From the IMG/VR virus record IMGVR_UViG_3300027730_000043, positions 1-49,114 of that record: a DNA stretch of 49,114 bases; one strand, 5' to 3'. Origin of the DNA: a virus. The first letter of the stretch is position 1. Each line of letters begins with the position of its first letter. Of the stretch, positions 1-49,114 are shown one piece after another. Below the pieces are notes generated by a model, which did no database searches, was not told the origin of the DNA, and worked only from the letters and a program-made list of their open reading frames with translations. Both the position numbers and the translations under genes were made by a program.

Positions 1-9
1 GGTTGTTTT

Positions 10-312
10 TTAGTTAATTGAATCTTGTGTTTCTTCAGTTGGGGTTTCAGATTTCTTTTCTTTTTGAATTTGGTGGATAATATATCCTGAGATAGCAAAT
101 TCAACACCAGCCCACATGATTAAATCGGTCATAGTCAATGATGAGTTTTTTTCTAATAGGAAGAAAATCATACCCCATTGTGCAACAATAAATGCAATAC
201 CGGATTCAATTCTTTTTTTGGAAAATACTGAGTTTTTTGATGAATAGATTTTACCAAGTTCTCTAAACAACCATTTTGTATTTTCCCATCCAAAAAATAG
301 TTTAGTTTTCAT
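10..312 (-). CDS. small two-helix membrane protein
   Basis: A 100-residue protein with a basic, aromatic N-terminal third and two hydrophobic stretches (about residues 36-54 and 62-80), then a charged tail rich in Glu, Lys and Thr. The topology would suit a holin-like or other small phage membrane protein, but no family motif confirms this. It is preceded on the minus strand by a late-promoter-like signal (ATTTAT-AAA-TAAA near 317-330) and by the terminator of the next minus-strand gene, so it is probably transcribed alone. Function unknown. Confidence 0.75.
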   Translation of the reverse strand: MKTKLFFGWENTKWLFRELGKIYSSKNSVFSKKRIESGIAFIVAQWGMIFFLLEKNSSLTMTDLIMWAGVEFAISGYIIHQIQKEKKSETPTEETQDSIN

Positions 313-340
313 AGTTTTTATTTATAAATACCGATAAAAG

Positions 341-372
341 AAAAAGAGGACGTAGCGATGTCCTCTTTTTTT
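341..372 (-). terminator. hairpin terminator
   Basis: An 11-bp perfect stem (AAAAAGAGGAC paired with GTCCTCTTTTT) with an 8-base loop and T-runs on both sides. It lies downstream of the minus-strand gene ending at 420 and can act on either strand. Confidence 0.85.
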
Positions 373-419
373 GTTACCATAACTAGTAACGGTCCTAAAA
401 GTCCTCCTAAGAGGTTAGA

Positions 420-947
420 TTATTCCCCTTTAGCCAAAGCTAAACATCTTTTTAGATATTCTTTAGCTCTTGGTGAGGGTGTGTATTCATCGTCTTTTGT
501 TTGAAGATTTAAAACTCTTTCAATGTCCTTAACAAGTTCAGTTCCGTGTTCATTTTCTTTGTATAATTCAATTATTTTGTCCATTGCTTTGTTACATTGA
601 TTGGATGTTTCATCATAATAGTTCTTATTTCTGAACTTATTTAAATGGTGCATCATATTGTAAGCCAAATGTGAACCACCATCTTTAACATCATTGAATA
701 GTCTTATATTATTAAGAATCCCCAAGGTATCAACCATTGAATTCACACCTAATTTTCTTTTACTTACACCTTTTGCATAATCAACATATTCATCAGCAGT
801 ACCAACAATTTCATCTAATGGTATTACATTTTCAGGAACACAACGAGGAGCTTGTTTTTGTTCCTTTTGTTCCATTCCCATTTCTTCTTTAATTGTCTGT
901 CTTAATACTCTTCTAATGTCAGATTCTTTAACGATATATTTTCTCAT
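420..947 (-). CDS. tagged virion-type protein, unknown function
   Basis: A 175-residue soluble, helical protein of unknown function. Its first about 24 residues (MRKYIVKESDIRRVLRQTIK onward) match the amphipathic tag at the N-termini of other proteins in this window (39045, 43106, 1276, 3250 minus). The tag pattern is M-K-x-I-x-x-(T/K)-E-S-D-L-x-R-(I/V)-(V/L)-(K/R)-x-(V/I)-I-x-E. By analogy with the T4 capsid-targeting sequence it may deliver the protein into the prohead, but that is inference. A Cys-Val-Pro element follows near residue 36. A late-promoter-like ATATTTAT lies at 961-968 on the minus strand, 14 bases upstream of the start. Confidence 0.8.
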   Translation of the reverse strand: MRKYIVKESDIRRVLRQTIKEEMGMEQKEQKQAPRCVPENVIPLDEIVGTADEYVDYAKGVSKRKLGVNSMVDTLGILNNIRLFNDVKDGGSHLAYNMMHHLNKFRNKNYYDETSNQCNKAMDKIIELYKENEHGTELVKDIERVLNLQTKDDEYTPSPRAKEYLKRCLALAKGE

Positions 948-960
948 AAATTTTTTCTTT

Positions 961-968
961 ATAAATAT
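961..968 (-). promoter_or_regulatory. late-promoter-like element
   Basis: ATATTTAT on the minus strand, followed by AAA-GAAA, just upstream of the tagged gene starting at 947. It is a variant of the window-wide ATATTTAT-N3-TAAA signal. Confidence 0.45.
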
Positions 969-1251
969 ACCAAAAAATAGAAAATTTTATTGTAGAGTTA
1001 TGTCGTTATTGTTTTTAATTTCTTTTTTATTTGGTAACATAGATATTAACCAAATATCAAAAATTAAAAAATATATCCACCAAGTTAATGAATTAATATC
1101 GTGGGATTCTGGATAGTAATAAGTCATACATAAAAGGTAAAAAACCTTAGCAAATACATATAATCGTATTATTATGTAAGTAAAGGAGTAAAGAAATAAA
1201 AATATATTAGTCATATTGTTCAAGTTATTAAATTTCATAATAATAGTAGTG

Positions 1252-1266
1252 ATATTTATGGGTAAA
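1252..1266 (+). promoter_or_regulatory. late-promoter-like element
   Basis: ATATTTAT followed after a short gap by TAAA, 24 bases before the ATG at 1276. The spacing matches the other copies and supports 1276 rather than 1216 as the start codon. Confidence 0.55.
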
Positions 1267-1275
1267 TCAAAATTT

Positions 1276-1902
1276 ATGAACAAAAATCTAGATAACCTAA
1301 TTAAAAAAGTTTTGAGAGAAAGTGTAGACAATTCGATGAGATTAACTCAAACAAGTATGATTTCTGAAGAATTACAATACCATTTAAGTAATAAAATCCC
1401 ATTATCTGAAAATGTATTTAGAATTTATTCTGACAAATATTTCAAATTAATCAATGAAGTTAGAAATTTATATTACGAAAATAAAATCACTTTGAATGGT
1501 GATGACACTTGGTTAGTTGAATCTGACTTGGGTAAGAAAGTATTATTGGAAAATGGTGATGAAGTTTGGCTGGATGCCCCAATGTATGAAGAAGAAGTTG
1601 AGGAGTTATTGTCTGAAGCTAAACATAGAGGAAAAAATGTTAACCTAAATTCTCCATTCAGAACACCTGGGGGTCCAAAGAAATTTGCGGTATATGTTAA
1701 AACACCAAAAGGCACAATCAAGAAAGTTACATTTGGTGATCCAAATCTTAAAGTAAGAAATAGAAACCCTAAAGCAGCAAAATCATTCAGAGCAAGACAT
1801 AATTGTGCTCAAAAGAAAGATAGAACTATGGCTGGGTACTGGAGTTGCAATGTGGGGAGGCACGCTAAGAAATTAGGTCTTAAAAGTTCAAAATCTTGGT
1901 AA
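1276..1902 (+). CDS. tagged phage structural-type protein
   Basis: A 208-residue protein when started at 1276; the frame is open upstream to 1216, but the late-promoter signal overlaps that extension. The N-terminus (MNKNLDNLIKKVLRES) is a short form of the amphipathic tag. The middle is acidic (Glu-rich about residues 95-120). The C-terminal 80 residues are basic and Gly/Pro-containing, with FRTPGGPKKFAVYVK, then VTFGDPN and FRARHNC...YWSC, a module I recognise as recurrent in large-phage proteins without known activity. It contains three Cys that could bind metal. The stop overlaps the start of the cupin gene (TAATG), so the two are probably translationally coupled. Confidence 0.75.
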   Translation: MNKNLDNLIKKVLRESVDNSMRLTQTSMISEELQYHLSNKIPLSENVFRIYSDKYFKLINEVRNLYYENKITLNGDDTWLVESDLGKKVLLENGDEVWLDAPMYEEEVEELLSEAKHRGKNVNLNSPFRTPGGPKKFAVYVKTPKGTIKKVTFGDPNLKVRNRNPKAAKSFRARHNCAQKKDRTMAGYWSCNVGRHAKKLGLKSSKSW

Positions 1903-2171
1903 TGGAAAACTTACCCTATCAACAACAAATAATTGACAATAAAAAACTAAGAATATTCTCTCCAAACGTTGATTCAGAAGAACTGAAATGGCATCGTGAC
2001 AGAGAGAATAGACTTGTTGAGGTATTGGAAGGTGATAATTGGTATCTACAAATGGATGATGAACTACCTAAGAGGTTGACTGTTGGAGAAAAATATTATA
2101 TACCAGTAGGGGTTTATCATAGGGTAATTAAAGGTGATGGGGAATTGAAGGTATTGATAACTGAAATGTAA
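1902..2171 (+). CDS. small cupin-like protein
   Basis: An 89-residue protein with a single cupin-like beta-barrel pattern: W-H-x-D near residue 27, a central GDNWYLQM strand, then G-E-K-Y-Y-I-P-x-G-x-x-H-R-V near residue 66. The last part matches the second cupin motif (G-x5-P-x-G-x2-H-x3-N) with the metal-ligand His retained. ATG overlaps the TAA of the upstream gene. The next gene is convergent with no spacing, since its stop follows directly. The substrate is unknown. Confidence 0.75.
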   Translation: MENLPYQQQIIDNKKLRIFSPNVDSEELKWHRDRENRLVEVLEGDNWYLQMDDELPKRLTVGEKYYIPVGVYHRVIKGDGELKVLITEM

Positions 2172-3197
2172 TTATTTGTAATATCTGTTTAAAGCATTTT
2201 GGGTAATAAAAACATATTCAGTTTCTTTGAATTCTTCCAAAGTTCTTGAGTTAGTATAAGACATTGCTGACTTTAAGTAGTCTTCAAAGTTTTCAATCCA
2301 TTTTTCCATTGTATATTCAACTTTGTTATACTTAACAATACCCTCTGATGTTGTTAATTTCTGTTTCCCCCACTTTTTCTGAACTTCTTTGGTGCTCATA
2401 CCTCTGAATTTCTTAAACATAAATCTCCTCAAAAATTTAAGGTTATCCCACATATATTTTGATGTTGATTTATTCAATGGAATTAGTTTTCCAAAATAAA
2501 CTGGGGAACAAGATTCAAGGGATTTATTTAAAACACCACCCAACATCACATAATCAGCACCTAGAGCCAATGCTTTGATTATGTCATCATAATTTCTGAA
2601 TCCACCATCGGCAATAATCTTCGTATGGTAGTTTCTATTCTTTTTGATTTGATAACATTCTGAAATTAGGGAAGCCATTGGGTAATGTATTCCGGTATTT
2701 GCTGATGTAAGACAACCAGATCCTCCACCAATACCAACTCGGACATAATCAACCCCCAATTCTGCAAACTTTTCATAGGTTGTGGGATTGGCAATATTCC
2801 CAATCATCAATTTATGATTTGTTTTGATTTCATTAACAAAATATTTGCATAAATCATATAATTTTGTCATATGACCATTGGCGATATCAACCAATATTTT
2901 GGTTTCAATGGGTTCTACTTCAAAACGTTTGTGTTTGTCAATCATTAATTCAAATTCTGTTAATGATATTGATGTAAACCCATCGTATTCATCTAATCTT
3001 TCGTTTCTTGGTAAACATACTTCCATTTTCATATCTGAGAATATGGAATAGTTGTTATAATCAATAACAGTGTCCATTGGACTGACTATTATTGGTAATT
3101 TGTTGTTTGAATTTTTAATATCAATCTCATTTCTTGATGAAATTGAGGAGAGGGCTTCTGGAACTAATGTAATGTCTTTAAAATCGAACTTTTGCAT
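2172..3197 (-). CDS. IMP dehydrogenase / GMP reductase family enzyme
   Basis: A 341-residue TIM-barrel protein. The N-terminal FDFKDITLVP and VSPMDTV segments match the start of IMPDH/GMPR. The catalytic loop GIGGGSGCLTSANTG (residues 155-169) contains the nucleophile Cys162, and IIADGGFRNYDDIIKALALGADYVMLGG is the phosphate-binding strand-helix. A flap-like FRGMSTKEVQKKWG follows. There is no CBS pair, and the length fits GMP reductase (about 340 residues), so GMPR is the more likely activity (GMP to IMP using NADPH), which would act in nucleotide salvage during infection. IMPDH without CBS cannot be excluded. Confidence 0.88.
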   Translation of the reverse strand: MQKFDFKDITLVPEALSSISSRNEIDIKNSNNKLPIIVSPMDTVIDYNNYSIFSDMKMEVCLPRNERLDEYDGFTSISLTEFELMIDKHKRFEVEPIETKILVDIANGHMTKLYDLCKYFVNEIKTNHKLMIGNIANPTTYEKFAELGVDYVRVGIGGGSGCLTSANTGIHYPMASLISECYQIKKNRNYHTKIIADGGFRNYDDIIKALALGADYVMLGGVLNKSLESCSPVYFGKLIPLNKSTSKYMWDNLKFLRRFMFKKFRGMSTKEVQKKWGKQKLTTSEGIVKYNKVEYTMEKWIENFEDYLKSAMSYTNSRTLEEFKETEYVFITQNALNRYYK

Positions 3198-3249
3198 ATT
3201 AACCTTATTTTTTAAAAAGGATAATCATTAAAAATGGATAGTTCAAGTT

Positions 3250-3873
3250 CTATCCCTTGAATCGCCTCACCATTTTGGATAATAGTTCTTTGAAGATAAT
3301 GCCAGATAATGTTAATCCAGTGAATCCAATGATTCTGATAGCAAATTCTTTCAAATCAAGGCTAGTTACCAATCCATCTGTAACCATTTGATATATTAGG
3401 GGGATTAATGGTATGATGAAAGTATAACTCATCATATTTGTAATTTTATGAAAGGTCACACCCAGACCATCAACAAAATCAAGGAAAGTATTCCTTAATA
3501 AATCACTCTTTTTTAATATATTTTCAAATTGTTTGACAATTCCTTCATCTTTAATTTTGTTATAGATTTTTGTTAAGAATTTTTTATTCTCAACAAAATA
3601 GGTTGCAATAACACCAATCAAAATAAGGTTAAGTTGTAACTCAGAAAGACTTGGGTATTTTCCTCTAACAAAATCTTCAATTGGACCCATAAAGCCACCA
3701 ATACCAGCCCCCCAAGTTAACAAGAATTGAAGGTTAAGTCCTATTTGTGATTTGGCCTCCTCAATTATTTTTTTAACCCTTTCGGCATTTTGTTTAATGA
3801 TACCACCTAGTTGTTCTCCAGTACTTTCTCTAAGTAGTATTCGTCTTTGACTTTCTGTTATTATAATTTTCAT
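3250..3873 (-). CDS. tagged multi-helix membrane protein
   Basis: A 207-residue protein when started at 3873; the open frame extends to 4035 but that part is low-complexity and overlaps the divergent gene. The N-terminus MKIIITESQRRILLRES is a tag variant. Hydrophobic segments lie around residues 46-65, 80-98, 140-165 and 175-195, with short amphipathic linkers. A membrane-associated virion or envelope role is plausible but unproven. The gene is divergent from the acidic-repeat gene at 3922, and both starts are preceded by ATATTTAT-type sequences. Confidence 0.75.
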   Translation of the reverse strand: MKIIITESQRRILLRESTGEQLGGIIKQNAERVKKIIEEAKSQIGLNLQFLLTWGAGIGGFMGPIEDFVRGKYPSLSELQLNLILIGVIATYFVENKKFLTKIYNKIKDEGIVKQFENILKKSDLLRNTFLDFVDGLGVTFHKITNMMSYTFIIPLIPLIYQMVTDGLVTSLDLKEFAIRIIGFTGLTLSGIIFKELLSKMVRRFKG

Positions 3874-3900
3874 AATGATAAATATTTTAATAAATACATT

Positions 3901-3915
3901 ATATTTATGAATAAA
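3901..3915 (+). promoter_or_regulatory. late-promoter-like element
   Basis: ATATTTAT-GAA-TAAA, 21 bases upstream of the ATG at 3922. It matches the consensus exactly. Confidence 0.55.
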
Positions 3916-3921
3916 AAGATT

Positions 3922-4479
3922 ATGAACGCATATTTTTTCAAAATGAATCAAGCAGAAAAGAATGATATTCTTGACCAACATAGACAAGTGTATGATGGTT
4001 ATGTAACAACATATGGTCAACAGATAAATCAACAACCATTATATGTACAAGATTTCGCTAATGACAAGGTTGGCTTGGTTGTTAATAATAAGGGTGTTGT
4101 TAAGCCATATTCTAATATGAGAATAAATGAAATGAGACATGATGGTATGGATATCGGATTGTTTTCTGACGAGGAAGACATTTATATGACACCAACAGAC
4201 GAAGATTTTGATGGATTGGATATGATTGGTGACGGTCCCAATGATTTGGAATATGGTACAATGGGTGATTCATCTGAAGAAGATGAGACATATTTAAAGG
4301 ATATTGATGAAGAAGAATATTCTGAAGAAGATGAGACATATTTAAAGGATATTGATGATGAAGAATATTCTGAAGATTATGAGACATATTTAAATGATGT
4401 TGATGAAGATATGATTGAACCACTTCAAGAACAAGTAAATAAAACTTTGGATATGTTTAAACGATTTAAAAGATACTAA
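3922..4479 (+). CDS. acidic repeat protein, probable virion or scaffold component
   Basis: A 185-residue protein when started at 3922. The N-terminal 65 residues (MNAYFFKMNQAEKNDILDQH, then VYDGYVTTYGQ, QPLYVQDFANDKVG and VNNKGVVKPYSNM) look like a conserved domain. The C-terminal half is very acidic and holds three tandem copies of a 16-17-residue unit, (E/D)-x-E-T-Y-L-(K/N)-D-(I/V)-D, around residues 118-170, ending in a basic FKRFKRY tail. Acidic repeats with a basic tail recall phage scaffold or core proteins, but the function is not established. The next ATG comes one base after the stop. Confidence 0.75.
   Translation: MNAYFFKMNQAEKNDILDQHRQVYDGYVTTYGQQINQQPLYVQDFANDKVGLVVNNKGVVKPYSNMRINEMRHDGMDIGLFSDEEDIYMTPTDEDFDGLDMIGDGPNDLEYGTMGDSSEEDETYLKDIDEEEYSEEDETYLKDIDDEEYSEDYETYLNDVDEDMIEPLQEQVNKTLDMFKRFKRY
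4264..4410 (+). repeat. three tandem in-frame repeats encoding acidic units
   Basis: Three near-identical units of about 50 bases, each containing gagacatatttaaa(g/t)gat, lie inside the 3922 gene. They are in frame and look like a recent internal duplication. Confidence 0.8.
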
Positions 4480-4480
4480 A

Positions 4481-4774
4481 ATGGAAATTATTGAGATTAT
4501 TACATTTCATATTAACAAATTGGAGGAAGTTTTGGAGGTTTCGTTTAGAACAAACTCTGATAGTGACGAAGAATGTCGAGAAGGAAAAATACCGTTTATT
4601 GAAATTGACGATTTCGGATATACGTTTCACACAGAAATAGACGAATTTAGTTCTTCCGATGAATATGATGACATTGACGATGACTTATTTGTTGATGAGA
4701 ATGAAATTCAATCATTTTTGAATGAATACTATGTATTATTTATGGATAAATTACCAAAACCAGAATTATTCTAA
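4481..4774 (+). CDS. small acidic protein, unknown
   Basis: A 97-residue highly acidic protein with no recognised family. A Ser/Asp/Glu-rich patch lies at residues 57-72 and the C-terminus is hydrophobic and helical. It starts one base after the preceding acidic gene and its stop overlaps the next start (TAATG), so it belongs to the same operon as the genes at 3922 and 4774. Confidence 0.7.
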   Translation: MEIIEIITFHINKLEEVLEVSFRTNSDSDEECREGKIPFIEIDDFGYTFHTEIDEFSSSDEYDDIDDDLFVDENEIQSFLNEYYVLFMDKLPKPELF

Positions 4775-5034
4775 TGGGAGTACACGAAATTGACAAAATT
4801 ATTAATACGATGAGAAAATATACCACCAATGTCCATACCGATAGTAAAGAAACTGATGATGGTGAATTGGATGAACAGGAAGCTGCGGCTAGTGGTAGTG
4901 GAGATAAACCAGCTTATCCAACAGTGACAAAATGGGAGTCTGGTGCGACTAGAGGACCTGCAAATCAAATCGGATTAACAAAATGGAGAGATATTGTTAA
5001 AGTTACTAGAGGTAAAGCTAATACTTTATTGTAG
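4774..5034 (+). CDS. small virion-type protein, unknown
   Basis: An 86-residue protein. The N-terminal helix (residues 1-18) is followed by an acidic, Ala/Gly/Ser-rich linker (residues 27-45). The C-terminal segment YPTVTKWESGATRGPANQIG...KWRDIVKVTRGKAN is basic. It overlaps the upstream stop by one base. No family recognised. A late-promoter signal starts just after its stop and serves the next gene. Confidence 0.7.
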   Translation: MGVHEIDKIINTMRKYTTNVHTDSKETDDGELDEQEAAASGSGDKPAYPTVTKWESGATRGPANQIGLTKWRDIVKVTRGKANTLL

Positions 5035-5040
5035 TATGAT

Positions 5041-5055
5041 ATATTTATATTTAAA
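5041..5055 (+). promoter_or_regulatory. late-promoter-like element
   Basis: ATATTTAT-ATT-TAAA, 23 bases upstream of the ATG at 5064. It matches the consensus exactly. Confidence 0.55.
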
Positions 5056-5063
5056 TAAAAAAA

Positions 5064-6494
5064 ATGATAACTAAAGGTTTTGCAATTTCTGAAAATTTTA
5101 ATTATATTTTTACACCTAAAGGAGTTGTTAAAGTTTCCAACGAAGAAAATAATCCTAGGTTCAAAAAAATAATACCATATACTATGGATAACATAGATAT
5201 AGCTTTTAATATTTTAAAAGAAAATTTATTATGCAAATATCAAAATAAAAAAATGGACTTGGTTGAGTATTCAAATTATCCTAGGAAAGTTTTATATAAA
5301 ATGGTAGAAATATTCAAACCTAGTAATAATTTGAGTATAATAAGTGAGTGGGAAAAAAAATATGGTAACAAACTATTATTAATTAATGAATCTACAGATA
5401 AATCAATTATCTTAGAAAGAGTAAATAATTCAATAAACCATATAAAAACAATTGTTGAACAATGGTATAATCCATTTTCAAAGGATTTTGTTGTAGCTCA
5501 AGCAGCAAGAAATGTTAAAGATGCTGCAGTAAGTGCTGGGAAATGGGTTGTAGACCAAGGTAAACAAATTGGTGAAAAAGGTTTATTAAATTATGTTGGA
5601 GAAAAGGCAAAATCGGCTTGGAATTATATTAGTAATGGCATAGCATCCGCTTGGAATTGTGTTACTTCAGGTGTTGAGTGCATTATGGAAGGTATTCGTT
5701 CTATGCTATTTAGTGCAGTTGGAGTAGGAATTATGGCTGGGTTTTCTACTTTGATACCAGTTGTTGGTCAAATTGCAAATGCTGTTTTATATGGAGCTCT
5801 ATTGATTTGGGATATATACAAAATGTTAAGTGGAAAATACGAAAGTGGAAAATACCAATGGAGTTATCTTGATATTTTTATGGATATAATAGCAATGATT
5901 CCTAGTATGCAACTGATAGCAAAATCAGCTAGAACAGTTTTTGCTGGGGCACGGTCGTTTTTAGATATTGGTAAGATTGCTGCGAAACAAGGAGGCGTAT
6001 TTGCTGGAATGGTAAACGCCATAAGAGGTGGTATTAATACAGTAATAGGTTTAATAGCTCAAGCTGCATCATTTTTTGGTAATACATTAGGTATCAAATG
6101 GTTGGCTGATTGGGGAGGTAAAACTACCGCTAAGGTTAAACAATTCGTTGATGATTTAGCAGCTGGAGCTAAGGGAGGTACTCAGACAACAACATCAATA
6201 GTTAAAAATTTAAAACAAAAATTAAAACAAATATGGGCTAAAGAATTAACACAAAAAGGAGGAACTTTAGGTCAAGCGGGAAAAACAACATTGTCAGCTG
6301 CAGTAAAACACGCTTTATTTTGTGCTGCTATGGGGGTTGATAATCCTATAACTTGTCGTGAAAAAGAACAAGCAAATGAATTTACAGCCGAACAAAAAGC
6401 TAACGCTAAAGTTGAGGTTGATAAAGCGATGGCTGAAATGGCAAAAGAGATGGGGGGTAGCTTAGATAATGTTGAATTAACTGGTGAATTATAA
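5064..6494 (+). CDS. large virion-type protein with central hydrophobic domain
   Basis: A 476-residue protein. The N-terminal about 120 residues look globular. Residues about 145-210 are amphipathic helices rich in Ala, Lys and Trp. A long hydrophobic Gly-containing region follows at about 213-255 (VGVGIMAGFSTLIPVVGQIA), then a second at about 265-300. An Ala/Gly/Thr-rich helical tail ends in an acidic stretch. The hydrophobic hairpin flanked by amphipathic helices suggests membrane insertion, such as genome-entry or pore function, but this is inference. It heads a three-gene set (5064, 6510, 7929) with short spacers. Confidence 0.75.
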   Translation: MITKGFAISENFNYIFTPKGVVKVSNEENNPRFKKIIPYTMDNIDIAFNILKENLLCKYQNKKMDLVEYSNYPRKVLYKMVEIFKPSNNLSIISEWEKKYGNKLLLINESTDKSIILERVNNSINHIKTIVEQWYNPFSKDFVVAQAARNVKDAAVSAGKWVVDQGKQIGEKGLLNYVGEKAKSAWNYISNGIASAWNCVTSGVECIMEGIRSMLFSAVGVGIMAGFSTLIPVVGQIANAVLYGALLIWDIYKMLSGKYESGKYQWSYLDIFMDIIAMIPSMQLIAKSARTVFAGARSFLDIGKIAAKQGGVFAGMVNAIRGGINTVIGLIAQAASFFGNTLGIKWLADWGGKTTAKVKQFVDDLAAGAKGGTQTTTSIVKNLKQKLKQIWAKELTQKGGTLGQAGKTTLSAAVKHALFCAAMGVDNPITCREKEQANEFTAEQKANAKVEVDKAMAEMAKEMGGSLDNVELTGEL

Positions 6495-6509
6495 AATATA
6501 AAAAATATT

Positions 6510-7901
6510 ATGGAAAAAAAATTAATATCAGAAGAAATTGCGAGATTTAAACTTTTAAGTAATTACAATTCTAATTTAACTTTAACGGAAAATGAATCAA
6601 AGTTAGAGATAAATGAATTTGCTGAATTAGGGGAACAAACAAAAAAACAATTTTTGAAGATTTTCAACGTCGGTTTAAATAAAGCTGATGATGTCGCATT
6701 TTCAAATAGTGGAAAAAACTATGCAGATTTTATTAAAGGTGCAAGAAACGCTGAATATCAAGCTGCAAAAAATTTGTTAGATAAAGTAACTAGTAAGGTA
6801 GGCGGAATCACACTCAAAGGTGGGGGTGTTGCGAGCTCAACTGATGAGATTTTAAACGCTCTTAAAGCTGGAACTATAACGGCAAATGGTTTGAGTAATT
6901 TAGCCAAAGGTTTACTAAAATCAGGTTCGTTTCCTTCCGGTAGTCCAATCAGAACCGCTCTAGTTGATAAAGCGGCTACTTTAAGTATAAAAACCGCACA
7001 ATTTGCTGATGAGTTATCAGAAAAAGCTATTGCTAAGATATTAAAGGGTAAAGGTTACGCTGATGATGTAGCGGATGATATTGCGGTTCGTATTAAGTCA
7101 AAACAAGGTGGAAGTCCTCGTCCTGGCCCTGGCCCTGGCCCTGTTCCAACACCTCCACCACCACCTCCACCACCAAAACCTTGGGTACAGAGATTATGGG
7201 CCAACAAAACCTTTAGATATGCCTCAATTGCTGCAGCTGGTGCGGGAGGATTAGCACTATTACAATGGTGGTTTTCAGATGGACATAAAGATCCTGAAAT
7301 TGAATGGGTTCCCGATTGTTTAAAGGTTATTTATGCTAAAGGTTCTAAAGGATTAACAGAAGACGATTTAAAAACTCTTTCAGAAAAAGGTAATCCTAAT
7401 ATGTTACCAATGGCAAATCCAAATACAGTTGATTCAAATGGAGAACATGTCCCATTTCCTGACTCAGTATTCAATAAAGATCGTAGTTTTGTTTCATCAA
7501 AAGGGAAAGGAAATTGGTTGGTACAAGGTGATAAAATAATAATAAACCAAGATGGTAATGTTTATTTTATTGATTGTAGTTTGACTATTAATGTTACACC
7601 TAAACCAGTACCTCCAGTACCACCAGTTAGTGGATGTAAACCATGTAGTGGATTCCCTCAAGGATATTATTGTAGAAGTTCTGAAATTGAAGAAATTCAA
7701 GGTTGTGTTGGTGCTTCAGTAGATGGTTGTTTAGGCCCTGAAACAGCTCGTAAGACTGGTGAGTTCTTAGGTACTAGTCCAGTTAAAACAATAACTAAAG
7801 ATATTTATGATCAGGTTAAGGCTAAATGTGGAAAATCAACAACAACAACAACAACTTCAATTACTTCTGGTGGTGATACATCAGTCATTGATAATATGTA
7901 A
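6510..7901 (+). CDS. tagged virion-type protein with Pro-rich linker and Cys-rich C-terminal domain
   Basis: A 463-residue protein. The N-terminus MEKKLISEEIARFKLLSNYN fits the second tag type, (I/L)-x-E-E-I-x-R-(M/F)-K-x-L, seen at the C-termini of the proteins at 36159 and 36719. An Ala/Lys-rich helical region is followed by a Gly-Pro/poly-Pro linker (about residues 205-222) and one hydrophobic segment (about 233-251). The C-terminal region has six Cys in GCKPCSGFPQGYYC...GCVGASVDGC and a segment (GPETARKTGEFLG) recalling peptidoglycan-binding folds. The whole suggests a virion protein that contacts the envelope. Not matched to a named family. Confidence 0.75.
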   Translation: MEKKLISEEIARFKLLSNYNSNLTLTENESKLEINEFAELGEQTKKQFLKIFNVGLNKADDVAFSNSGKNYADFIKGARNAEYQAAKNLLDKVTSKVGGITLKGGGVASSTDEILNALKAGTITANGLSNLAKGLLKSGSFPSGSPIRTALVDKAATLSIKTAQFADELSEKAIAKILKGKGYADDVADDIAVRIKSKQGGSPRPGPGPGPVPTPPPPPPPPKPWVQRLWANKTFRYASIAAAGAGGLALLQWWFSDGHKDPEIEWVPDCLKVIYAKGSKGLTEDDLKTLSEKGNPNMLPMANPNTVDSNGEHVPFPDSVFNKDRSFVSSKGKGNWLVQGDKIIINQDGNVYFIDCSLTINVTPKPVPPVPPVSGCKPCSGFPQGYYCRSSEIEEIQGCVGASVDGCLGPETARKTGEFLGTSPVKTITKDIYDQVKAKCGKSTTTTTTSITSGGDTSVIDNM

Positions 7902-7928
7902 AATAAAAAAATAGATAAATAATTAATT

Positions 7929-9749
7929 ATGAAAATATTAAAAGAATCTAATGAGACTTTGGGGTTTGGGGATCCGTTATTGGCTGCGGCGTATGATAAT
8001 AATTGTTTCCGTGATTTCCCAGCTAGTACCGTTGACTACGATGGAAAAAAAGCTTTAACTAGACCATCCAGAGATGGACTTTCAACCCTTTATCTTGTAT
8101 CCGCAGGTTTTGGTGAACAAGTCGGTAACTCCGTTTATTATACATTATATGTTGTTAATAATGAAACAAAAAAGGTTACGTTAACAAAAAATAAATTAAC
8201 TTGTCAAGGAACTGTTAATACTTTCTATGACCCTTTGAACTTATCCGGTACAAGGAAAACAGCGTACGAGACTTTAATTCATAACGATAATAATTTTGTA
8301 ACCTGGAAAGATATTAATGATAAGAAACTTAATTTGTCTAATTATACCTTAGTTGATATTGGTACAGACCCTGATGCCCAAAAACTCGTTCCTGCTACTA
8401 CATATCCACAATTATTAACGGGGCAAAAACTTACATTATGGAAATTTAAGGGTTTGACGCAAGCGGCTAGAAATCTGTCTGAGGATCAAACCAATATTAT
8501 AAATTACTTAAAAAAACCGCCGTTTAATTTTGTTGATTTTAGTGAAGGGGATGCAACTAAAATGAACGAATACGATAAATTTAATCTAAGAGATTTCAAT
8601 AGCTACCCTAGAGAATTAAGTAACTATAATTATAGTTCTTATTTTAAGACTGACTATTTCATGCTTCGTCCTAAAAATACAACAATAGGTGGTTCTGACC
8701 CATCACTAAATCAAAAATTATTCAAAGAGAATAATACTATTCAATCTTGTGTGGATCAAATTGTAACTTACAGTGAGGCTTATACTGACGCACTAACTAA
8801 TAAAAGTAACGCAAGTCCAGATGCTGAAGATAAGGATAAGTCATTACAGTGTATTAAAAATTATGGCTTAGAGGGATTTAAAAAAGCAATGCAAAAAGGT
8901 ATTATTAGTAAAAATCGTACTTATACTGAATTTGAAGCCAAAATAATAGACCCACTTTTTGCCGCATCACCAGTTCACTTAGCGGCTTGGAAACTTGGTA
9001 AGAACAAAGAACAGTATAGGCAAGCTAAAACATATATTGTTAATCCAAACCGAGTAAAGGAAGATGTTTTATTAAAAAATATAATATCTGAAAATTTAAA
9101 CAAATTAAAACGAAACAAACAAGAGTCGTTAAGTGAAGAAATGATAATCAAAAAACACCTACATATTTTAACTGAAGGTAGATACATTAAAAAAAAAAGT
9201 GAATTAAATAATTTATTTGGTGATCTTCTGAATGAGGTTGTTTATCTTAATTCAAAAGGATATGATGAAAAAATTATTTCAGAAGAAGTGTTAAACAGCC
9301 TTGCAGGTCTATTCGGTGGGACTATTTTCGGCGGGGCTTATAGCTACTTCAAAGAGTATATTATGAAATGGGTTGTTGAGAAATTAGGGATAGATTCTAA
9401 AGGATGGTTAGGTAATATAATTATTGTCGGTTTAGGTAATTTAAAAATTGGTGATTTATTGACAATTTGGAAATGTGATAAATTTGTGTCATTTATGGGT
9501 GGAACAATAAGTGAGGCTATAATTAGAAAATACACATCAAGTAAAAATATGGAAGGACCACTTGAGGGTGTGTTAAGGAATTCAATCACTAAAATGTTGG
9601 CTAGTACTCATTTTATTAAAGCAATTGAGGAGGGGTTAGAAAACGCCATATGTCCAATGTTGTCTGACTTGGGTTCTAAAATTGATGAGGTTTCAACCTC
9701 ATTAGCTAATAAAGAACCAAGGGAAACTCCAAGTGAAACTAATACATAA
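7929..9749 (+). CDS. large virion-type protein, unknown
   Basis: A 606-residue protein. The short N-terminus MKILKESNETLGFGDPL may be a vestigial tag. The first about 370 residues are rich in beta-type and aromatic sequence. Around residues 385-430 lies a segment with an internal tag-like pattern (IISENLNKLKR, then SLSEEMIIKKHL). The C-terminal about 150 residues include a hydrophobic Gly-rich region (LNSLAGLFGGTIFGGAYSYF) and a second (NIIIVGLGNLKIGDLLTI), so membrane contact is possible. It ends the 5064-9749 gene set before a bidirectional terminator. Confidence 0.75.
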   Translation: MKILKESNETLGFGDPLLAAAYDNNCFRDFPASTVDYDGKKALTRPSRDGLSTLYLVSAGFGEQVGNSVYYTLYVVNNETKKVTLTKNKLTCQGTVNTFYDPLNLSGTRKTAYETLIHNDNNFVTWKDINDKKLNLSNYTLVDIGTDPDAQKLVPATTYPQLLTGQKLTLWKFKGLTQAARNLSEDQTNIINYLKKPPFNFVDFSEGDATKMNEYDKFNLRDFNSYPRELSNYNYSSYFKTDYFMLRPKNTTIGGSDPSLNQKLFKENNTIQSCVDQIVTYSEAYTDALTNKSNASPDAEDKDKSLQCIKNYGLEGFKKAMQKGIISKNRTYTEFEAKIIDPLFAASPVHLAAWKLGKNKEQYRQAKTYIVNPNRVKEDVLLKNIISENLNKLKRNKQESLSEEMIIKKHLHILTEGRYIKKKSELNNLFGDLLNEVVYLNSKGYDEKIISEEVLNSLAGLFGGTIFGGAYSYFKEYIMKWVVEKLGIDSKGWLGNIIIVGLGNLKIGDLLTIWKCDKFVSFMGGTISEAIIRKYTSSKNMEGPLEGVLRNSITKMLASTHFIKAIEEGLENAICPMLSDLGSKIDEVSTSLANKEPRETPSETNT

Positions 9750-9827
9750 TTCATTAAAGATACCTGTGAGGTAGGACTTACATGGGATAAACTCAACTAA
9801 AAGAAAGGGAGGTATCCAACATCTACC

Positions 9828-9853
9828 AAAAGGACGTTTTTACGTCCTTTTGT
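9828..9853. terminator. bidirectional hairpin terminator
   Basis: A 9-bp perfect stem AAAAGGACG/CGTCCTTTT with a 6-base loop, between the convergent genes ending at 9749 and 9856. A- and T-tracts on both sides would allow use on both strands. Confidence 0.88.
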
Positions 9854-9855
9854 GT

Positions 9856-10347
9856 TTAATAGAATGTCGTTTTGAAATCTTCCCACATATCACCAACAGA
9901 AGAATTAATTATCTCTGAGAATATATTTGGTTCATAGGGAAGAATATTCATTTTCATATTTGCTTGTTCTGGTGTTCTATCATCTTTTAATCTGTTACAA
10001 GGAGAACAACAAGTTATTAGATTCATCCAAGTATTCTGACCACCCTTTGATTTTGGGATGATGTGGTCAATTGTTAAATTCTTTTTACTGCCACAATATG
10101 TACATTCGTGGCCATCTCTTCTATATAATCTATGTCTGTTAATCTTCAATTTATTAACTCTGAACTTAACAAAGTTGAATAAACGGATGATTAAGGGACG
10201 AACAAATTCTTTGACTCCAGTACATAAGGGGGTTTTGCTTGCCTTCAAGATTTCAGCCTTTCCTTTGTTAACCAAGGTAAATCCTTTATATACAGTGGTG
10301 ACATTTATTGGGGTGAAATCAGCATTTAATACTAATACTTTTTCCAT
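9856..10347 (-). CDS. HNH endonuclease
   Basis: A 163-residue protein when started at 10347 (MEKVLVLNADFTPINV); the frame is open 12 codons further. The N-terminal part is typical of a phage and bacterial HNH family that starts VLVLNADFTPI. The nuclease core is CTYCGSKKNLTIDHIIPKSKGG...NLITCCSPCNRLK: two CxxC zinc knuckles around the DHIIP catalytic His and the final Asn. It probably makes nicks or double-strand breaks, either as a free-standing homing enzyme or in packaging or recombination. An ATATTTAT signal lies at 10369-10376 on the minus strand. Confidence 0.85.
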   Translation of the reverse strand: MEKVLVLNADFTPINVTTVYKGFTLVNKGKAEILKASKTPLCTGVKEFVRPLIIRLFNFVKFRVNKLKINRHRLYRRDGHECTYCGSKKNLTIDHIIPKSKGGQNTWMNLITCCSPCNRLKDDRTPEQANMKMNILPYEPNIFSEIINSSVGDMWEDFKTTFY

Positions 10348-10368
10348 ACTATTTATTTTATATACAAT

Positions 10369-10376
10369 ATAAATAT
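10369..10376 (-). promoter_or_regulatory. late-promoter-like element
   Basis: ATATTTAT on the minus strand, about 22 bases before the ATG at 10347. It supports the shorter start of the HNH gene. Confidence 0.45.
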
Positions 10377-10402
10377 TTAACAATCACTATGTCAAATTTT
10401 TT

Positions 10403-11080
10403 ATGAAAATAAAAATAGTTTATTTTGCCTATCTTAAACCTGGTATTTGGGAACCAATTTTTTTAGAACAATTATCACAATTAAAAAATTGTGGATTATA
10501 TGATTTAGCAGATAATGTATACATTAGTTTAAGTTGTAATACTGATGACTTAAAACGAGCTAAACAATTAATTTGGGCAAAATTCAAAAAGGTTCAAATT
10601 ATAAATTTATTTTCTGATAATTTATATGAATATCCGGGAATAAAAGCAGTGTACGATGTATCATTAGGGGAAGACTCAGTAATTCTATATTTTCATACTA
10701 AAGGAATGACATCGGGTGAAAAAAATAATGGTAATCACACTCTTCGTAAAATATTATTCAAAAATGTTATTGAAAACTTTAATTTATATCTAGACGAATT
10801 CAAAAAAAACGACTCATTAGATGTTGGAACTATCTTGCCTAGTGAGTTTGGTTTTGCATGGTATAATTTTTTTTGGGTTAGGAGTGGATATGTACAAAAA
10901 TATTGTATACCTCCAGAATTTACCTCTCATAGGTATTATTGGGAAAGATGGTTGGGTAACGAACATTCAACAAAAAAAAATATTGTAACTTATAGTCCTT
11001 TTCTTGGATACAATAAACTAAAAAATAGAGTGGATTTAAACAATAAAAGATCCATCATTTTTAAACAAACTAAATTATGA
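10403..11080 (+). CDS. glycosyltransferase-like protein
   Basis: A 225-residue protein. It carries the pattern ILYFHTKGM at about residue 95, then a charged loop and a FFWVRSGY element followed by R-x2-x-WERWLGNEH. I associate this combination with polysaccharide-modifying glycosyltransferases that have an HTKG signature. It overlaps the next gene by four bases (ATGA) and opens a three-gene glycosyltransferase cassette. Likely role: adding sugars to virion proteins, DNA or host surface glycans; donor and acceptor cannot be read from the sequence. Confidence 0.65.
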   Translation: MKIKIVYFAYLKPGIWEPIFLEQLSQLKNCGLYDLADNVYISLSCNTDDLKRAKQLIWAKFKKVQIINLFSDNLYEYPGIKAVYDVSLGEDSVILYFHTKGMTSGEKNNGNHTLRKILFKNVIENFNLYLDEFKKNDSLDVGTILPSEFGFAWYNFFWVRSGYVQKYCIPPEFTSHRYYWERWLGNEHSTKKNIVTYSPFLGYNKLKNRVDLNNKRSIIFKQTKL

Positions 11081-11688
11081 ACCATATAATTGTAACTAGA
11101 TGTTATTTTACTGATGAAGAAAAATTCAACTCATATTTTGAGGTGATGAAACAAACTTTTATTCCAGCAATAAATAATCAAACAAATAAGAATTTTAAAC
11201 TAGCCTTAATTTCCAAACCACATCATTTTTCATTAATTAAAGAAAAATTAAATACAAATATTGATGTTTTGAGATTTGAAAGCACAAAAGAAGATTACAA
11301 AAAATATGTTATTGATAATAACATAACTTTACAAACTAGGCACGATTGTGATGATATCATGGTAGAAAATTATATTGAGTATATCCAAAATTTATACCAA
11401 AGAAATAGTAACCTATATGATAATTTTATTATCACCTTTCAACCAACAAAATATGAATTAAACACAAAAAAGGAATATAAACATAGTAGAGATTACTCAA
11501 AAGTTTGTTCAATGTTTTCAACATTAATTCAAAAAAAAGTCAATTCAGGTATTTTTGATGTTGTTCACGATAGATTAAAAACTATAAGTAATAACATCAT
11601 ATATGTTAAAGAAACTTATGTTAAGTTGGTTATTCATGGAAATAACACACTATCCAAATTAAATCCAAATGACGTTTTAATTAAATAA
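11077..11688 (+). CDS. putative rhamnosyltransferase-type glycosyltransferase
   Basis: A 203-residue protein starting MNHIIVTRCYF. The segment TLQTRHDCDDIM (about residues 83-94) matches the TRxDxDD metal- and nucleotide-sugar-binding motif of the putative rhamnosyltransferase family (GT-A fold). The spacing from the initial beta-strand is about right and the protein is short (family members are often 250-300 residues), so the C-terminal part may be reduced. It overlaps the upstream glycosyltransferase by four bases. Confidence 0.65.
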   Translation: MNHIIVTRCYFTDEEKFNSYFEVMKQTFIPAINNQTNKNFKLALISKPHHFSLIKEKLNTNIDVLRFESTKEDYKKYVIDNNITLQTRHDCDDIMVENYIEYIQNLYQRNSNLYDNFIITFQPTKYELNTKKEYKHSRDYSKVCSMFSTLIQKKVNSGIFDVVHDRLKTISNNIIYVKETYVKLVIHGNNTLSKLNPNDVLIK

Positions 11689-11694
11689 TTTATT

Positions 11695-13383
11695 ATGATT
11701 TCAATTATTGTTACCGCTTACAAAAATACATCATATATCAAAGAAACATTAGAATCAATCATAAATTCTTGTGGCGATTCGGAATATGAAATACTGATTG
11801 GAATTGATAATTGTATTGAGACAATGAAATTCTTAATGTCAATTAAAAATCAATTATCTGATAAAGTAAAAATATTATTTTTCACTAAAAAAGTAGGCAC
11901 ATATATAATCAGAAATACTTTGGTTAAAAACTCTAGTTACGAAAAATTATTGTTTTTTGATTCCGATGATGTTATGACATCAACCTTAGTTTCTAATGTT
12001 GTAAACACATTAGATAATTATGAATATGTAAGGTATCGTTATATTACATTTAGAGATAACTATGTAAATTATATTAACAATACTCCGGTCAATCATTATC
12101 ATGTTGGTACTTTTGGTATCAATAAAAAGGTATTTATGTCATTAAATGGTTTTGAGCCTTGGGATTGTGCTGCGGATGGTGAATTTTTTTGGAGAGTTAC
12201 TGCGAACAAGATTAGAATTGAAACCTTGGATAGTGTTGGTTTATATTATAGGAAACATGGTGAAAGTTTAACATCAAACCCTAGTACTGGTATGAACTCA
12301 CCAATACGAAAATACTATCACGACAAAAAACATAAAAAACAAAGTAATAATAATTTTGGTCCTTTAGATAATTTAGTAATCTCTGACTTTATTCTTTATG
12401 TGAATGATGACTCATTTTTGTTAGAGTATTTAGTTAGGCCAAAAATATCCATCCTCGTCCCCACATTCAAAAACCCAACAATGTTATCTGAGTGTTTAAA
12501 TAGTATTAGAGGGTACTCTGATTGTGAAATCTTGGTAGGAATTGATGGATGTGAGGAAACATTAGAATATGTTAAGAAAAACAAATACAATGAAGACATA
12601 AGATTTTTTTATTTTGACAAAAACAACGGACCATATATTGTTAGAAACTCATTAGCCAAAATATCCAATTCAGATATATTACTTTTCTTTGATTCAGACG
12701 ATATAATGAAAGAAAATATGATTTCAGATATATTAGGAAGAATGAGGACAAACGATTTTGTCAAACCAATGTATTCTGATTTTACAAATACACCAAATTA
12801 TAACATTACCAGATCAAACACATATGGTGAAGGTGTCTTTGCAATCAAAAAGGATTTATTTTTATCAATGAATGGATTTGAACCTTGGCCAGTCGCCGCA
12901 GATTCAGATTTTATGGGAAGACTTTATAAAAACAATAAGAAATTCAGTTATACAAATGATGTTGTATTTTATAGGAGAGTACATCCAAATAGTTTAACCC
13001 AAAGAAAAGAAACTGGATTATCATCACCATTAAGAGGTAAATATTACTCAATGAGTAAACGTAAAAGTAATTTTGGTCCATTACAAGAATTGGTGACTAG
13101 TACTTTTAATGAGGTTAATACAAATAAAATATACAATACTGACCCATACATTGAGATCACCCCCAAAAAAGATATTTCCGCAATATTAACTCATCCAAAA
13201 ACAATTGATTATGATAGAATCAATGAAATATTAGGAAAGAAACCAGAACAAAAGGTATTGCCAAATCAAAAACCTGAAAAACCTCAAGTCCAACAAAATA
13301 AACCAATATCAAGGAATGTTGTTAATGACAATAAGAACTTACAACGACATAATTTGGCAAAATTGAGTATTAAGAAAAAATAA
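11695..13383 (+). CDS. two-domain GT2 glycosyltransferase
   Basis: A 562-residue protein made of two homologous GT-A family 2 domains. Domain 1 (about residues 1-235) begins ISIIVTAYKNTSYI and has the metal-binding FFDSDD. Domain 2 (about 250-465) begins ISILVPTFKNPTML and again has FFDSDD. Both repeat LxLNGFEPWxxAADxxFxxR, the acceptor-side segment, so this is an internal duplication. The C-terminal about 90 residues are Lys/Gln/Pro-rich and disordered. Both domains keep the DxD-type acids, so two transfer activities are possible. It lies in the same operon as the two preceding glycosyltransferases. Confidence 0.88.
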   Translation: MISIIVTAYKNTSYIKETLESIINSCGDSEYEILIGIDNCIETMKFLMSIKNQLSDKVKILFFTKKVGTYIIRNTLVKNSSYEKLLFFDSDDVMTSTLVSNVVNTLDNYEYVRYRYITFRDNYVNYINNTPVNHYHVGTFGINKKVFMSLNGFEPWDCAADGEFFWRVTANKIRIETLDSVGLYYRKHGESLTSNPSTGMNSPIRKYYHDKKHKKQSNNNFGPLDNLVISDFILYVNDDSFLLEYLVRPKISILVPTFKNPTMLSECLNSIRGYSDCEILVGIDGCEETLEYVKKNKYNEDIRFFYFDKNNGPYIVRNSLAKISNSDILLFFDSDDIMKENMISDILGRMRTNDFVKPMYSDFTNTPNYNITRSNTYGEGVFAIKKDLFLSMNGFEPWPVAADSDFMGRLYKNNKKFSYTNDVVFYRRVHPNSLTQRKETGLSSPLRGKYYSMSKRKSNFGPLQELVTSTFNEVNTNKIYNTDPYIEITPKKDISAILTHPKTIDYDRINEILGKKPEQKVLPNQKPEKPQVQQNKPISRNVVNDNKNLQRHNLAKLSIKKK

Positions 13384-13391
13384 TTCATTCG

Positions 13392-13430
13392 TTGGAACTT
13401 TGTTTAGTCAATAGTAGTTCTTATATTTGT
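13392..13430 (+). promoter_or_regulatory. promoter, TTGGAAC / TATATTTG type
   Basis: TTGGAAC at 13392 and, with TTG-N19-TATATTTG, a good Bacteroidetes promoter ending at 13430. It lies 22 bases before the protease gene at 13452. Confidence 0.6.
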
Positions 13431-13451
13431 AACATCAAAAAATAAACAACT

Positions 13452-14156
13452 ATGAACGACTTAATCAAAATTGCCGTTGTTGCTCTTATCGTATATTTTG
13501 TTTGGGATTATATGAAAGAAAAGAAACTCACATTGTCTGAAATGTTTGTGATTCATCCCCACAATTCATTTAACCAACCAACAAACCCAATTGCTATTAC
13601 AATTAATAATCAAAAGGAAATTGACAATAATAATATCAATAATGAATATGTTGTTGATAATAAAACTCAAGTTGAAACGATAAATCATTCTGAGTTTCCA
13701 AATAAAACAATTGTTATCAAATCTTTGGGGAATGTTGATTATAGTGATATTACTGATGCCGTTAGGATTATCAAAGGTTTTTATGGATTTAATTGTATTA
13801 TTGGAGATAATGAACCGATAAGTGATGATATGTACATAAAAGGTGCGAATCATATCCTTAATGCCGATATTTGTTTGAATAAACTTTTTAGTCAACAAAA
13901 TGTTCTATATATTGTTGATAAAGAATTATGGGCTAGAGGTGATTATTTAAGAGGTTATGCCGCAGTGAATGGTGGGACTGCTATAGTTAGAGGTGAAAAA
14001 TCTTTCCTCCAAGAAACTATCATTCACGAATTGGGTCATACATTAGGTTTAGGTCATTGTGGTGATTTATCTTGTGTTATGGCGATAGATAATGATGTGT
14101 ATGATAGTGGTAATTTTTGTAAAAATTGTAAAAGAAGACTAAACATCTATGAGTAA
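13452..14156 (+). CDS. membrane-anchored archaemetzincin-like metalloprotease
   Basis: A 234-residue protein with one N-terminal transmembrane helix (residues 4-20), an Asn-rich linker (about 45-80) and a C-terminal zincin domain. HELGHTLGLGHC (residues 192-203), then C208-V-M, then C223-K-N-C226 reproduces the archaemetzincin signature HExxHxxGxxHC-x4-CxM...CxxC, with three zinc His, the general-base Glu, the Met-turn and the structural Cys set. It probably cleaves peptides at the membrane or in the periplasm. It overlaps the next gene by eight bases. Confidence 0.85.
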   Translation: MNDLIKIAVVALIVYFVWDYMKEKKLTLSEMFVIHPHNSFNQPTNPIAITINNQKEIDNNNINNEYVVDNKTQVETINHSEFPNKTIVIKSLGNVDYSDITDAVRIIKGFYGFNCIIGDNEPISDDMYIKGANHILNADICLNKLFSQQNVLYIVDKELWARGDYLRGYAAVNGGTAIVRGEKSFLQETIIHELGHTLGLGHCGDLSCVMAIDNDVYDSGNFCKNCKRRLNIYE

Positions 14157-14532
14157 AAAATCTATAAATGAAAAACTCCGTGATCATTATGAAAAACACG
14201 GTATTATCAAATTGAACAAGATGTCTTCAATCTCAGTTAAAGACCTGTGTGAGATGTTGGACTTAAACTTTAAGGTATTTGAGGATATTGAATTCAGACC
14301 CCATCCATATATTGGAGGTGTTGTAAGTAGAATTATGTTTGACAATGGGTATGGAGCTTCAGTAGTGTGTAATGAAAGTTCATATGGTGGACAAAAAGGG
14401 TTATATGAATTAGACGTACTTGACAAAGATGGAAAACTTACTTATGGTACACCAATTACTAGTGATGTTGTAGGTAATCTAACACCAGAAGAAGTAACAA
14501 ATATATTAATTCAAATACAAGATTTAAAATAA
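14149..14532 (+). CDS. small protein, unknown
   Basis: A 127-residue protein with no recognised family. The N-terminal 30 residues are charged and helical, followed by an alpha/beta segment with FRPHPYIGGVVSRIMFDNGYGASV and a predicted beta-rich end. It overlaps the archaemetzincin gene by eight bases and lies upstream of a separate promoter, so it belongs to the protease operon. Confidence 0.65.
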   Translation: MSKKSINEKLRDHYEKHGIIKLNKMSSISVKDLCEMLDLNFKVFEDIEFRPHPYIGGVVSRIMFDNGYGASVVCNESSYGGQKGLYELDVLDKDGKLTYGTPITSDVVGNLTPEEVTNILIQIQDLK

Positions 14533-14535
14533 CCC

Positions 14536-14566
14536 TTGACAACCTCAATCTAATATTCTATACTTT
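14536..14566 (+). promoter_or_regulatory. Bacteroidetes-type promoter
   Basis: TTG-N20-TATACTTT, 25 bases before the ATG at 14591. It indicates that the DUF2828/Ro60-like gene is an independent transcription unit. Confidence 0.6.
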
Positions 14567-14590
14567 CAAAACAAATTAAATAAAAAGATT

Positions 14591-15994
14591 ATGAACTTCT
14601 TAGACGCATTACAAACAGAAGACACATTTACTGAAAATGGTATGGTTACAAATTCATCAACTCTTAATGAGTGTGTGAATTTATTCTTCACCATTGGAGC
14701 AATGAGAGGACAAGACAAACAAAGATTGTTGAGTAATTTCTCAAAGGCATTTAATGAAAATCCATTGACTGCGATGCGTATTCTATTTTGGTCAAGAGAT
14801 GTTCGTGGAGGTGCTGGTGAAAGACAAATATTCCGTGATATAATCCAATTCTTAGCAGAAACGGATTCAGAAGTATTGGCAAAGAACATTAAGTTCATCC
14901 CAGAATTCGGTCGTTGGGACGATTTAACTGTCCTATTCAACACCAAAGTGAATAACGATGCGATGGCGACAATAATCCAGGGATTAGAATCCCGTAATGG
15001 ATTGTGTGCAAAGTGGATGCCAAGAAAAGGGGTTATATTTAACTCCATCAGAAAGGCTATGGGTCTGACACCAAAATCTTTACGTAAAATGTTGGTTGAA
15101 CTTTCCAACACCGTAGAACAAAAGATGTGTGCAAATGAGTGGTCAAATATTGAATACTCTAAACTACCATCTTTATCTATGGGAAGATATTCAAAAGCGT
15201 TTCCAAAACACGATAGTCTTGGGTTTGGTCAATATATTCTCGCCCTTAAAAATGGTGAGACTAAGGTAAATGCAAGTGCAGTTTATCCTTATGATGTTGT
15301 CAAAACCTTGAACTTAGGTAATAGAGAATTAGCTATTGAACAATGGAAAGCTCTTCCAAATTTTATGGAAGGATGTACCGAAAGAATACTACCTGTTGTG
15401 GATGTTTCAGGATCTATGATTAGCAGTGTTGGTGGAAACGCCAATGTTACTTGTATGGATGTTGCAATATCATTGGGATTGTATATTTCTGAGAGAAATG
15501 AGGGTGTATTCAAAGATAGTTTTATTACTTTCTCTGAAAAACCTGAACTACAAAAACTAAGTGGTGATTTGTATCAAAGATATACACAACTTAGTCGTTC
15601 TGATTGGGGTATGAGTACAAACCTTGAGAAAGTGTTTAGAGTAATCCTTGGTCAGGCAGTGAAACATAATGTCTCTGAGAATGAAATGCCAACGAAAATC
15701 CTTATCTTGTCTGATATGGAATTTAATCAAGCAACAAACCTACCTTTAACTGCAATGCAGATGATTCGTAGGGAGTACGAACAACACGGATACACTTTAC
15801 CTAGTATCGTTTATTGGAATATTCAATCAAGAAATAAGAACTTCCCAGTTCGTTTCGATGAAAAGGGAACATCATTGATTTCTGGTTTGAGTCCTGCAAT
15901 AATGAAATCAGTTTTGGTAGGAAATATTGATTCACCAGAATCAATTATGAATATCACGATTGACTCAGATAGATACAAGATGTTAGTAATCTAA
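14591..15994 (+). CDS. DUF2828/TROVE-like vWA protein (Ro60-like)
   Basis: A 467-residue protein. The N-terminal about 250 residues are helical, with the signatures FWSRDVRGGAGERQIF (about 66-81) and FIPEFGRWDDL. The C-terminal domain is a von Willebrand A fold with a complete MIDAS: DVSGSM (271-276), MSTNLEKV (Thr) and ILSDMEF (Asp). A helical repeat domain followed by a MIDAS vWA is the plan of TROVE proteins such as Ro60/Rsr, which bind misfolded RNAs and Y RNAs; the sequence resembles the DUF2828 family. RNA binding is inferred. Three tandem structured RNA units begin seven bases after its stop, reminiscent of rsr-Y RNA linkage in bacteria. Confidence 0.8.
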   Translation: MNFLDALQTEDTFTENGMVTNSSTLNECVNLFFTIGAMRGQDKQRLLSNFSKAFNENPLTAMRILFWSRDVRGGAGERQIFRDIIQFLAETDSEVLAKNIKFIPEFGRWDDLTVLFNTKVNNDAMATIIQGLESRNGLCAKWMPRKGVIFNSIRKAMGLTPKSLRKMLVELSNTVEQKMCANEWSNIEYSKLPSLSMGRYSKAFPKHDSLGFGQYILALKNGETKVNASAVYPYDVVKTLNLGNRELAIEQWKALPNFMEGCTERILPVVDVSGSMISSVGGNANVTCMDVAISLGLYISERNEGVFKDSFITFSEKPELQKLSGDLYQRYTQLSRSDWGMSTNLEKVFRVILGQAVKHNVSENEMPTKILILSDMEFNQATNLPLTAMQMIRREYEQHGYTLPSIVYWNIQSRNKNFPVRFDEKGTSLISGLSPAIMKSVLVGNIDSPESIMNITIDSDRYKMLVI

Positions 15995-16000
15995 CAATAT

Positions 16001-16135
16001 GGAAAAATTGGTTTATAAGGAATGATTCCTGCAAATCTAACTACAATCAATAACTAGAATCGAGATGGTTAAACTCACTTCTCCCACCAAGGAGATAAAT
16101 TTTTAACCAAAACCCATTCTGAAACCAATTTTTCC
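16001..16135 (+). ncRNA. structured RNA unit 1 downstream of Ro60-like gene
   Basis: A 14-bp perfect terminal stem (GGAAAAATTGGTTT with AAACCAATTTTTCC) encloses an asymmetric internal loop (ATAAG opposite TG), an inner GAATG/CATTC helix, the motif ATTCCTGCAAA, and an apical hairpin GGTTAAA...TTTAACC that itself contains TTCTCC/GGAGA. The loop motif and inner helix recur in two further units downstream. No promoter is obvious, so it could also be processed from the upstream transcript. Identity unknown; a Y-RNA-like partner of the adjacent protein is one possibility. Confidence 0.6.
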
Positions 16136-16143
16136 TATTTTTT

Positions 16144-16178
16144 TCTTGACTTAATGAAACTTTTTATCTAATTTTACG
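16144..16178 (+). promoter_or_regulatory. possible promoter of RNA unit 2
   Basis: TTGAC at 16146 with TAATTTTA about 20 bases downstream, in the AT-rich gap between RNA units 1 and 2. It fits the TTG-N19/20-TAnnTTT plan loosely. Confidence 0.35.
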
Positions 16179-16187
16179 TTATATATT

Positions 16188-16253
16188 GTACAAGGGATAG
16201 TTCCAGCAAATTAAAAATCAAATTATAGGAATTTTGAAAAACCTATCCTGACA
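16188..16253 (+). ncRNA. structured RNA unit 2
   Basis: Second copy: inner helix GGATAG/CTATCC, the conserved loop GTTCCAGCAAA directly after the 5' strand, and CTGA after the 3' strand. Helix bases differ from units 1 and 3 while pairing is preserved. The outer stem is weak (TGT/ACA). Confidence 0.5.
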
Positions 16254-16260
16254 TTTTACT

Positions 16261-16325
16261 GGTTATAAAGAATGAGTTCAGCAAACTAAAACAAATCCAA
16301 ATTGTAAAAAAAATCATTCTGAACC
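16261..16325 (+). ncRNA. structured RNA unit 3
   Basis: Third copy: GGTT/AACC outer stem, internal loop ATAAAG opposite CTG, inner helix AATGA/TCATT, and the loop motif GTTCAGCAAACT. It shares GGTT(T)ATAArGAATGA and TCATTCTGAA(A)CC with unit 1. Confidence 0.55.
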
Positions 16326-16369
16326 AAACTTTTTAATAAATTACAAATACTTATAAACAAATACAAATA

Positions 16370-16465
16370 ATGAAACGCTCAAATAAACATAATGTAATAT
16401 CAATTCAACCGCAATTTAGCAATTGCTGGATTGGTAATATCTATGGTTTGGGTATAGTAAGTTAA
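16370..16465 (+). CDS. small ORF, 31 residues, unknown
   Basis: A 31-codon ORF beginning MKRSNKHNVISI with a C-terminal segment NCWIGNIYGLG, immediately followed by a strong terminator at 16496. It lies between the RNA units and the tRNA array. A short basic start and hydrophobic end could be a small membrane-active or leader peptide, or the ORF may be chance. No family recognised. Confidence 0.4.
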   Translation: MKRSNKHNVISIQPQFSNCWIGNIYGLGIVS

Positions 16466-16495
16466 TTTTACATTTTATTATTTTTCATAATAAAA

Positions 16496-16528
16496 ACCCT
16501 GAACCGAAAAAGTTCAGGGTTTTTTTTG
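16496..16528 (+). terminator. Rho-independent terminator
   Basis: Stem ACCCTGAAC/GTTCAGGGT followed by a run of eight T. It ends the 14591-16465 transcription unit before the tRNA array. Confidence 0.9.
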
Positions 16529-16556
16529 TTCATTGACATCGTTGGTAAAAATATAA

Positions 16557-16629
16557 TCCCCCTTGGTATAAAGGTTGATTACATCAGATTTTGATTCTGA
16601 AAATGGTGGTTCAATTCCATCAGGGGGAA
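16557..16629 (+). tRNA. tRNA-Gln(UUG)
   Basis: Acceptor stem TCCCCCT/AGGGGGA, anticodon stem TCAGA/TCTGA with loop TTTTGAT, T-loop TTCAATT. CCA is not encoded. Confidence 0.85.
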
Positions 16630-16648
16630 CAAAAAAAAATATCAAATC

Positions 16649-16682
16649 TTGGAACTAATAGGATGTGATATTGGTTTTAATA
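16649..16682 (+). promoter_or_regulatory. promoter-like element TTGGAAC-N17-GGTTTTAAT
   Basis: One of at least eight copies of a phage-specific signal with a fixed 17-base gap. Here it precedes the stem-closed RNA at 16685. Confidence 0.5.
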
Positions 16683-16684
16683 AA

Positions 16685-16750
16685 AGAGTAAGGAAAGGTC
16701 GTAGGTAGCACTGTCCACAGCCAGCCTTAAACGTGGTGGATACTTACTCT
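16685..16750 (+). ncRNA. stem-closed small RNA (A)
   Basis: A 66-base element closed by an 8-bp perfect stem AGAGTAAG/CTTACTCT, with an internal CCAC/GTGG hairpin. It is tRNA-sized but has no T-loop or anticodon arm. It follows a TTGGAAC promoter-like element. Function unknown. Confidence 0.4.
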
Positions 16751-16760
16751 AAATTTTTAT

Positions 16761-16830
16761 GGTGATGTTGCCAAGTTGGTCAAGGCGAACGACTGAAGTG
16801 GTGGTGACCCACACGATTCATATGGTGAAG
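16761..16830 (+). tRNA. possible degenerate tRNA-Ser-like 5' half
   Basis: GGTGATG then a class-II-type D arm (GCC-AAGTTGGTCAA-GGC) and a TGA-containing loop, but no T arm or matching 3' acceptor strand. Probably a tRNA remnant; the assignment to Ser is a guess. Confidence 0.25.
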
Positions 16831-16879
16831 AAATTTTTGATGGTATTAAAATAATTCTTAATAAATAAAATCTAATGTT

Positions 16880-17029
16880 ATGTTGATGTTTTATTCAATT
16901 TTTTTCCTTATCATTGCCTTGGTATTATTGATAATCTGGGTAACCAAAAGAAGTTCTGATTTATTATTGATTTCAATCGTTTTCTTTTTGGTTGTTATGT
17001 TGGGTTTTATTTATACGTTTTTTGTTTAA
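16880..17029 (+). CDS. small two-helix membrane protein
   Basis: A 49-residue ORF starting MLMFYSIFF, with two hydrophobic helices (about residues 4-20 and 27-48) joined by the short loop TKRSSD. Too small to assign to a family. It lies in the tRNA region upstream of the first homing endonuclease and ends 40 bases before that gene's late-promoter signal. An alternative start is the ATG at 16886. Confidence 0.5.
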   Translation: MLMFYSIFFLIIALVLLIIWVTKRSSDLLLISIVFFLVVMLGFIYTFFV

Positions 17030-17068
17030 ATATATGTAGGTTCGAGTAGGTTTTTCCGTACTATCAAT

Positions 17069-17083
17069 ATATTTATATATAAA
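17069..17083 (+). promoter_or_regulatory. late-promoter-like element
   Basis: ATATTTAT-ATA-TAAA, 23 bases before the endonuclease ATG at 17092. Near-identical sequences precede the other free-standing endonucleases in this region. Confidence 0.6.
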
Positions 17084-17091
17084 ATAGATAT

Positions 17092-17880
17092 ATGAAAGAA
17101 CTATACAAAGGACACTACCAAAATGTTTTAAGAGGTCAAAAATTAGCAACTGAAGCTGCTAAGTTGAAATCTGATAAGGTAAAAGAAGAGTATAATAAAA
17201 CCCCTAATAAATGTACGAATTGTGGGAATGATTTGACTTATCCTCAAAGACATAACAAGTTTTGTTGTAGTTCTTGTGCCGCAAGTTTTAACAATAAAAA
17301 TAGAGGTGGACATAAGGAAGAAACTAAGATTAAAATTTCAAAGAAACTTGAGGGGAGAACTTTAAGTCCTGAACATAAAGAGAAGTCCATTAAATCCCTT
17401 CAACGAGTGGTCAAACAAAGACACGATGAGGGTTATGAAAGATTCTTAAACAAAAAGACAGGAAAAAATTGTGTTATATGTAACACAGAAATTACTTACG
17501 AAAATAGATTTAGAAAAACTTGTTCAGATGAGTGTCAAATAAAAAGTAAAACAAACAGAAAATACTTGAATGGTAGTAGAAAAACAATAAACTACAATGG
17601 TATTATTTTGGAATCAAGTTGGGAATTAAAATTAGCAGAATGGTTGGATGAGTATAAGATTAAATGGATAAGACCAGAACCAATTAAATGGGTTTTAGAT
17701 GGTAAAAACAAACTTTATTATCCTGACTTTTATCTACCAGATTTCAACTTGTATCTAGATCCAAAAAATCCATATTGTATGGATAAGGATAGGGTGAAAA
17801 TGGAAATTGTATCAAAAGAAATTAATATTATTTTTGGCGATATTGATTATGTAATTACTAAATTAGGGGATGTGGTGTAA
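17092..17880 (+). CDS. PD-(D/E)XK-type homing endonuclease with zinc fingers
   Basis: A 262-residue protein. Two zinc-finger-like elements (CTNCGNDLTYPQRHNKFCCSSC at about 39-60 and CVICN...CSDEC at about 128-148) flank a NUMOD-like segment (ISKKLEGRTLSPEHKEKS). The C-terminal nuclease is SSWELKLAEWLDE, then YYPDFYLPDFNLYLDPKN: a PD-(D/E)XK-type core in which the usual E-x-K is D-x-K. The last codons and stop (GGG GAT GTG GTG TAA) are also the 5' end of tRNA-Pro, so the gene abuts and overlaps a tRNA, typical of homing next to a conserved target. Confidence 0.75.
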   Translation: MKELYKGHYQNVLRGQKLATEAAKLKSDKVKEEYNKTPNKCTNCGNDLTYPQRHNKFCCSSCAASFNNKNRGGHKEETKIKISKKLEGRTLSPEHKEKSIKSLQRVVKQRHDEGYERFLNKKTGKNCVICNTEITYENRFRKTCSDECQIKSKTNRKYLNGSRKTINYNGIILESSWELKLAEWLDEYKIKWIRPEPIKWVLDGKNKLYYPDFYLPDFNLYLDPKNPYCMDKDRVKMEIVSKEINIIFGDIDYVITKLGDVV

Positions 17881-17937
17881 CTCGGTTAGCATACTTCGTT
17901 TGGGACGAAGAGGAGGCGTTCAAATCGCACATCCCCA
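17866..17937 (+). tRNA. tRNA-Pro(UGG)
   Basis: Acceptor GGGGATG/CATCCCC, anticodon stem CTTCG/CGAAG with loop TTTGGGA, T-loop TTCAAAT. The T stem pairs only partly (GCG/CGC). The 5' 15 bases overlap the endonuclease coding sequence. Confidence 0.8.
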
Positions 17938-17945
17938 ACACAATA

Positions 17946-18019
17946 GGTTTTATAGCTCAATTGGTTAGAGCTTTCCGCTCATAACGGAGGGGTTCCAGGT
18001 TCGAGTCCTGGTAGAACCA
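17946..18019 (+). tRNA. tRNA with CAU anticodon (Met or Ile2)
   Basis: Acceptor GGTTTTA/TAGAACC, anticodon loop CTCATAA, T arm CCAGG-TTCGAGT-CCTGG. Whether it is elongator Met or lysidine-type Ile cannot be decided from the primary sequence. Confidence 0.85.
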
Positions 18020-18037
18020 CAAAAAAATATTCAACAC

Positions 18038-18073
18038 TTGAAACTTTTTATTCTTTGGTGTGGTTTATATAAT
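18038..18073 (+). promoter_or_regulatory. promoter-like element TTGAAAC-N17-GGTTTATATAAT
   Basis: Copy of the TTGGAAC-N17-GGTTTATA signal, 30 bases before the small gene at 18103. Confidence 0.5.
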
Positions 18074-18102
18074 TGAAGTTTGAATCATAAAAAAATAACA
18101 CT

Positions 18103-18357
18103 ATGTACAGCACACAATTAATTTACACTAAAGAAGTTATTAAATATTTCAAAGATGGTGTTGAAGTTACACCAGAAACATATAATGAAAAATTGTTTTT
18201 TACTTTATATGGTGAAACTAAAGTTATAAAAACTGAAAAGATAGTGGAAGAATGGAAAGTGAAAACAAAAAAAGAGGTTAATTTAAAATTCAATAATTGG
18301 ATTAACGAAAACAATGTGAGTATAAGTGATTACCACCTTGTTTATGTAAATAAATAA
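18103..18357 (+). CDS. small protein, unknown
   Basis: An 84-residue alternating alpha/beta protein rich in Lys, Glu and Tyr (YTKEVIKYFKDGVEVTPETY). No family recognised. It has its own TTGAAAC-N17-GGTTTATA promoter-like sequence and lies between two tRNA genes, so it is a small accessory gene of the tRNA region. Confidence 0.65.
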   Translation: MYSTQLIYTKEVIKYFKDGVEVTPETYNEKLFFTLYGETKVIKTEKIVEEWKVKTKKEVNLKFNNWINENNVSISDYHLVYVNK

Positions 18358-18381
18358 AGTTCTGTCACCCATACAATAATA

Positions 18382-18458
18382 CGGCAAGTATACCCTCGTG
18401 CTGATACCACGTAGAAAGGTTAATTGGTTACATATAGGTTCGATTCCTATCTTGCCGA
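18382..18458 (+). tRNA. aberrant tRNA, possible Ile(GAU)
   Basis: Acceptor CGGCAAG/CTTGCCG and T arm ATAGG-TTCGATT-CCTAT are perfect. A CGTG-CTGATAC-CACG hairpin would give anticodon GAU but begins only eight bases after the acceptor stem, and a D-loop-like GGTTAATTGGTTA comes after it. The order is therefore abnormal, so function is doubtful. Confidence 0.45.
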
Positions 18459-18490
18459 CATAGATTAAAAGTCAATTGTTCGAATGTGAT

Positions 18491-18506
18491 ATATTTATAT
18501 ATAATA
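18491..18506 (+). promoter_or_regulatory. late-promoter-like element
   Basis: ATATTTAT-ATA-TAAT, 30 bases before the ATG at 18521 of the second endonuclease gene. Confidence 0.5.
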
Positions 18507-18520
18507 AAATATTACATAAA

Positions 18521-19138
18521 ATGAAAAGTTGTGAAAATTGTAGTTTAGAACACGATGGTACATATGGTTCTGGTAGATTTTGTTGTTCAAAGTGTGCTAG
18601 AAGTTTCAGTACTAAAAATAAAAGAAATGAGATTAATCGAAAGGTTTCGAAATCACTTGCTGGCAGGGGACATGGAAAAATAAAATTAATTTGTGAAAAT
18701 TGTAAAAATCAATTTGAAGTTAATTGGACTAAACGAAATCAAAAGACGTGTTCATTTAGTTGTAGTTCTTCACTTAAATGGGAAAACGAAGATTATAAAA
18801 GAAAGATGTCTATCATTAATTCAAATAATGCTTATGAAAGACATAAAAATGATGATAAAACTTTTGGTTGGAAAACTAGGAAAAAGTTAGAACCATCTTA
18901 CCCCGAAAAGGTGGCTATGAGAGTTTTAGATTCTTTAAATATTCAATACGAATATGAAATGCCATTAGAAAGATATTATGTTGACTTTGCAATACACGAT
19001 AGAAAAATTGCTATCGAAATAGATGGTAAACAACATGATAAGCCTGAACGAATCATAACTGATAAACTTAAAGATAAACTTTTGATTAAAAATGGGTGGG
19101 ATTTTTCTTTTAAAATTTTCAACCGAAATGTTAATTAG
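18521..19138 (+). CDS. homing endonuclease, DUF559/Vsr-like, C-terminus possibly truncated
   Basis: A 205-residue protein when started at 18521. It has two zinc-finger-like elements (CENCSLEHDG...CCSKC; CENCKNQF...CSFSC). The nuclease domain follows: YPEKVAMRVLDSLNIQYEYE, then YYVDFAIHDRKIAIEIDGKQHD, then DKLKDKLLIKNGWDF, the DUF559/Vsr-like PD-(D/E)XK pattern. After GWD the sequence becomes SFKIFNRNVN and ends, whereas relatives usually continue with a hydrophobic strand (V-I-R-I) and a helix. The 3' end therefore may be truncated, perhaps at the junction with the downstream restriction-modification cassette. Confidence 0.7.
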   Translation: MKSCENCSLEHDGTYGSGRFCCSKCARSFSTKNKRNEINRKVSKSLAGRGHGKIKLICENCKNQFEVNWTKRNQKTCSFSCSSSLKWENEDYKRKMSIINSNNAYERHKNDDKTFGWKTRKKLEPSYPEKVAMRVLDSLNIQYEYEMPLERYYVDFAIHDRKIAIEIDGKQHDKPERIITDKLKDKLLIKNGWDFSFKIFNRNVN

Positions 19139-19242
19139 AACGATGAACGGAACACTTACACATAACGGATGCAAATATAAAACGTTTATTAACGAAAACT
19201 TAAATTGAAAAACAGAATTTAAAATATAAACCAATAACAAAT

Positions 19243-19274
19243 TTGGAACACTGAAATAAATGTTTTATATTTGT
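19243..19274 (+). promoter_or_regulatory. promoter of the restriction-modification cassette
   Basis: TTGGAAC at 19243. It also reads as TTG-N20-TATATTTG, a strong Bacteroidetes promoter, about 45 bases before the ATG at 19318. Confidence 0.55.
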
Positions 19275-19317
19275 TGTTATAAGTATGTATTATTTTTTAA
19301 CATAAAACTTAAATAGA

Positions 19318-20076
19318 ATGGAAGAACTTAAAATTTGGCTTGAAGGTTTTATTAGCCATACTGAAAAGAAAATTGAAAATATGAAACGAGTTGTTCCAGA
19401 TCATAGGAACATTAAAAGATTTGAAGGTGAAGTTAGTATGGCTAAGAAAAATCAAGACGTAAAATTTGCTGTTGACTTAAAAACAACTTACAGGAAGAAA
19501 AGCGGAGTTTCTAGTTTTACTTTGGGAAGTCACGGAAGTTATTTCAAAGAAAGGGACAAAAAGAAAAATATTCAGTTTCCCTACAATCAATATTTAGCAC
19601 ATTTTTGTTTGGGTGTAATTTACACAAGAACAGACTTGGCTGATGATGCTTCTGAAACAGAAATTTATCAAGTTCAAGAACTTCAAGAAGAATACGAAAC
19701 GCCTAACCAAAAAGTAGGAGAAAGAGAAGTAGCAACCGTTAAAAATTTAAAATCAATTACATCAGTGATTAAAGATTTTGACTTTTTTGTCGCAGAGAAA
19801 TGGAAAATTGCGAGTGACAAACAAGGTTTGGGAAATACTGCAAATATCGGTGCTACACTTAGCATTGACGATTTAAGAAGTGAAAATGGAATTTTTAGCC
19901 AACTAGGTGAAGAATGGTTTGATGAATATTGGATAAATCACGGTTCTGCAACAATGGTAAAAGATGGTAAGCCAACAAAAATTACCACTCTTAAAGACTT
20001 TTTAGAATTTAAAGGTAGGACAGACTTATGGGATAAGATAGTAAAGTGTTCAACTTTAAAAAAGGATGCCGAATGA
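19318..20076 (+). CDS. EcoRV-like type II restriction endonuclease
   Basis: A 252-residue protein clearly related to EcoRV (245 residues). Matching blocks are VDLKTTYRKK (EcoRV IDIKTTYTNK), FTLGSHGSYFKE, YPFDQYIAHW-type FPYNQYLAHFCLG, VIYTR, AEKWKIASDKQGLGNTANIG and GIFSQLGEEWFDEYW. Catalytic D90 and K92 of EcoRV correspond to D53 and K55 here. The EcoRV D74-containing PDFTLY segment is not conserved; Glu36 or Glu38 lies at about the right distance and may replace it. The N-terminal region is about 35 residues shorter and a loop insertion follows the core. Predicted cut site GATATC by homology. The stop overlaps the methylase start (ATGA). Confidence 0.85.
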   Translation: MEELKIWLEGFISHTEKKIENMKRVVPDHRNIKRFEGEVSMAKKNQDVKFAVDLKTTYRKKSGVSSFTLGSHGSYFKERDKKKNIQFPYNQYLAHFCLGVIYTRTDLADDASETEIYQVQELQEEYETPNQKVGEREVATVKNLKSITSVIKDFDFFVAEKWKIASDKQGLGNTANIGATLSIDDLRSENGIFSQLGEEWFDEYWINHGSATMVKDGKPTKITTLKDFLEFKGRTDLWDKIVKCSTLKKDAE

Positions 20077-20990
20077 AAGTAATTGTTCCTCCAATAAAAA
20101 GTCAGGGCATAAAAACCAAGCTAGTTCCTTGGATTATGGAACTTGCACCAAAGGTTCAAGGTAAATGGATAGAACCATTTCTTGGAACTGGTGTAGTTGC
20201 GTTTAATTCGGGTTACAAAAAAGCGATTTTAAACGATACAAATCCTCATATTATCAATTTTTATAAAGGTATTCAGGCAAAAGAAATTACTGCACCTTTG
20301 ATGAAACACTATCTTGAACAAGAAGGAGCGATTTTAAGTGAAGCCGACAATAATGGTTATGAGCATTATTTAAAAGTTCGTTCTCGTTTCAATGCTGGAG
20401 AATTTTCACCTTACGATTTTATTTTCCTTTCAAGAGCAGGATTTAATGGAATGATGAGATTTAACAACAAAGGTCATTGGAATATTCCATTCTGTAAAAA
20501 ACCAGAACGTTTTGCTCAAGCATACGTGACAAAAATCACAAATCAAGTTGCAACGGTTTCTCAAATCATTCAAACTGAGCCTGACTGGACTTTTCACAAC
20601 AAATCATTTGCTGACATAATACCTTTAGCTACTGAAAACGACATTATTTATTGCGACCCACCATATTACGGCAGACACGTTGACTATTTTAACGGTTGGA
20701 CAGAACAAGACGAAGAACTTCTATTCAATTTATTAAGTGAAACAAAAGCAAAATTTATTCTTTCAACTTGGCATCATAACGACTGGCGACAAAATGAAAT
20801 GATTGAAAAATTTTGGAGTAAATTTAATGTAGTCACAAAAGACCATTTTTATCATAATGGCGGTAGTATTGAAAATAGACGGACAGTTGTTGAAGCATTA
20901 GTCTGCAACTTTAATACAGACCATTTTGACCAACACAATCACGGTCAGAAAGAAAAAATAAAATTATATGACGAATGTAAAAATTGGTGA
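20073..20990 (+). CDS. EcoRV-type adenine-N6 DNA methyltransferase (D12/Dam class)
   Basis: A 305-residue protein strongly resembling M.EcoRV: VPPIKSQGIKTKLVP (the SAM/target N-terminal motif), EPFLGTGVVAFN (34-45), NDTNPHIINFY, FNGMMRFN, PFCKKPERFAQAYVTKI and the catalytic CDPPYYGRHVDYFNGW with DPPY at 195-198. It would methylate an adenine of GATATC and protect phage DNA from the adjacent nuclease. ATG is chosen because it overlaps the nuclease TGA and restores the M.EcoRV-like N-terminus. At least 12 GATATC sites occur in this window, so the site is not strongly avoided, as expected if methylated. Confidence 0.92.
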   Translation: MKVIVPPIKSQGIKTKLVPWIMELAPKVQGKWIEPFLGTGVVAFNSGYKKAILNDTNPHIINFYKGIQAKEITAPLMKHYLEQEGAILSEADNNGYEHYLKVRSRFNAGEFSPYDFIFLSRAGFNGMMRFNNKGHWNIPFCKKPERFAQAYVTKITNQVATVSQIIQTEPDWTFHNKSFADIIPLATENDIIYCDPPYYGRHVDYFNGWTEQDEELLFNLLSETKAKFILSTWHHNDWRQNEMIEKFWSKFNVVTKDHFYHNGGSIENRRTVVEALVCNFNTDHFDQHNHGQKEKIKLYDECKNW

Positions 20991-21180
20991 GTACCAGGTT
21001 GGTGATAAATTATATATTGATTATAGTGAAGATAATCCCAACAATCAGTACATTGAGATTAGATCCATAGTTGACATGGAGGTAGTTGTTTTTTTAGATG
21101 AAAAAAATAATTACAAAATGGAAACTATTCATTACTTTAATGTGTTATGTAGATGTAACTCTTTAAAACGAATACAATAA
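20968..21180 (+). CDS. small protein, unknown; overlaps methylase end
   Basis: A 70-residue ORF overlapping the last 23 bases of the methylase gene in another frame. The conserved-looking part IGEYQVGDKLYIDYSEDNPN to the end is a small beta-rich unit similar in style to the protein at 27776 (L-x-V-G-D-x-I at the start). Its 5' end may have been replaced when the restriction-modification cassette arrived. No family recognised. Confidence 0.55.
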   Translation: MTNVKIGEYQVGDKLYIDYSEDNPNNQYIEIRSIVDMEVVVFLDEKNNYKMETIHYFNVLCRCNSLKRIQ

Positions 21181-21201
21181 CTCAATAAAAACAAATAAAA
21201 A

Positions 21202-21450
21202 ATGAAAAAAGTCCTCATCGGTTTGACACTCAGTTTAGTTTTAACCAGTTGTTTTGGAGAACCTACCGAGATTGTTAAAACAAACAACAACGATTTCAAT
21301 ATTGAACTTCTATTTGAAGTTGATGGTTGTAAGGTTTATAGATTTTGGGATCGTGGTTACAAATATTTCACAACTTGTAATGGTTCTGTAAATTGGAAAA
21401 CAGGTGATAAACATTCTGATAAAAAGGAAATACAAACCGGTATAAAATAA
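21202..21450 (+). CDS. small lipoprotein
   Basis: An 82-residue protein with a signal peptide and lipobox: MKKVLIGLTLSLVLTSC, lipidation at Cys17. The mature part carries DGCKVYRFWDRGYKYFTTCNG, with two Cys that could form a disulfide in the periplasm. This pattern recurs in a small Bacteroidetes/phage lipoprotein family (DUF4884-like, from memory). A similar lipoprotein is encoded at 28689. A surface-exclusion role is possible but unproven. Confidence 0.75.
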   Translation: MKKVLIGLTLSLVLTSCFGEPTEIVKTNNNDFNIELLFEVDGCKVYRFWDRGYKYFTTCNGSVNWKTGDKHSDKKEIQTGIK

Positions 21451-21454
21451 ATGT

Positions 21455-21585
21455 ACCACGAAGCTTACCATAAGAATAGCTCACTAGCTGTGGTCTTGTT
21501 GTCCATAAACGAATAGCCCAAGGTATAAGTTAGAGGACTTAACTCAACCTATCCCCCGCTGACGAGTGGGGTGATGTTGGGGGAT
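21455..21585 (+). ncRNA. structured stretch, unassigned RNA
   Basis: Contains hairpin ACCAC(G)AAGCT...AGCTG-TGGT (21455-21494) and a 7-bp ATCCCCC/GGGGGAT pairing (21551-21585). No coding potential. It lies between the lipoprotein gene and tRNA-Cys. Possibly a single small RNA; no family recognised. Confidence 0.3.
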
Positions 21586-21603
21586 TAAAAAAATAAATAA
21601 TTA

Positions 21604-21675
21604 GGTCGGATGTCCGAGTGGCTTAGGTGCAGAGTCGCAACCTCTGTTAGGTGGGTTCGATCCCTACTCCGACCT
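21604..21675 (+). tRNA. tRNA-Cys(GCA)
   Basis: Acceptor GGTCGGA/TCCGACC with discriminator U, anticodon stem CAGAG/CTCTG, loop TCGCAAC. Position 33 is C rather than the near-universal U, which is unusual. Confidence 0.8.
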
Positions 21676-21685
21676 CAACTCAAAC

Positions 21686-21758
21686 GTAGATGCAGCTCAA
21701 TTGGTAGAGCCGTTGATTCCAAACCAACTGGTTGGGGGTTCGAGTCCCTCCATCTATG
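21686..21758 (+). tRNA. tRNA-Trp(CCA)
   Basis: Acceptor GTAGATG/CATCTAT, anticodon loop TTCCAAA, T arm GGGGG-TTCGAGT-CCCTC. Confidence 0.85.
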
Positions 21759-21795
21759 CTATTTTTAACATTCAAAATATTTAATAAGAGAAACA

Positions 21796-22098
21796 ATGGT
21801 AAAACAATATATTATTGACACCCTAAACCTAATTAACCAAATAAATGAGAAGATATCTAAGCTCCATAGTTTGGGAGTTGATTTATTTGAACTTGAAACA
21901 GGGGTTAGTGGATTGGAAAACAGCATTTCGGCCATCCTCAGAAAAGAAAAAGACAAAGAGTACGGATATATCCAGGATTTAGTTGGTTGGTGGTTATATG
22001 ATAATGTTGAGAAAACAATATGGGATGAAGAAACCACTTACCACCTTGACAATATGGAAGATTTTGTCGATTATTTAATACAAAAATATCAAAAATAA
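21796..22098 (+). CDS. small protein, unknown
   Basis: A 100-residue mostly helical acidic protein: residues 1-45 form predicted amphipathic helices, followed by GWWLYDNVEKTIWDEETTYHL. No family recognised. It starts an operon with 22098 and 22729; its TAA overlaps the next ATG (TAATG). Confidence 0.7.
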   Translation: MVKQYIIDTLNLINQINEKISKLHSLGVDLFELETGVSGLENSISAILRKEKDKEYGYIQDLVGWWLYDNVEKTIWDEETTYHLDNMEDFVDYLIQKYQK

Positions 22099-22745
22099 TG
22101 GCTTATTTAAACATCCCAACCCCACCAATAGAATGTTACGTTAGAGGTAATTTTCTGAGAAATCAATTAGACTCTTTTGACAAAAAGTTTGAGTGTTACA
22201 TTTTTGGAATGACTTCAATTCCAGGTAAAACACCATTATTTCATTTTATGATGAGTGATGGTGGAATATGGTGGAGGATGCCCATTCATGCTTTTTGTTG
22301 GAAGGAGGACGCCGTTCAACAAGAACTAGATGAACTAGTTTTATGGGATAGTTATTCGTATTATGTGTCGTTAACACAATTTCCAATGTTACGTAGTTCA
22401 CCAGTTGAATTTGTTAGTAGGAGAAAAGAAAAATATAGAGGTAAAATATTATTTACATTAGATTGGGCTCACGAAGATAGAACTATACCCCCTACTGGAT
22501 TTTCTGAACATCCATCTCAACATAAGTGCGGTCATTTTATTATGATGGATAATGGAAATTTCGCAATACAACCTAATAATAGATTAATCGTTTTTGATAG
22601 TACTTTCTATTCATCAAAAGAAATGTTAATTGAAAGGAAATATAATTCTTACGAATGGTCATCAGAGACAAACCCTAAATGGATTACACCTGATAGTGAT
22701 AATTTAGCATTTGATTTTATAAACACAAATGAAAATAATATATAA
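22098..22745 (+). CDS. conserved-looking phage protein, unknown
   Basis: A 215-residue soluble protein rich in Trp, Phe and Tyr, with ECYVRGNFL near the N-terminus, GGIWWRMPIHAFCW at about 56-70 and LDWAHEDRTIPPTGFSEHPSQHKCGHF at about 123-150, which has several His/Cys that could bind metal. No family name can be given. It overlaps the neighbours on both sides (1 and 17 bases), consistent with one operon. Confidence 0.7.
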   Translation: MAYLNIPTPPIECYVRGNFLRNQLDSFDKKFECYIFGMTSIPGKTPLFHFMMSDGGIWWRMPIHAFCWKEDAVQQELDELVLWDSYSYYVSLTQFPMLRSSPVEFVSRRKEKYRGKILFTLDWAHEDRTIPPTGFSEHPSQHKCGHFIMMDNGNFAIQPNNRLIVFDSTFYSSKEMLIERKYNSYEWSSETNPKWITPDSDNLAFDFINTNENNI

Positions 22746-23304
22746 CCATAATAATGGTTTATTTACTCAAACTGGTGAATCTCTTCTTGAAGTATATGCA
22801 ATCACTGATAAAGAAACATCTAAGGATATGTTTGAGAATGGGTGGTTACCTTTTAGGGAAAAATGGTATCAAACAAAATCTAGTAGATTGAAATTAAACG
22901 ATATTTCTAATAGAAGAAAAAGAGAACTATCAAAAATTAAGATATCGGATCAAGGTGATTTAAATTCTATAGTCAAAAGAGCACTTAAATTTGGTAAGTT
23001 TGAGGTAGAGTATTTAGACGAATATTTAGAACTGCCTCACTATAAATTTTTTTTTGACGATTGTTTTTGTGGTATTGTTAATTTAGTTGATAATATTCCT
23101 TATTATACATTTATGATTTGGGATGAATCAAATAAAAACCATTCTTATGGTACATTATCTTACTACTATTTAATTGAGAAATATTTTAAAGAAAACTTAG
23201 ACTATATTTATATTTCTGAGTACTATGAACAATTCTCTTATAAAAAAAAATTACCAAACTTTGAGTATTGGGATGGAACTAAATGGAATCCCTCAATGTT
23301 ATAG
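22729..23304 (+). CDS. unknown protein
   Basis: A 191-residue aromatic-rich protein beginning MKIIYNHNNGLFTQTGESLLEVYAI; the middle is basic and the end is Tyr-rich (YIYISEYYEQFSYKKK). It overlaps the preceding gene by 17 bases. No family recognised. Confidence 0.65.
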   Translation: MKIIYNHNNGLFTQTGESLLEVYAITDKETSKDMFENGWLPFREKWYQTKSSRLKLNDISNRRKRELSKIKISDQGDLNSIVKRALKFGKFEVEYLDEYLELPHYKFFFDDCFCGIVNLVDNIPYYTFMIWDESNKNHSYGTLSYYYLIEKYFKENLDYIYISEYYEQFSYKKKLPNFEYWDGTKWNPSML

Positions 23305-23341
23305 TATCAAATAAGACAAAGAATTTTATTCACATAAAAAA

Positions 23342-23857
23342 ATGCAAACAATGATTATCATAAATTATTACAAACCATTTGACACCACTTGGGAACAACT
23401 CCAACTCCAGGCATTAGATGTTATTGCCGAACACGAGAAAGAAGTTGAGGATGTTGAATATGGTGATTTATCAACCCAACAACAATATGATGATTATCGT
23501 GAGGCTTGTATGAAAGGTCTTAAAACCTTTATTCTTCAAGTATTGAATGATTGGTCAAACAAGAACATTCTTTATGTTAAAGACAAATTCTATGAGAAAT
23601 TTGAACATATGGAAATGGATGGCAAATTAACCAACTACCAATATCCAAATCTATACAGAACATCAAAGGAAATCTTCAGTTTATTCAAAAAAGATAAGGT
23701 TCAACTTGATCCGGAATCTTTTGATATGATTCACGAGATTTTCAGTGAAAATAAAGATGTCATATGTAACATCAGTTATTTTGAATATGAGATAAGAGAA
23801 ATAAATGAGGATAACGATTTTTTGGATAACACCGGATTTAATGATTTATTTGAATGA
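23342..23857 (+). CDS. unknown acidic protein
   Basis: A 171-residue acidic, helical protein. The start MQTMIIINYYKPFDTTWEQL could also be at the internal ATG (23351). It overlaps the downstream membrane protein by four bases (ATGA). No family recognised. Confidence 0.65.
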   Translation: MQTMIIINYYKPFDTTWEQLQLQALDVIAEHEKEVEDVEYGDLSTQQQYDDYREACMKGLKTFILQVLNDWSNKNILYVKDKFYEKFEHMEMDGKLTNYQYPNLYRTSKEIFSLFKKDKVQLDPESFDMIHEIFSENKDVICNISYFEYEIREINEDNDFLDNTGFNDLFE

Positions 23858-24165
23858 AAAAGAATTTTTTAACAAAACAAATTAAAGTAGCGGATGCCGA
23901 TACATCAGTATGGGAGTTAACCCGTGAAACATTAATTAATTTCAGCTGGGGATTCTTTGGTAATTCTATTGTTGTCTTTATGGCAAAGGAAATTGATGTC
24001 GCGGTATTAATTAATTTTTTCTTATATTATATGTTAATTTCATATATTGTTAATCGAGCAAAATATGAAAGTATATTTGGGAAATTTGTTGTATTACCTG
24101 GTTCTGCCGCATTAGGAGCTTATACTGGATACGAAGTGGCTCAATTAATTTCAAAATTTTTGTAA
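23854..24165 (+). CDS. small membrane protein
   Basis: A 103-residue protein with three hydrophobic segments (about residues 27-45, 50-66 and 80-100) and an N-terminal acidic ADADTSVWELTRETL. The last segment is Gly/Ala-rich (LPGSAALGAYTGYEVAQLI). It is coupled to the upstream gene by a four-base overlap. Function unknown. Confidence 0.7.
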   Translation: MKKNFLTKQIKVADADTSVWELTRETLINFSWGFFGNSIVVFMAKEIDVAVLINFFLYYMLISYIVNRAKYESIFGKFVVLPGSAALGAYTGYEVAQLISKFL

Positions 24166-24170
24166 CAAAC

Positions 24171-24200
24171 TTGACACTTTTGTATTATTCATTATATTTA
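24171..24200 (+). promoter_or_regulatory. Bacteroidetes-type promoter
   Basis: TTG-N19-TATATTTA, 25 bases upstream of the 23-codon ORF at 24225. Confidence 0.55.
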
Positions 24201-24224
24201 ATAAAAAATAGAACAACTTCAAAA

Positions 24225-24296
24225 ATGAAAAATTATTTATATACAGGTGAAACTCTTAGAGCTGAAGATTTAAATCTTCGGAATGGGCGTGTCTGA
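24225..24296 (+). CDS. very short ORF (23 residues)
   Basis: A 23-codon ORF beginning MKNYLYTGETLRAEDLNLRN with its own promoter (24171) and a strong terminator 22 bases after its stop. The tight promoter-ORF-terminator unit suggests either a real micropeptide or a small RNA with a chance ORF. No family recognised. Confidence 0.4.
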   Translation: MKNYLYTGETLRAEDLNLRNGRV

Positions 24297-24318
24297 ATAT
24301 ATCAGAAATAGTTCTCGC

Positions 24319-24352
24319 AAACCCATCTCCTAAAAAAAGATGGGTTTTTTTA
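24319..24352 (+). terminator. Rho-independent terminator
   Basis: Stem AAACCCATCT/AGATGGGTTT with a long T-run. Confidence 0.9.
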
Positions 24353-24359
24353 TTTTAAT

Positions 24360-24396
24360 GTGGAACTAAGTGTGGATGGAGTTGGTTTAATATAGT
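24360..24396 (+). promoter_or_regulatory. promoter-like element GTGGAAC-N17-GGTTTAATAT
   Basis: Copy of the phage TTGGAAC signal directly after the terminator, upstream of tRNA-Asp. A second, host-like promoter follows at 24437. Confidence 0.45.
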
Positions 24397-24436
24397 AATA
24401 GAACACAAAATAAAAGAAAAAAATAAATCAAAGTAT

Positions 24437-24467
24437 TTGAAATCTTGATGAACTTTCTTTACCTTTG
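24437..24467 (+). promoter_or_regulatory. Bacteroidetes-type promoter
   Basis: TTG-N20-TACCTTTG, 33 bases upstream of tRNA-Asp. Confidence 0.6.
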
Positions 24468-24499
24468 TGATGTTCTTTGAAATAGAGGGAAAAATAAAT

Positions 24500-24573
24500 G
24501 AGCTATTGGTGTAGGGGTTTAACATTTCAGCTTGTCACGCTGAAGATCAGGGGTTCAAATCCCCTATAGCTCG
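24500..24573 (+). tRNA. tRNA-Asp(GUC)
   Basis: Acceptor GAGCTAT/ATAGCTC, anticodon stem TCAGC/GCTGA with loop TTGTCAC, T arm AGGGG-TTCAAAT-CCCCT. Confidence 0.88.
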
Positions 24574-24592
24574 CAACAAAAAGTTTCAAGGT

Positions 24593-24629
24593 TTGGAACT
24601 AAATGAAAAGGAAAAAGGTTTAGATAATA
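24593..24629 (+). promoter_or_regulatory. promoter-like element TTGGAAC-N17-GGTTTAGATAAT
   Basis: Another copy of the fixed-spacing signal, upstream of the structured stretch at 24635-24883 and the intron-containing tRNA-Leu. Confidence 0.5.
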
Positions 24630-24634
24630 TCTAT

Positions 24635-24740
24635 GTCACGAGATTAAGATGTGACTTACGTTCTAAGGAGTTTACTTATTGTCAATTAGGGCGGACGAAT
24701 CCAACATAAGTTATACTATGGTGACTTGATATTCACCATA
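24635..24740 (+). other. non-coding stretch with two hairpins
   Basis: Hairpins GTCAC...GTGAC (24635-24655) and TATGGTGA...TCACCATA (24717-24740). No ORF or tRNA signature. It may form part of one longer small RNA with the element at 24759. Confidence 0.35.
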
Positions 24741-24758
24741 AAGAAGATGAGATATCAA

Positions 24759-24883
24759 AAAGAGAAGTGGAGAAGCTGTAGTTGAGAAGTAGAGTGTTTA
24801 TAATGCTGAAAAAGGATTCATAGTAAGTAGGCGTCACTCATTGCACTCAACCAAGAATCCTGGAATATTCTAAACTTCTCTTT
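24759..24883 (+). ncRNA. stem-closed small RNA (C)
   Basis: A 125-base element closed by a 10-bp perfect stem AAAGAGAAGT/ACTTCTCTTT, eight bases before the tRNA-Leu 5' end. The interior has no T-loop. Function unknown. Confidence 0.4.
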
Positions 24884-24987
24884 AACTTAATGCCTAGGTG
24901 GTGTAATGGTAGCCACGCAAGACTTAAAGAAAACTCGTAAAATTTTAAAAAAGAATGTTTGAGGGTTCGATTTAATTAACTTTGTTG

Positions 24988-25002
24988 ATATTTATATATA
25001 AA
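24988..25002 (+). promoter_or_regulatory. late-promoter-like element inside the intron
   Basis: ATATTTAT-ATA-TAAA, 24 bases before the endonuclease ATG at 25012. It would allow expression of the ORF independently of the tRNA transcript. Confidence 0.6.
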
Positions 25003-25011
25003 GGAATATAT

Positions 25012-25845
25012 ATGAAAACAAAATACAATAAAGAAGAGTTAATAGAAGCCGTTAAAAAAAGTTATTCAATAGCTGAAACATGTAGAAATCTATCAATTAG
25101 ACCTATTGGGGGTAATTACAAAACATTGAATATATTAATAAAAGAATTTAATATTGATATTACTCACTTTACAGGCCAAGGTTGGAATGTTGGATTGAAA
25201 TTTAGACCAATGAAAACTTACTCATTAGAGGATATATTGGTTGAAAATTCACAATACAGGAGTTCCTACGGTTTAAAAAAAAAGTTATTTGAACTTGGGG
25301 TGAAACAAGAAAAATGTGAAATTTGTTTAAATTCATTATGGAATGATAAAAAAATTCCTCTCGAATTGCACCATATTAATGGTGTGAATACAGATAATCG
25401 AATAGAAAACTTACAAATTTTATGTTCTAATTGTCACGCACAAACTGAAAATTTTAGAAAAGGGAAGAGTGCTCTTTCTGAAAAGAGAGAAGTAGAATAC
25501 CGTAAATTCAAGGAAGCCTCAGCTAGTAATGTTGGTGGTAATCTTGAGCCAAGTCTTAGAAATAAGAAAGGTGCAGAGACTAGACACGGTACACCTAAGT
25601 CTAAACCCCCGAAAAGAACTTGTCATCTTTGTGATAATACTCTGACTCGTAATCAAAAAATATATTGTTCAACAGAATGTTATTTTCAAGGCACAAAAGG
25701 AAAAAGACCTCCAGTGTTTGAACTTATTAAAAAATTTGAAGAACTGAAATCTTTTGTCAGTGTTGGAAAATTTTATAATGTTAGTGATAATGCAATAAGG
25801 AAATGGTGTTCTTATTATGGGATTTTAGATATGGTGAAGGTATAG
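25012..25845 (+). CDS. intron-encoded HNH homing endonuclease
   Basis: A 277-residue protein when started at 25012. An N-terminal HTH-like segment (YNKEELIEAVKKSYSIAETC) precedes the HNH core CEICLN...IPLELHHINGVNTDNRIENLQILCSNCHAQ (two CxxC, catalytic LHHI). Residues about 165-200 (ASNVGGNLEPSLRNKKGAET onward) are the translation of the group I intron core. A CxxC zinc element (CHLCDNTLTRNQKIYCSTEC) and a C-terminal HTH (KFYNVSDNAIRKWC) follow, encoded in the P8-side loop; the same HTH ends the endonuclease at 26538. The stop codon TAG lies in the P7 3' strand. Confidence 0.88.
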   Translation: MKTKYNKEELIEAVKKSYSIAETCRNLSIRPIGGNYKTLNILIKEFNIDITHFTGQGWNVGLKFRPMKTYSLEDILVENSQYRSSYGLKKKLFELGVKQEKCEICLNSLWNDKKIPLELHHINGVNTDNRIENLQILCSNCHAQTENFRKGKSALSEKREVEYRKFKEASASNVGGNLEPSLRNKKGAETRHGTPKSKPPKRTCHLCDNTLTRNQKIYCSTECYFQGTKGKRPPVFELIKKFEELKSFVSVGKFYNVSDNAIRKWCSYYGILDMVKV

Positions 25846-25953
25846 TCCAGACTACAAACCAAAAGGGTGGTGAAAGCCATAGTAGTAAGAAAATCTTGTG
25901 ATTTGTAAGAATCGTGCGGGTTCGAGTCCCGCCCTGGGTACAAAAAATATTAT

Positions 25954-26039
25954 GGGTGTCTATCCAAATTGGTGAAGGGGAATGACTGTAAATCATTTGC
26001 TATATGCTAAACTTGGGGGTTCGAGTCCCTCGGCACCCA
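25954..26039 (+). tRNA. tRNA-Tyr(GUA)
   Basis: Acceptor GGGTGTC/GGCACCC, anticodon stem AATGA/TCATT, loop CTGTAAA, long variable arm, T arm GGGGG-TTCGAGT-CCCTC. Confidence 0.9.
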
Positions 26040-26058
26040 CAAAAAAAAGTTCTAAACC

Positions 26059-26094
26059 TTGGAACTAAATGAAAGGAAAGTGGGTTTATAATAA
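26059..26094 (+). promoter_or_regulatory. promoter-like element TTGGAAC-N17-GGTTTATAAT
   Basis: Best match to the second promoter consensus, just before the tRNA-like set at 26100-26442. Confidence 0.55.
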
Positions 26095-26099
26095 AGTAA

Positions 26100-26171
26100 G
26101 ATTGGTGGAGTCCTAAGACAGAAATGTTGAAGAAGATACGCAAGTCCTCGTGAAAGTAAGGGAACTAATCA
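26100..26171 (+). ncRNA. stem-closed tRNA-sized RNA (D)
   Basis: 72 bases closed by the 7-bp stem GATTGGT/ACTAATC plus an unpaired A, like a tRNA acceptor, but with no canonical T-loop. It may be a degenerate tRNA. Confidence 0.35.
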
Positions 26172-26173
26172 AT

Positions 26174-26267
26174 AGTTAGGTGGTGTAATTGGTAGACACT
26201 CGCTTAAAGGTGCGGTTAGTCAACGAAATGTAAAGCTAACGTATAGGTTCGAATCCTGTCCTAACTA
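26174..26267 (+). tRNA. class II tRNA, Leu-like, atypical anticodon stem
   Basis: Acceptor AGTTAGG/CCTAACT, D stem GTGT/ACAC, variable arm GTTAG/CTAAC and T arm ATAGG-TTCGAAT-CCTGT are all good. The anticodon arm is only CGC/GCG around an 8-base loop TTAAAGGT, so the anticodon (perhaps UAA) is uncertain. Confidence 0.65.
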
Positions 26268-26289
26268 CTTGGTTGGGGAGAGACTGTTA

Positions 26290-26344
26290 CTAATTCATAG
26301 AAGCCTCCATAATGGCGACCCTCTTAACGGTGGCGTAGAATTAG
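26290..26344 (+). ncRNA. stem-closed small RNA (H)
   Basis: CTAATTC/GAATTAG 7-bp stem around CCA-TAA-TGG and ACC/GGT hairpins, 5 bases upstream of the next tRNA. Its 3' half resembles that of element A at 16685 (CTTAACGGTGGCGTA versus CTTAAACGTGGTGGATA). Confidence 0.35.
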
Positions 26345-26349
26345 AATTT

Positions 26350-26442
26350 AGTTAGGTAGTTTAACTGGTGAAAACGGGGGAGGTTTTACAAACTATTAAA
26401 TTAGTACCAAATCTGTTACAGGTTCGAATCCTGTCCTGACTA
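26350..26442 (+). tRNA. atypical tRNA, possible Val(UAC)
   Basis: Acceptor AGTTAGG/CCTGACT, D stem GTTT/AAAC and T arm ACAGG-TTCGAAT-CCTGT are good. Loop TTTACAA would give UAC, but its stem is weak and there are extra G residues between D and anticodon arms. An ACTA/TAGT variable stem is present. Confidence 0.5.
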
Positions 26443-26513
26443 CAAAAAAATTACCAAGAATCAAATAAATTGAAATTTTTTGGTTAGGATACTAAACTTA
26501 CGAACACTTGTGT

Positions 26514-26528
26514 ATATTTATATATAAA
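26514..26528 (+). promoter_or_regulatory. late-promoter-like element
   Basis: ATATTTAT-ATA-TAAA, 24 bases before the ATG at 26538. Confidence 0.6.
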
Positions 26529-26537
26529 ATGAATATT

Positions 26538-27437
26538 ATGTTTAAGTGTAAAGTATGTCAAAAAGAGTTTTCTAATAAGGGGGGTCTAGTTACTCACGAA
26601 GGTGCTTGTGAAAAGGTTTTTACATATAAAGAAGAAATTAAAAAACTTTATAGTGAGGATTTGTGGAGTATAAGAAACCTATGTGAGAAATACAAGGTCG
26701 GTAAGGGGATTATCAGTGATATATTGTGTGACTTGATAAGGAGTAATAGTGAAAGTAGTAAAATAGGAAAAAAAAGGTTTCCATATGTGCATACCGAGGA
26801 GTCCAAAAAAATACTCAGGGAGAAAAGATTAGAGTTTATGAAAAAACACCCTGAAAAAACTTCTTGGCGTCAAAAAAATATTTCTTATCCTGAAAAAGTT
26901 TTTTTTAACAAAATAAATGAAATTGGGTGGGATAAAAAATATTCAATAGTTAGAGAGTTTTCAGTATTTCCTTTTTTTATTGATTTCGCATTTATGAATG
27001 AAATGGTTGCTGTAGAAATTGATGGGTCACAACATCTCTTAGAAGAAAGAAAGAAAAAAGATCAAATTAAAGATAAAGTATTAAACGAACAAGGATGGTG
27101 TGTAATAAGAATTAGTGAAAATGAAATCAAAAAAAATATTGATGAAACTATTGAAAAGTTAGAGGTTATTTTGTTATCTTTGGTGAAGGAAAAAAAATAC
27201 GAGTTTGGTATTATAGAATTACCTAAAACAAGAGTAAAAAAAGAAAGATTGGAAAATGGATTAACTAAAGGTGAATTGAATCGTATGGTAAATGGAAGAA
27301 GAGTGGAACGTCCATTTTATACTGAATTGATTAAATCGGTGGAAGAAATTGGATATCTTGCAACAGGAAAAAAATATGGGGTTAGTGATAATGCCATAAG
27401 AAAGTGGTTAAGATTTTACTTAAAATATGAAAAATAA
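26538..27437 (+). CDS. DUF559/Vsr-like homing endonuclease with HTH tail
   Basis: A 299-residue protein when started at 26538, chosen because promoter-to-ATG spacing then equals that of the intron ORF. It begins with a C2H2-like finger (CKVCQKEFSNKGGLVTHEGAC), then an HTH-like region and the nuclease core YPEKVFFNKINEIGWDK, FFIDFAFMNEMVAVEIDGSQHL, KDQIKDKVLNEQGWCVIRIS (PD-(D/E)XK, DUF559 type, intact). The tail YLATGKKYGVSDNAIRKWLRFY is shared with the intron HNH enzyme at 25012. It ends five bases before tRNA-Glu. Confidence 0.82.
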   Translation: MFKCKVCQKEFSNKGGLVTHEGACEKVFTYKEEIKKLYSEDLWSIRNLCEKYKVGKGIISDILCDLIRSNSESSKIGKKRFPYVHTEESKKILREKRLEFMKKHPEKTSWRQKNISYPEKVFFNKINEIGWDKKYSIVREFSVFPFFIDFAFMNEMVAVEIDGSQHLLEERKKKDQIKDKVLNEQGWCVIRISENEIKKNIDETIEKLEVILLSLVKEKKYEFGIIELPKTRVKKERLENGLTKGELNRMVNGRRVERPFYTELIKSVEEIGYLATGKKYGVSDNAIRKWLRFYLKYEK

Positions 27438-27441
27438 ATAT

Positions 27442-27513
27442 GTCCCGTTCGTATAATGGCAAGTACTCCAGATTTTCATTCTGGCAATAGGGTTTCGACT
27501 ACCCTACGGGATA
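27442..27513 (+). tRNA. tRNA-Glu(UUC)
   Basis: Acceptor GTCCCGT/ACGGGAT, anticodon stem CCAGA/TCTGG with loop TTTTCAT, T arm TAGGG-TTTCGACT-ACCCT (one extra base in the loop). Confidence 0.82.
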
Positions 27514-27515
27514 CA

Positions 27516-27569
27516 AATCACAGAAGTAATTAATCTGTGGCTGAGAGGTTCGAAACTCTCGAATGATTA
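27516..27569 (+). tRNA. truncated tRNA-like element 1
   Basis: 54 bases: short end pairing AATCA/TGATT, a CAGA..TCTG hairpin and a T-arm-like GAGAG-GTTCGAAA-CTCTC, but no anticodon arm. Confidence 0.3.
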
Positions 27570-27621
27570 TGGTGTAGTGGGCATACCACCTTCCAACACG
27601 GTTCGACTCCGTGGCTAGTCT
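27565..27621 (+). pseudogene. truncated tRNA-Gly(UCC)-like element 2
   Basis: 57 bases: GATTA/TAGTC ends, D arm GTGT/ATAC, CTTCCAA anticodon loop sequence, then directly a perfect T arm CACGG-TTCGACT-CCGTG. The 3' anticodon strand and variable region appear deleted. Confidence 0.4.
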
Positions 27622-27670
27622 TGGTTGACAAAGGTGGGAGATTAAGGTTCGATTCCTTATTAATCAACAA
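27621..27670 (+). tRNA. truncated tRNA-like element 3
   Basis: 50 bases: GGTTGA/TCAAC-type end pairing and a T arm TAAGG-TTCGATT-CCTTA, without D or anticodon arms. Confidence 0.3.
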
Positions 27671-27677
27671 AACATAT

Positions 27678-27760
27678 TGCAGGATGTGAGCAATTGGTAG
27701 CTCAGGAGTCTCATAATCTCCCGTCCTTTGACCTTGGGGGTTCGAGTCCCCCTCCTGCGA
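27678..27760 (+). tRNA. tRNA-Met(CAU)-like, long variable region
   Basis: Acceptor TGCAGGA/TCCTGCG, anticodon loop CTCATAA in a GGAG/CTCC stem, T arm GGGGG-TTCGAGT-CCCCC. The variable region is about 14 bases, unusually long for a Met tRNA. Confidence 0.75.
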
Positions 27761-27775
27761 CAAAACATATTACAT

Positions 27776-28006
27776 ATGACACAACACATTAAATCTGGTA
27801 TTAGATTACTTGAAATGAAGTATTTGAGGGTTGGTGACAGGATTCATTTATATTCAAGGAATGGAATCTATAGAGTGGTTAAGGCTAAAAAGAATGAGAT
27901 TGATATTACTTGTAATGTTTGGGGGTATGAAGAAAACCCAATCAGAACAATTAGATATGATGACTTCAAATGTTTGGCTGGTGGAATATGGAAAAAGGGG
28001 GGTTAG
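27776..28006 (+). CDS. small protein, unknown; 3' end overlaps tRNA-Ala
   Basis: A 76-residue protein (the frame is open at the 5' end to 27728 through tRNA sequence, so the ATG at 27776, MTQHIKSG, is taken). It is basic and beta-rich with MKYLRVGDRIHLYSRNGIYRVVKAKK, resembling a small barrel. Its last codons and stop (AAG GGG GGT TAG) lie in the 5' acceptor strand of tRNA-Ala. No family recognised. Confidence 0.6.
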   Translation: MTQHIKSGIRLLEMKYLRVGDRIHLYSRNGIYRVVKAKKNEIDITCNVWGYEENPIRTIRYDDFKCLAGGIWKKGG

Positions 28007-28070
28007 CTCATTCAGCAAGAGCACTTGTTTTGCACACAAGAGGTGATCGGAGCAAAGCCGATACTCTCCA
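27997..28070 (+). tRNA. tRNA-Ala(UGC) with non-canonical T-loop
   Basis: Acceptor GGGGGGT/ACTCTCC, anticodon stem CTTGT/ACAAG with loop TTTGCAC. The T stem ATCGG/CCGAT is perfect but the loop is AGCAAAG, not TTCRANY. Confidence 0.82.
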
Positions 28071-28089
28071 CTAAAAAAACCTTTATTAT

Positions 28090-28692
28090 ATGAAAAAAAT
28101 TTTTTTATTTCTTTTAGCGATTGTTTTATTAACATCCCTCACTTACAAAACACCCCCACGTAGGGTATTATACATCGGTGATAGTTTAACCTGTGCCGCA
28201 GGTGGGTGGCAGGATCAAGTATCAAAACATTTTGGATACCAGAGTCTAAATCTATCAAAAGGTGGTGTAAGGACGGATTATATGAGGTCAACGTTAAACA
28301 CTTGTTTTAAAACAGATTCAGCTTTTACAAGGGTATTCATTTATGGTGGATGTAACGATGCGTTTTCTATGGTAGATTTACAAGGGGCGGTGAATAACAT
28401 TCAAGCAATGGTGGATAGTTGTAATCGAAGGGGAATTGAACCAATTGTTATTGTTGGTTTTAATCCAGCTCAGGTAGCAACAAAGACTGTGTATGACGCA
28501 GAAACAACCAAGAGATGTGTTGGAAGATACATTGAGTTTCAAAAACTAATGGTTAAAGAAAAAACTGGATTAAAGAATTGTAAAATAATTCCTATGGACA
28601 CAACAATGTTTTATAGTGATACTTGGGATGGTATTCACTTTGCACCATCTGGACATAAGAAATTTTCTAATTGGGTAATTGAACATCTATGA
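28090..28692 (+). CDS. secreted SGNH/GDSL hydrolase
   Basis: A 200-residue protein with an N-terminal signal peptide (hydrophobic residues 4-18). SGNH blocks are block I VLYIGDSLTC (nucleophile Ser32), block III-like IYGGCNDAF and block V DGIHFAPSGHKKF (catalytic Asp/His). The block II Gly is probably in LSKGGVRTDYM. Enzymes of this fold remove acyl groups from lipids or sugars. With export predicted, it may deacetylate cell-wall or surface polysaccharide. It overlaps the lipoprotein gene by four bases (ATGA). Confidence 0.85.
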   Translation: MKKIFLFLLAIVLLTSLTYKTPPRRVLYIGDSLTCAAGGWQDQVSKHFGYQSLNLSKGGVRTDYMRSTLNTCFKTDSAFTRVFIYGGCNDAFSMVDLQGAVNNIQAMVDSCNRRGIEPIVIVGFNPAQVATKTVYDAETTKRCVGRYIEFQKLMVKEKTGLKNCKIIPMDTTMFYSDTWDGIHFAPSGHKKFSNWVIEHL

Positions 28693-28937
28693 AACTAATT
28701 TTTGTAATCTTAACATCATTGATTTTAACATCTTGTTTTGATTTACCCAAACTTGAGGAGGGTGATACGCTTAAGAAATGTGTAATTGACACTATGATTA
28801 TAACCGAATCACCCTCCACTTTAGAGTATGGTAAAGTGTATCATTATATAACTGATTGTGGTTATAGAATTTCAACAAGGAGAAATACGATTTATAATGT
28901 TGGTGATACAATTACATATATCTATAAAAAACGATAA
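28689..28937 (+). CDS. small lipoprotein
   Basis: An 82-residue lipoprotein: MKLIFVILTSLILTSCFDLP, lipobox LTSC with Cys16. The mature part is beta-rich with two further Cys (KKCVIDT and TDCGYR). It is coupled to the SGNH hydrolase by a four-base overlap. It resembles the lipoprotein at 21202 in size and style. Confidence 0.75.
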   Translation: MKLIFVILTSLILTSCFDLPKLEEGDTLKKCVIDTMIITESPSTLEYGKVYHYITDCGYRISTRRNTIYNVGDTITYIYKKR

Positions 28938-28944
28938 TATACTA

Positions 28945-29016
28945 TCCGGTAAAACATATGTGGTGATGTACTCGGTTTGTACCCAAGAAAATGGGGTTCG
29001 ATTCCTCATACCGGCT
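28945..29016 (+). tRNA. tRNA-Thr(UGU)
   Basis: CCGGTA/TACCGG acceptor with a mismatched first pair, anticodon loop TTTGTAC, T arm TGGGG-TTCGATT-CCTCA. Confidence 0.75.
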
Positions 29017-29028
29017 CTACCAATTCTA

Positions 29029-29099
29029 GCGGGTATAGCATAAAAGTAATGTTCTAGTCTTCCAAACTAGATAAGTTGGGGCAGTACCAACTATCCGCT
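29029..29099 (+). tRNA. tRNA-Gly(UCC) with non-canonical T-loop
   Basis: Acceptor GCGGGTA/TATCCGC, anticodon stem CTAGT/ACTAG with loop CTTCCAA. T stem GTTGG/CCAAC but loop GGCAGTA instead of TTCRANY. Confidence 0.8.
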
Positions 29100-29131
29100 C
29101 AAAAAAATTTTTAAAAAATATTATGAAAAGG

Positions 29132-29162
29132 TTGTGTAATTAAAAAACTCTATCTATATTTG
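29132..29162 (+). promoter_or_regulatory. Bacteroidetes-type promoter
   Basis: TTG-N20-TATATTTG, 23 bases upstream of the ATG at 29185. Confidence 0.65.
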
Positions 29163-29184
29163 TGAACACTAAAACGGAAATACA

Positions 29185-29415
29185 ATGCCTAAAGAGAAAA
29201 AAACAATCCAAATTGAGTACATCAAAGACTTCGCTAACAAACAATTGTCACATCCAAATAACACAATGGAAGAAAAACTTGGCATTATCACAATGATTGA
29301 AAAGATTCTACTCGAAGCTAACGCTTACAGGGGATTTATGTTTCTTCATTTAGATGAAAATAACAACGCACCAAGTTTAGGAACTGAGGGATATGTTACT
29401 AGAAAATACTTTTAA
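29185..29415 (+). CDS. small protein, unknown
   Basis: A 76-residue helical protein: an IQIEYIKDFANKQLS helix, then EEKLGIITMIEKILLEANAY and a short tail. No family recognised. It has its own host-like promoter and lies between tRNA-Gly and a tRNA-like element. Confidence 0.7.
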   Translation: MPKEKKTIQIEYIKDFANKQLSHPNNTMEEKLGIITMIEKILLEANAYRGFMFLHLDENNNAPSLGTEGYVTRKYF

Positions 29416-29420
29416 AAAAT

Positions 29421-29528
29421 AGTCAGTTGGCGTAAGTGGGAATGAATACCACATATGGGTAACGTCCGAGGTAGAATAGTATTCTTTAAGCATCCTGGGG
29501 GATATAGGTTCAAATCCTATACTGACTA
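29421..29528 (+). tRNA. oversized tRNA-like element (108 bases)
   Basis: Perfect acceptor AGTCAGT/ACTGACT, T arm ATAGG-TTCAAAT-CCTAT and a variable-arm-like ATCC/GGAT. The middle is about 30 bases too long and no standard anticodon loop is visible; it may hold a small insertion (GAATAC...GTATTC pairing). Confidence 0.45.
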
Positions 29529-29530
29529 CA

Positions 29531-29572
29531 ATGAGTAAGGGATACTCACCAGTCTTTGGTTCAAGACTCATT
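29531..29572 (+). tRNA. truncated tRNA-like element 4
   Basis: 42 bases: ATGAGT/ACTCAT ends and a GGTTCAAG loop, lacking anticodon and D arms. Confidence 0.25.
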
Positions 29573-29588
29573 TAACAATGAACTCGGT

Positions 29589-29657
29589 TTAGACTGGGAA
29601 ATGCCGATAGTACCCAGCCGTGGAATAACGGTCCCAACACGCCGCCACGTAGTCTGA
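29589..29657 (+). ncRNA. stem-closed small RNA (B)
   Basis: 69 bases closed by TTAGACT/AGTCTGA, with GGG/CCC and CCGT/ACGG inner hairpins. Its 5' half (GGAAATGCCGATAGTACCCAG) resembles element A at 16685. Function unknown. Confidence 0.35.
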
Positions 29658-29746
29658 CTTTTTTCAAAGGGGATGCCCAGCAGGTTTTTTAAATAGGAAA
29701 AAACCGATGTAACTACTCACCAGTAATCTCAAGGTGGGGAAATTTA

Positions 29747-29820
29747 GCACCCATAGCTCAACTGGACAGAGCAAAAATTTTCTAAGTTTTCGGTTGTAGG
29801 TTCAACTCCTACTGGGTGTA
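29747..29820 (+). tRNA. tRNA-Arg(UCU)
   Basis: Acceptor GCACCCA/TGGGTGT, anticodon stem AAAAT/GTTTT with loop TTTCTAA, T arm GTAGG-TTCAACT-CCTAC. Confidence 0.88.
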
Positions 29821-29840
29821 CAAAAAAATATTTGAAATTG

Positions 29841-29876
29841 TTTGAACTCTTTTTAACTTTGGGTGGTTTATATTAG
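29841..29876 (+). promoter_or_regulatory. promoter, TTTGAAC-N17-GGTTTATATTAG
   Basis: Copy of the phage signal. A host-like TTG-N19-TAACTTTG overlaps it. It lies 27 bases before the ATG at 29903. Confidence 0.55.
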
Positions 29877-29902
29877 AAATCACCCTTTAAAAACAAAACA
29901 CA

Positions 29903-30166
29903 ATGGCACTAATATATCTTATAGTAAATAGGGAAGATAAAATCCCAGCACTAACTGCAACCAGTATGGAAAAGGCTAAAAATCTCTTGGATGAGTATAT
30001 GGGAATGCCCCCATATTACCAGGATAAAGATGTAGAATACTTGGGTTATGAACCTTATTATTCTAAATATGGTGGAGACATATTTGAGGGTATTTACAAA
30101 TATAGATTTGAGGGGGAAATACAAGAATACAATTTGTATTGTATGGAAGTTGATAACTTAAATTAA
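29903..30166 (+). CDS. small protein, unknown
   Basis: An 87-residue protein, Tyr-rich and acidic (LDEYMGMPPYYQDKDVEYLGYEPYYSK cut by short loops). No family recognised. A dedicated promoter lies just upstream. Confidence 0.65.
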   Translation: MALIYLIVNREDKIPALTATSMEKAKNLLDEYMGMPPYYQDKDVEYLGYEPYYSKYGGDIFEGIYKYRFEGEIQEYNLYCMEVDNLN

Positions 30167-30251
30167 AAATACTTGATAAGTTATTTGGAAATTAGAATAG
30201 GAAAGTGTAATTTTACATCAGAATATAACTCACCAATAAATCTTCAATAAA

Positions 30252-30650
30252 ATGTTTACAGCAAAGACCAAAATCTCAACTTTGTCTAAATACCAGGTTG
30301 CTAAACTTGCTAACATAATTGTTGAGTTTTGCCAAATCAATCTTGGTAAAAAACGTAACAAACAATTCCCCAAACTTGTTTTGTCTTATAAGAATGAAGA
30401 AGATTGGGGTTGTTATGATCCAGAAGAACACATTGTTTATGTGTATGTGAATAACATACCAAACGTATCTGAGTTGTCAAAAACAATTATACACGAATGG
30501 ACTCATACCAAACAGAACATCATTGGTGAGTATGGAAGATTGTATCGTAAACATGGGTATGACGAACACCCAATGGAAATTGAGGCATATGCTTCTGAGA
30601 AAGTATGGAATCGTAAATCATTATATTACCTAAGAAAAAAATTGAACTAA
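30252..30650 (+). CDS. zincin-like metallopeptidase
   Basis: A 132-residue protein with a minimal zincin core: SKTIIHEWTHTKQNI (HEWTH, two zinc His and catalytic Glu) and, about 28 residues later, a Glu in MEIEAYASEK that could be the third ligand (gluzincin-like, Asp/Glu on the following helix). The N-terminal half carries beta-strands LVLSYKN and HIVYVYVNN. Short gluzincins of this kind are frequent in phages. Substrate unknown. The TAA overlaps the next ATG. Confidence 0.75.
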   Translation: MFTAKTKISTLSKYQVAKLANIIVEFCQINLGKKRNKQFPKLVLSYKNEEDWGCYDPEEHIVYVYVNNIPNVSELSKTIIHEWTHTKQNIIGEYGRLYRKHGYDEHPMEIEAYASEKVWNRKSLYYLRKKLN

Positions 30651-31042
30651 TGGACTTTTTATATCATAGTATTTTTAAAGACAAATTAAAGGAATTTGGA
30701 TTTGATAATCCCGCCTTTGAAGACTTATATTTATTTGCTGAATCAAACAACATTAATTGTGTTATTGATGAGGTGGATGGTAAATGGGTTTATAGGATTT
30801 ATTGTAATGAATATGTATTTGACGATTGTGACGAATATGATGACTTAGATGAATGTGAGTTGGATATGTTTAGACACTTGATTATGGATTTAGAGTTCAT
30901 TATGGGTATTGAGGAAGATTGGTATTATACATTAACTGATGAACAGAGAAAACAAATTGAGAGGGGACTGGAAGATGTTAAAAATGGTAGAGTTGTCCCT
31001 CACGAGGAAGTGATGAAACAAGTTAAGGAACTTTTTAAATAA
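30650..31042 (+). CDS. unknown acidic protein
   Basis: A 130-residue very acidic protein with cluster DDCDEYDDLDECELDMF (about 58-74) and a helical C-terminus. It is coupled to the zincin gene by a one-base overlap and ends five bases before tRNA-Gly(GCC). No family recognised. Confidence 0.65.
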   Translation: MDFLYHSIFKDKLKEFGFDNPAFEDLYLFAESNNINCVIDEVDGKWVYRIYCNEYVFDDCDEYDDLDECELDMFRHLIMDLEFIMGIEEDWYYTLTDEQRKQIERGLEDVKNGRVVPHEEVMKQVKELFK

Positions 31043-31046
31043 AACT

Positions 31047-31119
31047 GCGGTTGTAGTATAAAGGATGATTATGTTGCCTTGCCAAGGCAGTGATATGGGT
31101 TCGATTCCCGTCAACCGCT
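31047..31119 (+). tRNA. tRNA-Gly(GCC)
   Basis: Acceptor GCGGTTG/CAACCGC, anticodon loop TTGCCAA, T arm TGGG-TTCGATT-CCCG. Confidence 0.88.
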
Positions 31120-31136
31120 CCAAAAAAATAAAAATT

Positions 31137-31442
31137 ATGGATAAAAAGAAAGAATTTCAAAAAAAATATGAAGCATATATGAAACAAGTAACAGATAGTT
31201 TTATTAATATGCAAAGCGAGACGACAACACAAGAACATTCGAAAGATGTAATGTCACAAATGTTAATTGTTGAATGGAATTGTGGATTAGATTGGAAAGC
31301 AATCAAAACAGAAGAAATGTTTCGTGATGGAAACTTAATGGAAGAAAACAGGCAATACAATTCTGAAATAGCGAAGAAATATTTACAAGCTAATACACTA
31401 ACTTATGATGAGTGGGTTGCGAAGCATAAAACAAATTCATAA
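31137..31442 (+). CDS. small helical protein, unknown
   Basis: A 101-residue protein started at 31137 (MDKKKEFQKKYEAYMKQV); the longer frame to 31065 runs through tRNA-Gly and is rejected. Mostly charged amphipathic helices, with a WNCGLDWKAIKTEEMF segment. No family recognised. Confidence 0.65.
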   Translation: MDKKKEFQKKYEAYMKQVTDSFINMQSETTTQEHSKDVMSQMLIVEWNCGLDWKAIKTEEMFRDGNLMEENRQYNSEIAKKYLQANTLTYDEWVAKHKTNS

Positions 31443-31651
31443 AATTTTTAAAATTAAACATAACTAAGAAATATACCCAGTAATCCCCAACCCCAACAAA
31501 ATCAAGGGTTTGAATCTGTTGAATTACAAGATTAGAAAATAAAATAGTAATACTTATAATTATTCCCAGGTATTGATTGACAATGGAATGTTACATATAT
31601 TTAGTGAGAGTCAACTTGAGCTTGACAATAATCTTACAAATATTTAACATT

Positions 31652-31888
31652 ATGGAAAAGACACCAATTCAAAACGTAATTGACAAAATTGATAACTTAA
31701 GAAAAGAATTTAACTCATCACCAACCGAAAAACGTATTTTCTATTTGGTTATTTCGGCCCTTTGGGATGAGTTGGATGGTGAGAGGGAGGTATTAACCAA
31801 GATATTTGATTCTGGCAAGAATGGTGATGATATGAGTGGTAAAATATGGGTGAATGAAAATTTTATTGACTATCAAAAAATATTGTAA
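31652..31888 (+). CDS. small helical protein, unknown
   Basis: A 78-residue acidic helical protein started at 31652 (MEKTPIQNVIDKIDNL); upstream in-frame sequence is hydrophobic and lacks a good start context. The TAA overlaps the ATG of the small membrane protein at 31888. No family recognised. Confidence 0.6.
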   Translation: MEKTPIQNVIDKIDNLRKEFNSSPTEKRIFYLVISALWDELDGEREVLTKIFDSGKNGDDMSGKIWVNENFIDYQKIL

Positions 31889-32040
31889 TGAAAGAAAAAA
31901 ATCAAGGTAAGACTGAATCTCAAAAAGAATTCGCGTTATTTATGTTTTCCGGTGCAATGATTGGAATAATCATATTGGGTTTGATTTATCTCATTAAGGT
32001 GGGATTTGGTTTTAACCCCTCATTTAACTATGATACATAG
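31888..32040 (+). CDS. single-pass small membrane protein
   Basis: A 50-residue protein starting MKEKNQGKTESQKEFALF, with one transmembrane helix (about residues 17-37, SGAMIGIIILGLIYLIKVG). It is coupled to the preceding gene by the TAATG overlap. The stop lies in a 9-bp hairpin ATGATACAT/ATGTATCAT (32031-32059). Function unknown. Confidence 0.6.
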   Translation: MKEKNQGKTESQKEFALFMFSGAMIGIIILGLIYLIKVGFGFNPSFNYDT

Positions 32041-32153
32041 AGAAAACTGGTATGTATCATTTAAGGTTCGACCCCCTTTTCTTTGAACCCCACGCTCACT
32101 TTGGTCGGCGTCTAGGTTTCTGATAGGTTCCCAGATAAGTTGAACATATTCAT

Positions 32154-32227
32154 ACCCCCTTGGCGGAATTGACATACGCATATGATTTAGGACCATAGTT
32201 TTGAGAGTTCGAGTTTCTCAGGGGGTA
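32154..32227 (+). tRNA. tRNA-Leu(UAG)-like
   Basis: Acceptor ACCCCCT/AGGGGGT, anticodon loop TTTAGGA in a TATG/CATA stem, T arm GAGAG-TTCGAGT-TTCTC. The variable region is short for a Leu tRNA, so identity is tentative. Confidence 0.7.
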
Positions 32228-32250
32228 CTAACAATTTAAAAAATAAAAAA

Positions 32251-32499
32251 ATGGAAGTAATTGTATCATCATTGTTAATGTTTTCTGGACTATTCAGTGT
32301 ACTTAGTTTCGGAATTGAAACTAATTTTAAAAAAGGTTTAACTCTTCTTATTGTTGGTTTTATTGTTTTTATGGTTGGTTATTTCACATTCCCAAAACCC
32401 CCATTGAAACCAATTGTATTGAAATCTGGTAAGGTTATTAATACCGATTCAATTTATACAAAGGGATATAAAGATGGGATTAAAGATTGTCAAAAATAA
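32251..32499 (+). CDS. small two-helix membrane protein
   Basis: An 82-residue protein with two hydrophobic helices (about residues 3-20 and 29-47) then KPPLKPIVLKSGKVINTDSI and a polar tail. No family recognised; holin-like topology but no evidence of lysis context nearby. Confidence 0.65.
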   Translation: MEVIVSSLLMFSGLFSVLSFGIETNFKKGLTLLIVGFIVFMVGYFTFPKPPLKPIVLKSGKVINTDSIYTKGYKDGIKDCQK

Positions 32500-32508
32500 T
32501 TTACAATT

Positions 32509-32544
32509 TGGGAACATTTGGTGGTGATGGTTGGTTATAATAAA
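32509..32544 (+). promoter_or_regulatory. promoter-like element TGGGAAC-N17-GGTTATAAT
   Basis: Variant of the phage signal, 14 bases before the ATG at 32558. Confidence 0.45.
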
Positions 32545-32557
32545 AAACATAATCAAA

Positions 32558-32719
32558 ATGAAAAACAAGAATAAACTCCAAGTCACAATCAACGCCATCG
32601 GTAATGGCGCAAGATTGGACTATCTTGAGAAACATCCACATGGATTTGCCTCAGTTACAAAAGTCCACAAAAGTGTAAAAAATTATTCACGTAAAAACAA
32701 AAAGAATAATGAAATATAA
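32558..32719 (+). CDS. small basic protein, unknown
   Basis: A 53-residue basic protein started at 32558 (MKNKNKLQVTINAIGNGARL). The Lys/Arg-rich tail (SVKNYSRKNKKNN) suggests nucleic-acid binding, but the size prevents assignment. It overlaps the interrupted cREC gene by 11 bases. Confidence 0.6.
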   Translation: MKNKNKLQVTINAIGNGARLDYLEKHPHGFASVTKVHKSVKNYSRKNKKNNEI

Positions 32720-33077
32720 AATCTATTTGGATGATGAAAGAACCCCTAATGACAAAACTTAGATTGTTGTTAGAAATTATGACCAATTCATCCAAAAAAT
32801 ATCTGAACTTGGTTTTGACAATATTGATGTCATTTCATTTGATCATGATTTGGGTGATACCAGAATTGAAGAAAAGACAGGATATGACGCGGCAAAATGG
32901 TTGGTTAATGAATATTGCGACTATACAATTCATACCCCTCAAATTTATTCTCACTCAGCCAATCCTATTGGAGCTGCTAATATTATTGGTTATGTTAATA
33001 GTTTCTTAAAACATACTAAGAAAAAACAAACCGCTGAATTAAAAGTTGAACCTTTCACTATTCAAAACAAAGATTAA
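32709..33077 (+). pseudogene. cREC-domain protein interrupted by an in-frame amber codon
   Basis: Reading from ATG 32709 gives MKYKIYLDDERTPNDKT, then TAG at 32760-32762, then IVVRNYDQFIQKI, ISFDHDLGD, GYDAAKWLVNEYC and HSANPIGAANI to the stop at 33077, all in one frame. This matches the receiver-like cREC family (LDDxRxP, SFDHDLG, HSxNPxGxxNI) associated with RNA-repair loci. The stop falls where relatives usually have Trp, so a TGG to TAG change is likely. It could be a nonsense mutation, a sequencing error or readthrough. TAG is used as a normal stop elsewhere (for example 5034), which argues against genome-wide recoding. An RNA ligase is encoded nearby (34705). Confidence 0.75.
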
Positions 33078-33568
33078 TGAATATTTTCTTTTTGGATTAT
33101 GATGTTGTTAAATGTGTAAAATACCATTGTGACAAACACGCAGTCAAAATGATCCTAGAATACGGACAACTTTTATGTGGGGCTCACCATGTAACAGAAT
33201 CCAAATTGGATATCCCTTATAAATTATCACACAAAAACCACCCTTGTTCAATATGGGTTAGAGAATCATTATCTAATTACTATTACCTATGTGAACTTGG
33301 GTTGGAGTTGTGTAAGGAATATACCTATCGTTATGGTAGAAGACATAAAACCCAAGATGTGATTGAGTGGTGTGTAATGAATCCAATCAATGTAGTTGAT
33401 AAAGACTTTACAGAACCACCAAAAGCAATGACAGATGAATATAAAGTTAACGATGTTATCCAGTCATATCGGAACTATTATATTGGGGCAAAAAAAAATT
33501 TTGTTTCTTGGAAAAATAGGGAAGTTCCTTATTGGTTTTGTGAAGAAAATAACTTAGAATTAGTGTAA
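33077..33568 (+). CDS. conserved phage protein of the CDKHxVK type
   Basis: A 163-residue protein with signatures MNIFFLDYD, HCDKHAVKMILEYGQLL, SHKNHPCSIWVRES, ELGLELCKEYTYRYGRRHK and a C-terminal YRNYYIGAKKNFVSWKNREVPYWF. I recognise this as a widespread phage protein, sometimes labelled as DNA-repair-related, whose activity I cannot state. Conserved His/Cys/Asp/Lys clusters suggest an enzyme. It overlaps the cREC stop by one base. Confidence 0.8.
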   Translation: MNIFFLDYDVVKCVKYHCDKHAVKMILEYGQLLCGAHHVTESKLDIPYKLSHKNHPCSIWVRESLSNYYYLCELGLELCKEYTYRYGRRHKTQDVIEWCVMNPINVVDKDFTEPPKAMTDEYKVNDVIQSYRNYYIGAKKNFVSWKNREVPYWFCEENNLELV

Positions 33569-33573
33569 TCAAA

Positions 33574-33588
33574 ATATTTATTATTAAA
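33574..33588 (+). promoter_or_regulatory. late-promoter-like element
   Basis: ATATTTAT-TAT-TAAA, 25 bases before the ATG of the 22-residue ORF at 33599. Confidence 0.5.
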
Positions 33589-33598
33589 TTTACACTAT

Positions 33599-33667
33599 AT
33601 GAATAATTTATTAACATCCGCATTTATCCTATTTATGATAAAACTTCGTTGGAGGAGAAAAGCATGA
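33599..33667 (+). CDS. 22-residue hydrophobic peptide
   Basis: MNNLLTSAFILFMIKLRWRR and a short end: a hydrophobic helix with a basic tail. It has a consensus late promoter at the standard distance and its stop overlaps the next start (ATGA), so it may act as a coupled leader or a small membrane peptide. Confidence 0.45.
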   Translation: MNNLLTSAFILFMIKLRWRRKA

Positions 33668-33933
33668 CACAGAATTTAACTAAATTCCAAAGTGAGGTTT
33701 GGAACAAAATTAAACCCCATATCAAGGAAGAATTTGATTTCCAGGTTACCTTTGATGACGAACTTCAAATAAAGTTTGACATTGAGAGTGGTAAGGTTAG
33801 TATTGAGATTTTTCCCCAAGATGATGTTTTATTATTTGTCCAATATGAAACTGAAGGATTTGAAAAACAATTTTTTAACAACAGTAACTTAAATAGTTTA
33901 ATAGAAATTTTAAAGAAAAATGAATATCAATGA
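33664..33933 (+). CDS. small acidic protein, unknown
   Basis: An 89-residue acidic beta/alpha protein started at 33664, preceded by a good GGAGG Shine-Dalgarno sequence, unusual in this window. It overlaps the next gene by 14 bases. No family recognised. Confidence 0.65.
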   Translation: MTQNLTKFQSEVWNKIKPHIKEEFDFQVTFDDELQIKFDIESGKVSIEIFPQDDVLLFVQYETEGFEKQFFNNSNLNSLIEILKKNEYQ

Positions 33934-34222
33934 AGCGTATGAGTTTGTAATGAACAAACTTGAAAAATTAAAAAATGATGGGGTTGATTATATAATTAAC
34001 GAACCAATTAAAACTTCCACCCTTATTGAAAAATATGATAAACCACAAAGACTTCCAGTTGACAAATGGATTAACGTCTCTTTTAATTTAGAAAACGAAA
34101 CTGACGTTCAAAAAATTAAGGATATGGAAGATCTATGTAAGATGGTAGGAATTTATTTTGATACAAGATTTGGTAAAACCCAACGAGATTGGGAAATTGA
34201 TTGGTCATTAAAAACAAATTAA
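33920..34222 (+). CDS. small protein, unknown
   Basis: A 100-residue helical protein. The C-terminal YFDTRFGKTQRDWEIDWSL is distinctive but unassigned. It overlaps the preceding gene by 14 bases and is one base from the next start. Confidence 0.65.
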   Translation: MNINEAYEFVMNKLEKLKNDGVDYIINEPIKTSTLIEKYDKPQRLPVDKWINVSFNLENETDVQKIKDMEDLCKMVGIYFDTRFGKTQRDWEIDWSLKTN

Positions 34223-34223
34223 A

Positions 34224-34703
34224 ATGGGAACAAATTACTATAGAATTCCTAGTGTCCGAGAAATGGATGAAAAGAAATCTAAACTTATTGAGGATATTAA
34301 AAATTTGGACATATCTCCATCCTCAATAATATTTAATTTTAAAATAGTCGGTGAAACATTTGAACAAATTTCTTATTGGGATGAATTTACCAAAAACACT
34401 TCAATCCATTTAGGTAAAAGAAGTAGCGGTTGGAAATTCTTATGGAATTTTCATGATAACAAATATTACTCAAACAAAGAAGAATTATTTAATTTCATAA
34501 AATCAGGAAGAATAGTTGATGAATATGGAACTGAAATTGGTTTTGATGAGTTTATAACTATGTCACTTGAATGGGGACAACCTAATGGATTTGATATGAA
34601 AAAATATCGTCAAGAACATCCAAGACAATATCATTATGATTTTGAACATCAGGAGACATATATTGACGGATTAAGAGTTTCACCAAATAATGATTTTTGT
34701 TAA
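34224..34703 (+). CDS. conserved MGTNYY-type protein, unknown
   Basis: A 159-residue protein beginning MGTNYYRIPS, with SIHLGKRSSGWKFLWNFH and a C-terminal HYDFEHQETYIDGLRVS. Proteins with the MGTNYY start and IHxGKxSxGW motif recur in phages and bacteria. The related bacterial proteins often contain a zinc finger after the start, which is missing here. Function unknown. Confidence 0.75.
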   Translation: MGTNYYRIPSVREMDEKKSKLIEDIKNLDISPSSIIFNFKIVGETFEQISYWDEFTKNTSIHLGKRSSGWKFLWNFHDNKYYSNKEELFNFIKSGRIVDEYGTEIGFDEFITMSLEWGQPNGFDMKKYRQEHPRQYHYDFEHQETYIDGLRVSPNNDFC

Positions 34704-34704
34704 A

Positions 34705-35715
34705 ATGGAAAGGAAATTAGCAAGCATACAAATTGTAAAAGAAGTCAAACCAATACCTGGTGCTGATATGATTGAAGTTGTTAGAATAAACAACTGGGAT
34801 GTTGTATCTAAGAAAGGGGAATACAAAGTTGGTGACTTCTGTATCTATTGTGAAATAGATTCATTCTTACCTATAAAGGAAGAATTTGAATTCTTGAGAA
34901 AAACATCTTACAAGAAAATGTCTGATGGATCAGAAGGATTTAGATTGAGGACAATCAGACTTCGTGAACAATTGAGTCAAGGTTTAATACTACCTATTCA
35001 TATTTTACCTTTGGGTGAATTGGTTAGTGAGGGAAAAGATGTTACTGAAATGTTGGGTATTGTTAAATATGAACACCCAATTCCTGCTGAGCTCGCTGGT
35101 AAGGTTAAAGGACAATTCCCATCTTTTATTCGTAAGACAGATGAAGAAAGAATTCAAAACCTATCTGACAAGTATGAAGAAATTAAGAATTATGGTAAGG
35201 ATTTCTATGTTACAGAAAAGTTGGATGGGACTAGTGCAACATTCTACCTTAAAGATGGTGAATTTGGGATTTGTTCAAGAAATCTTGAGCTTTTGGATAG
35301 TGAGGGTAACACCTTTTGGAAAGTTGCAAGAGAATTGAACTTAGAGGATTCTTTATCCAAATTGGGTTATAATATCTGTATTCAGGGTGAGCTTATAGGT
35401 GAGGGGGTGCAATCCAATCCATACAAGATAAAAGGTCAGACAGTTAGATTCTTCAATGTGTTCAATATTGATGAACAAAAAAATATCCCATTCACAAAAT
35501 TTCTAATCTTAATGGAAGAATTGGGTTTGAAACCTGTTCCAGTGTTGGATTACAATTTTGAACTACCAAATACAATTGATGAATTACTTGTACTGGCAGA
35601 TAAAAAATCTGAACTTAATGGGAACTTTGATAGAGAAGGAATCGTTATAAGATCATACGATAGAAAAATATCATTCAAAGTTATATCAAACCAATTTTTG
35701 TTAAACGAAAAATAA
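34705..35715 (+). CDS. RNA ligase, DRB0094/Rnl5-like
   Basis: A 336-residue protein started at 34705 (MERKLASIQIV). The N-terminal about 120 residues form an OB-like module (IPGADMIEVVRINNWDVVSKK, VGDFCIYCEIDSFLP) as in DRB0094-type ligases. The nucleotidyltransferase domain has motif I EKLDGTSATFY with the lysine nucleophile K172, then motif IIIa/IV-like (IQGELIGEGVQ) and motif V-like REGIVIRS...SFKVIS. It seals RNA nicks using ATP. With tRNAs and a cREC gene close by, tRNA repair after host anticodon-nuclease attack is a reasonable role. Confidence 0.88.
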   Translation: MERKLASIQIVKEVKPIPGADMIEVVRINNWDVVSKKGEYKVGDFCIYCEIDSFLPIKEEFEFLRKTSYKKMSDGSEGFRLRTIRLREQLSQGLILPIHILPLGELVSEGKDVTEMLGIVKYEHPIPAELAGKVKGQFPSFIRKTDEERIQNLSDKYEEIKNYGKDFYVTEKLDGTSATFYLKDGEFGICSRNLELLDSEGNTFWKVARELNLEDSLSKLGYNICIQGELIGEGVQSNPYKIKGQTVRFFNVFNIDEQKNIPFTKFLILMEELGLKPVPVLDYNFELPNTIDELLVLADKKSELNGNFDREGIVIRSYDRKISFKVISNQFLLNEK

Positions 35716-35723
35716 TTATCACT

Positions 35724-36044
35724 ATGGGAAAGAGACTTTCATATGAACAGAAAAAAGAAAAGTTTGTTGTTGATGCAATAAACAAGATGTTTAAAATATC
35801 AGGTCACAAGGTAACTTATGATGACATCAAGGATAGAAAAGATGCTTGGTATCAGGAATACACTATGACTGAGAAACAAAACGACAAATGGCAAGAGTGG
35901 GGTATAAAAGAACTTCAAAAGAAACTGAATCTCACTGAGACTTATGCTAAAAGACAAATGGCTATGGTAAGTCTAATGTGGGGTCTTAAATTTAGTGACT
36001 TAGATATTTATAAAGAAAAACATTATGAAACAGATTCTTTGTAA
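35724..36044 (+). CDS. small conserved-looking protein, unknown
   Basis: A 106-residue basic, helical protein: MGKRLSYEQKKEKFVVDAIN, then WYQEYTMTEKQNDKWQEWGI and a C-terminal helical region. It starts eight bases after the ligase stop and ends the operon before a terminator. No family recognised. Confidence 0.7.
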   Translation: MGKRLSYEQKKEKFVVDAINKMFKISGHKVTYDDIKDRKDAWYQEYTMTEKQNDKWQEWGIKELQKKLNLTETYAKRQMAMVSLMWGLKFSDLDIYKEKHYETDSL

Positions 36045-36098
36045 ATTAATTCAAAAAATAACTTTTGGTAAAGTTTGTTTGGGTTGGTGTAAAATTTA

Positions 36099-36128
36099 AA
36101 AGGTGTGGGTTATCTCGCACCTTTTTTT
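36099..36128 (+). terminator. Rho-independent terminator
   Basis: Stem AAAGGTGTG/CGCACCTTT followed by T7. Confidence 0.88.
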
Positions 36129-36138
36129 GTATATATCA

Positions 36139-36153
36139 ATATTTATTATTAAA
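36139..36153 (+). promoter_or_regulatory. late-promoter-like element
   Basis: ATATTTAT-TAT-TAAA, 20 bases before the ATG at 36159. Confidence 0.6.
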
Positions 36154-36158
36154 ATATT

Positions 36159-36722
36159 ATGAAAGAAATAAATTATAAATCTAGTAATGGTGTTACAATA
36201 ACTAAACCACTAGATCAATATTTTGATGCGTTTTCTGACTATTTATCATCAATTTTTACCTATTGGGAAAAAAATAATAGCGGATGTAAATTAACATTAT
36301 CACCTAAATTACCAGCAGATACTAATGGAAAAACGGCGGAATTAAAAACAGAAACCTGCCCAAATGAATTAAGAGATTTAGTTAGTACCGCATGGAATGC
36401 AAAAAATATAACGAAAGAACTTATTAGCGGTAATGATCGACATATTAAAATTGCTTGGGTAAAGGAGGGTCCCCCTAACAATACCCCAGGTGCAACAACG
36501 TCAAGTGAAAAAGTTACTTTAGATGATAAAGGGTCAACTGATGAGGCGAAACTTAAAGCTGACATAGAAGCAAAGGTTTATTCTACATTGGCCAGCCAAG
36601 TAGCATCAAGCAGTGGTAATACTACAACTACTACTGCAGCCAAAGTTAAAACCGAGTCAATATTAAATAATAAGATTCTACAAGAACAAATAATAAGAAT
36701 GAAACAAATAATGAAGTTATGA
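36159..36722 (+). CDS. virion-type protein with C-terminal tag
   Basis: A 187-residue protein of unknown fold. It has an aromatic N-terminal domain, a Pro/Thr-rich middle, a Thr/Ala/Ser-rich linker and a C-terminal tag ILQEQIIRMKQIMKL. The tag matches EELNEEIKRMKRLLK at the end of the next protein and the N-terminus of the 6510 protein (pattern E-x-I-x-R-M-K-x-(I/L)-(M/L)). It overlaps the next gene by four bases. Predicted to enter the virion by analogy. Confidence 0.75.
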   Translation: MKEINYKSSNGVTITKPLDQYFDAFSDYLSSIFTYWEKNNSGCKLTLSPKLPADTNGKTAELKTETCPNELRDLVSTAWNAKNITKELISGNDRHIKIAWVKEGPPNNTPGATTSSEKVTLDDKGSTDEAKLKADIEAKVYSTLASQVASSSGNTTTTTAAKVKTESILNNKILQEQIIRMKQIMKL

Positions 36723-37354
36723 AATTTATAAAACCAATAAAATATGGAAAATTAATTGATGAGAGTCCAAAAAAATATATATATCAAGCGGATACTACAG
36801 ATACAATTATAGCACCTTATGATGGAGTTATATATGACACTGATAAATCTAAATGTGATGGTTTTGTTCAAATTGCACATTTAATTGATAAAAAAATAAT
36901 ATATTCAGAAATTTGTGGCGTGAATCGTAATATTTTTGTTGGAAACAATACGGAAGTTAAACAAGGGGATATTGTAGGACACTGTGGGGGGAACAATGTC
37001 ACATATCAGGTTAAAGACTCTAATAGAGATACTATAAAAATTGAACCTTTTTTTATTGGTAAAATTGAAAAAGAACCAGAAAAAGAAGGATTAAAAAAAG
37101 AGAAAGAATCGGAAAAAGAAAAAGAAGGGTTAAAAAAAGAACCAAAAAAGGAAGATCCAAACAAAAATGTTGTGGATGACAAAGATAAAAAGAAGTGGGA
37201 TTTTAACAGAAAACTAGATGATATTCCAGATTTGTTTGGTTCATTATTATTAACTCCTTTAGATATTGTCAATAAAGCATTTACATTTAAAAAAAAGAAA
37301 AAAGAGGAAGAATTAAATGAAGAAATAAAAAGAATGAAACGATTATTAAAATAA
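36719..37354 (+). CDS. M23-like barrel protein with C-terminal tag, probably non-catalytic
   Basis: A 211-residue protein. Residues 30-115 follow the LytM/M23 beta-barrel pattern (IIAPYDGVIYD, GFVQIAHLIDKKIIYSEICG, VKQGDIVGHCGGNNVTYQV), but the H-x-H zinc motif is absent, so peptidase activity is unlikely. A long Lys/Glu repeat region (about 118-160) follows, and the protein ends with the tag EELNEEIKRMKRLLK. It is probably a virion structural protein that keeps an M23 fold for binding. Confidence 0.7.
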   Translation: MKFIKPIKYGKLIDESPKKYIYQADTTDTIIAPYDGVIYDTDKSKCDGFVQIAHLIDKKIIYSEICGVNRNIFVGNNTEVKQGDIVGHCGGNNVTYQVKDSNRDTIKIEPFFIGKIEKEPEKEGLKKEKESEKEKEGLKKEPKKEDPNKNVVDDKDKKKWDFNRKLDDIPDLFGSLLLTPLDIVNKAFTFKKKKKEEELNEEIKRMKRLLK

Positions 37355-37355
37355 A

Positions 37356-37389
37356 AAAATCCCCATTTCAATTAAGAGTGGGGATTTTA
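37356..37389. terminator. hairpin terminator
   Basis: Stem AAATCCCC/GGGGATTT with flanking A and T tracts, between the convergent genes ending at 37354 and 37408. Confidence 0.88.
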
Positions 37390-37407
37390 CTTTTAACCTA
37401 AGTTCTA

Positions 37408-37590
37408 TTATTTACCTTCAGGTTTTTTTACTTCAACTTTAGCAGAATCAACAGATGGAGTTGTTACTGTAGTTGTTTCAACTTTAGTAGAGTCTTCAGT
37501 TGTTTTAGTTTCTTCTGTTTTAGTGGCAGTACCACAAGAAGTAAAAATAGTACCAAGTACCAATGCGATTCCAAAAATAGTGTTTTTCAT
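37408..37590 (-). CDS. small Thr/Lys-rich lipoprotein
   Basis: A 60-residue lipoprotein: MKNTIFGIALVLGTIFTSCG, lipobox FTSC with Cys19. The mature part is a low-complexity stretch of Thr, Glu, Lys and Val, likely extended. Similar short lipoproteins exist in Flavobacteria, so it may be host-derived or a phage envelope protein; an outer-membrane spanin partner is conceivable. It is transcribed against its neighbours. Confidence 0.7.
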   Translation of the reverse strand: MKNTIFGIALVLGTIFTSCGTATKTEETKTTEDSTKVETTTVTTPSVDSAKVEVKKPEGK

Positions 37591-37712
37591 TTTTAAGATT
37601 TTTTTTTATTTAATTTTGATTATTAATCAACAAATAAATACGCAACTAGTCTAAATAAGTCAAATATATTTGAATTTTTTTTAGTTAAAATTATACTTAT
37701 AAATAAAAAGAT

Positions 37713-38069
37713 ATGAACTGGAAACACACCCTAATTATTGTTGCATCAATTTTACTTTTAGGTATTGTATTGGGATATATGATGAGATTAAATCATGTAG
37801 AAAACAATAAGAACCAAAAGATGATTATTGAACAAGAAAGAAAGACCATTGATTCATTGTTTAAGGAAATTAGTAGTATTAGAACGGAGAGAAAAAATAT
37901 GGAGCTCCAACTTAATGTATTGACAACTGATATTAAACGAAGTGAATCAAATTTGTCATACAAACTAAACCAATTAAAAATTCAAAACAATGTTAAGATT
38001 GATTCTATTCGTAATAGTTCTAATGATGAACTTCTCATTGAGTTACGCAAGAGATTTGGAACAAAATGA
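37713..38069 (+). CDS. inner-membrane coiled-coil protein, i-spanin candidate
   Basis: A 118-residue protein with an N-terminal transmembrane helix (residues 6-24) and a long coiled coil (about 35-105), the plan of Rz-type inner-membrane spanins. The 3' end overlaps the next gene by 80 bases in a different frame, as in many Rz/Rz1 pairs. Upstream ATACTTAT-AAA-TAAA is a late-promoter variant. Assignment rests on architecture only. Confidence 0.6.
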   Translation: MNWKHTLIIVASILLLGIVLGYMMRLNHVENNKNQKMIIEQERKTIDSLFKEISSIRTERKNMELQLNVLTTDIKRSESNLSYKLNQLKIQNNVKIDSIRNSSNDELLIELRKRFGTK

Positions 38070-38478
38070 TACCATCCCCCCAATGATAAATCTTGTTGTG
38101 ATGAATGGGGATACCTTATTCACAATGAATAGGACAATGGTTGAAGAGATTACCATCCAGTACGATTCTTTGGTCAATACAACCAAAAAACTAAATGATT
38201 GTATGGAAGTTGTTGATTCATTTCTTTTAATACAAGAGAAGTACCAAACAGCGATAAAACAATCATCAGAAATATCTGATATGCTGAAAAAGGAAAATAA
38301 TTCCAAGGACAAGGTTATTAGTAGCTATGAGAATATTGATAAACTCCAAAAGGACATTATTGGTGATATGTCAAAGGAATTTAGAAAAGCTAGAAATAGG
38401 AATAGGTTATTGACCGGATTGGCAATTGGTGGTATTACATTTGGATTTACATCTTTTATGCTTTTACTATTAAAATAA
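37990..38478 (+). CDS. exported coiled-coil protein with C-terminal anchor, spanin partner candidate
   Basis: A 162-residue protein with a signal peptide (MLRLILFVIVLMMNFSLSYA, cleavage after Ala about 20), a helical coiled-coil ectodomain (about 50-135) and a C-terminal hydrophobic anchor (about 142-161). It starts inside the upstream coiled-coil gene. It lacks a lipobox Cys, so it is not a classical Rz1 lipoprotein; a spanin-type or envelope-tethered complex with the preceding protein is inferred. Confidence 0.55.
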   Translation: MLRLILFVIVLMMNFSLSYARDLEQNDTIPPMINLVVMNGDTLFTMNRTMVEEITIQYDSLVNTTKKLNDCMEVVDSFLLIQEKYQTAIKQSSEISDMLKKENNSKDKVISSYENIDKLQKDIIGDMSKEFRKARNRNRLLTGLAIGGITFGFTSFMLLLLK

Positions 38479-38489
38479 GTTGTTTATTA

Positions 38490-38513
38490 TTTTTATGTCT
38501 TCGGACATAAAAA
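38490..38513 (+). terminator. hairpin with UUCG loop
   Basis: Ten-bp stem TTTTTATGTC/GACATAAAAA closed by TTCG, between two coiled-coil genes. An AT-rich, T-poor tail makes termination efficiency uncertain. Confidence 0.6.
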
Positions 38514-38531
38514 TTTAAATAATTTATTATT

Positions 38532-38966
38532 ATGGCAATTACTTATTTTGCTTTAGGTATGCTCACGATGGTTGCTCTAACTTTTATTGGAGTTATTGTT
38601 TGGGGTCTGTTTAGAGTCAGTAAAATCCAACGTCAAATTGTTGACATAAAACAAAACTACAGATTTGAGTTTGACAATGTTCAACGACAATTTGAGGGCA
38701 TTTATCGCAGTTTTGATGACACCAGAAATGATTACAGACGTGAATTTGAATCCGTATTTCGTAGGTTTGAAACAATTGAAGAAAATTCAAGGTTAAACAC
38801 CAATGAACTTGTTAGAACAATGGATGAAAGGTTCAATAAAATGGAACAATACGAAATCAAAAGATTTGATGAACTATTGAGGATTATTAATGATAGGTAT
38901 GACGATTCAATTAGATATACAGACAAACGAATTGATAAGTCACTAAATCAAAAAGAAGTGTTATAA
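38532..38966 (+). CDS. membrane-anchored coiled-coil protein
   Basis: A 144-residue protein with an N-terminal transmembrane helix (residues 5-25) and a long Arg/Asp/Glu-rich coiled coil with heptad-like F/I/V spacing (about 30-140). Topology resembles the i-spanin candidate at 37713. It ends 3 bases before a strong terminator. Function unknown. Confidence 0.7.
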   Translation: MAITYFALGMLTMVALTFIGVIVWGLFRVSKIQRQIVDIKQNYRFEFDNVQRQFEGIYRSFDDTRNDYRREFESVFRRFETIEENSRLNTNELVRTMDERFNKMEQYEIKRFDELLRIINDRYDDSIRYTDKRIDKSLNQKEVL

Positions 38967-38968
38967 CA

Positions 38969-38999
38969 AAAAACCCCTCCGATAAAGAGGGGTTTTTTA
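38969..38999 (+). terminator. Rho-independent terminator
   Basis: Eleven-bp stem AAAAACCCCTC/GAGGGGTTTTT with a 7-base loop. Confidence 0.9.
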
Positions 39000-39008
39000 T
39001 TTTATGTA

Positions 39009-39024
39009 ATATTTATTATGTAAA
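39009..39024 (+). promoter_or_regulatory. late-promoter-like element
   Basis: ATATTTAT-N4-TAAA, 36 bases upstream of the ATG at 39045. Confidence 0.5.
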
Positions 39025-39044
39025 TAAATAATCAAAAAAAAACA

Positions 39045-39593
39045 ATGAAGAAGATAGTAAGATTAACAGAAAGAGATTTAACTCGTTTAGTGAAAAGAGT
39101 TATAATAGAGAATGACGAAGAATGAGTGGGATTTGAAATATATGATGATTATGATAAAAAGATAGAAAGTTTAGTTGGTGTTGAAGTTGAGGTTAGTGAT
39201 GACAAAGGATATCCTGAAAAATGGGGTGGACCAAAAGGTGGTATTAATAAAGGTGATAGAGGTACAATAATTGCTATTGATAAGGTGTCAGATAGTTCCG
39301 GACGTTGTGGCGTTGCGGATGTGTTAGTTAAATTTGGAGATAAAGGAGAATATTGTTATAATCATAGAAATTTAAAAATTAATGCTAATTCTTTAAAAAC
39401 AATTCTAAATAAACACAAAGAAACTAACATAACAAATCAACAAGTGTTTGAAAAATATCTGGAAGACCTTTTGTTTCGTATTGGGAATAAATTTAGAAAT
39501 CCAAAATTAATTGAGAATCAATTATTTGAAAAACTAAATCAAACTATTACCAATTATGAAAATGAAATAAAGAAACAAATTGGGTTTTTCTAA
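39045..39593 (+). pseudogene. tagged protein interrupted by in-frame TGA right after the tag
   Basis: ATG 39045 opens the textbook tag MKKIVRLTERDLTRLVKRVI followed by IENDEE, then TGA at 39123-39125. The same frame continues directly (from GTG 39126) with 155 codons: VGFEIYDDYDKKIESLVGVE onward, a KOW/SH3-like beta segment (GINKGDRGTIIAI) and a helical end. Without the stop this would be one 182-residue tagged protein. The body could instead start at GTG 39126 as an untagged protein. A nonsense mutation, sequencing error or readthrough are all possible. Confidence 0.7.
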
Positions 39594-39599
39594 ATAATA

Positions 39600-39625
39600 A
39601 AACCCCATCTTAATAGGTGGGGTTT
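39600..39625. terminator. bidirectional hairpin terminator
   Basis: Stem AAACCCCA/TGGGGTTT between the convergent genes ending at 39593 and 39628. Confidence 0.88.
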
Positions 39626-39627
39626 AT

Positions 39628-40299
39628 TTATTTATTGATAATTCTGCCTTTTACCCACCCTTCGTTTAAAAAAGTAGATAAACCGTCTTTTTTAATTTTT
39701 TTATTTTGATTATCTTTTGTAATCCAAATTGTACCAAATTGTGAATTTGTTTCACCTAAACCTACATTTTTTTTTATCATAGACATTTTCTTTTTTGACT
39801 CCTCTGAGTGTTTTTTGCCTGTCCAATCATAAGTGAAGTTTTTTAATTTCCCCTCAAGATGTCTTTTTTTTCCTGATTTGGACATTGTTTCTGAATGTTT
39901 TTTACGGAATTCTTCATCATTCTTTAATTTTTCTATGAAAATCTTTTTTCCAAGTTCAGAACCTTTACGTTGGAAATTTAAAAAATGTTTTTCATCAATG
40001 AACCCACCTGACTCACCTCCAACTACCAAATTCATACACAAATTATCTAATAATAATTCTTTATTAACTATTTCTTTTTCTTTTTCCAATAAAATTTTTC
40101 TGCTTGAAAAAAATTCTAAAATTTCTTTAGTGTGGTTTTCTTGGCCGTGATAGTTTATGGAATTCCATAATCTTTTACCACTTCCAAAATAACGATCGTT
40201 TAAATTATCAGTAGAATGTATACCAATATAAAATCTATGGGTTTTTTTACAAGTTATTTTATAAAGATAGTGGTATTTTCTATTTTCTGCTCTCATCAT
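39628..40299 (-). CDS. GIY-YIG homing endonuclease
   Basis: A 223-residue protein started at 40299. The longer frame to 40383 is rejected because it runs into the tmRNA 3' end and the late-promoter signal lies between. GIY-YIG nuclease at residues 8-95: HYLYKITCKKTHRFYIGIHS, DRYFGSGKRL (catalytic Arg) and a Glu in the EKEIVNKELL helix. Then NUMOD-like DNA-binding elements (TWTGKKHSEESKKKMS-type, FGTIWITKDN). It sits 49 bases downstream of the tmRNA gene on the same strand, like the other endonucleases placed next to tRNAs. Confidence 0.88.
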   Translation of the reverse strand: MMRAENRKYHYLYKITCKKTHRFYIGIHSTDNLNDRYFGSGKRLWNSINYHGQENHTKEILEFFSSRKILLEKEKEIVNKELLLDNLCMNLVVGGESGGFIDEKHFLNFQRKGSELGKKIFIEKLKNDEEFRKKHSETMSKSGKKRHLEGKLKNFTYDWTGKKHSEESKKKMSMIKKNVGLGETNSQFGTIWITKDNQNKKIKKDGLSTFLNEGWVKGRIINK

Positions 40300-40314
40300 A
40301 TATTCTTTTATTAT

Positions 40315-40322
40315 ATAAATAT
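40315..40322 (-). promoter_or_regulatory. late-promoter-like element
   Basis: ATATTTAT-A-TAATAAAA on the minus strand, 16-23 bases before the ATG at 40299. Confidence 0.5.
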
Positions 40323-40347
40323 ATGATAAGAACAAAAACTTCCGATG

Positions 40348-40727
40348 TGGAGATACGGGGAATCGAACCCCGGTGTCGCCCATCTTAACTATTAAGGACT
40401 ACATGTTTAGGACAACATTATTCGCAATGTTCCGAACTACTTGATTTTTATATCCCCCAAAATCAACAAAATCGGCCAATTCATTTTTAGGGATGAGAAT
40501 TAGTTAGACAACCCTATAGTACTCCTGTTCCTGAGTGAATGTACCCCGACTCGAAAGTAATGACCTATTAACTAGGCTACTACCGTTTCTTCTGAACGGA
40601 TTAAACCGACAGCAGAAAGTTTGTCAAAGATGTTGCCATCTGTGTTTTAAACCAGTTTAACAGACTTAGTTCAGGTCTGACATGCCCCTAATAACCAACA
40701 ATGTCGATCGATGCCAATTTATCCCCA
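40348..40727 (-). ncRNA. ssrA: tmRNA
   Basis: 380 bases on the minus strand. 5' GGGGATA pairs with 3' TATCTCC to form the tRNA-like acceptor. The 5' side holds TTGGCATCGATCGACA and GGGGCATGTCAGACC (tmRNA 5' consensus and first pseudoknot). The 3' side holds CTAAACATGTAGTCC and the T arm CCGGGG-TTCGATT-CCCCG(G/T). tmRNA rescues stalled ribosomes by adding a degradation tag. The tag frame is uncertain: GCA at 40637 gives 11 codons to TAA; another frame ends in S-E-E-T-V-V-A at TAG 40575. Neither equals the usual Bacteroidetes ending ALAA. CCA is not encoded beyond the acceptor. Confidence 0.88.
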
Positions 40728-40809
40728 TATTTTCAAATAACTATACTCAAGTATAAATATAATTATTGACAAAACCAATATTGGAAAGTATTTATAAAGA
40801 AAAATTTTT

Positions 40810-42252
40810 ATGACGCCAAAGAAACTGCGTAGGATATATGAACAGGATGATGATGAAAATAAATCACCTAAAGAAATTGCGGACGAAGGTATTGAGATAT
40901 TATTTGAAGATGACTCGGTATTGTTATTACAAATATTTAAAAGGGTTTCTATGGAATATTATGCCCCACAAGAAATCAGTAGACAATATCAACATAATGA
41001 CAAAAAAAATTATCTTGTTTTATCAAAAGGTGATAAGTTAGGTTTTTGGTTACAAGAACCAAGGTATGGCGCTTTTTATATTGAGGGATTTGATGGTAAA
41101 ACTTATTTGTTTGATAAGGTTATTAATGAATATCCCCAAATAGCTAAAGAAATTATTGAGTTAACTGGAAGTGATAATACCACATATGGAATGTTAATGA
41201 TGATAAAATTTGGGAAAAAATATGATAGATATGATTTAAGAAATCTTACTGATAAGTTTTTATGGGATATTGAATATAATGAGAAAAACCCAAGCAAAAG
41301 TATGGTTGTTCTTAATTTTACTCACGATGAGTATTTCAACACATTTAGATTTGAAAATGATGAAGACCGAAATTATCTAGATATGGCATTAGGTGAAAGT
41401 TCTTATTATGATGGTATGTTTTTTAGCGAAGATCCTTATGAATGGAATGAAGGTTATATTATGATGGGTTTTAACGACACTAATATGGAATTGGTTAAAA
41501 AAATATTAAAATACACACATCCAGATTTATTAAGAAAAAATCAAGACTCAAATGAATTCTATGAGGAAGCTTCAAACTTTTTATATAAAACATTTTATTA
41601 TCCAATTGATAGTATTATTACAAATTATTTTGAACTCAAAAATGAAGGTGTAATAGAATCACTTAAAAAAGAAATTGTTGAAGATTTTACGGACATCTTC
41701 CAAAGATATGGAATATACAGGGAAGATGAAACCCCATTTAATAACTATCTTACCTCAGTCAATATTCTATTATCTTTATATGATAGAGTTGAGGATAAAA
41801 CAATCCCATTAGTTAGTACAAGTAAAGAAGATAAAACAGTTTTTAGGAAACTTGGAAAAACTTTTGGAGAATTTGGAAATTATTATGAAAGAATTTATGC
41901 TACCGACAATATGGATTACAATAAATTTAAAGAATATGCTAAAGATAAGTTGGAAGAAATTCTAGAAGAGATTGAAGAAAATCCTGAAAAATATATTAAC
42001 AATATTGGTAAAATTTATGATGAGTTGAGCAAATTAGGATATGACCTTAATAATGATTATCCCCTACCAACAGACAACTCAAAATCATTCAAAATTATAG
42101 ATATTGATAAAGATACACTACGAATTACCTTATCTCATTTTGATAAAGGTACTACTGAAAAAAGGTCATATAGCATTGATGAATTTAAAAATTATATCTC
42201 AAGTGGAGAACTTTTTGAACGATTAGTTAGGAAATTAAAAAAACTTTTGTAA
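40810..42252 (+). CDS. large acidic protein, unknown
   Basis: A 480-residue, strongly acidic, mixed alpha/beta protein. It begins MTPKKLRRIYEQDDDENKSP, with a basic start then acidic stretch, and ends in a basic helix (FERLVRKLKKLL). No catalytic motif is recognised. A late-promoter variant (TATTTAT-AAA-GAAA) lies about 22 bases upstream. It may be a virion or host-interaction protein. Confidence 0.75.
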   Translation: MTPKKLRRIYEQDDDENKSPKEIADEGIEILFEDDSVLLLQIFKRVSMEYYAPQEISRQYQHNDKKNYLVLSKGDKLGFWLQEPRYGAFYIEGFDGKTYLFDKVINEYPQIAKEIIELTGSDNTTYGMLMMIKFGKKYDRYDLRNLTDKFLWDIEYNEKNPSKSMVVLNFTHDEYFNTFRFENDEDRNYLDMALGESSYYDGMFFSEDPYEWNEGYIMMGFNDTNMELVKKILKYTHPDLLRKNQDSNEFYEEASNFLYKTFYYPIDSIITNYFELKNEGVIESLKKEIVEDFTDIFQRYGIYREDETPFNNYLTSVNILLSLYDRVEDKTIPLVSTSKEDKTVFRKLGKTFGEFGNYYERIYATDNMDYNKFKEYAKDKLEEILEEIEENPEKYINNIGKIYDELSKLGYDLNNDYPLPTDNSKSFKIIDIDKDTLRITLSHFDKGTTEKRSYSIDEFKNYISSGELFERLVRKLKKLL

Positions 42253-42261
42253 TTTTGTAAT

Positions 42262-43080
42262 ATGAAACAAGATTACGAATTACTAAAAAAGGTTTTGTCT
42301 GTACCTACCAAAACATACAAGGAGGATTTAATGATTGAATTTTTAACCAAGTGGTTGGTTGAAAATGACATCCCCCATTTTGTTGATGATATGGGAAATA
42401 TCTATGCAACAAAACAAATAGGTGAAGTTGAATATTTCCCTTGTGTTGTCGCACATACGGACACGGTACACGAATTGGATACAATCAATATTAAAGAGAT
42501 GATGTTACCCAATGACCAAAATGAAATGAAATTGGCTTATAAGGCGTTTAATGATTCAAACCAACCAACTGGTATTGGTGGGGATGATAAATGTGGGGTA
42601 TATATTTGTTTGGAGATGTTGAGACTTCTTCCCAATGTCAAGGTTGCGTTATTTGTATCTGAGGAAACTGGTTGTCACGGATCAAAAAATGCCGATAAGA
42701 ATTTCTTTTCCAATGTTGGTTATGTTATTCAATGTGATGCCCCAGGTAACTGGATGGTTAGTGAATATTGTATGGGTACAAAATTATTTGATAAGGAATC
42801 TGAATTCTTTAAAAAATGTGACAAGGTATTAACAGAGGGATTTAACAACAGAAACAAATATCAATCCCACCCTTATACGGATGTATATGCGTTAAAGAAT
42901 AAATTTGATTTTGCTTGTATCAACTTTGCTGTTGGTTATTATAACTATCACACCAAACATGAGTATGTTATTGTTGAGGATGTTTATAACACATTGGAAA
43001 TTGTAAAGAATATGATTAGTGATTTGGGTTATAAGAAACACGAACAAAAAAATGATGAAAAAAGGAAAATCATTTTTTGA
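42262..43080 (+). CDS. M20-family metallopeptidase (PepT-like)
   Basis: A 272-residue protein with the M20 zinc site: VVAHTDTVH (H65, D67), GIGGDDKCG (bridging Asp about 108), FVSEETGCHGS (E134 catalytic, E135 ligand), CDAPG (Asp ligand) and a C-terminal NYHTKHEYV (His ligand). It is about 100 residues shorter than bacterial PepT (about 400) because the lid/dimerisation domain is reduced. It probably hydrolyses short peptides or a related amide in the cytoplasm. It follows the large acidic gene by nine bases. Confidence 0.85.
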   Translation: MKQDYELLKKVLSVPTKTYKEDLMIEFLTKWLVENDIPHFVDDMGNIYATKQIGEVEYFPCVVAHTDTVHELDTINIKEMMLPNDQNEMKLAYKAFNDSNQPTGIGGDDKCGVYICLEMLRLLPNVKVALFVSEETGCHGSKNADKNFFSNVGYVIQCDAPGNWMVSEYCMGTKLFDKESEFFKKCDKVLTEGFNNRNKYQSHPYTDVYALKNKFDFACINFAVGYYNYHTKHEYVIVEDVYNTLEIVKNMISDLGYKKHEQKNDEKRKIIF

Positions 43081-43082
43081 TG

Positions 43083-43097
43083 ATATTTATTATTAAA
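43083..43097 (+). promoter_or_regulatory. late-promoter-like element
   Basis: ATATTTAT-TAT-TAAA, 23 bases before the ATG at 43106. Confidence 0.6.
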
Positions 43098-43105
43098 ATT
43101 CAAAA

Positions 43106-43537
43106 ATGAAAAAAATAGTTTATTTAACAGAATCTGATTTATATAGAATCAGTAAAAGAATAATACAAGAAGAAAAAATTGAAATTGAGGAAGGTATTTT
43201 TGATGGAATTAGTAACATTTACCAAGGATTGAAAGGTGTTTGGAGGGGAGAGGGTTATGATTTTTTTAGGTATTTAAATACTTTAAAAAATATTGCTAAA
43301 CAATTAAAAAATTTAGACGCCCCTAATCATAAAATCATGAACAAATTAACTGATTTAAAAAATAAAGTATCTGCGTCAACTATGCCACAAGAAAAAAAAG
43401 GACAATTAATTTTTGAAATTGAAAAGGCGTTAAAAAATTTCAAAGAATACTCTGAACATATAAATAATATAGATGATATTGCGACTCAAAGATTAAAAGG
43501 TGTAAACACTTATTCTGAACCTCAACTCGTGGATTAA
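43106..43537 (+). CDS. tagged virion-type protein, C-terminus possibly frameshifted
   Basis: A 143-residue protein with the full tag MKKIVYLTESDLYRISKRII, then a helical body. It ends abruptly SEPQLVD. In another frame, the sequence after about 43520 continues RGLNEPNPLNTTQNKLPQ and on to DISERRYRRY, stop at 43629-43631, which looks like a genuine C-terminus (compare FKRFKRY at 4479). A one-base shift near 43500-43530 is therefore suspected, either mutation or sequence error. Confidence 0.75.
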   Translation: MKKIVYLTESDLYRISKRIIQEEKIEIEEGIFDGISNIYQGLKGVWRGEGYDFFRYLNTLKNIAKQLKNLDAPNHKIMNKLTDLKNKVSASTMPQEKKGQLIFEIEKALKNFKEYSEHINNIDDIATQRLKGVNTYSEPQLVD

Positions 43538-43631
43538 ACGAACCAAACCCCCTAAATACTACTCAAAATAAGCTACCTCAACCTATAGAACCTCCAAGTG
43601 ATATATCAGAACGAAGATATAGAAGATATTA

Positions 43632-43661
43632 AAAAAAGGGACTATTCAGTCCCTTTTTTCT
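43632..43661. terminator. bidirectional hairpin terminator
   Basis: Stem AAAAAAGGGACT/AGTCCCTTTTTT with loop ATTC between convergent genes. The 3' end of the minus-strand ClpC-like gene lies inside it. Confidence 0.9.
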
Positions 43662-44919
43662 TTTTATTCTTCTTTGGTGTCATTAACACCACTTTTTCTT
43701 CTTCCACTGTAAGTTCATATTTCTCGTTCTCAACTATTTTCCCATTCAAGACTTCCTCAGATATGAAATCCTCAATTTGGTCTTGTATGGCTCGTTTTAT
43801 TGGCCTTGCACCATATGTTTCATCAAACCCAACTTTGGATATCAATTCCAATACTTTTTCATCACAAGTAATATTATATTTCAAACCATTTAATCTGTTT
43901 ATCAATTTGTCAATTTCAAGTTTAACAATTTGTTTAACTTCTTCTTCTTTTAGGGTATTGAATACAATAACTTCATCTATTCGGTTTAAGAATTCTGGAG
44001 CAAAGAATTTCTTAAGTTCTTTTTTCAACATGTCCCTTTTTTGTTCTTCTTCAATATAAGAATTTGTTGTGGTTTTGAATCCAACTCCAGTTCCGAATTC
44101 TTGGAATTTCTTAACCCCCAAATTTGATGTCATAATGATAATACAATTTTTAAAATTGATTTTTCTTCCTAAGCCATCGGTTAAATGACCTTCATCCAAT
44201 ACTTGGAGTAAGGTTGAAAATACATCCTTATTTGCCTTTTCAATTTCATCAAATAGAATTACAGAATATGGTTTGTTTTTAACCAATTCGGTTAATTGTC
44301 CTCCCTCATCATAACCAACATAACCTGGAGGGGCCCCAATCAATCTAGATATTGAATGTTTTTCTTGGTATTCTGACATATCAACTCTGATTAGATTTTC
44401 TTCACTACCAAATATTTCTTTGGCTAATTGTTTGGCTAAATATGTATTGTGTGACAAAATACCGTTAGTATAATATCTCCTATTAGAATTTTCATTCAAT
44501 TCAAGATCATACATAATTTCCTTATAACCTAAATTAGTTATTTCTAACACCTCAGATTCAATTAAATTGCCGTTATTATCAGATACCATAACAAACGAAC
44601 CAATATTTAAATCTTTAACAAAGATTTCAGTTAAACCAATTGGTTCAAAAGTAATTTCATAATATTCGGTAACAAATACAATATGATTATCCGCACATTT
44701 AAGTTCTTTACCATCAGATAATTTTAAATGATACACCTCATAAGGGATTGTTTCATGTAATGCCTCAATATCAATAAACCCATCATCAGTTAAAACTTCG
44801 TATTCGGTTATTTTAGTCGTTTTGGTTATCTTTTTTAATGACTCTAATTCATGTCTATCTAATAAAAAAACATTATCTGAGTTTTCAATTAAATTCCTTA
44901 TTTCTTCTAATTTATTCAT
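43642..44919 (-). CDS. C-terminal half of split ClpC-like ATPase, fused to C-intein
   Basis: A 425-residue protein. Residues 1-158 are the C-intein: block B YEVYHLKLSDGKELKCADNH (the His of the TxxH-type motif), then strands to block F YDLELNENSNRRYYTNG and block G ILSHN, ending in Asn158. The +1 residue Thr159 continues Walker A of the second AAA domain: TYLAKQLAKEIFG. Walker B ILFDEIEKA, sensor 1 MTSNLG and an arginine-finger region, then the D2-small domain (YGARPIKRAIQ) follow. It depends on trans-splicing with the product of 45219-46544. ATG follows the endonuclease stop by one base. Confidence 0.9.
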   Translation of the reverse strand: MNKLEEIRNLIENSDNVFLLDRHELESLKKITKTTKITEYEVLTDDGFIDIEALHETIPYEVYHLKLSDGKELKCADNHIVFVTEYYEITFEPIGLTEIFVKDLNIGSFVMVSDNNGNLIESEVLEITNLGYKEIMYDLELNENSNRRYYTNGILSHNTYLAKQLAKEIFGSEENLIRVDMSEYQEKHSISRLIGAPPGYVGYDEGGQLTELVKNKPYSVILFDEIEKANKDVFSTLLQVLDEGHLTDGLGRKINFKNCIIIMTSNLGVKKFQEFGTGVGFKTTTNSYIEEEQKRDMLKKELKKFFAPEFLNRIDEVIVFNTLKEEEVKQIVKLEIDKLINRLNGLKYNITCDEKVLELISKVGFDETYGARPIKRAIQDQIEDFISEEVLNGKIVENEKYELTVEEEKVVLMTPKKNKKKKGTE

Positions 44920-45323
44920 CTTATTTAGTTAAAAAATTTATACATTTATTTATAATTTCTTGTTTATTACCCCATCTATATTCTGAATCCCATATAACTA
45001 ATATTTCAAAACCTTGTTTATTTGCTTGAAATAATTTCTTTTCGTCTTTCTCCCACATTTCTTGTGCTGTAATGTTTTTTCTAAATGGGTTTGGATAATC
45101 CGAAGCATTATATTTATTTGGGTTACCGTGATAATCATCCCCATTGTATTCAATAATTTTTTTATTTTTCAAATCGGTAAAATCATATAACCACACGCCA
45201 CCATTTTCTTTTTCTATTTTATACTCTCCATTGTGTATCGGTAATGATATTTTCTATTTTTATTGTTTTTATTTCACCAGTTATTTTATTTCTAACAATT
45301 ATTTCCGTATCTCCACTAATACA
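44446..45323 (-). mobile_element. atypically split intein with intervening endonuclease ORF
   Basis: N-intein 45222-45323 (34 codons, block A CISGDTEI, ends ITDTQWRV then stop); endonuclease ORF 44921-45196; C-intein 44446-44919 (158 codons, blocks B, F and G). The split lies between blocks A and B, not at the usual endonuclease site between B and F. Insertion point is inside Walker A, GSTGVGK | T. Confidence 0.88.
44921..45196 (-). CDS. Vsr-like endonuclease ORF within the split intein
   Basis: A 91-residue ORF. WLYDFTDLKNKKIIEYNGDD then YHGNPNKYN, TAQEMWEKDEKKLFQANKQGF and EILVIWDSEYRWG match the Vsr-like PD-(D/E)XK fold (E-Y-N-G-D, H and the D-x-K...IWDSE elements) seen in endonucleases associated with phage inteins. 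The only plausible start is GTG at 45196; the frame is open a further 19 codons upstream (HNGEYKIEKENGG precedes). The N-terminal DNA-binding part is short or lost, so activity is uncertain. It lies 22 bases after the N-intein stop and one base before the C-intein ATG. Confidence 0.75.
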   Translation of the reverse strand: MWLYDFTDLKNKKIIEYNGDDYHGNPNKYNASDYPNPFRKNITAQEMWEKDEKKLFQANKQGFEILVIWDSEYRWGNKQEIINKCINFLTK

Positions 45324-46544
45324 CTTACCCACCCCAGTTGAACCTAAGAATATGAATGAACCAATTGGTTTATTGGGGTCTTTAATCCCCAATCTATTTC
45401 TTCTGATAGCTTTGGCGATTTTCATTACAGCGTCGGATTGACCAATAACTTTTGATGATAAATTATCACCCAATGTTGATAGTTTATTGGTTTCATCTGA
45501 ATTCATTTTTGATATTGGTATTTTTGTCATATTGGACACAACCTCATATACTAGCTCAACGGAAATTTCTTTCTTTTCGTTTAACAAATCGGATTCAAAT
45601 TTTTTCTTTTCTTCATCTAGTTTATCCAATATTTTAGTTTCCTTATCTCTTAAATCAGCCGCCAATTCATAATTTTGACTTTTAACAACTTCAATCTTTT
45701 GTTGTTTGATATCTTGAGCTTTCTGTTTCAAATCTTCAATAATTTGTGGCATCTTAGTATCAACTTGACTTCTTGCACCAACTTCATCAATAATGTCAAA
45801 GGCTTTGTCAGGAAATTCTCTATCTGTGATATATCGTTCCGCCAAATCAACACAAAGTTTTAGGACTTCATCGCTATAAGTTACTTTATGATAATTTTCA
45901 TATTTGTCTTTAGTGTTTGTTAAGATATTTAACGTTTCTTTTTTTGTTGAGGGGTCAACAATTACTTTTTGGAATCTTCTTTCTAATGCCCCATCTTTTT
46001 CAAAGTTCTTTCTATATTCATCTAGGGTTGTCGCACCAATACATTGGATTTCCCCTCTTGCTAATGCTGGTTTGAATATGTTGGAGGCATCTAATGACCC
46101 TGATGAATTTCCAGCACCAACTATTTGGTGGATTTCATCAATGAATAGAATTATATTTGGAGCATTTTGAAGTTCATCAATAATGATTTTCATTCTTTCT
46201 TCAAATTGTCCTCTATATTTTGTTCCAGCGACAATGGATGTCATATCTAGGGACATAATTCTTTTGTCCATTAGATTTCTTGGACATTCTCCATTTAATA
46301 TTTTAAGGGCAAGACCCTCTACTATAGCCGTTTTACCGCAACCAGGTTCTCCGATGATAATTGGGTTATTCTTTTTTCTTCTTGAAAGAATTTGTGCAAT
46401 TCTAGTTATTTCTCTATCTCTACCTACCACCGGATCTAATTTTCCTTCTTCGGCAAGTTTGATTAAATCTTTTGCAAAGTTATTTAACACTGGTGTGTCC
46501 CCTTTGCCCTTGTTTGAGTAGTCTCCGTCTTTTGAATCTATCAT
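45219..46544 (-). CDS. N-terminal half of split ClpC-like ATPase, fused to N-intein
   Basis: A 441-residue protein lacking the usual Clp N-domain. First AAA domain: Walker A GEPGCGKT (65-72), Walker B IILFIDEIH (131-139), LERRFQKV arginine finger. A middle region with a UVR-like motif VVKSQNYELAADLRDKE, typical of ClpC, follows. The second AAA domain starts at VIGQSDAVMKIAKAIRR and is cut at GSTGVGK (401-407). Residues 408-441 are the N-intein. After splicing the ATPase would be about 670 residues, an unfoldase that feeds a protease or remodels complexes. Confidence 0.92.
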   Translation of the reverse strand: MIDSKDGDYSNKGKGDTPVLNNFAKDLIKLAEEGKLDPVVGRDREITRIAQILSRRKKNNPIIIGEPGCGKTAIVEGLALKILNGECPRNLMDKRIMSLDMTSIVAGTKYRGQFEERMKIIIDELQNAPNIILFIDEIHQIVGAGNSSGSLDASNIFKPALARGEIQCIGATTLDEYRKNFEKDGALERRFQKVIVDPSTKKETLNILTNTKDKYENYHKVTYSDEVLKLCVDLAERYITDREFPDKAFDIIDEVGARSQVDTKMPQIIEDLKQKAQDIKQQKIEVVKSQNYELAADLRDKETKILDKLDEEKKKFESDLLNEKKEISVELVYEVVSNMTKIPISKMNSDETNKLSTLGDNLSSKVIGQSDAVMKIAKAIRRNRLGIKDPNKPIGSFIFLGSTGVGKCISGDTEIIVRNKITGEIKTIKIENIITDTQWRV

Positions 46545-46703
46545 AAGTTTTTTTATTCAATTATAGCCTTTTATTTTACATTTTCAACAATGATGACAAA
46601 TTGTCATAGATTAAAAATATATTGCCCAATTATTTGTTTTTTGATTTTTTTGGTATATAATTAGTGTATTAGAGTATATAATAAACTTATTAAATAATAA
46701 TAT

Positions 46704-47129
46704 ATGTCAAACAAAGAATTTAGTAAAAGATTTGAAGAAATTTTAAAAGACTTATTTGGGGAAAAACCATTAGGTAGTTTTTTTGATAAAATTGATTTAA
46801 CTGATAATGTCAGTAATTTTAAAAAAATTATGAAGACACCTAAAGATGGTATATTCACGTCAATTATTTTTTTTAACCCAGAATCAGATTTCAAAAAATC
46901 AAATGAATATCCTCATCAAAAAGTGGTGAATGCCCTTCAAAAAGAACTTGATGAATGTATTAAAGAACAAGACTTTGAACGTGCGACAATCTTAAGGGAT
47001 GAGATTAAAAATCTAACCAAAAACAAATCAAAAGTAGCTGACCTCCAAAAAGAATTGGAAAAGGTAATCCAAGAACAAAACTTTGAACGAGCAATTGAAA
47101 TCCGTGATGAACTAAAAAAAATTAACTAA
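46704..47129 (+). CDS. double UVR-motif protein, McsA-like ClpC adaptor candidate
   Basis: A 141-residue protein. The C-terminal half has two UVR motifs: LQKELDECIKEQDFERATIL at about 79-98 continuing RDEIKNL, and LQKELEKVIQEQNFERAIEI at about 113-132 continuing RDELKKI. UVR motifs occur in UvrB/UvrC, in the ClpC middle domain and in McsA, which binds ClpC. The N-terminal half (ILKDLFGEKPLGSFFDKIDL) lacks the zinc fingers of McsA. Being divergent from the phage ClpC-like gene, it may act as its adaptor; this is inference. Confidence 0.75.
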   Translation: MSNKEFSKRFEEILKDLFGEKPLGSFFDKIDLTDNVSNFKKIMKTPKDGIFTSIIFFNPESDFKKSNEYPHQKVVNALQKELDECIKEQDFERATILRDEIKNLTKNKSKVADLQKELEKVIQEQNFERAIEIRDELKKIN

Positions 47130-47133
47130 ACCT

Positions 47134-47158
47134 AACCCCCAACTCAATGGGGGTTTTT
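47134..47158 (+). terminator. Rho-independent terminator
   Basis: Stem AACCCCC/GGGGGTT followed by T5, directly after the UVR-motif gene. Confidence 0.85.
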
Positions 47159-47171
47159 AAATATTAACACT

Positions 47172-47414
47172 ATGGGAATTTTAAGAGAAGAAATTAATGG
47201 AACAAAAATTATTAATGAAATTCAGTCAAGTAATATAAGAAGAACTGAATTTGATACAGAATCAAAAGAGTTAGTTGTGGAATTTAACAACGGACTCAGA
47301 TATTTGTACGAGAATGTTCCTCATCAACTATACACCCAATTTAGAATGTCCGAATCACAAGGAAAATTTTTCAATTCAAAAATTGCAAAATCATTTCAAT
47401 ATAAACGATTGTGA
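47172..47414 (+). CDS. KTSC-domain protein
   Basis: An 80-residue protein. SSNIRRTEFDTESKELVVEF, LRYLYENVPHQLYTQF and SQGKFFNSKIAKSFQYKRL reproduce the KTSC domain (S-x-x-I-x-x-x-x-Y/F-D...L...Y-x-Y-x-V-P...F...S-x-G-x-x-F-x-x-x-I). The domain occurs alone or next to nucleic-acid enzymes in phages and bacteria; its activity is unknown. It starts 13 bases after the terminator hairpin. Confidence 0.85.
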   Translation: MGILREEINGTKIINEIQSSNIRRTEFDTESKELVVEFNNGLRYLYENVPHQLYTQFRMSESQGKFFNSKIAKSFQYKRL

Positions 47415-47431
47415 GAATATATTTATGTATT

Positions 47432-48175
47432 ATGGAATCATTAAAAAATGTAATATCTAGTTTTAATACACAAAAAACATTAAACCCAAAAATGTGGGTT
47501 GATGATGGCACAAAACTTAATCCATCGGTTAGAAGAAATCTTTTGGAAATCGCATATCAATTTATTGATTCATTTGGAATGGAAGTGGTTATTGACGATA
47601 TTATTATTACTGGATCAATAGCTAATTACAATTGGTCAAAATACTCTGATGTTGATTTACACATCACAGTTGATTACAGTCAATTCCCAAAAGAACTTAA
47701 AGATTTATATATGGAATTTTTTGATTTAAAAAAAATTGTTTTTAACCAAAAAAGAGAATTAAAAATGTTTGGGTATGATGTTGAACTTTATGTTGAAGGG
47801 GTTGATGCCGAGGGTATTAGTGGTGGTGTGTATTCGGTTATGAGAGATGAGTGGATTAAAAAACCATCAAAAGAAAATTTAAAAACTAGTAAAACTGAAA
47901 TTATTAAAAACTCAAAAAGGTGGATGCGTTTAATTGACACTTTAATTAAAAACTTACAAGGTGAGAGTATTGATGAAATTAATAGTGGTGTGAAGGTAAT
48001 TAAAGACAAGTTAAAAAAATATCGTAAGAGTGGATTGGATAAATCAGGTGAGTTAGGGTTAGAAAATTTGGTGTTTAAAGTTTTGAGGAGAAATGGTTAT
48101 ATTGAAAAATTATATAATGTACCAGTTAAAATGATTGATAAAAAACTTTCTTTAGATGAAAAAGAAAAGAATTGA
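47432..48175 (+). CDS. nucleotidyltransferase-fold protein
   Basis: A 247-residue protein started at 47432 (MESLKNVISSF); an upstream GTG at 47411 is in frame. The pol-beta-type core is DIIITGSIANYNWSKYSDVDLHITVDY: the GS motif plus D-x-D metal ligands, with a third acid in VELYVEG. The C-terminal half is helical and basic. It could transfer a nucleotide to RNA or protein. ATATTTAT directly precedes the ATG. Confidence 0.82.
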   Translation: MESLKNVISSFNTQKTLNPKMWVDDGTKLNPSVRRNLLEIAYQFIDSFGMEVVIDDIIITGSIANYNWSKYSDVDLHITVDYSQFPKELKDLYMEFFDLKKIVFNQKRELKMFGYDVELYVEGVDAEGISGGVYSVMRDEWIKKPSKENLKTSKTEIIKNSKRWMRLIDTLIKNLQGESIDEINSGVKVIKDKLKKYRKSGLDKSGELGLENLVFKVLRRNGYIEKLYNVPVKMIDKKLSLDEKEKN

Positions 48176-48185
48176 TTATTTCAAT

Positions 48186-48200
48186 ATATTTATATTATAA
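48186..48200 (+). promoter_or_regulatory. late-promoter-like element
   Basis: ATATTTAT-ATT-ATAA, 29 bases before the ATG at 48215. Confidence 0.5.
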
Positions 48201-48214
48201 AAACAAAAAAAATT

Positions 48215-49114
48215 ATGGGAAAACTAAGACCTATTGGTAGTGAGAAATTAGAAGGGATGGATAAAATAAGAAGGATGATTGAGATATCTCAATATAATCT
48301 TAATACGCCAAAACCAATTAATGAAGTTTCATCTAATGAATATAGAAAGACCTTGGCTGATGGAAATACTTATCACATTGTTAAAGAAAGAACTGGATAT
48401 GTAATTAAAAAAGGACTTTACGAATCAACTGCCGAATATATTGAACCAATCAAAAATAGAAAATTTTATCCTTCATATTCTCAAGCATTAAAACGTTTGA
48501 ATTTAATAACAAAAGAGGTAAATATAAATGAGGGTCAAACTAAAAATCTTTCATTGTTTGTTGAAAGTGATGAGCAAATGGAATATTATTTGGAAATGGA
48601 CGAACAAGCTCCTCCTACAGCCCCACCTCCTGTGCCAGCACCAGCTCCCGCTCCAGCACCTACTGATATGCCTCCAGCACCTGAAGGTGATATGCCGCCT
48701 ATGCCAGAAGAACCAATGCCTGAACCTGAAGAACCGATGGATATGGGGGACGATGACGATGATGATGAGGATGTTACATTTAAAACAATTCAAAAAGTAA
48801 CTGGTAGATTAGCACAAAAAATTAGAACATTCTTGTCTAATGAAGACAACGAAATGACATCACAAGATACGAAATATGTTATTAACTCAGTTCTTTCTGC
48901 TTTAGATTTATCAACACTTGAAGATGATGATATGGATGAAATTATGGCCAAATTTGAAGGTGGTGAGGAAGATGGTGAAGAAATGCCTGAAATGGGTGGA
49001 GAAGAAGGAGGAATGGAAGGTGAACAAATGCCACCACCACCAATGCCTGATGAAAGTATGACACCACCACCACCCGCACCAGAGAGTGAAATTGCGGAAT
49101 ATCGTACACATGGG
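48215..49114 (+). CDS. acidic proline-rich virion-type protein (partial, runs off the window)
   Basis: The frame is open from ATG 48215 to the last base (300 codons, no stop). N-terminal domain MGKLRPIGSEKLEGMDKIRR, EYRKTLADGNTYHIVKER, YIEPIKNRKFYPSYSQALKR. Then a Pro/Ala-rich linker (about residues 130-150), an acidic run (GDDDDDDEDV) and a helical domain (TFKTIQKVTGRLAQKIRTFL, YVINSVLSALDLS). Then a Gly/Glu/Met-rich and Pro-rich end. This composition suits a phage core or scaffold protein. Position after a late-promoter signal supports a structural role. Confidence 0.75.
   Translation, partial: MGKLRPIGSEKLEGMDKIRRMIEISQYNLNTPKPINEVSSNEYRKTLADGNTYHIVKERTGYVIKKGLYESTAEYIEPIKNRKFYPSYSQALKRLNLITKEVNINEGQTKNLSLFVESDEQMEYYLEMDEQAPPTAPPPVPAPAPAPAPTDMPPAPEGDMPPMPEEPMPEPEEPMDMGDDDDDDEDVTFKTIQKVTGRLAQKIRTFLSNEDNEMTSQDTKYVINSVLSALDLSTLEDDDMDEIMAKFEGGEEDGEEMPEMGGEEGGMEGEQMPPPPMPDESMTPPPPAPESEIAEYRTHG

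What the first reader, a model, noticed from the sequence alone, without database searches (positions are those of the whole stretch)
24892..25940. Phage tRNA-Leu(UAA) with a group I intron at the cyanobacterial/plastid insertion site
Seen: exons assemble to a class II tRNA-Leu with anticodon UAA; the intron follows U34, ends in G, and has Q-, R- and S-like core elements with a GACTA/TAGTC P7. Known: the oldest known tRNA intron, in cyanobacteria and plastids, occupies this same site but usually lacks an ORF. A phage tRNA carrying such an intron, with an HNH ORF, is uncommon and could be a vector for tRNA introns.
Basis: partly seen in the sequence, partly recalled or inferred. Interest (0 to 1): 0.85.

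Follow-up and report, generated by a model that had tools for sequence, protein, structure and literature searches.

The report
Phage tRNA-Leu intron interleaved with endonuclease
A phage leucine-tRNA gene is interrupted by a self-splicing group I intron whose catalytic core is also read as protein, in the middle of a DNA-cutting homing enzyme; related viruses show the same enzyme beside the tRNA, beside the intron, inside the intron, and woven through it, which looks like the stages by which a mobile intron is assembled.

Summary
Confirmed and extended. Exons 24892-24925 and 25890-25940 join to a class II tRNA-Leu(UAA). The intron is 24926-25889 (964 nt), placed after U34, with a U·G pair at the 5' splice site and a terminal G. 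Its core fits 30 compact phage and bacterial tRNA-Leu(UAA) group I introns at 55 of 56 pairs, with strong covariation, P7 included.

The N-terminal and HNH domains lie in the P1 loop and a zinc-ribbon/HTH domain in the P8 loop. The catalytic core between them is translated in frame as the linker, and the stop codon lies in P7. Five divergent loci share this layout. Synonymous change is depressed over the core, and freestanding homologues lack the insert.

A phage tRNA-Leu(UAA) intron is not rare: one scan gave 117 viral stretches (72 distinct tRNA sequences), besides many bacteria. The HNH family tracks tRNA-Leu genes: freestanding beside mostly intronless genes (17 of 18 loci), freestanding beside ORF-less introns (20 of 72), inside introns (9 of 72). 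Uninterrupted controls: 0 of 50.

Best reading: a self-splicing, homing tRNA intron formed by collaborative homing and gene capture. Splicing and DNA cleavage are inferred. New variant of a known kind.

The parts
24892..24925 (+). tRNA-Leu(UAA) 5' exon, ends at U34
   Evidence: ARAGORN on the spliced sequence gives tRNA-Leu(taa)
24926..25889 (+). group I intron, 964 nt, ends in G
25890..25940 (+). tRNA-Leu(UAA) 3' exon, starts at A35; long variable arm; CCA not encoded
25000..25005 (+). likely ribosome-binding site AAAGGA, 6 nt before the ATG
   Evidence: read from the sequence; inference
25012..25845 (+). HNH homing endonuclease ORF, 277 aa; runs through the ribozyme core
   Evidence: phrog_10822 over residues 2-265, E 1e-53
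25012..25461 (+). N-terminal and HNH domains (aa 1-150), in the P1 loop
25462..25602 (+). ribozyme core (P1 3' strand, P2, P3, P4, P5, P6, P7 5' strand) translated as interdomain linker (aa 151-197)
25467..25470 (+). internal guide sequence GAGU pairing with the CUU that ends exon 1 (U34·G)
25498..25503 (+). P3 5' strand UACCGU, pairs with 25586-25591
25578..25582 (+). P7 5' strand GACUA (R element), pairs with 25843-25847
25592..25836 (+). P8 helix (CACC 25592-25595 with GGUG 25833-25836); its loop encodes the C-terminal zinc-ribbon/HTH domain (aa 198-277)
25843..25847 (+). P7 3' strand UAGUC (S element); its first three bases are the stop codon of the ORF
25850..25889 (+). P9.0/P9 region up to the terminal G

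Best explanation
A mobile group I (IC3-like) intron occupies the anticodon loop of a phage tRNA-Leu(UAA). Inferred splicing: the precursor folds, exon 1 is held by P1 (CUU with GAG, U34·G), a guanosine bound in P7 attacks after U34, and the exons are joined before A35, giving the tRNA for UUA, which is 52% of the leucine codons of this AT-rich phage. Inferred mobility: the intron-encoded HNH enzyme cuts intronless tRNA-Leu(UAA) alleles near the anticodon and repair copies the intron in. The enzyme comes from a family of freestanding endonucleases that live beside tRNA-Leu genes. It was captured by an ORF-less intron that had converged on the same target (collaborative homing), and here its domains are split over two loops (P1 and P8) with the catalytic core read in frame as the linker. 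A ribosome on the ORF would unfold the core, so translation and splicing of one transcript should exclude each other. Shown by sequence: exons, intron ends, core structure and covariation, in-frame readthrough with constraint on synonymous sites, HNH/tRNA-Leu association, empty sites. Inferred: splicing, DNA cleavage and its site, homing, exclusion.
For: Spliced tRNA-Leu(UAA). Rfam group I hit. 36-sequence structure: 97.6% of cells paired against 75.6% shuffled, covariation 0.621 against 0.187, P7 with changes on both sides of 3 of 5 pairs; window 55/56 pairs. Interleaved ORF in window, L123, L125, L126, L045; freestanding L127, L128, L132 have the same domains without the core insert. Synonymous differences per site over the core 0.13-0.37 against 0.27-0.74 elsewhere, lower in all ten pairs of loci. 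The same frame is open across the core in only 10 of 115 ORF-less introns. AlphaFold model: confident over much of both domains, pLDDT under 50 at 172-194. Freestanding homologues flanked by tRNA-Leu within 250 bp in 17 of 18 loci, shuffled mean 9.9, 0 of 20000 as high. HNH inside 9 and beside 20 of 72 distinct intron-bearing tRNA sequences against 0 of 50 uninterrupted ones, Fisher 1.6e-9; adjacent only 3.5e-7. Tree intermixes freestanding and intron-borne forms. UUA 313 of 601 Leu codons.
Against: No splicing, cleavage or homing data exist. The Rfam score is under the gathering cut-off because the core is split. The exact pairing of P1 next to the splice site is short in the window (3 firm pairs). 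HNH Pfam scores are just under their cut-offs. The uninterrupted control set was picked by one anticodon-arm sequence, and the counts cluster close relatives only by identical tRNA sequence. L125 carries the same intron in a tRNA that looks degenerate.
Confidence: 0.8

Rival explanations
1. Ordinary tRNA intron with a homing endonuclease in one loop; the open frame through the core and the C-terminal part are fortuitous or a decayed remnant.
For: Other introns of the set have the HNH ORF ending early in the core without a C-terminal domain (L134, L200), so reading into the core is common and may start by chance.
Against: Five divergent loci keep one frame through the core and on to a C-terminal domain that aligns with freestanding homologues; indels there are multiples of three; only 10 of 115 ORF-less introns have the frame open; synonymous sites over the core are constrained while the frame stays open.
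Confidence: 0.12
2. The protein acts mainly as a maturase, helping its own intron fold, and is no longer a working endonuclease.
For: Intron-encoded proteins of other group I introns have such a role (established knowledge); the linker is encoded by the core.
Against: Close freestanding homologues with no intron keep the same domains; HNH residues are conserved (H121, N133, H142 invariant); ORF-less introns with the same core are numerous and need no such protein in cis.
Confidence: 0.06
3. A dead intron and tRNA: the locus no longer splices and the ORF is all that matters.
For: No expression data; a related locus (L125) has a tRNA with a short variable arm and a broken anticodon-stem pair.
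Against: All core helices intact, complete tRNA with covarying stems; UUA is the main Leu codon and no other tRNA-Leu(UAA) is called in the 49 kb.
Confidence: 0.05
4. The endonuclease targets something other than tRNA-Leu, and its place beside tRNA-Leu genes reflects general HNH crowding in phage tRNA clusters.
For: Phage tRNA clusters do collect endonucleases; the window has several others among its tRNAs.
Against: Within-locus shuffling gives Leu flanks in 9.9 of 18 on average, observed 17, never reached in 20000; several loci have the tRNA-Leu as the only tRNA near (L135, L138); none of 50 uninterrupted controls has it.
Confidence: 0.12

Closest known systems
Cyanobacterial and plastid tRNA-Leu(UAA) group IC3 introns
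   Same: Same insertion site after U34, U·G at the 5' splice site, terminal G, same core elements and a compact P2/P9 with GAAA loops in ORF-less members of the set
   Different: Phage gene; 964 nt; carries an ORF in two loops with the core translated. Nearest relatives are in phages and Bacteroidales, not shown to be cyanobacterial
I-Ssp6803I in the tRNA-fMet intron of Synechocystis (Bonocora and Shub 2001, cited in PMC3984707)
   Same: tRNA anticodon intron with its own endonuclease aimed at the tRNA gene
   Different: Other tRNA, other intron; nuclease of another family (PD-(D/E)XK, from memory); not in a phage
Collaborative homing (freestanding endonuclease and ORF-less intron sharing one target in T7-like phages and a cyanophage; PMC3984707, PMC2988022, PMC10448857)
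   Same: 20 of 72 viral intron-bearing tRNA sequences have a freestanding HNH relative beside an ORF-less intron
   Different: Here in a tRNA gene, with freestanding, adjacent, captured and interleaved states in one protein family
Group I introns whose endonuclease ORF overlaps the core (PMC3984707, Figure 2b)
   Same: ORF reads into core sequence
   Different: Here nearly the whole 5' core (P2 to P7 5' strand) is the linker between two folded domains and the second domain lies in P8
T4 SegB, freestanding GIY-YIG homing endonuclease in the tRNA cluster (PMC2988022)
   Same: Phage homing endonuclease beside tRNA genes
   Different: GIY-YIG, not HNH; no intron
PHROG 10822, HNH endonuclease
   Same: The window protein matches over residues 2-265, E 1e-53
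   Different: Family annotation does not mention tRNA-Leu or introns

Membership tests
Group I intron | P3-P8 and P4-P6 core with P7 G-binding helix | tested here: met
   All P3, P4, P6, P7, P8 pairs present in the window; covariation on 36 sequences
Group I intron | U·G wobble at the 5' splice site and terminal G | tested here: met
   U34·G25467 invariant in 36 of 36; intron ends in G25889
Group I intron | Score over the Rfam RF00028 gathering cut-off | tested here: inconclusive
   41 bits against 50, E 8.9e-9, partial because of the insert in P8
Group I intron | Self-splicing | not testable with these tools
   needs in vitro splicing
tRNA-Leu(UAA) IC3 intron family | Insertion between U34 and A35 of tRNA-Leu(UAA) | tested here: met
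tRNA-Leu(UAA) IC3 intron family | Subgroup IC3 assignment by a subgroup model | not tested
   No subgroup models at hand; resemblance to the cyanobacterial core is from memory
HNH homing endonuclease | HNH domain with conserved H, N, H | tested here: met
   PHROG 10822 E 1e-53; Pfam HNH_3 2.7e-4 and HNH 6e-4, just under the cut-offs; H121, N133, H142 invariant in 19 relatives
HNH homing endonuclease | Cuts the intronless allele and promotes copying | not testable with these tools
   Empty sites exist but cleavage was not tested
Collaborative homing pair | Freestanding endonuclease adjacent to an ORF-less intron at a shared target | tested here: met
   Adjacency met in relatives; shared cleavage site not testable. 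The window itself is the captured form

The most novel reading that the evidence does not exclude
One transcript has two mutually exclusive fates: if it folds, the core splices and yields tRNA-Leu(UAA); if a ribosome enters, the same core nucleotides are read as the linker of a homing endonuclease and splicing is blocked. The domain-split, core-as-linker gene was built from a freestanding tRNA-Leu endonuclease and is under selection for both readings.
Probability: 0.5. Interest if true: 0.82.

Novelty: new variant of a known kind. Interest (0 to 1): 0.73.

Why it matters
[quoted passage not shown] Here one protein family and one target, the tRNA-Leu(UAA) gene, show freestanding, adjacent, captured and interleaved states in natural phages, so the order of steps and the shared cleavage site can be tested directly. 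The interleaved form is also a compact case of RNA that is constrained as ribozyme and as protein at once. Finally, intron-bearing tRNA-Leu(UAA) genes are common in phage contigs and are missed unspliced by ARAGORN, so phage tRNA counts may be too low for the leucine codon most used by AT-rich phages.

Tried and rejected
Megablast of window 1-24800 against cultured phages: no match, so the phage has no named close relative. phmmer against PDB: nothing; Foldseek of the model: no match under E 0.001, so the fold adds nothing beyond the low-confidence linker. Rfam on the three huge-phage loci found no group I intron at E 0.01, although the introns are plain by exon joining and alignment; Rfam alone is a poor detector here. 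An early reading that the guide sequence was TTTGAGG near 24957, with the ORF starting in P2, was dropped once the alignment placed GAGU at 25467, which puts the ORF start in the P1 loop. The alternative join at 25898 gives a tRNA with anticodon ttt but leaves out the conserved AAAATCTTG, and was rejected. Papers: ten searches found none that describes tRNA-Leu(UAA) group I introns in phages; the library holds open-licence papers only. Al-Shayeb 2020 (PMC7162821) has tRNA counts and no mention of introns.

Full report
OBSERVATION. ARAGORN finds 16 tRNAs in the window but no tRNA-Leu(UAA). Between tRNA-Asp (24500) and tRNA-Tyr (25954) lie two tRNA halves. Joining 24892-24925 to 25890-25940 gives GCCTAGGTGGTGTAATGGTAGCCACGCAAGACTTAAAATCTTGTGATTTGTAAGAATCGTGCGGGTTCGAGTCCCGCCCTGGGTA, called tRNA-Leu(taa), with full acceptor and anticodon stems and a four-pair variable arm. 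The intron (24926-25889, 964 nt) follows U34 and ends in G. Rfam's group I model hits 25447-25592 at E = 8.9e-9, under the gathering score because the model's 3' part is displaced by 240 nt of coding sequence. A profile from related introns finds both halves, E = 5.8e-16 and 4.9e-19.

STRUCTURE. Thirty ORF-less introns and six ORF-bearing ones (inserts removed) were aligned. The structure with P1, P2, P3, P4, P5, P6, P7 (pseudoknot), P8, P9 and the anticodon stem is paired in 97.6% of cells (75.6% shuffled; at most 42.5% when slid), with covariation score 0.621 against 0.187. The U·G at the splice site is invariant. P7 shows double changes (GACTA/TAGTC, GAGCA/TGCTC, GACTT/AAGTC and others). 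The window forms 55 of 56 pairs. This is a group I intron by every sequence test available; splicing itself is not shown.

THE ORF IS WOVEN THROUGH THE CORE. ATG 25012 (AAAGGA six bases before it) opens a 277-residue frame that ends at TAG 25843-25845, inside the P7 3' strand. The guide sequence is at 25467, so residues 1-150 (N-terminal domain and HNH) lie in the P1 loop. Residues 151-197 are encoded by the core from P1's 3' strand through P7's 5' strand. Residues 198-277 (zinc-ribbon-like CxxC..CxxxC and the VSDNAxRKWC helix-turn-helix-like motif; domain names from motif reading, not from a family hit) lie in the P8 loop. Freestanding homologues L127, L128 and L132 have the same N-terminal, HNH and C-terminal parts with a short linker and no core segment. 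Four other loci, L123 (87% identity), L125 (60%), L126 (about 55%) and L045 (53%), have the interleaved layout. In all ten pairwise comparisons the share of synonymous differences is lower over the core (0.13-0.37) than in the HNH part (0.43-0.74) or the C-terminal part (0.27-0.70). Indels over the core are multiples of three. In 115 distinct ORF-less introns this frame is open across the core in 10. The core segment is therefore constrained as RNA while its frame is kept open, which is what double use predicts. AlphaFold on 19 relatives gives high confidence for about residues 70-150 and 200-277 and pLDDT under 50 for 172-194 (pTM 0.37, so domain arrangement is not to be trusted).

RELATIVES. 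The 3' end pattern of the intron gave 117 stretches in IMG/VR. Nearly all spliced to tRNA-Leu(UAA), mostly with introns of 178-232 nt and no ORF, about a dozen with 688-964 nt. Cultured Agrobacterium phage Atu_ph07 and two uncultured huge phages (595 and 735 kb) have it. The pattern contains the 3' exon AAAATC, so the survey is biased to UAA. In the intron tree viral and bacterial introns cluster but mix (at least 3 switches forced). The window's nearest bacterial introns are from rumen Bacteroidales. Two of these genes lie downstream of mreB, mreC, mrdA-like and rodA-like ORFs (names by my reading of the translations), hence chromosomal: L175 with an ORF-less intron, L229 with an HNH relative in its intron. 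Direction of transfer is not resolved.

THE ENDONUCLEASE FOLLOWS tRNA-Leu. Of 18 distinct loci with a freestanding homologue, 17 have a tRNA-Leu within 250 bp, often UAA. Shuffling positions among the tRNAs of each locus gives 9.9 on average and never 17 in 20000. Turning the question round and counting identical tRNA sequences once: of 72 intron-bearing tRNA-Leu(UAA) sequences in viral contigs, 9 have the HNH inside the intron, 20 have it freestanding 40-272 bp from the intron, 35 have none with ample flanks, and 8 have too little flank. Of 50 uninterrupted tRNA-Leu(UAA) sequences with the window's anticodon arm, none has it within 800 bp (Fisher 1.6e-9; adjacent only 3.5e-7). In the protein tree freestanding and intron-borne forms are mixed, at least 3 changes forced by supported branches. 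L126 (intron, interleaved) is sister to L138 (freestanding beside tRNA-Leu(UAA)) with 99/95 support. In one huge phage (L002) the HNH sits between P5 and P7, in the P6 region, rather than P1, so capture took place more than once or the gene moved within the intron.

HOW IT WORKS. Most likely: the ribozyme removes itself from the precursor to make the tRNA for UUA, 313 of 601 leucine codons sampled. The enzyme, made from unspliced transcript, cuts intronless alleles, of which there are many, and repair spreads the intron. Freestanding relatives beside ORF-less introns would move those introns in trans (collaborative homing, described in PMC3984707 and PMC2988022). The interleaved form implies competition between ribosome and ribozyme on one RNA. 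The splicing, the cleavage and the competition are inferred.

NOVELTY. Group I introns at this tRNA site, HNH enzymes in phage introns, collaborative homing and ORFs that overlap the core are each known (PMC3984707). I found no held paper on tRNA-Leu(UAA) introns in phages, and PMC3984707 states that phage introns tend to lie in protein genes. The new elements are their abundance in phages, the full series of states for one endonuclease family at one tRNA, and the two-loop gene with the core as linker. Verdict: a new variant of a known kind, interest 0.73.

Noticed in passing
L012, L021, L048, L121 and others: 30 of 116 viral loci: The same intron sits in tRNAs with anticodon UAA but a short, 5-nt variable region (class I body), e.g. 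GCCCGTGTAGCCCAGCGGAAGAGGCAAGAGACTTAAAATCTCTCAAGCGGTGGTTCGAATCCACTCACGGGTA. Whether LeuRS charges them, or the intron with its flanking exon bases landed in another tRNA, is open.
   Followed up: partly
26174-26268: A further tRNA with an 8-nt anticodon loop (TTAAAGGT), called with a four-base anticodon aaag by ARAGORN and over the Rfam tRNA cut-off; a frameshift-suppressor or nuclease-resistant tRNA are possible readings.
   Followed up: partly
40345-40726 and 39628-40383, minus strand: Phage tmRNA (Rfam 83 bits) directly followed by an ORF that reads like a GIY-YIG endonuclease (no Pfam hit).
   Followed up: partly
43642-46544, minus strand: ClpA/B-like ATPase in two ORFs with intein splicing motifs at the break (CISGDTEI.. 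and ..GILSHN; Pfam Intein_splicing 4e-5).
   Followed up: partly
17092-17880, 18476-19138, 26508-27437: Freestanding putative nucleases (DUF559/MTES_1575 type for two of them) among the tRNA genes; the last ends in the same VSDNAIRKW motif as the intron endonuclease.
   Followed up: partly
L144 2995-3456: The intron HNH ORF has in-frame TAG at glutamine positions of its relatives, so this phage may read TAG as Gln.
   Followed up: no
34690-35715 and 14591-15994: RNA ligase of the PHA02142/RNA_ligase type and a DUF7788/DUF2828 protein, in keeping with tRNA repair or RNA handling by the phage.
   Followed up: no
29029-29099: A tRNA seen by Rfam (46 bits) but not by ARAGORN.
   Followed up: no
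L125 2890-3925: Interleaved intron in a tRNA whose 3' exon is changed (AAACCCTG, no long variable arm), perhaps decayed.
   Followed up: partly
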